From a filamentous cyanobacterium Phorm 6 (lineage in GTDB: Bacteria; Cyanobacteriota; Cyanobacteriia; Cyanobacteriales; Microcoleaceae), in assembly GCA_003003725.1 (NCBI GenBank), contig PVWI01000035.1:1-32529 (forward strand): DNA of 32,529 nucleotides, written 5' to 3'. Below the pieces are notes generated by a model. It was not told the origin of the DNA, did not search any database, and saw only the letters and a program-made list of their open reading frames with translations. How positions within the stretch are numbered: position 1 is the stretch's first letter; every line of letters starts with the position of its first letter. Made by a program: the position numbers and the translations under genes. This document shows positions 1-32,529 of this stretch, one piece after another.

Positions 1-19
1 AGATGTGTATAAGAGACAG
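1..19. other. Tn5 mosaic-end adapter remnant (not genomic)
   Basis: The first 19 bases, AGATGTGTATAAGAGACAG, are exactly the synthetic Tn5 mosaic end used in tagmentation (Nextera-type) libraries. Natural IS50 ends differ from this hybrid sequence, so a natural element is unlikely. The genomic sequence therefore starts at base 20, and the gene at 20-340 is cut by the end of the assembly. Confidence 0.95.
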
Positions 20-340
20 TGCTAAGGTTGCGGGCAATTGGTTCGAGGGATTTTGGCGCGTACTCTCTGCCAAATTGCCCGGTTCAGAAGTTAAACTATT
101 TAGTGCCAATCCAGAATAGCTAATTTTGGGGGACACAGCCGCTGGCTGCTCTTGGCTTTCCAACTGGGCCAGGGAATGTTTGAGAGCGCCCGCGTTAGCC
201 GCAGTGGCGTGTATTAGCGCCGGATACATTTCCCAGGCGAGAATTCCTGTCAACACCAAAGCCAAGATTAAAGGATTCGGCTGCTTTTTACCTCGGTTTT
301 GACTGTTTTGAGAGTTATTTTCGGAGATTGGTTTGATCAT
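20..340 (-). CDS. membrane-anchored protein of unknown function, 3' end missing
   Basis: An uninterrupted frame runs from an ATG at 338-340 leftwards to the adapter junction, giving 107 residues with no stop. The protein starts MIKPISENNSQ, has a polar, Gln/Asn-rich and basic N-terminus (about residues 1-23), then one hydrophobic segment (about 24-45, including LILALVLTGILAW) that could be a signal anchor. An Ala/Ser/Gln-rich stretch follows. A purine-rich AGGAAGAG lies just upstream of the ATG and supports this start. It is divergent from the signalling operon at 866. The visible part is low-complexity and gives no family; the functional domain is probably beyond the edge. Confidence 0.65.
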
Positions 341-691
341 ACGCTCTCTTCCTCACTTTATACTCTTGCACGATCGCTCGACTTGCACTCAACTCCAGAT
401 ACTTATTTAGACACTTTTGCTGGTGCCGTTGGTTCCTTTGTCCAGAACCCATTTGACTGCTGGCGCAGTGCAAGTATCTCATACTCACTGCCAACACTCG
501 TGTTTCAGGAAAATTGCACTACCTAGTTATTACTTAATTTTTACTCGTACTCTCGCGGTATCGAGAAAAATTAAGGTTTAAGTAAATATTCTGAAAAAAA
601 ATCTGATTCTGGTTGAGAATCTCAGTACAAATGACTATTCATCCTGCCACAACTGCTAAAGGTGTTTTAGACTGTGGGATGCGAGCTAAGC

Positions 692-731
692 CTTTGATAT
701 CAAAGAGATACCGTACAATCTGTTGCAACAG
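692..731. promoter_or_regulatory. pair of perfect dyads, possible operator
   Basis: CTTTGATATCAAAG (692-705) and CTGTTGCAACAG (720-731) are each perfectly palindromic, with 14 nt between them, about 140 bp upstream of the signalling operon. Spaced dyads of this size are typical of repressor or activator sites, but no regulator is recognised from the sequences. Confidence 0.3.
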
Positions 732-808
732 GACGGGAACCTATTATAAATTAAGCAAGCTATCACTGATTCATTGTAGCATTCTGTTTTTGAAGAGCGA
801 TCATCGAA

Positions 809-840
809 ACTAAAAAAGTAGCGATCGCTACTTTTTTAGT
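809..840. repeat. 32-nt perfect palindrome centred on a HIP1 site
   Basis: The sequence from ACTAAAAAAG to CTTTTTTAGT is identical to its reverse complement over 32 nt and has GCGATCGC at its centre. It ends 25 bp before the ATG at 866. With its A and T flanks it could work as a bidirectional terminator or a regulatory hairpin in the 5' leader. It could also be chance growth around a HIP1 octamer. Confidence 0.6.
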
Positions 841-865
841 ACAATCTTGTTGAAATGTATTGATT

Positions 866-2839
866 ATGAACAGAAAATCCCTGGGAATCCATTTAATGAA
901 TCGACTGAGCTATCCTCAAAAATTTACCTTAATCGGTTTTCTATTTGCCCTGCCATTAACCTTGGTCATATACCTGCTAATTTCCGAAATTAACAGCAGG
1001 GTTGATTTTGCCCAAAAAGAAATCTACGGTAATGAATATCTGCGCCCGCTGCGACAGTTGAGGGAATACATACCGAAGCTTCAACTGTTAAATTATCAGG
1101 CTTTAAATCGCAATTTAACCAATCTCGATGCCAGGGAAAATTTAGAAGCTAAGATAGAGGAAAACTTTCACTCTCTGGCAAATACAGACCGCCGATTAGG
1201 AAAGATTTTAGTTAGCAGCGACAAATTTAATCATCTTTATCAAAACTGGCAAAATTTTAAACTCCGTCGCAGCCAGTGGAGTTTAGAAACCTACGATGTT
1301 GTATATTATAAAATAACAGCATATATTAATAGATTGAGCGTTCACGTCGGCGACACTTCCAATCTAATATTAGACCCGGATCTAGATACCTATTATTTGA
1401 TGGATGCCACTTTACTGAAGCTTCCAGAAATGCAAAAAGTCTTGTCAGAAATTAGGCTAATTTCTCAAAAAAGTAGCGCGCGTTCCGATGCCACACCACA
1501 GGAAAGAGCGCAAATGATTACTTTGGCGGGCAAATTGAGAGAACTCAATCAGGATTTAGCAATCAATATGGAGGTAGGATTTAGCAATAATCCTCACGGG
1601 AATCTGCGACCGAAACTAAGCGAGTCTTTGAGGAACTTTAACGCGGTAGTAGAACAGCTAACAGGGCAACTAGATAAACTGATTTATCCCACAGCCGTAG
1701 TGGAATATTATGGCTATCTAGATGGCAGCGATCGAGTTCTGACTTCGAGTTTTGAACTGTGGGACGAAAGTCTCACTGAATTAGACTTTCTCCTGCAAAA
1801 GCGGATTGATAGTTTTGTTGCAAAAAAGCGCATAATTGCTATTTTTGTGTTAACAAGTTTAGCAATAGTTATTTATTTGTTTGTATCTTTTTACCGGGCA
1901 GTTATGCAAACTGTATTTGTGCTGGACGAAGCGTCAAAAAAGATGGCAAGCGGCAATCTAGACCACAAAATTGTTTTGGATAACAGAGATGAACTCGGAC
2001 AAGTTGTGGGTTCGTTTAACAAAATTGCCGATGCCTTAGTTTATGCTAACCAAGAAATTACTGTTCTCAATAATCGCCTAAAAGCCGAAAATGTACGGAT
2101 GAGCGCCGAACTTGATGTCACTCGCAAGATTCAGCAGATGCTGCTACCGAAAGATTTAGAACTGAAGGAAGTTATTGGCTTAGATATTGCAGGATTTATG
2201 GAAGCTGCTGAGGAAGTAGGCGGCGACTATTACGACGTGCTCCAGCACGAAGGTAGAGTGAAAATTGGGATTGGCGATGTGACGGGACACGGATTGGAAA
2301 GCGGCGTTTTAATGATTATGGTTCAAACGGCAGTCCGAACTTTGCTCGCTTACAACGAACCAGATCCGGTGAGATTTTTAAGTGCTATTAATAGTGCAAT
2401 TTATGATAACGTGCAGCGGATGAAATGCGATAAAAATGCTAGCCTTGCTTTGTTAGACTATCACGAGGGAATTCTGAAGTTGAGCGGCCAGCATGAAGAA
2501 ATGATTGTGGTGCGGTGTAACGGTTCTGTGGAGCGGTTTGATACGATCGATTTGGGTTTCCCGATCGGGCTGGATGCAAATATTGCTGAATTTGTTGCTG
2601 AAACAGTTGTACAGTTGCATTCAGGAGATGTGGTAGTGCTGTACACTGATGGGATTACGGAGGCTGAAAATATGGATAAAGTGCTTTATGGTTTAGAGCG
2701 ATTAATTGAGGTGATACAGATTAATTGGCAGCAAACGGCTACAGAAATCAGGCAGGCTGTAATCTACGACGTGCGATCGCACATTGGGGAACAAAAAGTT
2801 TTTGATGACATCACATTGCTGGTACTAAAACAAAAATAG
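866..2839 (+). CDS. membrane sensor phosphatase, HAMP plus SpoIIE/PP2C (IcfG/RsbU type)
   Basis: This is a predicted membrane-bound PP2C-type phosphatase of the partner-switching kind, which dephosphorylates a STAS-type antagonist in response to an external signal. The order is: first membrane helix about residues 20-42, extracytoplasmic sensor region to about 322, second helix about 325-345, HAMP about 345-400, linker coiled coil, then SpoIIE phosphatase about 420-657. Metal-binding PP2C motifs are visible: EEVGGDYYDVL, IGIGDVTGHGLESG, LYTDGITEAEN and the terminal FDDITLLVL. The ATG at 866 is used; a TTG at 860 lacks a better ribosome site, and the ATG at 896 (MNRLSYPQKF) is a real alternative. 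It is first in an operon with a GHKL kinase, a STAS-like protein and a cyclase, resembling the Synechocystis icfG region. Confidence 0.88.
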   Translation: MNRKSLGIHLMNRLSYPQKFTLIGFLFALPLTLVIYLLISEINSRVDFAQKEIYGNEYLRPLRQLREYIPKLQLLNYQALNRNLTNLDARENLEAKIEENFHSLANTDRRLGKILVSSDKFNHLYQNWQNFKLRRSQWSLETYDVVYYKITAYINRLSVHVGDTSNLILDPDLDTYYLMDATLLKLPEMQKVLSEIRLISQKSSARSDATPQERAQMITLAGKLRELNQDLAINMEVGFSNNPHGNLRPKLSESLRNFNAVVEQLTGQLDKLIYPTAVVEYYGYLDGSDRVLTSSFELWDESLTELDFLLQKRIDSFVAKKRIIAIFVLTSLAIVIYLFVSFYRAVMQTVFVLDEASKKMASGNLDHKIVLDNRDELGQVVGSFNKIADALVYANQEITVLNNRLKAENVRMSAELDVTRKIQQMLLPKDLELKEVIGLDIAGFMEAAEEVGGDYYDVLQHEGRVKIGIGDVTGHGLESGVLMIMVQTAVRTLLAYNEPDPVRFLSAINSAIYDNVQRMKCDKNASLALLDYHEGILKLSGQHEEMIVVRCNGSVERFDTIDLGFPIGLDANIAEFVAETVVQLHSGDVVVLYTDGITEAENMDKVLYGLERLIEVIQINWQQTATEIRQAVIYDVRSHIGEQKVFDDITLLVLKQK

Positions 2840-2900
2840 CTAACTTAAGTTGCTAGGAATTAAGCTAAAGTAATTGGTAATTTATCATAGATAATTGGGA

Positions 2901-3485
2901 ATGGATATGATTCAGACTTTCGGCGATTTCATCGAGCAGTCACCTAGCTCAGAATACTTGATAATTGGATTTTCTCCAAGTTCGATCCCCCTCAAGCATC
3001 GCTGGCGAAATAACGGTTTATCTGCGGATTTTCTGGCTGACTACTTGACGAGTTTTTTCCCAGGAAATGAAGACGAACCATCGACAATTAACAGACAAGC
3101 TGAAATTAAAAGTGCTGTGAGCTACATTGCTAATGAGTTATTAGAAAATGCGATGAAGTTTAATGATGAAACCTCAGATTACCCGATCGACATTAAACTG
3201 CAATTAGAGAGCAATCGACTGATTTTCTCGGTTGCTAACAGCATCCATCCGCAAGCTGTGGGCAAGTTTCAGGCTGACATTCAGCATTTGCTGGCCTCCG
3301 ATCCTAGCGAGCTGTACATTGAGCAGTTGGAAAAAAATGCTGCATCCGAAAGCTGTACTGATTCGGGATTGGGCTTGCTGACTATGCTCAGCGATTATGG
3401 CGCCAAAATAGGCTGGAAGTTCCAGACCGTGCAAAAAGACCCGGAAGTAATTGCGGTGACAACGATGGTGCAATTGATAGTATAA
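2901..3485 (+). CDS. GHKL ATPase, anti-sigma-factor-type kinase (SpoIIAB/slr1861-like)
   Basis: The protein of about 194 residues has a single histidine-kinase-like ATPase domain without a phospho-accepting histidine. The N-box is clear (ANELLENAMKFN, about residue 78-88) and a glycine motif DSGLGLLTML lies near residue 155. Such proteins phosphorylate a STAS partner on Ser/Thr and can sequester a target. It lies 61 nt after the phosphatase gene and 43 nt before the STAS-like gene, so the three look like one partner-switching module. The start is ATG 2901; TTG 2895 and ATG 2907 are in frame and cannot be excluded. The first 60 residues do not match a motif I can name. Confidence 0.75.
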   Translation: MDMIQTFGDFIEQSPSSEYLIIGFSPSSIPLKHRWRNNGLSADFLADYLTSFFPGNEDEPSTINRQAEIKSAVSYIANELLENAMKFNDETSDYPIDIKLQLESNRLIFSVANSIHPQAVGKFQADIQHLLASDPSELYIEQLEKNAASESCTDSGLGLLTMLSDYGAKIGWKFQTVQKDPEVIAVTTMVQLIV

Positions 3486-3528
3486 GCCGATCGGGCGATC
3501 GATAATATCTAAGGGACTTTTTGCGACA

Positions 3529-3873
3529 ATGAAAATTAAGACAGAAGATTACCGGATCTGTTACGATCCAACAACGACAACCGTGAGTTTTGTTGGCTCT
3601 CTGAGGCTTAGCGGGCCTGCGGAGTACGCGCCGATAGTGCAGTTGCTGGGCTCCATAGCCTCTGTGGAACCAGCAAAAATTACCCTCAATTTACAGCAGT
3701 TAGAATTTTTGAAAATTTCTGGCATCAATATGCTGTCAAAATTCATTATTGAGGTGTGCAAAAAAGCTCGGTTGCAAATGGCTGTACAAGGCTCTAAACG
3801 GATAGCTTGGCAAGGTAAATCTTTAAAGAATTTGCAGCGCCTAATGCCTAGTTTGCAGTTGGAATTAGTATAA
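3529..3873 (+). CDS. small STAS-like regulator (slr1659-like)
   Basis: At 114 residues this has the size of a single STAS/anti-anti-sigma-like domain. The segment ITLNLQQLEFLKISGINML resembles the strand-loop-helix around the phosphorylatable Ser of SpoIIAA-type proteins (usually D-S/T-S-G), with the Ser of KISGI as candidate acceptor. This matches the cyanobacterial slr1659-type regulators. An AAGGGA lies about 12 nt before the ATG. Its position between the GHKL kinase and the cyclase suggests it is the protein whose phosphorylation is set by the kinase and the SpoIIE phosphatase. The partner relation is inferred from gene order. Confidence 0.7.
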   Translation: MKIKTEDYRICYDPTTTTVSFVGSLRLSGPAEYAPIVQLLGSIASVEPAKITLNLQQLEFLKISGINMLSKFIIEVCKKARLQMAVQGSKRIAWQGKSLKNLQRLMPSLQLELV

Positions 3874-3942
3874 AGAAGGATTATTTTCAAGGTGCAGGCT
3901 GTTGAGTAATTTTCTGTTAGTAGAGGCGCAAATTCTCGGGTC

Positions 3943-5418
3943 ATGCTGGAAGAACAACCATCTAGAGAACAGCTACTTTTGGAGATAGAAAGATTGCGCC
4001 AGCAAGTGGAAGACTTGAAGGAAGAAAAAGCGGATCTGGAAATCTTGCTGGAAACTACTGCTGAACATTCTGATAGTCTTGCTAGTGAGTTGCAGGATCG
4101 GGCATTGGAAGCGGTGCGGGAAGGCGAAGTCAAGCTGGCTCGATTTCTGGAAGCGATTCCGATAGGCGTAGCCGTGCTCGATTCTCAAGGCCAACCTTAC
4201 TACGTCAATCACGCCGGACAGCAGTTACTGGGTCAAGGGGTTTTGCCCTTAAATGCAGTTGAGAAATTGTCAAATATTTATCAACTTTATATCGCGGGAA
4301 CTGATACTATTTACCCTTTCGATAATTTGCCGATCGTTCGAGCTTTGAGGGGTGAAATTTCGAGTGCTGACGATATGGAAGTTCATCAACCAGACAGTAA
4401 AATTCCCATTGAAAGTTGGGGGACGCCAATTTTTGATAAAAGTGGTAAGGTTGCTTTTGCAATCGCAATCTTCCAAGATATCACGGAACGCAAACAAGCT
4501 GAATCCGACCGCCACGAATTGATTAAAAAACTATTTGAACTAAATCAAAATCTGGAAAAATCCCTGGATGTTGAATCAGAATTAACGGATGCCTACGGGC
4601 GATTTGTGCCGCATCAATTTCTAAATTTATTGGGATATGAAAGTATTCTCGATGTCAATTTAGGCGACCAAGTGCAAGAGGAAATGTCGGTGCTGTTTGC
4701 GGATATCCGCGACTTCACGACGCTTTCGGAAACTATGACGCCGCAACAAAATTTTAATTTTATAAATGCTTACCTGTCGCGGATGGAGCCTGCAATTACT
4801 AGCAATAACGGCTTTATTGACAAATATATCGGCGATGCAATTATGGCTCTGTTTAGCGATTGTGCAGATGATGCAGTGAAAGCGGGTATTGCGATGCTAC
4901 ACATCCTGACTGATTACAACCAACACCGTCAAAGTGTCGGCTACATCCCGATTCAAATTGGCATTGGTATCAATTCGGGTTCTTTGATGCTGGGGACAGT
5001 CGGCGGCGCAAGCCGAATGGACAGCACTGTGATTAGCGATGCTGTTAATTTGGCATCTCGGATTGAAGGATTGACTAAAGATTACGGCGTACCTCTGTTA
5101 ATTTCTCAGCAGACTTTGGAACGGTTGCGAAATCCGGCTGATTATGCTATACGGATTGTGGATAAAGTACAGGTAAAAGGAAAATCTAAATATGTCATAG
5201 TCTATGAGGTATTTGATGCCGATCCGCCGGAAATTCTTTTGGCAAAGCTAGCCAATTTGCCCGTATATACTGAAGCTATGTTCTTGTGCGATCGCAAGGA
5301 GTTCCGAGAAGCGGGAAAATTGTTTGAAGAGTGTTTGCGGACAAATCCGATCGATCCCGTAGCTCGTATTTATTTGAAACGCTGTCGGGATTGGCGATCG
5401 CTCCTCAAGGGAATTTAG
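3943..5418 (+). CDS. PAS-linked class III adenylate cyclase
   Basis: This is predicted to make cAMP from ATP. The 491 residues comprise an N-terminal coiled coil (about 5-60), a PAS domain (about 65-185, ending FQDITERKQ), a short linker helix, a class III cyclase domain (about 245-430) and a C-terminal helical tail. Key residues are present: metal aspartates D254 (FADIRDFT) and D298 (KYIGDAIM), adenine-selecting K294 and T362 (the K/T pair of bacterial adenylate rather than guanylate cyclases), and N369 and R373 (DAVNLASRIEG). No membrane helix is seen, so the enzyme should be soluble. It is last in the operon, 69 nt after the STAS-like gene, so its activity may be the output of the partner switch. 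The ribosome site is weak. Confidence 0.9.
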   Translation: MLEEQPSREQLLLEIERLRQQVEDLKEEKADLEILLETTAEHSDSLASELQDRALEAVREGEVKLARFLEAIPIGVAVLDSQGQPYYVNHAGQQLLGQGVLPLNAVEKLSNIYQLYIAGTDTIYPFDNLPIVRALRGEISSADDMEVHQPDSKIPIESWGTPIFDKSGKVAFAIAIFQDITERKQAESDRHELIKKLFELNQNLEKSLDVESELTDAYGRFVPHQFLNLLGYESILDVNLGDQVQEEMSVLFADIRDFTTLSETMTPQQNFNFINAYLSRMEPAITSNNGFIDKYIGDAIMALFSDCADDAVKAGIAMLHILTDYNQHRQSVGYIPIQIGIGINSGSLMLGTVGGASRMDSTVISDAVNLASRIEGLTKDYGVPLLISQQTLERLRNPADYAIRIVDKVQVKGKSKYVIVYEVFDADPPEILLAKLANLPVYTEAMFLCDRKEFREAGKLFEECLRTNPIDPVARIYLKRCRDWRSLLKGI

Positions 5419-5422
5419 AAGA

Positions 5423-5478
5423 AGTCATTAGTCATTAGTTATTGGTTATTAGTCATTAGTCGTTAGTCATTAGTCGTT
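5423..5478. repeat. heptanucleotide tandem repeat, eight units
   Basis: Eight consecutive 7-mers of the AGTCATT type (variants AGTTATT, GGTTATT and AGTCGTT) start five bases after the cyclase stop codon. The 7-bp period matches the short tandemly repeated repetitive (STRR) sequences known from cyanobacteria, and two other heptad tracts occur at 19157-19310. Confidence 0.85.
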
Positions 5479-5556
5479 GATTAACTTGTTTCACAGCTCT
5501 GCGAAAGTAACCCATATACAGAGGCTCTGCCTCGTTTGGAAAAAATTTAAAAATAC

Positions 5557-5617
5557 GGTTCGTAGTGCGGACTTTAGTCCGCTTTCATGGAGCGGACTAA
5601 AGTCCGCACTACGAACC
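5557..5617. repeat. 27-bp-arm hairpin repeat (GGACTTTAGTCC family)
   Basis: Perfect 27-bp inverted arms (5557-5583 and 5591-5617) flank a 7-nt loop. Each arm starts GGTTCGTAGTG or its complement and contains GGACTTTAGTCC. The same family is found at 25119-25252. It may stop transcription between the cyclase and the next gene, but it is also a dispersed repeat. Confidence 0.85.
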
Positions 5618-5628
5618 AATCTTAACTT

Positions 5629-5686
5629 GTTCCCAGGCTCTTCCTGGGAACGAGTAGCAAAACATCTACCAAGAAACCGGGTTTCT
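5629..5686. repeat. two further short hairpin repeats
   Basis: GTTCCCAGG/CCTGGGAAC arms (5629-5637 and 5643-5651) enclose a 5-nt loop, and AGAAACC/GGTTTCT (5672-5686) form a second 15-nt hairpin. With the heptad tract and the long hairpin, most of 5419-5700 is a mosaic of repeats. The apparent short open frame through it is a by-product. Confidence 0.65.
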
Positions 5687-5747
5687 AGTCTAAGAGTGCG
5701 TAAGTCCTGATAATATAATTAGTAATTTGGAGTGTCAAGAAATAACG

Positions 5748-7397
5748 ATGGGAATCAACAAGCGGCAGCCGAGAATATCTATAAAACCTTCAGTGATTAA
5801 AGTTATAGCTCTGTTCTGCCTGTGCTGCTTGTTAACTGCAAGCTGCGGACAGGGGGCCTCTCGATCGCCCAATTCGGCAAATAACGGCAACAACGATCGC
5901 GTTACTATTGGCACAACCTTGAAATTGCGGACGATCGACCCCGCCGACGCTTACGAAGTTATCTCAGGACAACTGCTGCGCAATTTGGGCGACACTCTCT
6001 ACACCTACAAGTCGGGAACTACTGAGTTAATCCCCGGCTTAGCGACAGCAATGCCCAAAGTTAGCAAAGACGGATTGACTTATACAATTCCTTTGCGTCA
6101 AGGCGTAATTTTCCACGATGACACACCGTTTAACGCCACAGCAATGGAATTTTCCTTGCAGCGGTTTATCAAAAATGGCGGCCGTCCGGCTTTCTTGTTG
6201 AGCGATGCAGTAGCATCGGTGAAAGCGACGGGCGAATACGAATTAACTTTTCAACTCAAAAAGCCTTTTGCTGCTTTTCCTTCCCTATTGACATTTGCTG
6301 GTATTTGTGCTGTTTCTCCGAAAGCCTACGAAATTGGGGACGGCAAATTTAAACCCGATACATTTGTGGGAACTGGACGGTATAAGTTGGCGAAGTATGG
6401 CAGCGATTCTCTCAGGTTTGATGTGTTTGATAAGTATTGGGGGGAAAAGCCGGTTAATCAAGGTATTGACATTTTGCTGCTTTCTAGTTCGTCAAATTTG
6501 TTTAATACTTTTCGGACTGGTGCGATCGATGTTGCGTATTTATCTCTGGATGCAGATCAAGTTCGCAGCTTGGACGAGGGAGCAAAAAAGGGGAAATGGC
6601 AGGAATTCGCCGCCGAGAGCAGTACAGTCAGTTATATGACGCTAAATATCAAGTCTCCACCGCTGGATAAGTTGGAGGTGAGACAGGCGATCGCCTCGGT
6701 GATGGATCGGCCCCTGATTAACGATCGCGTACTGCGGGGACAAGCGCAGCCACTGTACAGTCTGATTCCCACAACCTTCGACGTTAACAAGCCGGTGTTT
6801 AAAGAAATGTACGGCGACGCCAACATGACAAAGGCGAAGGAACTGTTGACGAAAGCGGGATACTCGGCGGCTAATCCGTTTATTCTGCAAATTTGGCATC
6901 CTTCTGCTTCCACAAAGCGAGCTTTGGTGGCGAGTACGATCAAAGCTTTGGCCAAACTGAAGATGGACGGGATAATGCAGGTAGAAGTTAACAGCGTTGA
7001 ATCTCCGACTTTGTTTCAAAATATAGAGAAGGGGATTTATCCTGCGGTTTTGGTGGATTGGTACGCCGACTTTTTTGACGCTGACAATTATATTCAGCCG
7101 TTTTTGGATTGTGCGACGGGTTCGGAGGCCACCGGGTGCGAAAAGGGTGCGAGTCAGGGTCAGGGTTCGTTTTATTATAGCGATCGAGTAAATCAACTGA
7201 TCGACAAGCAGCGAAAAGAACCAAACCCCCAAACCCGCAAAGCTTTGTTTGGCGAAATTCAGGACATACTAGGTAGAGATGTACCTTTCATCCCTCTTTG
7301 GCAGGATAAGGACTATACTTTTGCTCAGAACAAGATCAGCGGTGTCCGTTTAGAGCCGACGCAATCCTTTCCCTTTTGGTTCCTGAAAAAGCAATAA
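5748..7397 (+). CDS. ABC transporter substrate-binding lipoprotein, peptide/nickel family 5
   Basis: The protein of about 549 residues is an SBP family 5 (OppA/DppA/NikA-like) binding protein that delivers peptides or similar ligands to an ABC importer. It has a lipoprotein signal: basic start, hydrophobic segment, then LLTASCGQG with the lipidated Cys at about residue 34. The family's usual features follow: a first domain beginning GTTLKLRTIDPADAYE, the LRQGVIFHDDTPFNA segment typical of these proteins, and a C-terminal lobe with DVPFIPLWQ. ATG 5748 is chosen because it places the basic residues directly before the hydrophobic stretch; a TTG at 5727 is less likely. No permease or ATPase genes are adjacent, so the transporter must be encoded elsewhere. 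The ligand cannot be read from sequence. Confidence 0.9.
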   Translation: MGINKRQPRISIKPSVIKVIALFCLCCLLTASCGQGASRSPNSANNGNNDRVTIGTTLKLRTIDPADAYEVISGQLLRNLGDTLYTYKSGTTELIPGLATAMPKVSKDGLTYTIPLRQGVIFHDDTPFNATAMEFSLQRFIKNGGRPAFLLSDAVASVKATGEYELTFQLKKPFAAFPSLLTFAGICAVSPKAYEIGDGKFKPDTFVGTGRYKLAKYGSDSLRFDVFDKYWGEKPVNQGIDILLLSSSSNLFNTFRTGAIDVAYLSLDADQVRSLDEGAKKGKWQEFAAESSTVSYMTLNIKSPPLDKLEVRQAIASVMDRPLINDRVLRGQAQPLYSLIPTTFDVNKPVFKEMYGDANMTKAKELLTKAGYSAANPFILQIWHPSASTKRALVASTIKALAKLKMDGIMQVEVNSVESPTLFQNIEKGIYPAVLVDWYADFFDADNYIQPFLDCATGSEATGCEKGASQGQGSFYYSDRVNQLIDKQRKEPNPQTRKALFGEIQDILGRDVPFIPLWQDKDYTFAQNKISGVRLEPTQSFPFWFLKKQ

Positions 7398-7558
7398 TTG
7401 TTTACAATAAATTTGAAGAATTGAAACGTCAATAATTTTATCATGTTACGTGCATAACAGGGTGATGATTGTCACAGTTTATCAAAGAGACTGATCACCC
7501 AACCCTCTAAAAATATGTGGGATATTATTAAAAGAGAGATATCGCCGAGGGTGAGTAT

Positions 7559-8218
7559 ATGAAATTTGGAATTTTAACAACAACAGCGCTACTAATTGCA
7601 ATGGGTTTTGCTTCTGGAGTCAAAGCAGAAAACGTATCGCAAGTCAAGCAACTATTAGAAACTAAAGAATGTAGCAAATGTGACTTGACAGGAGCGCAAC
7701 TTGCTGGTGCTGATCTCAGCGGAGCCGACTTGAGCGGAGCGAATTTGAGCGGAGCGAATTTGAACGGTGCTAATCTCAATGAAGCAAAACTGAACGAAGC
7801 CAATCTGCAACAAGCTAAATTGCAAGGTGCGAGTTTAATTGCGGCTAGAATGCACGGAGTAAATTTGCAGGGTGCTGATTTAACCAGGGCTAACCTGAGT
7901 CTGGCGGGTTTAGTAATTGCCAGCTTGAAAAATACCAACCTCACCAACGCTAATTTAGTGGGCGCTAACTTAGAAAGTGCCAATTTGGCTGGCGCAAATA
8001 TGAAAAATGCTCGCCAGTCCATAGCGAATTTAGCTAATGTCAGCCTCAGAGGCGGCAGTTTGTCGGGAATCGACGTACTGGGAGTTAACTTGCGGGATGC
8101 AAATTTGACCGGTGCCAATTTGACTGGTGCAAATCTGAACGGTTCGGACTTGACTGGTGCTAATTTAAAAGATGCCAATATGGCAAATGTAGATTTGAAA
8201 AATGCTGCTTTGCCGTAG
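7559..8218 (+). CDS. exported pentapeptide-repeat protein
   Basis: The 219-residue protein has a cleavable signal peptide (MKFGILTTTALL to GVKA, about 23 residues). A short helical segment with a CSKC pair follows, then about 30 pentapeptide repeats of the A(D/N)LxX type from about residue 43 to the end. Such repeats form a right-handed quadrilateral beta-helix. The signal peptide places it in the periplasm or thylakoid lumen, as for other lumenal cyanobacterial pentapeptide proteins. A GAGG a few bases before the ATG supports the start. Repeats are less regular at about 105-165, where the solenoid may be interrupted. Function is unknown. Confidence 0.9.
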   Translation: MKFGILTTTALLIAMGFASGVKAENVSQVKQLLETKECSKCDLTGAQLAGADLSGADLSGANLSGANLNGANLNEAKLNEANLQQAKLQGASLIAARMHGVNLQGADLTRANLSLAGLVIASLKNTNLTNANLVGANLESANLAGANMKNARQSIANLANVSLRGGSLSGIDVLGVNLRDANLTGANLTGANLNGSDLTGANLKDANMANVDLKNAALP

Positions 8219-8276
8219 GACGATCGCCAGTTGTTATATCAAATTCGCGTGTTTAACCAACTTAATATAATCATGT

Positions 8277-8300
8277 AGGGGCAATTCCGTAATTGCCCCT
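8277..8300. terminator. GC-rich hairpin downstream of the pentapeptide gene
   Basis: Ten-bp arms AGGGGCAATT/AATTGCCCCT surround a CCGT loop, followed by an AT-rich stretch (ATAATTTTAATTATT). It may end transcription of the pentapeptide gene. The T-run is interrupted, and sequences of this kind also occur as dispersed repeats in cyanobacteria, so its role is uncertain. Confidence 0.5.
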
Positions 8301-8380
8301 ATAATTTTAATTATTGAATTTACTCAAAAAAATTAACTGTAGGATGTTGATAGTTGCATCTTACACTTTGTTAGGAATGA

Positions 8381-8463
8381 GAATTAAATAACTTCCACAA
8401 GTTTGTGGGATGGGCGGGACGCCCATCCCACAATAACAATTAAAATTGTAAGTTATTTAATTC
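8381..8463. repeat. MITE-like 83-bp palindromic element
   Basis: Outer 14-bp perfect inverted repeats (GAATTAAATAACTT at 8381-8394 and its complement at 8450-8463) enclose an inner hairpin with 13-bp arms (TGTGGGATGGGCG at 8404-8416 and its complement at 8420-8432). No clear target duplication is seen. Part of the inner motif (GCCCATCCCACA) recurs near 9082-9093. It ends 15 bp from the stop of the convergent cupin gene and may stop transcription there. Confidence 0.65.
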
Positions 8464-8477
8464 GCGATCCTTAGTAA

Positions 8478-8861
8478 TTAATCTTCTTCGTGAGCATCTT
8501 GGGGGAAACGAATAATGTCATCATCGCCGAGGTATTCGCCATTTTGGATTTCAATCATCACTAGGGGAATAACGCCTGGATTTTCGACGCGGTGAGGTGT
8601 ATTCATGGGAACATAGGTTGACTGTTTCTGCATGAGAATCGTCTCGTTGTCGTTGCAGATTACTTTAGCGGTACCGGAAACCACAACCCAGTGTTCGCTC
8701 CGATGATAGTGCATTTGGGTGCTGATATGGTGGCCCGGTTTGAGTTCAATCCGATTGATTTTGTAACGATCGCCCGCGTCTATGACTGTAACTTGACCCC
8801 AGTAGCGGGTTTGTGTGCGATGATCGTCAATTGTTTCGATTGTGTCCGCTGTTTCCACCAT
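8478..8861 (-). CDS. stand-alone cupin, mannose-6-phosphate isomerase type II-like
   Basis: The 127 residues form a single cupin barrel that matches the C-terminal isomerase domain of type II phosphomannose isomerase/GDP-mannose pyrophosphorylase. Metal-ligand motif 1 is present (HYHRSEHWVVVSG), followed by the family's ending of the form GEYLGDDDIIR. The nucleotidyltransferase half is absent. Stand-alone copies exist in many cyanobacteria and may isomerise mannose-6-phosphate or act on another sugar phosphate. Its 3' end faces the pentapeptide gene. The acidic tail HEED is short. The family is clear; the substrate is inferred. Confidence 0.85.
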   Translation of the reverse strand: MVETADTIETIDDHRTQTRYWGQVTVIDAGDRYKINRIELKPGHHISTQMHYHRSEHWVVVSGTAKVICNDNETILMQKQSTYVPMNTPHRVENPGVIPLVMIEIQNGEYLGDDDIIRFPQDAHEED

Positions 8862-9168
8862 GCTGTTGATCTCGCTAACGGTGTGTATGAAAATAATTGT
8901 ATTGAAAGTATATCATTCGGTAAGTGCGATCGGGCTTTTGGCTGAGTTTTAAAGGCGCTATTGAGCTTGATCAGATTAATCGCCATTGGCCATCCGTCCA
9001 CAAACTGACAAAAAAGCCCTAACTTTGTTGTAGCAATTAAGCTGTTGTGCATTTAAATTGTATATTCGGCACGGCGTCGAAGCCCATCCCACAAGAGTGT
9101 TTGATTGATTTTTGACACAGAATTTAAATGTAGGGCAGGGTATTGCCTACCCATACAAGAATTGGGGT
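8862..9168. other. intergenic 307 bp with repeat fragments
   Basis: This lies between the cupin start and the UMP synthase stop. It holds a partial copy of the GCCCATCCCACA repeat (about 9082-9093) and a GTAGGGCAGGG...TGCCTACCC imperfect hairpin (about 9130-9153). No gene is supported. Confidence 0.4.
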
Positions 9169-10623
9169 TTAATGTTCCGCAGTCAAAAGCTGGAATTCCT
9201 CCGTATCAATCCGATTTGCTTGATACAAAATCTGAGCAATTTCCGAAAGTGCTAACACAGAATGTGCGCGATAACCATTCACCAGCAATCTATCTTTTAC
9301 TCCCTGTTCGTGGTCAATCAAAACCACAATATCTTCCACATTCAAGCCAGCAGATTGCAACTTAGCCGCACCTTCCATCACACTCTTGCCACTAATCAAA
9401 ATATCATCAACTACCACAATAGTTTCTCCAGCCTGAAAATGCCCCTCAATCAACTTGCCAGCACCGTAAGTTTTCACTTCCTTTCGGGGGAAAATCATCG
9501 GTCTTTCCATCCGCAAAGCTAAACCAGTTGCTGTGGGCAAAGAACCGTAGGGAATTCCCGCAATGCGATCAAATTTTAAGTCTTTGAGAATATCCGCATA
9601 GGCGCTGACAATTTGGTGGAAAATTTGCGGAATTGAGATGATTTTTCGCAAGTCAATATAATATGGAAACACCGCTCCTGATGCTTGTACATGATCGCCA
9701 AAAACCACACAGCCGATGTCATAAAGTTGCAAGATTAAATCGCGGTGAGGTTCCGGTTGCAAAAAGCAAACATCCGGTAGCCACAAGTCACAAGTAGGAC
9801 TACCTGCGATCGCCTTTAAACGCTCTTCGTTGATATTATCCCGCAATTTTTGAACTGCTTCGCGGGGATTTGACTGCGCGAATAAACTGGCAGGTATTGG
9901 TAGCAATAAATCCTCACCATTCTTGCTTAAACCAGCCGCTAGCAGTTGAGCGAGGTTGTTTTCTGCTTCGATGTCATTTTCTGCTGCGATATCTCCTTCA
10001 ACTAAAATTAGGCGTTCAGGAGCAGTTTGGCGGATGCGCGCCAACACATCCGGCATTACTCCTACTTCTAAACCGAGTTTTTCAGGAGTTCCCCAAGTCT
10101 GAGAAACGCGGACTAATTGCAAGTAAAAAGGGTTTTCTGGTGTTGGGTATTGTTGCAAAGTGGTGGCGGAGGAATTGGCCGTGGCACACAGGACAAAAAC
10201 TGTTTTGCCGGGATACAATAAAAATGGTGCTACTTGATCGAATCCGGCATAGGGACTTAGGGTAACTGCGTCAACTTCCCAGTCCTCAAATACGGTTTTA
10301 GCAAAGACTGTACTCGCGCTTAAATCGCAGTGTTTGGCATCTAAAATTACAGGAATATGAGGAGGGATAATTGCGAATATTTGTTGCAGCAGTTGCAAAC
10401 CGGGAATGCCTAAAGATTGGTAAAAACCCAGGGTGATTTTGTAGGCACAAATTAAGTCGGCAGTTTGGTCGATCGCAAATTTAACCTTTGCCAACAAATC
10501 CGTGGTTATTGACAGTGAACTAATCAAATTTTCAGGATCTGGATCAAGGGCTAAATACAGCAAACTTTGATTGTTTTCAATAGCCGTCAACAGTTTATCG
10601 CTAAAGTTTGTTTGATCGATCAT
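9169..10623 (-). CDS. pyrFE: bifunctional orotidine-5'-phosphate decarboxylase/orotate phosphoribosyltransferase
   Basis: This UMP synthase carries out the last two steps of de novo pyrimidine synthesis (orotate + PRPP to OMP, then OMP to UMP). The N-terminal half (about 1-270) is a PyrF subfamily 2 decarboxylase with the active-site motif VILDAKHCDLSAST. The C-terminal half (about 290-484) is a PyrE transferase with FPRKEVKTYG and the PRPP loop VVVDDILISGKS. The decarboxylase-first order is opposite to animal UMPS and is a known arrangement in cyanobacteria and kinetoplastids. The length of 484 residues fits an intact fusion. Both active-site motifs look complete. It is divergent from the DUF547 gene with a 140-bp shared promoter region; no clear ribosome site precedes the ATG. 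Confidence 0.93.
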   Translation of the reverse strand: MIDQTNFSDKLLTAIENNQSLLYLALDPDPENLISSLSITTDLLAKVKFAIDQTADLICAYKITLGFYQSLGIPGLQLLQQIFAIIPPHIPVILDAKHCDLSASTVFAKTVFEDWEVDAVTLSPYAGFDQVAPFLLYPGKTVFVLCATANSSATTLQQYPTPENPFYLQLVRVSQTWGTPEKLGLEVGVMPDVLARIRQTAPERLILVEGDIAAENDIEAENNLAQLLAAGLSKNGEDLLLPIPASLFAQSNPREAVQKLRDNINEERLKAIAGSPTCDLWLPDVCFLQPEPHRDLILQLYDIGCVVFGDHVQASGAVFPYYIDLRKIISIPQIFHQIVSAYADILKDLKFDRIAGIPYGSLPTATGLALRMERPMIFPRKEVKTYGAGKLIEGHFQAGETIVVVDDILISGKSVMEGAAKLQSAGLNVEDIVVLIDHEQGVKDRLLVNGYRAHSVLALSEIAQILYQANRIDTEEFQLLTAEH

Positions 10624-10763
10624 GGGTATTTGGGGATGGGAATTTAAGAATCAGAATTGGCTGTTAAAATTGGAACAGTAATTTTGCCGAAATAGACAAA
10701 TTGCCATTGAAGTTTGAATTTAGAATCTTTTAAGATTGTAGAAGGTAAAGGCTGTAAATTGTC

Positions 10764-11471
10764 ATGATAAATACGATCGCATTTAAGACTTGGGACAATT
10801 TGCTACACACCTATGTTGACGATGTTGGCCGCGTTAATTATCGGCGCTGGAAAGCTGAGTCGGCGGATGTTTTGAGACAGTGGCTGGAAAATTTGGCGGA
10901 TGTGGATTTGGTGGGTGTTGATACAGATTGGCGGCTGGCTTTGTGGCTGAATGTCTATAATGCGATCGCGATTGCTCAAGTTATTGAAGTATATCCGATC
11001 GCGTCAATTAGTCCAAAAGTTTTGGGAATTCCCAACTGGCTGAGCTTTTTGGAATTTTTCACTCGTTCAAATTCGATTATTGGCGGCAAAAAGTACAGTC
11101 TCAATCAAATCGAACACGGGATTTTACGCCGGGAATTTGCCGAACCGCGCATCCATTTTGCCTTAGTTTGCGCTGCGGTTGGGTGCCCGCTGCTGCGCCG
11201 GGGGGCTTATTTCCCGGAGTCGGTACGGACTCAACTAGAAGCGGATGCGAACCGTTTTATTCACAATCCTGATAAGGTGAAGTACGATGCGGGGAAAAAG
11301 AGGCTTTATTTGAGCAAGATTTTTAAGTGGTATGGTGAGGATTTTGTGAAGGCGGCGGGTTCGGTGGCTGGATATGTGGGTGGTTATTTGGGCGCGGATG
11401 TGGTGATGGGGGATGAATGTGCGATCGTTTTTTTGCCTTACGACTGGAATTTGAATCGGGTTGAGGATTGA
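10764..11471 (+). CDS. DUF547 domain protein
   Basis: The 235 residues match DUF547: LALWLNVYNAIAI, SLNQIEHGILRREF, EPRIHFALVCAAVGCP and the AY/QL segment that follows are the family's conserved blocks. There is no signal peptide or membrane helix, so it should be cytoplasmic. DUF547 has no settled function; a conserved Cys (VGCP) and His residues might form an active site. Its last codons and stop (GTT GAG GAT TGA) lie inside the left copy of a 35-bp imperfect direct repeat that brackets the CRISPR segment, so the gene end marks a rearrangement boundary. Confidence 0.85.
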   Translation: MINTIAFKTWDNLLHTYVDDVGRVNYRRWKAESADVLRQWLENLADVDLVGVDTDWRLALWLNVYNAIAIAQVIEVYPIASISPKVLGIPNWLSFLEFFTRSNSIIGGKKYSLNQIEHGILRREFAEPRIHFALVCAAVGCPLLRRGAYFPESVRTQLEADANRFIHNPDKVKYDAGKKRLYLSKIFKWYGEDFVKAAGSVAGYVGGYLGADVVMGDECAIVFLPYDWNLNRVED

Positions 11472-11493
11472 GATTTTTCCTAACCAGTAGGTG
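11459..11493 (+). repeat. left copy of 35-bp direct repeat bracketing the CRISPR segment
   Basis: GGTTGAGGATTGAGATTTTT and the following CCTAACCAGTAGGTG match 12858-12892 at about 29 of 35 positions, in the same orientation. This copy includes the DUF547 stop codon. Confidence 0.55.
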
Positions 11494-11856
11494 TTTTTTT
11501 GAGGGGGTCTAGGGCAAACAGTCGCAAGGTGAGGGCAAACAGAGGACAAGGTGAGGGCATAGAGAGGGCTGGCAGTGGCAGTGTGGAGAGTGTGGGAGCG
11601 CTGGCAGAGTTTAGCGATCGGACGGACTGCTGAAAATTTTGCGTCACGGTTGCGACATCAAAACACACACTTTTTTTAAAAACTAAAAACGAGTGAAAAC
11701 ACCACAAAGCCCGCTGCAAGTACATTACAGTGGTTTTCAGAATGTGTGGTTTTATATGTAAAAAGTTGATGTTTAAGTATTTTTACGGATGACACTAAAT
11801 CAGAAAAAATTAATATTATAAATGTAATAACTAATTCGCTTTAGAGTAAATAAATA
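11494..11856. other. intergenic 363 bp with a 22-bp tandem repeat
   Basis: From about 11513 to 11569 there is a G-rich, roughly 22-bp tandem repeat in which CAAGGTGAGGGCA occurs twice (11525-11537 and 11547-11559). The remainder becomes increasingly AT-rich towards the next gene. No convincing gene, terminator or promoter is seen. Confidence 0.45.
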
Positions 11857-12459
11857 ATGTTTAAAATTTTAATGGCTGTTATTCTCATTTTAGTTTTAGT
11901 TTTTGGAGGTATAGAAACGATTAATTTTTTAACCGATATTTTTTCTAGTATATATTCTTATAATTTAGTTCTTTATTACTCTTTCTGTGGTGTTTTCGCA
12001 TATATGACGTATAAATCATTAATAAACTCTTTAAAAAAAACTTGTAAAATAGAATATTTTCACAAAATATATGAGGAAGATTATAAAGCTACATCAAACG
12101 AAATTTTTAGCGAGATTAAACGTTGTTTAATTTTTCAGTTGCAAAAAATATTAATTGTTTTTGTAGTAGTTTTAATAGATACGTTTTTAAATTTGTTGAT
12201 TTACATTTCATTTCTTATTCCAATTACAATCTTGTCAGTTTTAATATCAAGGTTAGATGTTATTCTTATACAAGAGTATATATTTATTATAACTGCTTTT
12301 TTACTAGCTACTACAAAAGGTGGATTGTTTGATTTTTTCCAAAAACAAAAAACTACAACAGAATCTGAACAAGAAGTTAAAACGAATTGTCAGAAAATGA
12401 GAGAAGGTATTATAATATTAGATGCTCTTACTAAACTAATAGACATTCCAGTTATTTAA
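11857..12459 (+). CDS. AT-rich multi-pass membrane protein, unknown
   Basis: This 200-residue protein is not recognised. It has a hydrophobic N-terminus (about 2-27), a second segment (about 36-55), a charged middle (about 58-90), then two or three long hydrophobic segments (about 93-117, 118-133 and 139-153) and a polar tail with TTTESEQEVK. The gene is far more AT-rich than its neighbours, with many TTT, ATT and AAA codons, which suggests acquisition by transfer. It sits directly upstream of the CRISPR leader and inside the direct-repeat-bracketed segment. Membrane proteins beside CRISPR arrays can be accessory proteins, but nothing in this sequence shows that here. No clear ribosome site is visible. 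Confidence 0.6.
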   Translation: MFKILMAVILILVLVFGGIETINFLTDIFSSIYSYNLVLYYSFCGVFAYMTYKSLINSLKKTCKIEYFHKIYEEDYKATSNEIFSEIKRCLIFQLQKILIVFVVVLIDTFLNLLIYISFLIPITILSVLISRLDVILIQEYIFIITAFLLATTKGGLFDFFQKQKTTTESEQEVKTNCQKMREGIIILDALTKLIDIPVI

Positions 12460-12583
12460 TTGATGAAAGTACATTATGCGGGAAAATTACAGTTTCCCCG
12501 CCTAGATTTATTTAGCAAAGTAAGGTTGGTGATCTTCTCACGTCACTATCTAAAAATGGTGACTGTTAGAGCGAAACTTACAG
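12460..12583 (+). promoter_or_regulatory. probable CRISPR leader
   Basis: This 124-bp stretch lies between the membrane-protein stop and the first repeat. It is placed at the leader end because the degenerate repeat is at the other end. It contains an imperfect hairpin (GCGGGAAA...TTTCCCCGC, 12479-12501). The promoter could not be pinned down. Confidence 0.5.
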
Positions 12584-12844
12584 GTGGCAATCAACCTAAA
12601 TCCCTATCAGGGATTGAAACAGATTTAAGGATCTCTAACTCTTGTTTTGCGTCTTCAAGTTGCAATCAACCTAAATCCCTATCAGGGATTGAAACTTTTT
12701 GTGGGTGCTGGGGCGGTTGGGGCAGAGGGCCGGGTTGCAATCAACCTAAATCCCTATCAGGGATTGAAACACTTCCATAGACCGGAGCCAGCCAACAACT
12801 CGGAAAAGCCGCAATCAAACTAAACCCCTATTAGGGATGGAAAC
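12584..12844 (+). CRISPR. CRISPR array, four 37-nt repeats and three spacers
   Basis: Repeats are at 12584-12620, 12659-12695, 12734-12770 and 12808-12844. Copies 2 and 3 are identical, copy 1 differs at its third base, and copy 4 has six changes. Spacers are 38, 38 and 37 nt. The repeat has a short stem (TCCCT/AGGGA) and ends ATTGAAAC, the usual 8-nt 5' handle of crRNAs, so transcription on the plus strand is inferred, with the degenerate copy as the old distal end. The repeat resembles those of cyanobacterial type I-D or III-B systems. No cas gene is present in the window, so the array depends on Cas proteins from elsewhere or is a relic. Confidence 0.97.
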
Positions 12845-12857
12845 ATAGCCTTAATCA

Positions 12858-12892
12858 GGTTGAGGGTGGAGATTTTCACTAATCGGTAGGTG
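12858..12892 (+). repeat. right copy of 35-bp direct repeat
   Basis: This is the partner of 11459-11493, starting GGTTGAGGGTGGAGATTTT and ending CGGTAGGTG. It lies 14 bp after the last CRISPR repeat and resembles the 3' end of the DUF547 gene. Confidence 0.55.
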
Positions 12893-12930
12893 GTTAGATG
12901 AATGCTAACCAATTAGCTATTGATCCGCCC

Positions 12931-13524
12931 TTAAACCTCTCCACTCAAAATCTGTTGAACCGTCAAACTTAGCTGTGGAAACATCGGAGATACGATCGCC
13001 TCTCCATCCCGAAATACCCCAACCTCAACATATTGCCCCTCCTCAAGCCGCAACACAGTCAGGACTTGTTCAATAGGATCAACAACCCAATACTCTGCGA
13101 TGCCCCGCGCTGCATACTGGGCTCGTTTGCGCTCGTAATCCCGATCGCTACCCACCCTACCCGGACTAACTACCTCCACAACCAACCGAGGAGGCAGCAT
13201 ATCGAAAGTGATAGTCAGCCTGTTTGCTGTCAGCGGAATGTGTTCGGGTTCCAAAATAATCAAATCGGGGTAACGATTGGCGGCATCTCCCGATCGCAAA
13301 ACAGCAACTTGAACCTCACAATTATGAGTTTTAATCAGTCTAAGTGGCACTAGCCCGCTGCTAGCCAGATAGAAAAATAGATAGTTGGCAATAAAATTGT
13401 TAGGTTCAGATTCTGGCGGCAAAGCGATTAACTCCCCATCAATTAATTCATAGCGATTATCGGTGTTATCTGAGTAGTTAAGGTACTCGTCAAAAGTTAA
13501 TTTTTTAGATTGAGCTTGTACCAT
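12931..13524 (-). CDS. Uma2 family (DUF820) endonuclease-like protein
   Basis: The 197 residues have the Uma2/DUF820 order: LTFDEYLNY, RYELIDGELI, NRYPDLIILEPE, PRLVVEVVSPG and YAARGIAEYWVVDP. The Asp of YPDL and the Glu of VEVVSP correspond to the PD-(D/E)XK nuclease core. These proteins are highly amplified in cyanobacteria; the biological target is not known. An AAGGA about 10 nt before the ATG supports the start. The gene is convergent with the CRISPR array, only 86 bp away, but the family is too common for this to imply a link. Confidence 0.9.
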   Translation of the reverse strand: MVQAQSKKLTFDEYLNYSDNTDNRYELIDGELIALPPESEPNNFIANYLFFYLASSGLVPLRLIKTHNCEVQVAVLRSGDAANRYPDLIILEPEHIPLTANRLTITFDMLPPRLVVEVVSPGRVGSDRDYERKRAQYAARGIAEYWVVDPIEQVLTVLRLEEGQYVEVGVFRDGEAIVSPMFPQLSLTVQQILSGEV

Positions 13525-13556
13525 AATATTACATTCCTTATTAATTGTAGGGACAC

Positions 13557-13771
13557 GGCAGTGCCCATAGGTGTCAACTTAAGCTCAAACCCAGTCACAG
13601 ATGGTTGTTTGACTATTAAACTTAGATCCCCCCTAGCCCCCCTTAAGAAGGGGGGGACAAGAGTCTTTTCAAAGTCCCCCTTCTTAAGGGGGATTTAGGG
13701 GGATCTAGACTTTGCCTAAGAGCTACATTTATATGGCTTTCAGGCTTAAGTTGACACCAATGGGCAGTGCC
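13557..13771. repeat. nested palindromic repeat element
   Basis: Three layers are visible. Outer imperfect arms (13557-13584 and 13744-13771, 26 of 28 matching) include a perfect 15-bp inverted pair GGTGTCAACTTAAGC (13570-13584) and its complement (13744-13758). At the centre lies a strong C/G-rich hairpin (13623-13707) with TAGATCCCCC and GGGGGATCTA ends. The outermost motif (GGCAGTGCCCAT and its partner) looks like an older hairpin split by insertion of the TIR-bounded element. No transposase is encoded. Confidence 0.75.
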
Positions 13772-13902
13772 GTCTCCTAACTACAGGATTTCGTATCAAA
13801 TCTACTGTGCAACTTAGACAGGTGTCCCACCTTCCACCTACAATTACTCGGTAACTGACATATTGAAAGCTATCACCGCTCAAATCCTCTGGAATATAAA
13901 CA

Positions 13903-15303
13903 ATGATTTCAGATAAATTTCGACGAGAATTGCGATCGCAAGCTAAACTCTGGGAAGCAGAAGGACTCATCGATACTTCATTCTACCAACAACTTGCCGA
14001 TCGCTACCAATTCAACACCCTCGAAACCGCCTCCCGCAACCGATTCCTCACTATTCTCATCAGTCTCGGCAGCATTCTCCTAGCAATAGGAGTCATCACC
14101 TTTGTCGCAGCAAACTGGCAAGTTTGGCCGCGGGAAGCCAGAGTTACACTACTACTGAGCCTATTCGTAGCAGTGAATGTAGCCGGTTTCTATCTGTGGC
14201 GAATCCCCCCATCCCGCAGCACAAACTTCAATCCAAATATGCCCCCAACCAAGGGGCGAAACAAACTTTTAGGTGAAGGATTGTTGCTATTAGGCGCTCT
14301 GATTTTAGGAGCAAATATGGCTTTGATGGCGCAAATGTTTCATATTGGCGGTTCTTCCTACGGACTTTTCCTCGCTTGGGGAGTCGGCGTGCTCGGAATG
14401 GCTTACAGTTTGCGCTTGACTTCCTTGGGCGTTTTGTCAGCACTTTTAGTCAGTTTAGGCTATTGGCTGGCTGTGTTAGATTTCTCTTCCAAAGTCGAGT
14501 TTTCTTGGCTGGAAGTTTTGGTGCGACAAATGCCGATCGCAGCTAGTATCATGTTTATACCACTGGCTTACTGGTGTCGATCGCGTGCTATATTTGCCCT
14601 AGGTGCGATCGTCCTCATTTTTTCCCTACAAGTTTCTATCGCCCAAGGGTTAAATCCAAATTGGGCTGCCACAATCTTTTGCGCCCTACCGCCCGCTTTG
14701 TTGTGGGGATACGATGATGCAATGTGGCCGAATATAGACAGCAGGCTGTTTCAAGCTACCGCCCGTAGTTTAGCACTGCTATTTTTGGCTAGTCTTTTTT
14801 ACTTTCTTTCCTTCCACTGGCTGTGGCAAAGTTCACCAAATCCTTCGGAAATTTCGCTGGATTGGAATGTTTTGGCAAATGTGACTGTTTTGGGTGCTTT
14901 GACGGTGTTTGAGTGGCTGCATTTGGGACGTTTGGAACTGCGGCGACGAAAACAAAAAGGTGTGGATTTGACTACAGGTGCGATCGCACTTTTGATAGTC
15001 ATCACTGCTTTAATACCGCTTTACCACTTGAATTTTATTCGGATTCCAGAATTAGCGACTTTTCTGTTTAATGTTTTATCATTTCTGCTAGCCGTCGGTT
15101 TAATCCGAGAAGGTTTAGCTTTAGGAAACCGCAAGAGTTTTTGGGGAGGAATGGTATTAATAACTTTGCAAATTATCAGCCGCTTGTTTGAATACAATAC
15201 TGAACTGTTGCTCAAATCTTTCGTATTTGTGTTGTGTGGAATAGGTGTAATTGCCGCTGGCTTGTGGTTCGAGAGACACTTCGCCACAATTAAAGATGAA
15301 TAG
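13903..15303 (+). CDS. DUF2157 multi-pass membrane protein
   Basis: The 466 residues start with a soluble N-terminal region of about 45 residues (REL...LWEAEGLIDTSFYQQLADRY), typical of DUF2157, where a helical segment precedes the first helix (ILISLGSILLAIGVITFVAANW). About ten to twelve hydrophobic segments follow to the C-terminus. It should be an inner-membrane protein of unknown function. The gene for a GDYXXLXY protein follows on the same strand; the two families commonly occur together, which suggests joint action. No ribosome site is obvious before the ATG. Confidence 0.83.
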   Translation: MISDKFRRELRSQAKLWEAEGLIDTSFYQQLADRYQFNTLETASRNRFLTILISLGSILLAIGVITFVAANWQVWPREARVTLLLSLFVAVNVAGFYLWRIPPSRSTNFNPNMPPTKGRNKLLGEGLLLLGALILGANMALMAQMFHIGGSSYGLFLAWGVGVLGMAYSLRLTSLGVLSALLVSLGYWLAVLDFSSKVEFSWLEVLVRQMPIAASIMFIPLAYWCRSRAIFALGAIVLIFSLQVSIAQGLNPNWAATIFCALPPALLWGYDDAMWPNIDSRLFQATARSLALLFLASLFYFLSFHWLWQSSPNPSEISLDWNVLANVTVLGALTVFEWLHLGRLELRRRKQKGVDLTTGAIALLIVITALIPLYHLNFIRIPELATFLFNVLSFLLAVGLIREGLALGNRKSFWGGMVLITLQIISRLFEYNTELLLKSFVFVLCGIGVIAAGLWFERHFATIKDE

Positions 15304-15359
15304 AAATTGTTAATTTCGATAATTACAAATCAATCCCCAACCGAACCCAAAAAACGTAG

Positions 15360-15425
15360 GGGTGAAGCATTCGGGCGACAATAAAATATAAAAATCCCGA
15401 ATTTATATGTCAGAATGCTTCACCC
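15360..15425. repeat. hairpin repeat overlapping an upstream possible start
   Basis: Thirteen-bp arms GGGTGAAGCATTC (15360-15372) and its complement (15413-15425) flank an AT-rich centre that has a second inverted pair, ATTCGGG/CCCGAAT. The right arm contains the ATG at 15415, so that start would encode repeat-derived residues (MLHPNP). Confidence 0.7.
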
Positions 15426-15462
15426 AAACCCCGTGACAAATCCCGAATCCCCAATTAGTAAT

Positions 15463-16167
15463 ATGAACACAAACAACACTGACTTATTAGTTGAAAATCC
15501 AGATACAACAAATCTGTTTCAGCTTCCCCCGGAGGCGAAACGTATTCCTGGCTGGCGACTGTGGATTCCTTTGTTATTGCAAATCGGATTAATTGCCGCC
15601 GTACCCGCTCAATCAGTTTACACTTTTGTCACTGGCAAAACAGTGATTTTGCAAACAGTACCAGTAGACCCTTACGATTTGCTACGCGGATATTACCAAG
15701 TTTTGAGTTATGATATTTCTCAGAGTAATAATCTTGAGAAATTACCAGGGTGGAAAGATTTGCCCCCCAGTGACATAAAAGCTTGTCCTGTCGGCATTGT
15801 TTGCCCAGATAAAAAGACGCACTATGTCAAGGCAGGAACCAGTTTTTATGTTATTTTGGAATCGCCAAAAGATGCAGCTAATTCTGGTAGTCCGAAAGCC
15901 TGGAAACCTATGCGTGTCAGTTTGGAAAATCCATCTAATTTACCTGCAAACCAAATCGCACTTCAGGGTAAATATAATGGCCGACAGATGGAATATGGTT
16001 TAGAAACTTATTATATGCCAGAAAACGAAAGGGAAAAGGTTAATCAGGAGATTGGCGTAGCTCAAAGGGGAAAACGGCAATCTTTTGTGGTAGAAGTGAA
16101 GGTGGACAAAACAGGCCACGCTGTACCCGTGAGTTTGTGGGTGCGCGATCGCAATTATCGATTTTAG
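15463..16167 (+). CDS. GDYXXLXY domain membrane-anchored protein
   Basis: The protein of about 234 residues has one membrane helix (about 40-62, WIPLLLQIGLIAAVPAQSVY) followed by an exported domain. The family's name motif appears in variant form as VDPYDLLRGYYQVLSYDIS, with P-Y replacing G-D-Y. The conserved end SLWVRDRNYRF is present. ATG 15463 is preferred because the in-frame ATG at 15415 is inside a dispersed hairpin repeat; the longer form would be 250 residues. It follows the DUF2157 gene by about 160 bp and probably works with it. The role is unknown. Confidence 0.8.
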   Translation: MNTNNTDLLVENPDTTNLFQLPPEAKRIPGWRLWIPLLLQIGLIAAVPAQSVYTFVTGKTVILQTVPVDPYDLLRGYYQVLSYDISQSNNLEKLPGWKDLPPSDIKACPVGIVCPDKKTHYVKAGTSFYVILESPKDAANSGSPKAWKPMRVSLENPSNLPANQIALQGKYNGRQMEYGLETYYMPENEREKVNQEIGVAQRGKRQSFVVEVKVDKTGHAVPVSLWVRDRNYRF

Positions 16168-16227
16168 CTGAAGGGGCGATCGACCGCAGCCTAGTCTTTT
16201 GAGTATTTATGCTGATTTTTTTGTGAA

Positions 16228-17451
16228 TTGCGAGCGATCGACCCTTCAATTGCTGTAAAGTATATAAAGACTTGCGCAAATCTTGCAGATTCAACAAAAG
16301 CGCAAGTTCAGACTCTACTGGAGCTTCTCATGTTAGCCGAGCTAATCTCTGCCAGACAAATAGTCAAGGCCAAACTCATCGACTTCTTAGGACTTCCCGG
16401 CAATTGCCAAGACAAAACAGACCACCTCGTTAGCACAATTGTATCCGTGCTAGAAGTGGACACAGCCGAACAAGCAAGATTTTGGGAGACATTCAAAAGT
16501 GAATTAGCCGTCGATCCGGTAGAATTAGAAGAAATTCTCAAGTGTTCGGCAGTAGAACGCCAGCAGTGGATTGAACAGGGCAAGCTTCCTATCCTAGAAT
16601 ACCGCTCTTTCCGCAAATCAGGAATCCATTTAGAATATCCCGTTCACGACAGAAGATTTATCTTAAATCTCACACAAACTGATATTAAGAGTTGGCGGCA
16701 AGAACCCAAAGAGCTAACTCAAAACCATCGTCAAAAACCTGTCCAAATCAGTACAGAAAATACCGAACAAAATGAACAATCGCGAGTAGCTTTTAGTTCA
16801 GCTTGGGAAAAGATTATTGTTGATTGGAACGAACAAGGTTCGGCGGAAATTTCAGCAACATTCCAGCTAGCTTACTGGACAGTTTGGGCATCGCGATGGG
16901 CAAAAGAAAATCAGCTAAACAGTAAAGCAGTTGGATCTAATGAAATCTACGAAACTCACCAGCAGGAATGGTACGAACGCAAAAATCAAGCAGTCAAGTT
17001 ACTGATTGAAATGCCCTATGCCATGCTTTACTTCTATCGTCCCCCTGGTGCTGATAAATTATATTTGGAACTGTGCGACGACCACCAGGAAATGATGAAA
17101 GATGGCTACTATTGGGACAAGTGGGAGTTTTTAAATCAGAACCGCAGACTGGTAACTAAATGTCGCGAATGCGTGTACTGCGAAACCAAAGATTATTACT
17201 CGCTTTATTACCTGGAAATCAAGAGCGATAAGTTTCCCGATTTTAGTTTTTCTTACCACACGCCGTACACGATAGGTCGAAAATTTTTGCCGCATCCAGA
17301 AACTTTACCTGCTGTGGATCACGTAGAACAAGATGGCATTTTTAGGTTTGGCCGTCCGCTGCTGGAACAGGAGAAAGTTATTCACACAGAAAAGGATGTA
17401 TTGCTGAAGTTTGAGGCGGCTTTGTTATTCGCGAAAAAGTTTGTTAGTTGA
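16228..17451 (+). CDS. unrecognised 407-residue soluble protein with CxxCxxC
   Basis: No family is recognised. The N-terminal 120 residues are helical and may be an adaptor (leucine-rich helices around LLELLMLAELISARQ). A polar linker lies at about 165-190. The C-terminal 200 residues are rich in Trp and Tyr (SAWEKIIVDW, YWDKWEF, YYSLYYLEIK), with a CRECVYC cluster near residue 315 that could bind a metal. No membrane segment or signal peptide is seen. The first possible start is TTG 16228, just after an in-frame stop at 16213; the first ATG is at 16330. No ribosome site marks either. The full open frame and ordinary codon use argue that it is real. Confidence 0.6.
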   Translation: MRAIDPSIAVKYIKTCANLADSTKAQVQTLLELLMLAELISARQIVKAKLIDFLGLPGNCQDKTDHLVSTIVSVLEVDTAEQARFWETFKSELAVDPVELEEILKCSAVERQQWIEQGKLPILEYRSFRKSGIHLEYPVHDRRFILNLTQTDIKSWRQEPKELTQNHRQKPVQISTENTEQNEQSRVAFSSAWEKIIVDWNEQGSAEISATFQLAYWTVWASRWAKENQLNSKAVGSNEIYETHQQEWYERKNQAVKLLIEMPYAMLYFYRPPGADKLYLELCDDHQEMMKDGYYWDKWEFLNQNRRLVTKCRECVYCETKDYYSLYYLEIKSDKFPDFSFSYHTPYTIGRKFLPHPETLPAVDHVEQDGIFRFGRPLLEQEKVIHTEKDVLLKFEAALLFAKKFVS

Positions 17452-17981
17452 CTGTTAACTGTTAACTGTTGACTGTTGACAATCAAGCAATTTGGTTGCC
17501 AGAAACAATTGGTTTAAAGCGGGAACCCTGATCGGGGAGAAATTAAAAGAAAACTATTCATTACTCCAATCCTCTTCCTTTTAGGTAGAGGTCAACTGTC
17601 ATCTGTCAACTGTCATCTGTCAACTGTTAGCTGTTAACTGTTGACAATCAAGCAATTTGGTTGCAGCCTCTGGATTGATCGGTGGGGTCAATTCTTCAAT
17701 CGAAAATCGAAAATCCAAAATCCAAAATTGGTTGATGCCCCGAAGCATCCAGTTTTGTGACATGATGGGAATATTGCACAAAAAAGTGGGTAGTTCGATC
17801 GCCAGTTTGAAGATCAAAACGGGGGATCGCATCCTACAAGCACTGATACCGATCGCTTAAATCTGGAAAAATTGTTGCCAAAATCAAAATTATGTGCACG
17901 TTGCTATCGACTTAAGATATCATAAAGCCATATTGTGAAAATAAATAACAAAACTAAAACGATCGGAGAGCTGTAATCGTT
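17452..17981. other. repeat-rich intergenic region (530 bp) before the ferrochelatase gene
   Basis: A 27-nt sequence beginning CTGTTGACAATCAAGCAA occurs twice (17473-17499 and 17638-17664) and is preceded both times by heptad-like GTTAACT/GTCAACT tracts (17455-17480 and 17591-17644). Around 17697-17730 there are near-tandem AAAATCGAAAATCC units. The last 100 bp should hold the ferrochelatase promoter; GGAGAG about 12 nt before its ATG is a plausible ribosome site. No gene is supported. Confidence 0.6.
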
Positions 17982-19145
17982 ATGGGCCGTGTAGGAGTAT
18001 TGCTATTAAACTTGGGCGGGCCCGATAAAATCGAGGATGTCCGCCCTTTCCTGTTCAACTTGTTCGCTGACCCGGAAATCATTCGCCTGCCGTTTCCCTG
18101 GTTGCAGAAACCACTCGCCTGGTTGATTTCGACCCTGCGCTTTCAAAAATCCCAGGAAAACTACCGCCAAATCGGGGGCGGCTCTCCTTTGCGTCGCATC
18201 ACAGACGAACAAGCCCTAGCCCTGCAAGAACTTTTGCAGCAAAAGGGACAAGATGCTCAAGTATATGTAGGGATGCGCTACTGGTATCCTTTTACTGAAG
18301 AGGCGATCGCCCAAATTAAGCGCGATCGCATCGAACAACTGGCTATCCTGCCACTGTATCCTCAATTTTCCATCAGTACGAGCGGTTCTAGCTTCCGACA
18401 GCTAGAGGAAATGTGGGGCAAAGATCCAGCCCTTAGTCAGATTGAATACACTGCAATTCCTTCTTGGTATCAGCGGCCAGGCTACATTCAGGCAATGTCT
18501 GAATTGATCGCCCAAGAGTTAGACAATACTCCTAATCCCGATCGAGTTCACATCTTTTTTAGCGCCCACGGTGTCCCCGCCAGCTATGTAGAAGAGGCTG
18601 GAGATCCCTATCAGCGCGAAATTCAAGATTGCACTCGTCTAATTATGGAGCATTTGAATCGATCGAACGAACACACTCTAGCCTATCAAAGTCGGGTCGG
18701 GCCGGTGGAATGGCTCAAGCCTTACACCGAAGATGCCATCACCGAATTAGCAGCAAATGGAGTCCAAGATTTGTTGGTAGTTCCGATTAGTTTTGTTTCC
18801 GATCACATCGAAACTCTCCAAGAAATTGACATGGAGTATCGAGAATTGGCAGAAGAGTCGGGGATTCACAATTTCTACCGAGTACCAGCGCTAAATACTT
18901 ATCCGGTGTTTATTGAGGCATTGGCAGATTTAGTCATCGAGTCGATCGAATCTCCCAGCGTTAAGTTCTCTGATGTGATCCGCCCTTCCAAAAAAGTGAA
19001 GATGTACCCTCAAGAGCAGTGGGAGTGGGGTTTGACAACCGGGGCGGAAGTCTGGAACGGTCGTGTGGCAATGGTTGGTTTTATTGCACTATTGATCGAG
19101 TTAATTGCGGGTCAAGGCCCGCTACATTCGATCGGCTTGCTTTAA
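17982..19145 (+). CDS. hemH: ferrochelatase with C-terminal CAB-like domain
   Basis: Ferrochelatase inserts Fe2+ into protoporphyrin IX to make protoheme. The catalytic core (about 1-320) shows the start VLLLNLGGP, the metal/porphyrin-site His at 196 (FFSAHGVP) and [17 protein letters not shown] linker leads to a C-terminal hydrophobic segment with the chlorophyll-a/b-binding motif [12 protein letters not shown] (about 353-364). This tail is the hallmark of the cyanobacterial and plastid enzyme and anchors it to thylakoids, with roles in dimerisation and in balancing heme and chlorophyll supply. At 387 residues it is complete. It is monocistronic as far as can be seen: repeat tracts follow it. 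Confidence 0.96.
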
Positions 19146-19156
19146 ATCTGTAGTTA

Positions 19157-19310
19157 GTTGACTGTTGACTGTTGACAGTTGACAGTTGACTGTTAACTGT
19201 TAACTGTTAACTGTTAACTGTTGTTACCAATAACCAATAACCAATAACCAATAACCAATAACCAATAACCAATAACCAATAACTAATAACTAATAACCAA
19301 TAACCAATAA
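19157..19310. repeat. two adjoining heptad tandem repeats
   Basis: Nine units of GTTRACW type (19157-19219) are followed at once by twelve units of CCAATAA/CTAATAA (19227-19310). Both have a 7-bp period, as in cyanobacterial STRR sequences. The second tract ends six bases before the stop codon of the convergent DUF4126 gene, and the first starts 12 bp after the ferrochelatase stop. Confidence 0.92.
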
Positions 19311-19315
19311 CCAAA

Positions 19316-19927
19316 TTAATCTGGATCGCGCTTACTTTGGCGGGGATTTCCCAGTACGCCCCCAACTCCCTGACTTCTGTACCATCCGTACCACTCTTTA
19401 GAACTGCGGATAGCCATCCACAGCAGTAGCATCGCAATTAATCCTCCCTGTCGCGGGGCGTCAAAAGCAAACAACACCAAGGAAATGCACAGAACATCTT
19501 GGAGGAAAATCATCCAAATCGGCAAACTCCGCAGCCGATAAAGCCATCCTGCTTGTACCAGTTGCAGCACTAAAGCCAACAAACCTCCGACAACGCCAAT
19601 AATCGACAGTATCCAAGGATGAGCAACAATTTCGTCGATCGAACTTACCTGTGCGATCGCAATTCCCATAATTGCTCCTACAATAGGACTGAAAATAATT
19701 TGCACAATTTGCAGCACCCGCATTCCCACAAAAGTTTTAGAAGCAAATAACTCTAACAGCGACCAACTCACCAAAACCGTAATCACGACTTGGGGGTTAA
19801 CCCGAGATAATAAAGGTATTTCCGACCAAAGTTTGTCGATGCGTAACAGACCAATTAACAGTAGCGGCAGGGCAATTCTCATCCCCCCTGCCGCAGACGC
19901 AGAGAGCGCAGCTAGGAGTCCAATCAT
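19316..19927 (-). CDS. DUF4126 membrane protein
   Basis: The 203 residues begin with the conserved GLLAALSASAAGGMRIALPL of DUF4126 and hold about five hydrophobic segments (about 1-26, 48-62, 73-92, 102-124, 138-173). It should be an inner-membrane protein of unknown function. The soluble C-terminus (EWYGWYRSQG...KRDPD) ends six bases from the heptad repeat tract. The gene is convergent with the ferrochelatase gene. No ribosome site is obvious. Confidence 0.8.
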   Translation of the reverse strand: MIGLLAALSASAAGGMRIALPLLLIGLLRIDKLWSEIPLLSRVNPQVVITVLVSWSLLELFASKTFVGMRVLQIVQIIFSPIVGAIMGIAIAQVSSIDEIVAHPWILSIIGVVGGLLALVLQLVQAGWLYRLRSLPIWMIFLQDVLCISLVLFAFDAPRQGGLIAMLLLWMAIRSSKEWYGWYRSQGVGGVLGNPRQSKRDPD

Positions 19928-20294
19928 AATAATTAACTTTATAACGTCAGCTACAGCATCGATCTATTTCAGAATTTAATTCCCCTGGTGGCTGACTGTG
20001 ATTTGAGGAATTTCTCCTCAAAAAATTGTGAAGTGAGCTTAAAGCTCACCGTCTATTCTAAGTATATCTGCTGAATCTCTGCTTGGGGATGTGACATCAA
20101 TTCCGGCCACGCCGGAATGAGATAGAAGAAACTACACGTGCGTGCTCTTGGACTACGCCAGATTAACTGTAGGGACTAAGGCATTCGCCGTCTCCTCATT
20201 TCGGGTAATATTAATTCCGATGCAACCGGAATTGATATGATATTGACGATCAACAACTGACAACAGTCAACGGACAACAATCAAATAACTTCTT
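19928..20294. other. intergenic 367 bp with several short hairpins
   Basis: This separates the divergent DUF4126 and dehydrogenase genes. Inverted pairs are TTGAGGA/TCCTCAA (20003-20021), GTGAGCTT/AAGCTCAC (20033-20049), ATTCCGGC/GCCGGAAT (20100-20118) and AATTCCG/CGGAATT (20213-20233). Some may be dispersed repeats and some operators; no promoter could be assigned. Confidence 0.5.
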
Positions 20295-21581
20295 ATGTCT
20301 GATTCATTATTTGCCGATGCCAGCCGCCGATTAGAACGAGCCTTAAAATATGTGTCTCTTTCCGAGGATACGATCGAGCGACTGAAATATCCCAAATCCA
20401 GTTTGATTGTATCAATTCCGGTGCGGATGGACGACGGATCGCTGCGAATTTTCCAAGGTTATCGGGTGCGCTACGACGATACTAGAGGCCCGACAAAAGG
20501 GGGTGTGCGCTACCACCCCAAAGTATCCCTTGATGAAGTACAATCTCTAGCCTTTTGGATGACTTTTAAATGTGCGGTTCTCAACTTGCCATTTGGAGGA
20601 GCAAAGGGCGGAATTACTCTTAATCCCAAAGAATTGTCCAAACTGGAATTGGAACGGTTGAGCCGGGGTTACGTGGATGCGATCGCAGATTTCATCGGCC
20701 CCGATGTCGATATTCCCGCGCCTGATGTCTATACCAATCCGATGATTATGGGTTGGATGATGGATCAATACAATATTATTAAACGCCAGCTCAGTCCGGC
20801 GGTAGTGACAGGTAAACCAGTCACAATCGGTGGCAGTTTGGGCAGAGAAACAGCAACGGCAACCGGTGCTTTTTTTGTGATTCAAACTCTGTTGCCCAAA
20901 TTTAAGCGAATTCCTAGCGAGACAACTGTAGCCGTGCAAGGTTTCGGCAATGCCGGGGCAGAATTAGCCGAGTTGCTCTGGAAAGCGGGTTACAAAGTTG
21001 TGGCTGTTAGCGATTCCCAGGGTGGAATTTATGCGAAACAAGGGCTGGACATTCCCAGCATTCGACGCTTTAAAGATGCTAATAAAGGTATCAAAGCTAT
21101 TTATTGTGAAGGCTCTGTCTGTAATATTGTCGAACACGAAATTTTGACAAACGAGCAACTTTTAGAACTAGATGTGGACGTGCTAATTCCAGCAGCTTTG
21201 GAGAATCAAATAACGGAAGCAAATGTCAATGATGTTAAAGCTAAATTTATTTTTGAAGTAGCTAACGGGCCGATTGATTCGGCTGCCGATCTAATTTTAG
21301 AAGCGAGGGGAATTCAGGTGATTCCTGATATTTTAGTCAATGCTGGCGGCGTCACCGTTAGCTATTTTGAGTGGGTGCAAAACCGCTGCGGGCTTTATTG
21401 GACGCTGGGAGAAGTTAATCAGCGGTTGCAGCATAAAATGGTCGAAGAAACTGAGGCAATTTGGAAAAAATCTGAGGAATTGTCAGTTTGTATGAGAACT
21501 GCTGCTTACGTGTACGGTTTGCACCGACTCGGTGCAGCGATGAATGCAAAGGGGACTCGGGATTATTACGTAAACGGTTGA
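20295..21581 (+). CDS. gdhA: Glu/Leu/Phe/Val dehydrogenase family, probable NAD(P)-glutamate dehydrogenase
   Basis: This catalyses the reversible reductive amination of 2-oxoglutarate to glutamate. At 428 residues it is the size of the hexameric enzyme. Motifs are GPTKGGVRYHP (K68), FKCAVLNLPFGGAKGG with the catalytic Lys at 104, DIPAPDVYTNP, the Rossmann nucleotide loop VAVQGFGNAG, and NAGGVTVSYFEW with the substrate-side Ser. These favour glutamate over branched-chain amino acids, but cofactor choice cannot be read with certainty. It stands alone between a repeat-rich promoter region and a 371-bp gap. Confidence 0.92.
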   Translation: MSDSLFADASRRLERALKYVSLSEDTIERLKYPKSSLIVSIPVRMDDGSLRIFQGYRVRYDDTRGPTKGGVRYHPKVSLDEVQSLAFWMTFKCAVLNLPFGGAKGGITLNPKELSKLELERLSRGYVDAIADFIGPDVDIPAPDVYTNPMIMGWMMDQYNIIKRQLSPAVVTGKPVTIGGSLGRETATATGAFFVIQTLLPKFKRIPSETTVAVQGFGNAGAELAELLWKAGYKVVAVSDSQGGIYAKQGLDIPSIRRFKDANKGIKAIYCEGSVCNIVEHEILTNEQLLELDVDVLIPAALENQITEANVNDVKAKFIFEVANGPIDSAADLILEARGIQVIPDILVNAGGVTVSYFEWVQNRCGLYWTLGEVNQRLQHKMVEETEAIWKKSEELSVCMRTAAYVYGLHRLGAAMNAKGTRDYYVNG

Positions 21582-21952
21582 GATGCTGCGTAGTTCGATC
21601 GTTCCTTACACGAATGCACGATGCTCAAAAACACGCTAAATGGTTTGTGAATCGGGAGTTTGATGTTCTGGTGGGGCGTCAAGAATTGGCTTTTGTGCCT
21701 GTTCGACAAAACTAAAGATCCAATACGTCTGTTTCTGTGCAGGTACGCAAGCCTGTCCAGAACAGGCAGCTAATGATCCAAAACTTGCTTGACAGATATT
21801 GACTAATATTATTTAATACTGTAAAATTCTGAACTAAGGGTCGTTAAAAATTTAATAATTAAATACGGCAAGGGATCTCCTGTGAGTTCGATCGAGTTTA
21901 ACAGGAGAGAACGTAAAAATCTTTGATCGATCAAAACTATATAGGCTACCCA
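21582..21952. other. intergenic 371 bp
   Basis: A short hairpin GCCTGT/ACAGGC (about 21751-21767) may end the dehydrogenase transcript, though no T-run follows. A GGAGAG at 21903-21908 precedes a TTG (21923) and ATG (21953), both in frame for the COP23 gene. No other gene is supported. Confidence 0.4.
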
Positions 21953-22519
21953 ATGAGACAACCTTTATTTGGTACGATCGCCGCCGGTGCGATCGTCATA
22001 GGTACATCGGCTGTTTTCTCCTCCTCGGCAGTCGCTCAAACCAGAAATCAATTCTACTGCGGGATTAGCGAAGGCAAACCCGCAACCATAGTTCGCACAG
22101 CGGCGAGAGGGAACATACCCTTGATAGTCTGGAACAACGAAGCTTTTTCAGTTTCCGGCTTCCCTCCCAAAAAGCGCTGCGAGGAGGTATCTGCTAGATT
22201 TCAACGGTTCAACGACAACGGACAGCTCAATTTCATGAGAGCAGGGACGTTCAACGGGCAAAAAGTATTGTGTGTCGATCGAGCCAAAGGCAGTGGCAAT
22301 TGTTCCAGTGCTGGATCAGTAGTGCTGACATTACCCCAGCGCAGCAATGCCAACCAGATTCTCGAACAAATGCTCGATACCCGGAACCGTGCTTCCAAGC
22401 AACCCCTGTATTTGAGTGGAGAAAAGCAGTTGGTAACATACGAAAATGGCGATACTAACGTCAATCTAAATGTGTTGCTCAACAACGAACCCGCCGCAGA
22501 CAACCAGCCTTTGTGGTAA
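21953..22519 (+). CDS. COP23 domain exported protein
   Basis: The protein of about 188 residues starts with a signal peptide (MRQPLFGTIAAGAIV to SSAVA, cut before Q). The mature part matches COP23, the circadian oscillating 23-kDa protein family of cyanobacteria: NQFYCGISEGKPATIVRT, IPLIVWNNE, KRCEEVSARFQRF and VLCVDR. Four Cys in the mature domain could form two disulfides. The ATG at 21953 gives a normal signal peptide; the TTG at 21923 has a better ribosome site but adds ten polar residues, so the true start is open. It is followed after 31 nt by a protease gene and lies in a run of three exported proteins. Confidence 0.85.
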   Translation: MRQPLFGTIAAGAIVIGTSAVFSSSAVAQTRNQFYCGISEGKPATIVRTAARGNIPLIVWNNEAFSVSGFPPKKRCEEVSARFQRFNDNGQLNFMRAGTFNGQKVLCVDRAKGSGNCSSAGSVVLTLPQRSNANQILEQMLDTRNRASKQPLYLSGEKQLVTYENGDTNVNLNVLLNNEPAADNQPLW

Positions 22520-22550
22520 AAGTAGCAAAGAAACCGTGAGCTAAATAAAC

Positions 22551-23333
22551 ATGGATTGGCGTTCACTGATTATGGCAACTTGTATCGGCGGCATCTCAAT
22601 GATGCTGCCGGCACAACTCCCGCCTGACAAAAATTCCTTAAAACAACTACCCATCGAAATATCGCAACAGAAATTGCAGCAGCAAGCTGAGTCAATAGCT
22701 GTGAGGATTCGCTCGTCGGGACAAGTTGCAGGAACAGGAATCGCCATTCGCAAGCAAGGTTTGGAGTACACCGTACTGACAAATGAACACGTCCTCAAAT
22801 CCGGGAAAGCCCCCTACCAAATCCAAACCCCAGATCATAAAATTTATCAGGCAACAGAAGTTAAAGATGCTAATTTTAAAGGCAATGATTTAGCCTTGTT
22901 GCGCTTTACTAGCAGCGCTGAATACACGACAGCTAAGCTGGGTGCTGTGCCAAAAGTTGAAGATCAAGTATTTGCAGGTGGCTTTCCTTTTTCGGAAGAA
23001 GGTTCAAAAGACCGAGGATTTGTTTTCAAAACCGGCAAAGTTTGGCTGGTGCTAGAGAAAGCTTTGGAAGGCGGCTATCAAATTGGTTATACCAACGATA
23101 TTGAAAAAGGAATGAGCGGTGGGCCGCTGCTGAACGCTCGCGGCGAGGTGGTGGGTGTTAACGGCATCCACGCTTACCCGCTGTGGGGAGACCCTTATCA
23201 GTACAAAGATGGTAGTGAACCGAATGCAGCGCTGCGAGAGCAGATGAGTAAGTACAGTTGGGGTATTCCGATCGACACTTTCAAGCAGCTAGCGCCTCCA
23301 GCTTCTGAGATGACAAATTCTCTGAAGAAATAG
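22551..23333 (+). CDS. exported trypsin-like serine protease
   Basis: The 260 residues have a short hydrophobic N-terminus (about 5-21, LIMATCIGGISMMLPAQ), likely a signal peptide, then one chymotrypsin-fold domain. The triad is His80 (LTNEHVL), Asp113 (GNDLALLRF) and Ser189 (KGMSGGPLL). There is no PDZ domain, so this is not a standard HtrA/Deg protein. It is 31 nt after the COP23 gene and 108 nt before a second protease with the same architecture of triad motifs, suggesting duplication or joint function in the periplasm or outside the cell. Substrate unknown. Confidence 0.87.
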   Translation: MDWRSLIMATCIGGISMMLPAQLPPDKNSLKQLPIEISQQKLQQQAESIAVRIRSSGQVAGTGIAIRKQGLEYTVLTNEHVLKSGKAPYQIQTPDHKIYQATEVKDANFKGNDLALLRFTSSAEYTTAKLGAVPKVEDQVFAGGFPFSEEGSKDRGFVFKTGKVWLVLEKALEGGYQIGYTNDIEKGMSGGPLLNARGEVVGVNGIHAYPLWGDPYQYKDGSEPNAALREQMSKYSWGIPIDTFKQLAPPASEMTNSLKK

Positions 23334-23441
23334 CCGATATTGTGCACTGATCAGGGCGGTGCACGAGGATTCATCATTTCCGATGGAAAATATCTGTAAG
23401 CCTGTCGTGCGATTGCTTAGATTAAATTAAATAATTGGAAA

Positions 23442-25127
23442 ATGACAAACTTTTATAGCAGAATTCCAGCCGTACTGATCGGGACGATCGCGATCGGCTC
23501 ATTTCAAATACTGGCAGCAACCGCCCTAGAACCAACACAAATCAGTGAAATTGCCCAAAAAATTACAGTGGTGATTGATGGCGACTGCAAAGGCTCGGGA
23601 GTAATCATTGAGCGTGAAGGCGAAAATTACACCGTCCTCACCGCCAACCACGTCGTAGCAAAGACGACTGGCCAATGCTTCATCAAAACCCCTGACGGTA
23701 TGAGCTACAAACTCTACGAAGCCCGCCTCGTTCCTCGAACCGATTTAGCCGTGTTGCAGTTCCAGAGCAAACAAAACTATGCCGTTGCGCAAGCCGGGAG
23801 TTCTGTGAACTTACGGCCAGGAGCAACAATTTATTTCGCAGGCTATCCCAGTCCAGGACAGGTTGACACCAAACGCAGCTACCGCTTTGAAGAAGTTCGC
23901 GTTACTAGCCGAGTGCAAGGTGCGAATGAAGGTTACGAACTATCGTACAGTGGCAACGCTCTCCCCGGTATGAGTGGCGGGCCGGTGCTCGACGGCACTG
24001 GTCGCTTGGTGGGAATTCACGGCAGAGCTGAGGTGCGGGAAATTCAAGGCGCTGTGGGCAATTACGGCGTTCCGTTTGAAATATTTTTGGCAAAAGAGAG
24101 CCAAAGGACTCGCGAGGAGCGATCGACCTCAGCCCAAAGACCGCCCGTGGAAATAGAACCGCCAGCCCCCGCACCAGCCCCGGTAGAAGCTCCAGCCCCA
24201 ACTCCAGCTCGCACACCAGCACCTGCACCAGCAGCTCGCGAACCGGCGGTGGAAGCACCAGCCCCGGTAGAAGCACCAGCCGCGGCTTTCGCTCCACCAG
24301 AACCGGAACCCATTGCAGCTAGGGAAGCGCAATCGCCTGCGGAGTCGGCAATTAGTTCGATGGTTCGCAGTCAGCAAACTTATGTTTCTCGCAACCGCAA
24401 TTTTCTCAATTCTGTGCCGTCGATCGCCAAAACCTTTAGCATTTTATTACCACAGGATTACAACTTTGCCATTCGCACCACGACTAGAGGCGCTTTTCAC
24501 TACGCAATACCGAAGTCTGCGGACATGAAAGCTTATGTGGGAGCGATTTTCTTGGAGGAAAGCAGCAATTTAAATAATCCGCTGACTGTCTCAATTGTCT
24601 GCGAAGCAACGACTGCAATCAACGTTCGCCCTCCCGATCCGACTTACGGCAGAAGCAATTTAGCTTGCGGTGTGGGTACGAATCTCAGAAATGTCAGCAG
24701 TTTGCCGCAGCAAAATCTAGTAGCTAGGCCAGCACCGACTCCCGCAGCCCGGCCAGCACCGACTCCCACGGCAAGAGCAAATCCACCTCAAACCAGAGTA
24801 GCAGCGCCGATCGGTTTTTTGAGTTTGGTGAATGTTTGCAATACTTACGACCTCAGCGGTCAAAATCCCCACCAAGAGCGAGCTTTAGAGTGGTTGCAGG
24901 GCAAAATTCCCGCCCAAACCATGCAAAAATTTGCCGAAGAGTGGCGCACTCAATTGATCGCCAGAGCAGGTAACAGGCCGATTAATTTGGTCGATGTTTG
25001 CAAAGTGTACGATCGGGCAGGCCTCCACCCGCACCAAAATCGAGCATTGGAATGGTTACAGCAGCAAATTCCCAAAGAAACGCTGACAGATTTTGGTAAA
25101 AAGTGGCAAAATCAGCCCGGTTCGTAG
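23442..25127 (+). CDS. exported serine protease fused to a pilin G/H-like domain and a C-terminal duplicated motif
   Basis: The 561 residues begin with a signal peptide (about 1-29, IGTIAIGSFQILAATA). A trypsin-like domain follows (about 35-220) with His70 (LTANHVV), Asp101 (RTDLAVLQF) and Ser178 (PGMSGGPVL). Next come a Pro/Ala/Glu-rich linker (about 232-300) and a region (about 300-415) resembling cyanobacterial type IV pilin-like G/H domains, with MVRSQQTYV, FHYAIP, MKAYVGAIF, VSIVCEA and a closing TYGRSNLACGVG; the pilin hydrophobic helix is absent. A second Pro-rich linker (about 428-455) leads to two copies of a 45-residue motif (NVCNTYD...HQERALEWLQ at about 464-485 and DVCKVYD...HQNRALEWLQ at about 518-540). 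The stop codon is supplied by a dispersed repeat at 25119. Confidence 0.82.
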   Translation: MTNFYSRIPAVLIGTIAIGSFQILAATALEPTQISEIAQKITVVIDGDCKGSGVIIEREGENYTVLTANHVVAKTTGQCFIKTPDGMSYKLYEARLVPRTDLAVLQFQSKQNYAVAQAGSSVNLRPGATIYFAGYPSPGQVDTKRSYRFEEVRVTSRVQGANEGYELSYSGNALPGMSGGPVLDGTGRLVGIHGRAEVREIQGAVGNYGVPFEIFLAKESQRTREERSTSAQRPPVEIEPPAPAPAPVEAPAPTPARTPAPAPAAREPAVEAPAPVEAPAAAFAPPEPEPIAAREAQSPAESAISSMVRSQQTYVSRNRNFLNSVPSIAKTFSILLPQDYNFAIRTTTRGAFHYAIPKSADMKAYVGAIFLEESSNLNNPLTVSIVCEATTAINVRPPDPTYGRSNLACGVGTNLRNVSSLPQQNLVARPAPTPAARPAPTPTARANPPQTRVAAPIGFLSLVNVCNTYDLSGQNPHQERALEWLQGKIPAQTMQKFAEEWRTQLIARAGNRPINLVDVCKVYDRAGLHPHQNRALEWLQQQIPKETLTDFGKKWQNQPGS

Positions 25128-25252
25128 TGAGGACTTTAGTCCTTCTTCACGGTTCGTAGTGAGGACTTTAGTCCTTCTTCACGGTTCGTAGTGAGGACTT
25201 TAGTCCTTCTTCAAAGTCTTAGGAAAGAAGGACTTTAGTCCTCACTACGAAC
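25119..25252. repeat. three direct copies and one inverted copy of a hairpin repeat
   Basis: A 32-nt unit starting GGTTCGTAGTGAGGAC is repeated head to tail at 25119-25150, 25151-25182 and 25183-25214 (last base changed). An inverted partial copy follows at about 25226-25252. It is the same family as 5557-5617. Copy 1 provides GGT TCG TAG, the last two codons and stop of the protease gene. The whole can fold into a large hairpin between two convergent genes and may act as terminator. Confidence 0.9.
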
Positions 25253-25259
25253 AAAAGAA

Positions 25260-26744
25260 TTAATTGATTTCTAAGGAATTCATCATTGCTTCAGCCGTCT
25301 TTATATATTCCGAATACTCAGATTTTTCGGCCGTGTAAGTCAGCACATAAGCTTTATTATTCATCAGCGTCCAAGTTTGCATGATTTGAGTAGCTTTTTG
25401 CCCGTCTTGGGTATCAAAAATTACTGTATGACCTCGATTATTTGCAAAAGTTTTTGAATTTTCTTCGAGAATTTTGACATCATTAAAGTTAGTTTTAATT
25501 GAATTAATAGACGACTGATTGTACTCATCTAGAGACATCGGTTTTGGCAAATCTTCTATACTGACAGTAATTTGTTCTTGAAAAGAATCAGCGCTGTTCT
25601 TTTTCGGGGCGAGGAAGACAACCACGTCGCTAATTAATGTATTTTGCGACTCTTGCTTTTCCCATTTTTCAGGATATTTGATTTTAAACTGATGGGTGGA
25701 ACTTTGATAAGTTAATAACTTGTCAACTCCAGTTTTCGAGAAATTTTGAATTGCGAAGGCGGAAGCTGCGATCGCCCCAGCAACTCCGATCCCGATTAAA
25801 GCTGGCTTCCATCCCAATGTAAATGTAGAAGTTTTCAGAATGGTAGATGTAGATGGTCGATCGACCATTTTAGCCAAACGCTGCAACAAAACTTGCGTAT
25901 CTTTCGGCCGCCCATTCGGGAAATGAGCCATCAAATCATCAACCAAATCTGCTACGGGCTTCGATACTTGAGTCGCCAAAGTACGCCAAATCAATTTACC
26001 CGATCGCGGATCTTCCTGCAAAATTCTCGGTTGTTGAGCCGTCAGCAAATACACAAAAGTCCGCCCCAAAGCAAAAAAATCCGAACGCGGCTCGGCCTTA
26101 CCATTTTTTTGTTCAAGTGGAGTGTAACCCGCCGAAGAAATTCTCGTCACCTCTCCATTCGTTCTCTGAACAGTTTCTGTGAATTCCCGCACCGCCCCAA
26201 AATCAATCAAGGCTAATTTACCGTTCGATCGCCACATGATATTCTGCGGCTTAATATCCCGGTGAAAATAATTTTGATTGTGAACAAGATTCAAAATTTC
26301 TGTTAGTTGCGTCAACCAGTCAATAGCTAGCTGTGAGTCTATAGGTTGATGATTCTGATTTTCCAACCACTGCTGCAAATTCTTACCTTCAATTTTCTCC
26401 ATCACCAAACAGTGCAAAGAGTTGGTAGTATCGTTAGGCTTGAAAGTAAAATAGGCGTCGGGTTCTACTTTCGGGAGTCCCGGATGCTTCAGCCGCTGCA
26501 AAACATGAGCTTCTCTCTGAAACAGTTCCACCCCCAAAGGATCGTTATTAATCAGAACTTTTAAAACTTTCCGAGTCCCGTCTCTATCTGTGACTTCAAA
26601 AGTTTTGCCAAAGCCTCCTTGCCCCAAAACACTAAGTACCCGATAGCGTTCGTCTATTAACAACTTTGAGCCACAGCTTTGGCAGAAGTTGATAGTGTCA
26701 AGATTTTCTGGATGGCGGCAGTTGGGATTAATGCAGTAGCTCAT
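25260..26744 (-). CDS. Ser/Thr protein kinase with N-terminal 4-Cys prefix and C-terminal PsbP-like domain
   Basis: The 494 residues begin with a Cys-rich, probably zinc-binding prefix (YCINPNC and FCQSCG, residues 3-25). A Hanks-type kinase follows (about 34-290): glycine loop LGQGGFGKTF, Lys62, HRDIKPQN (Asp163), DFG (Asp181), and the cyanobacterial activation-segment motif GYTPLEQ. One membrane helix (about 312-331) follows, then an extracytoplasmic domain (about 345-494) that begins YQSSTHQFKIKYPEKWEKQ and resembles PsbP/PsbP-like folds. It should sense a periplasmic or lumenal signal and phosphorylate cytoplasmic targets. All catalytic residues are present. It is convergent with the protease gene. 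Confidence 0.9.
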   Translation of the reverse strand: MSYCINPNCRHPENLDTINFCQSCGSKLLIDERYRVLSVLGQGGFGKTFEVTDRDGTRKVLKVLINNDPLGVELFQREAHVLQRLKHPGLPKVEPDAYFTFKPNDTTNSLHCLVMEKIEGKNLQQWLENQNHQPIDSQLAIDWLTQLTEILNLVHNQNYFHRDIKPQNIMWRSNGKLALIDFGAVREFTETVQRTNGEVTRISSAGYTPLEQKNGKAEPRSDFFALGRTFVYLLTAQQPRILQEDPRSGKLIWRTLATQVSKPVADLVDDLMAHFPNGRPKDTQVLLQRLAKMVDRPSTSTILKTSTFTLGWKPALIGIGVAGAIAASAFAIQNFSKTGVDKLLTYQSSTHQFKIKYPEKWEKQESQNTLISDVVVFLAPKKNSADSFQEQITVSIEDLPKPMSLDEYNQSSINSIKTNFNDVKILEENSKTFANNRGHTVIFDTQDGQKATQIMQTWTLMNNKAYVLTYTAEKSEYSEYIKTAEAMMNSLEIN

Positions 26745-26940
26745 GGTAAGGAGGAATTAGCTTGGTAGAAATAGTATCTCGTGCCAAAGCAGCTTCCTGA
26801 AAGCTATCCGAATTGGGACAGCTTGGGATTAGTGCGGTGCTTGTCAGCATTGATTATTAAATATGATATAACATTACTCATGTTTTGAATACTCAATTAT
26901 CGCACAATCTAAAACCTAAAATCTAAAAATTAAAATTTTA

Positions 26941-27354
26941 TGACAAATCAAACCCGTCAGAAAACAAACAGGTGCATCAGGGCGAGTGCAAGGGTTCTCG
27001 CACTGACGGCAGACGATTTGTTAGTGAAAATCAGAGATTTACTGCCGGAATGGCAGAGCCCCTACGAATATATTTGCAAAAATTGAGATGCACCCAAACA
27101 AAATCTGTCGTGGTTTACCGTCAGCCGGTGGTAGGTGGGGGCTTACGGAAGCTTGGTAAATGTGAACGCGATGGTGCCAAAGCCGATCGAACGAGAGCGA
27201 TCGAACAATCCTACCGCAGTTATTCGAGAAAAGCGCCGTCTACGAACCAACTTGGCAAAACTTGGCTTTGAATTGGGGAATTTTAGGATTGCACGCAGCA
27301 GTTTATTTAACCGTAACCTTGGTGCGGCAAAAGAGAAAAGATATTTTCAAATAG
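26941..27354 (+). pseudogene. decayed coding region, probably membrane-protein remnant
   Basis: No single frame spans this region, but pieces look coding. An ATG at 26941 gives 48 residues ending at a stop at 27085. Another frame carries about 50 residues to a stop at 27352-27354: LPQLFEKSAVYEPTWQN, a hydrophobic GILGLHAAVYLTVTLV and a basic end RQKRKDIFK, typical of the last helix and tail of a membrane transport protein. The frame in between (about 27135-27230) contains SLVNVNAMVPKPIERE. Frameshifts between the three would explain the pattern. The original family is unknown, and chance cannot be excluded. Confidence 0.35.
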
Positions 27355-27397
27355 AGATTTTAGACAGATAAAATTTACGCAAAATGTCTATATGTAG

Positions 27398-27414
27398 GGT
27401 GCGCAATGCGCACC
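27398..27414. repeat. short GC-rich hairpin repeat
   Basis: GGTGCGC/GCGCACC arms with a 3-nt loop, in a GTAGGGTGCGCA context that resembles common cyanobacterial dispersed hairpins. It lies 15 bp past the stop of the immunity-like gene and may end that transcript, though no T-run is present. Confidence 0.5.
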
Positions 27415-27428
27415 TTACCCCAATTGTT

Positions 27429-27905
27429 TCAACCAGGTACTTTTGCTCTATCCTGCAATGGAGACATCGCAAGCAATTCCTCCACTGAGAAAGGTTGACG
27501 TTGAGGAATTGCAGCTTCAGCATCCATAAGTTCTCGAATTTTCTCAAAAATCAAAATTGCTTCTGGTTCTCCATCAGTTAGTTTTTCATAAAAATAAGGG
27601 ATCGAAAACCAATGCTCAAAAGCAATCTCTAACAAACCGTTAGTTGCTAATTGCACTTGCCAGTACCGAGAATATCTGGCATCGACTATCTCAAATAACG
27701 GGGCTGGATTGTGTATGGGATAATAAGTATAGCGCTCATCGCAAATATAGTACCCTAAATTTCCTTGCCATTGGGAGATAGCATAGACAGTGTACTCTTT
27801 ACCAACTATCAATTTAAATTCAGTTTTTTGGGTAATGTCTAGCGGTGGATTTAGGTAATTTTCTGGCAGGTCTGCTCCTTTGTTGGCAATGCAGCGAATT
27901 TTCAT
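27429..27905 (-). CDS. possible immunity protein of a toxin-immunity pair
   Basis: The 158 residues form a soluble, acidic protein with no signal peptide. Blocks such as MKIRCIANKGADLPENYL, LIVGKEYTVYAISQW, YYICDERYTYYPI and PAPLFEIVD resemble a group of small hypothetical proteins that occur as immunity proteins beside polymorphic toxin domains; this is from recollection of the pattern, not a search. The gene follows the toxin-like gene by 9 nt, and its ribosome site (GAGG) overlaps that gene's TGA, so the two are translationally coupled. The C-terminal 40 residues are helical and polar. An unrelated function is possible. Confidence 0.55.
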   Translation of the reverse strand: MKIRCIANKGADLPENYLNPPLDITQKTEFKLIVGKEYTVYAISQWQGNLGYYICDERYTYYPIHNPAPLFEIVDARYSRYWQVQLATNGLLEIAFEHWFSIPYFYEKLTDGEPEAILIFEKIRELMDAEAAIPQRQPFSVEELLAMSPLQDRAKVPG

Positions 27906-27914
27906 ATATTAACC

Positions 27915-28223
27915 TCACTGGTTTTTAGGTGCTATTTTAGGATATGTACGTTTAATTTTGTACTCCACATTTTGGAGAGTGCAGGCATTTCTATACCAAT
28001 GGATTTCAGCCACATATCCCTCGATAATTGCGGTTTGGTTACTAGCCATTTTATACCAATCTTCAGGCTGACCGCCATAGTGTGCAACCAATCTGGGAGC
28101 ATCTCCTAGCGGTCTCCTGGAGCCACCTTGAATCATGATGGCAGGTTGAGCCTTAGCGTCTTGCAGCAGTATTTGTTCTTGTAAATTGGTGGGAATATCA
28201 TCTGGAAGCGCACCTCTGATCAT
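27915..28223 (-). CDS. small protein resembling a polymorphic-toxin C-terminal domain
   Basis: The 102 residues lack a signal peptide or membrane segment. The pattern LGDAPRLVAHYGGQPEDWYKM followed by HWYRN and NVEYKIK resembles the C-terminal domains of some Rhs/FHA-type polymorphic toxins. Here it is a free-standing gene: an in-frame stop lies 12 codons upstream of the ATG with no other start between. An orphan toxin module or a captured cassette is the simplest reading, with the downstream gene as immunity. If the frameshift in the upstream GIY-YIG gene is repaired, that gene ends only 49 nt before this start. No catalytic residues can be named. Confidence 0.5.
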   Translation of the reverse strand: MIRGALPDDIPTNLQEQILLQDAKAQPAIMIQGGSRRPLGDAPRLVAHYGGQPEDWYKMASNQTAIIEGYVAEIHWYRNACTLQNVEYKIKRTYPKIAPKNQ

Positions 28224-28272
28224 GTTGATATTAGTTACAAACTCTAAAAACCAGGCTAATTTAATTATACAA

Positions 28273-28463
28273 TCATGTGATATGCACCCCCCGTGTATTC
28301 TCCAATGTGAATGAGAACTTCAGCTTAGGTATTCCGCTTGCCTGTAAGCGATTTGTGATAATATCTACAACGGCATTGTATGACATATCATCTTTAGAAC
28401 CAAATGGGATAGCTGCTTTCCATTTCCCATTTAAGGTGACAGTCAGTGTCGCAGGTAGTATAA
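28273..28463 (-). pseudogene. out-of-frame C-terminal continuation of the GIY-YIG gene
   Basis: In the next frame, directly after the A8 tract at 28464-28471, an open stretch of 62 codons runs to a TGA at 28273-28275. It encodes a plausible folded segment (KIILPATLTVTLNGKWKAA, IPFGSKDDMSYNAVVDIITN, LKFSFTLENTRGVHIT). It has no start of its own. Removing one A from the tract joins it to the upstream gene and gives 503 residues in place of 463. Confidence 0.6.
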
Positions 28464-29785
28464 TTTTTTTTAGTGAATATATACACTGTTTTTGCCGTTC
28501 CTTCTTCTTCGTCCCGCTTTAATTTAGCAAAATCAGACAAGTAAGTTTCTAACAATAACCAAAACACTGTGTCTACTGTTGTGGCTACCCAAAAAACATT
28601 TTGGAAATTCCAAAGAAATGACTTGATAAAAACAATCATTCTTTTATCTCCGATGTTGTCTACGTAATTATCATCTTTTGGTATGGACTCTAGATACTTG
28701 TTAACCCCGTAACGATTTAAGTCAAGACCGCGTTCATTTAACAATGCTGTCAGATATTTTTTCTTATTAGCAATGTTAGCTATCCTGACCAGAAAACCCG
28801 TATTACTATCGCGTAGAGTTCTGGTATCTGTTGGTAATACTTGCGGCTTACTTAGATCAATTTCTTCATTAAATATTACTTTAACCAAATCTTGTTTATA
28901 AGGATATATTCGTTCTATTGCTTTTCGAGAAAGTTGATCGTATGGATAATCTTGGTTCTCAGTAGCCAAACATACCCCTAAATGGCTAAGTAAACACTTG
29001 TTTTTTAGTATAACTAAAGAATCTTCATCCACAGCCCTCATTTCTACATTAGCCAGTTTAATTAATTCATAGTATTGAATTAATTCAAATGCTTCTGGCT
29101 TGATTTCATATACTTCTATAACAAAGCCGTTAACTAACAATCTTCTCGGTGGTAAGAATTGATATTTACTGTCATCTTTACAAGCAAAATTCCAGTTGTT
29201 TGAATAATTACTGCGCTTCCTAAAAATTTTATTGAGGAAACGTATCCCTGAATTTCCGTTTTTCCCGATCCATAATTCGCTTACATTTATACAAATGTGT
29301 ATCACAGTAAGAGGTAAAATAGCTTTCTTGATTCTCCAATTAGCTCCCCTATACATAGCATCTTCTATGAACTTCAGGTCTTGTTTTCTGGCAGATTCTA
29401 CACCTAATATAAAACTGTAAGGGGCAAGGTTAGCTAGCGTTTCCCGTAATAGTGTTTCTGTTGGATGTAATTTCTTAACCTTGACTTGAGTTCCATTCAA
29501 CTGCGGGCTGTGCTGCTCAATACGCTGCTGTTCTGTAACATCAAGTAGCGATTCAGGCACTAACTCATAATAGATCGTAAACAGCTTTTTTCGTTGCTTT
29601 TGTAGTTGATCGAGTCTGTGGTGGCTGTCACCGGCCCAGCGGGCACGTAGATTCTTTGCTTTTCCTATGTACCAAATTATAAACTTTTCGTCTATAACGT
29701 AATATATTCCCGATAGTTCGGGAAGTATAGCTCTGTTCTTTAAAGCTATATGGGGTAATTGCAGGATATCTTCGTCTGCGTTCAT
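28394..29785 (-). CDS. GIY-YIG nuclease-domain protein, C-terminus frameshifted
   Basis: The 463-residue product as read has an N-terminal GIY-YIG endonuclease domain (about 22-100): GIYYV (26-30), WYIGKAKNLRARW (38-50) with candidate catalytic Arg47/Arg49, and RIEQHSPQLN with candidate metal-binding Glu90. The remaining 360 residues are unrecognised and presumably recognise a target or partner. The last 22 residues (NYTTCDTDC to PIWF) look like frameshift product, since the neighbouring frame continues sensibly after an A8 run at 28464-28471. It may be a disrupted gene, a sequencing error, or a slippage-expressed protein. The gene heads a run with the toxin-like and immunity-like genes. It is more AT-rich than the adjacent kinase and nrdJ. 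Confidence 0.8.
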   Translation of the reverse strand: MNADEDILQLPHIALKNRAILPELSGIYYVIDEKFIIWYIGKAKNLRARWAGDSHHRLDQLQKQRKKLFTIYYELVPESLLDVTEQQRIEQHSPQLNGTQVKVKKLHPTETLLRETLANLAPYSFILGVESARKQDLKFIEDAMYRGANWRIKKAILPLTVIHICINVSELWIGKNGNSGIRFLNKIFRKRSNYSNNWNFACKDDSKYQFLPPRRLLVNGFVIEVYEIKPEAFELIQYYELIKLANVEMRAVDEDSLVILKNKCLLSHLGVCLATENQDYPYDQLSRKAIERIYPYKQDLVKVIFNEEIDLSKPQVLPTDTRTLRDSNTGFLVRIANIANKKKYLTALLNERGLDLNRYGVNKYLESIPKDDNYVDNIGDKRMIVFIKSFLWNFQNVFWVATTVDTVFWLLLETYLSDFAKLKRDEEEGTAKTVYIFTKKNYTTCDTDCHLKWEMESSYPIWF

Positions 29786-29899
29786 GTTTTTGTTCTATAG
29801 TTGCTGCGAGATATTTCTACAGATAATATTCGCAAGTTTGCCAGCTAATGTCAATAGAGATCGCAGTTTTTTTTAGCATTTTTGTGCAACACAAAAAAC

Positions 29900-30070
29900 A
29901 ATACTTTGGACAGTTTTTTAACGGCCCTGTAAGCCTTACAGAGTAAGCCCTGCCATTTTTTACGCATTTTCTGAAACTTAGGGCTGAACTTAAACATTGA
30001 AAAAATGGTCCAACATATAGCCAGCAATGGTTTCGGAGACTCGACTATATCTAAAACTGTCCGAAGTATT
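29900..30070. mobile_element. MITE-like element, 171 bp
   Basis: The ends AATACTTTGGACAGTTTT (29900-29917) and AAAACTGTCCGAAGTATT (30053-30070) are inverted repeats with one mismatch in 18 bp. The interior has no open frame but holds a CTGTAAG/CTTACAG hairpin (29927-29941). No transposase or clear target duplication is seen. It lies between the GIY-YIG promoter region and the nrdJ terminator. Confidence 0.6.
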
Positions 30071-30104
30071 GAAAAAAAGAAATCCCCAAAAACAGGGGAT
30101 TTCT
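30071..30104 (-). terminator. intrinsic terminator of nrdJ
   Basis: On the minus strand, 22 bp after the nrdJ stop, AGAAATCCCC pairs with GGGGATTTCT around a 7-nt loop (30078-30104) and is followed by seven T residues (30071-30077 region). This is a textbook Rho-independent terminator. Confidence 0.9.
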
Positions 30105-30126
30105 CATATTTAAACCATCGCTAAAT

Positions 30127-32430
30127 CTACTTAATCTCAGGCATCAAACACTTATCAGAATCGCAGCCAGCCGGCCCAGAATCCATCATTTCACCCAAAT
30201 CGTAACGGCTCAAAGCCTCGTGGAAAACCTCAGTTTCGCGGCGCGATAAAGCCTCTGCTACCATTTTGGTGTAAGTTTCTTTGTTTATCGGTTCAAAGGG
30301 CAAACGCGGGAAAGTTTCCAGAGCATCAAACCGAGCCAAAAGTGCTGCGGAAATGTAGCCTTCGTCATCGCGAATCGCTTCGTAAATCCGAGTTCCCAAA
30401 CTTTCAACTTCATTTTCCCGCAACTCAATTGTGGCTGAAGTGTTGTGTCTGACATAGAACTTTTGCACTTGCATATAAAAGTCCATTTGTGCCGCCGCCG
30501 AAAACTTGTTAATGTCAATTTCATCAGCACCGGGCAAGTCAGCCCAACTTACCGCAACGGGTATTTCTACCAGCCATTCCGTGCAGCGCTCATCGAAGGG
30601 ATTGTTGAGCAAATTGCCGTTTTCATCTTTGTCAGATTGAGACGGAATCACGTTGTATCCGTAGTCGATGCAGGCGAGGGCTACGGGGTCGTTTTTGCCG
30701 AAAGTGATCCGGCGAATAAAACGCTGGGCTTTCGGCGGATGCCACCCCGGAGAAGCGCCTGTGAGCAGAGATTTAGTACCGGATGGTTGCACGGTTGTGC
30801 AGCGATTGGGGCGTTTTAAGGAATGGCGATCGCAATAATCCCAAACTACCCGATTCACAGTCTCCCGCCAACCAGTCAAATACTCTTCTTCCCGCTGTTT
30901 AAAAGCGATTCCCTGGGGAGTTTGCGGGCGTCCTTCCACCCACCAGCGCAGCCACTCAACGCCAAAAGCGTGAACGAAGAAATCGAACAATCCAGTAAAA
31001 GATACGCCGACAATCGGGTCTAATTCGCGACTATATTGATAGCGAGGTTCGCTAAATTTGTGATTCAGAAGTACCGCGACAGATAGAGCTCCGGCCCTGA
31101 AAGCTTCCTCCTGTTCTTTGAAGTTATAAGGATCGAGTTGATTGAGGTGGATCTCAGACAAATTGCAGAAAAAATTCGAGCCGATGATTTCACCACAGGG
31201 GTTTAATCCAACACGGACTAACCGATGATCTAACTCGCCAGCGGTCATGTCAGGATAGCGTTTCTGCAACCAATCTTTAGCTTTTCCTTCGTTATAAGCT
31301 TTCAAAAACTCAAGTTTAAGACTCGGTGTAGAAAGCAAATCAACGTTAGTTCTAGCTACAGCTTCGCCAGCCCATTGAATCGCACCTTCGCCAGAATAAT
31401 ACTGTTTGCGGACGGCTTCAATACATTCTTCTAGTGTCGGTTTCGTATGAAAAACTCGTGTATGGTTTGCCATGCGAAGGGCATCGCGTTCTGGATCTAT
31501 TCTCCAGTTGCCACTTTCATCTTGCTGCCACAGATTGTTTTTAGCATTTGCGCCTAGTTCATCACCAGATTCAAACTGACGCATTCCAGCGCTTCTTCTA
31601 ATATTGCCCGCGACGATTGTGACCGCCGCTTCGTCAATTAATACGCAGCATTCAACTGAATTCAACTGCCGCCCTTGAGCTTTATTCAAAATTGCCGCGC
31701 ACCGCTGATAAAGGTCGGGCAATTTTATCGGATTTGCTACTCCGCCAAAGCCTTTTAAAGGTTCTCCCACCGGGCGAACGTCGCTCAAATCGATGTAGAT
31801 TTCAGCTTCTCCTGCAAATCTTTCATCTGTGGATAATTCCAGCAAAGCTTGATAGGATTTTACCCAACCTTGGCGGGAATCTCCGACATAAATAGTGGCG
31901 GTTTTTTCGTCTATTTTTACTTCGGTTTCTTGGCGGCGCTCTAAAGCGGGTGTAGAGCCGATCGCACCTTGGACTGTCACGGTTAAGCGGTTGCGGATCT
32001 GTGGCAGTTGGTTGATGTATTTTGGTTCCAAGACTGCGCCTGTGCCGCAGCCCATCATTGCCAAATCCATCAATAAGCCAAAGGCGCGCCAGTCAATAAT
32101 ATTGGTTGAGGAGCAATTATATGCGCCGGAAAAGTTCTCTGGTTGTTCGATCCATTTGCTGCCGCCCACCCACAGCCAGCGGCCTGAAGCGAGGGTTTTG
32201 AGCTCGTTTTGCATCCGGTGCAGCAGTTGTGTTTCTTCCGGGGTGAGGTTTCCCAGCTTTTGTAGACCCTTGACGGTTCGATCGCACACGGAGGCCCAAG
32301 TCTCCCGCCCTGTCTCGGTACGGCGGCTGTACGTCCTGAAAAATACTGGATTGGCTGCGGGTGCTGTTTCGGGGAAATCGGACAGGTGACGTTTCTCGCG
32401 GGCACTCGATCGCTCTAATTCTCGAACCAT
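30127..32430 (-). CDS. nrdJ: adenosylcobalamin-dependent class II ribonucleoside-triphosphate reductase
   Basis: This oxygen-independent enzyme reduces ribonucleotides to deoxyribonucleotides using a thiyl radical generated from adenosylcobalamin. The 767 residues match the monomeric Lactobacillus leichmannii RTPR type. Key residues are the active-site pair Cys106 (AYNCSSTN) and Cys422 (FFCNLSE), the thiyl-radical Cys412 with Asn410 and Glu414 (NPCGEI), and the C-terminal redox pair Cys756/Cys761 (GCDSDKC). An insertion that forms the B12-dependent monomer's allosteric region is expected near residues 140-220. No intein or intron interrupts it, unlike some cyanobacterial RNR genes. The start ATG has no ribosome site; only 99 bp of upstream sequence is in the window, so a cobalamin riboswitch or NrdR box cannot be judged. 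Confidence 0.95.
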   Translation of the reverse strand: MVRELERSSAREKRHLSDFPETAPAANPVFFRTYSRRTETGRETWASVCDRTVKGLQKLGNLTPEETQLLHRMQNELKTLASGRWLWVGGSKWIEQPENFSGAYNCSSTNIIDWRAFGLLMDLAMMGCGTGAVLEPKYINQLPQIRNRLTVTVQGAIGSTPALERRQETEVKIDEKTATIYVGDSRQGWVKSYQALLELSTDERFAGEAEIYIDLSDVRPVGEPLKGFGGVANPIKLPDLYQRCAAILNKAQGRQLNSVECCVLIDEAAVTIVAGNIRRSAGMRQFESGDELGANAKNNLWQQDESGNWRIDPERDALRMANHTRVFHTKPTLEECIEAVRKQYYSGEGAIQWAGEAVARTNVDLLSTPSLKLEFLKAYNEGKAKDWLQKRYPDMTAGELDHRLVRVGLNPCGEIIGSNFFCNLSEIHLNQLDPYNFKEQEEAFRAGALSVAVLLNHKFSEPRYQYSRELDPIVGVSFTGLFDFFVHAFGVEWLRWWVEGRPQTPQGIAFKQREEEYLTGWRETVNRVVWDYCDRHSLKRPNRCTTVQPSGTKSLLTGASPGWHPPKAQRFIRRITFGKNDPVALACIDYGYNVIPSQSDKDENGNLLNNPFDERCTEWLVEIPVAVSWADLPGADEIDINKFSAAAQMDFYMQVQKFYVRHNTSATIELRENEVESLGTRIYEAIRDDEGYISAALLARFDALETFPRLPFEPINKETYTKMVAEALSRRETEVFHEALSRYDLGEMMDSGPAGCDSDKCLMPEIK

Positions 32431-32529
32431 AGGTAGTGTACTGACGTGTCGGAATATATCAACAAACTACGAATATACAACAGGATTCAGATTTAGGGTG
32501 AAAGGTGAATATATTTGACAATTTGCACT

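Follow-up and report, generated by a model that had tools for sequence, protein, structure and literature searches.

The gene under study lies on the plus strand at positions 23442 to 25127 of the window, the 32,529-nucleotide stretch of contig PVWI01000035.1 that we analyzed. It is a single open frame that starts with ATG and encodes 561 amino acids. Comparison with orthologs divides the product into a signal peptide, a protease, a linker, a Pilin_GH domain, a second linker, and a duplicated C-terminal module. The signal-peptide-like N terminus (residues 1 to 28; 23442 to 23525) reaches its Kyte-Doolittle hydrophobic maximum of 1.95 at residue 11. By eye, the likely cleavage site is near ATA-LE, and the signal peptide suggests that the protein is exported. 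Past residue 30 the maximum is 1.16, compared with 1.95 in the signal peptide, and no membrane-helix-like stretch was found there.

A trypsin-like protease domain follows (residues 29 to 218; 23526 to 24095), matched by Pfam Trypsin_2. The Pilin_GH head (residues 296 to 413; 24327 to 24680) was placed by Pfam and profile comparison. It is flanked by two Pro/Ala-rich linkers, delimited by ortholog alignment and composition: linker 1 (residues 219 to 295; 24096 to 24326) has 21 Pro and 21 Ala in 77 residues and differs in length among orthologs, and linker 2 (residues 414 to 458; 24681 to 24815) has 10 Pro and 9 Ala in 45 residues. The C terminus consists of two repeat copies found by self-alignment (residues 460 to 504, 24819 to 24953; residues 514 to 558, 24981 to 25115), each predicted to form three helices. 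The Pfam matches and the self-alignment bear out an earlier note on this DNA, which had called a trypsin-like protease, a pilin G/H-like middle, and a duplicated end.

Other features of the window were recorded alongside the gene. A 32-base unit stands in three perfect tandem copies at 25118 to 25213; the array begins within the gene's final codons and provides the stop codon, and a near-inverted copy follows at 25225 to 25252. The 28-base core of this unit occurs 104 times in the same genome with at most one mismatch and 0 times in a reversed control. At 12581 to 12844 lies a CRISPR-like array of four 40-base repeats with 74- to 75-base spacing, the last of them degenerate (80%). The window starts (positions 1 to 19) with AGATGTGTATAAGAGACAG, the Tn5/Nextera mosaic end; it is probably sequencing adapter left untrimmed at this end of the contig.

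Of the 61 family genomes searched, 12 encode the full three-part protein (the window's own, G034, G036, G020, G016, G030, G015, G031, G021, G006, G008, and G007); in G021 and G007 it was counted from two places that overlap or adjoin and have open frames of the same length. G018, outside these 12, has the parts of the protein on two contigs. Seven related records with an ortholog, to judge by their lengths contigs from seven of the 12, include Microcoleus and Oscillatoriales assemblies. Where computable, dN/dS was 0.05 to 0.21 for the protease, Pilin_GH, and C-terminal parts (four comparisons); synonymous sites of the C-terminal part were saturated against L038, a sister-genus copy, and gave no value. 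The two linkers lay above the domain parts, at 0.19 to 0.55 (four comparisons). These ratios indicate purifying selection on all three domains, and the open frame is a real, conserved gene of a Microcoleus-like cyanobacterium.

Two genes precede it on the same strand. A COP23 gene (21923 to 22519; PF14218, E = 5.3e-34) ends 31 bases before a gene for a 260-residue trypsin-like protease (22551 to 23333), which in turn lies 108 bases 5' of our gene. Every one of the 12 genomes that encode the full protein keeps the three in this order and on one strand (the window; G036, G034, G030, G031, G015, G016, and G021 at L022 to L028; G020, G006, G008, and G007 at L031 and L038 to L040), even where the best-segment identity of the 561-residue protein is only 42 to 44%. 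In G015 and G016 the two protease genes lie about 1.4 kb apart, and at another locus of the own genome (L004) COP23 and a protease are fused in one protein. One report (PMC6315102) describes COP23 as a circadian oscillating membrane protein of 23 kDa whose transcript changes strongly between day and night in UCYN-A. Promoter and terminator scans at the locus gave chance-level results and therefore no support for an operon; as we read the locus, the gene is probably co-expressed with COP23 and the 260-residue protease. Downstream, 25260 to 26744 encodes a convergent Ser/Thr kinase with a four-Cys prefix and a C-terminal DcrB/PsbP-like domain. It recurs in the Microcoleus-like relatives with loci long enough to cover this position; the flanks of the sister-genus loci L038 to L040 showed no such gene.

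The protease domain matches Trypsin_2 (PF13365) at residues 51 to 192 with E = 1.4e-23 and 84.6 bits against a curated cutoff of 27.6. The complete trypsin triad that had been proposed stands: H70 (23649 to 23651), D101 (23742 to 23744), and S178 (23973 to 23975), which we take to be catalytic from their motif positions, are invariant in 8/8 aligned orthologs. All three are likewise kept in the five sequences of the selection comparison, including L038. The pair C49/C79 is kept in close orthologs, and both residues are lost together in L038. The protein is probably an active trypsin-like protease. Neither viral contigs (queried with the 561-residue protein and with L060, a repeat-bearing lysozyme-type protein described below) nor a plasmid collection offered a home for the gene: scans of the former found no relative, and the matches in 15 plasmid records were to the protease part, none spanning 80% of the query, so a viral or plasmid home was rejected.

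The middle domain matches Pilin_GH (PF16734) at residues 297 to 409 (E = 3.3e-17, 63.4 bits, curated cutoff 28.9), and a Pilin_GH search of the own genome scored it at 7.9e-18. In a wider alignment of heads, C387 and C409 are nearly invariant. Profile-profile comparison of protease-linked heads with the heads of five cyanobacterial proteins bearing a GFTLIEL leader gave a probability of 98.8% (E = 4.5e-17, 114 columns). A profile of 39 heads searched against the PDB found a type IV major pilin as its best match (8.9e-5); two more pilins, scoring 0.08 and 0.11, lay amid antibody and other chains with similar values. A single-sequence PDB search with this part gave no matches. The profile evidence indicates that the head is related to true pilins, and no GFTLIEL-type prepilin motif occurs within the first 60 residues of the protein. 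Together with the hydropathy profile after residue 30, these results agree with the proposal of a pilin-like region without its membrane helix. The earlier note had named a pilin-type beta-sheet in a predicted structure as support for this reading. Our model of the head, from eight close rows, had a pLDDT of 41.5 and a low-confidence pattern of a helix and then strands; it is too weak to serve as evidence, and Foldseek and VIA placed 8tob, a chain of a type IV pilus, and the minor pseudopilins of 5bw0 low among unrelated folds.

At a threshold of 1e-8, the Pilin_GH family was detected in 110 of 145 genomes of the class and in 0 of 14 controls, and helix-less heads are widespread within it. They sit on Ser/Thr kinases (L117, L161), where a membrane-helix-like stretch precedes them; on pentapeptide proteins (L115, L116, L118); and on a CD225 protein (L113). 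They also occur in tandem, with three copies in L120 and four in L169 (627 to 2270). By eye, short Pilin_GH proteins with plain signal-peptide-like starts are found among L141 to L159. A prepilin leader is present in 5 of 82 Pilin_GH frames, a sample that includes some partial frames and comes from loci selected because they were protease-linked, had long frames, or scored best. The own genome has a GFTLIEL pilin and other Pilin_GH proteins; on its contig C70, four Pilin_GH genes (L009, L010, L013, L014) form a cluster, with hydrophobic but noncanonical N termini. The window itself encodes a pentapeptide-repeat protein at 7559 to 8218, recognized by eye and with no Pilin_GH tail by eye; related pentapeptide proteins elsewhere have one. 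With helix-less heads so frequent in cyanobacteria, where membrane kinases, pentapeptide proteins, and further proteases bear them, the absent helix is not special to our protein, which is therefore one combination of a mobile module. The earlier interpretation thus holds in its domain calls, while the missing helix it pointed to proved common and the C-terminal motif was left unexplained there; partner binding by the pilin-like part, which it suggested, is a putative role.

Other proteases are joined to Pilin_GH as well. Eight of the 61 family genomes (G011, G017, G024, G025, G027, G029, G031, G035) encode a longer protein with a protease and Pilin_GH and without the C-terminal module; the one scanned with Pfam (L121) has TPRs between the two domains, and the rest look alike. 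In two genomes of another family, L114 (G135; 907 residues) combines a protease, TPR, two Pilin_GH copies, and the C-terminal module, and L166 (G124; 767 residues) has a protease, TPR, and two Pilin_GH copies. In both, the weaker Pilin_GH copies were detected by our home-made profile only, and the best copy in L114 falls just under the Pfam cutoff (26.5 versus 28.9 bits). Searching 388 class genomes with a profile of protease-linked heads gave fusions in at least five (G000, G016, G006, G135, G124; E up to 1e-12), a lower bound since only the first candidates per genome were scored. The TPR form without the C-terminal module means that wall anchoring, proposed below, would not be general to protease-pilin fusions.

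Trypsin_2 and Pilin_GH are known domains; the C-terminal repeat appears in neither Pfam nor NCBIfam. Pfam gave no match after residue 409, and the NCBIfam rows in the C-terminal 107 residues were at chance level. The two 45-residue copies with conserved Cys, HQ, and RALEWLQ had been described correctly: they align without gaps, about half of the positions are identical, and the alignment scores 141, compared with a mean of 21.9 and a maximum of 49 in 2000 shuffles. Each copy keeps a Cys in the ortholog alignment. A chance repeat is ruled out by these shuffles together with the orthologs and selection. AlphaFold2 predicted two units of three helices (pLDDT 77.5, pTM 0.72, with the five models spanning 77.5 to 45.7). 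With this model, Foldseek gave no match at E up to 0.001 in the PDB or a viral library, and the best VIA hit, the caspase-8 death effector domains (Z = 4.6), is uninformative for helical bundles. A PDB profile search with the repeat returned chance-level rows only (best E = 0.068, Msh2). Neither model nor profile matched a known wall-binding fold.

With the C terminus of the window protein as query, the repeat was matched in 94 of 388 class genomes at 0.001; in the own genome, only our gene matched. In a phylum sample of 98 genomes, seven had a match, all of the same class. We assembled a set of 83 other carrier proteins at 80 loci, which covers only part of the matches in the 94 genomes; it comprises the 30 loci of the class search less L021, L058, and L059 (the 561-residue protein and orthologs) and L070 (the G135 protease fusion), plus hand-picked further places. 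L177 and L203 had no frame over threshold and were dropped. By Pfam, 59 of the 83 carry PG_binding_1, 45 PG_binding_3, 23 Glyco_hydro_25 (GH25), and 16 Peptidase_C39_2 (C39), with one each of Amidase_2, Amidase_3, and Peptidase_M15_3. Home-made profiles placed a wall-type domain in 81 of the 83; the GH25 profile among them matched 43 carriers versus 23 by Pfam, and we therefore used the Pfam counts. Architectures include GH25 with PG_binding_1 and repeats (L060, L069), two PG_binding_1 domains with two pairs of repeats (L079), repeats preceding a C39 peptidase (L073, L171, L184), Amidase_3 with one repeat (L170), and Amidase_2 with PG_binding_1 and a repeat (L208).

The repeat also reaches cyanophages. 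Among 50,697 phage records, tblastn with the L060 repeats found three records from two phages at weak E values of 3e-4 to 6e-4; with the window's own C terminus as query, S-EIVl alone was found, at 0.05. The matches were stronger only with the repeat profile: at the N terminus, 45 residues scored 4e-7 in the S-EIVl protein and 8e-6 in the P60 endolysin (search size set to 50,000). Each has a single N-terminal copy, and the S-EIVl protein also has a glucosaminidase and C39.

Cell-wall proteins make up the great majority of the other carriers, which makes the C-terminal motif the most informative part of the protein; the interest of the gene lies mainly there. We propose that the protein is a wall-tethered periplasmic protease with a pilin head for docking or sensing. 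On the strength of its domains, triad, conservation, gene order, and the partner spectrum of the repeat, we give this whole picture a probability of roughly 55%. The doubled three-helix repeat would hold the protease at the peptidoglycan, as it may for the lysozymes, amidases, and phage endolysins that bear it, and the long Pro/Ala linkers would supply reach. Without a membrane helix, the pilin head would be unable to enter a pilus; it may instead work outside the cytoplasm in docking or sensing and bring a substrate or regulator to the protease. Wall binding is suggested by the partner domains of the repeat, but most of its carriers also have PG_binding_1, which could itself do the binding. 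The docking or sensing role is the weakest step of the proposal. A more specific version, in which the repeat is an uncatalogued wall-targeting domain of cyanobacteria and their phages and anchors a protease whose freed pilin head catches clients, we put forward only tentatively.

Two alternatives concern single parts of this picture. The head could be a regulator of the protease, a sensor or inhibitor, and not a docking domain for substrates or partners. This is a tenable though rather doubtful reading: Pilin_GH sits at the sensor position of membrane Ser/Thr kinases and joins unrelated domains, but a variable 77-residue Pro/Ala linker separates head and protease in our protein, with no sign of direct contact between them. 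The repeat, for its part, could be a protein-protein or oligomerization module of wall-enzyme complexes, with the protease recruited to a wall-remodeling machine. Carriers without PG_binding_1 exist, several of them with a C39 peptidase, the predicted paired helical units would suit protein contacts, and each copy retains a Cys in our protein. In the phage endolysins, however, the single repeat is an additional module next to the catalytic parts, where wall-binding domains usually lie, and phages would need no host complex; we consider this role unlikely.

It is more doubtful still that the head docks on type IV pili and that the task of the enzyme is to trim pilins or clear them at the wall. 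The relation of the head to true pilin heads and the presence of a GFTLIEL pilin and other Pilin_GH proteins in the same genome favor this possibility, against which most sampled Pilin_GH proteins, in an admittedly biased sample, are not pilins, and no pilus gene was recognized by eye among the window's open frames. An assembly or gene-calling artifact fusing separate genes can be set aside, as nothing but the split parts in G018 hints at it; 12 of 61 family genomes keep the protein in one open frame and all three domains are under purifying selection, which refutes it.

To our knowledge, how cyanobacteria keep envelope proteases in place has been little studied. A wall-tethered protease would amount to a wall-fixed proteolytic station, controlled or fed through pilin-type recognition. 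If the repeat binds the wall, it would identify a tag that targets many wall proteins of cyanobacteria, as well as some cyanophage endolysins. If our reading of the head is correct, the pilin head would be a module of general use for recognition outside the cytoplasm, employed on proteases and kinases and not in pili alone.

The earlier note knew of no described family with this architecture, and none turned up here; a literature search, with most subscription journals outside its scope, returned no paper or family for it. The protease domain bears a distant likeness to HtrA/DegP, scoring 47.2 bits to degP_htrA_DO (NCBIfam) against a cutoff of 416.2; NCBIfam gave HtrA-type and other matches only, all far under cutoff. 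HtrA/DegP proteins have a C-terminal PDZ, whereas our protein has none among Pfam matches up to E = 1, and the missing PDZ and low score rule out membership. It shares its catalytic domain with cyanobacterial Trypsin_2 proteases that have TPR, WD40, or COP23 tails. The own-genome paralogs covering most of the domain are 28 to 44% identical to it and carry other tails, none found with Pilin_GH or the repeat: TPRs in L002 (Pfam) and L003 (by eye), WD40-type repeats in L005 (by eye), and COP23 in L004, while in L007 the protease lies behind a CHAT domain. The protein thus appears to belong to a modular protease family with one catalytic domain and exchangeable C-terminal modules.

Compared with the Pilin_GH family (type IV pilin-like G and H), the head passes the curated cutoff and matches true pilin heads. 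Type IV pilins have a prepilin leader and an N-terminal membrane helix, whereas this head lacks both and lies inside a protease. The repeat is common to our protein, cyanobacterial GH25 lysozymes, PG_binding_1 proteins, and the P60 and S-EIVl endolysins. The catalytic parts of those proteins are wall hydrolases or are absent, whereas here the repeat accompanies a trypsin-like protease.
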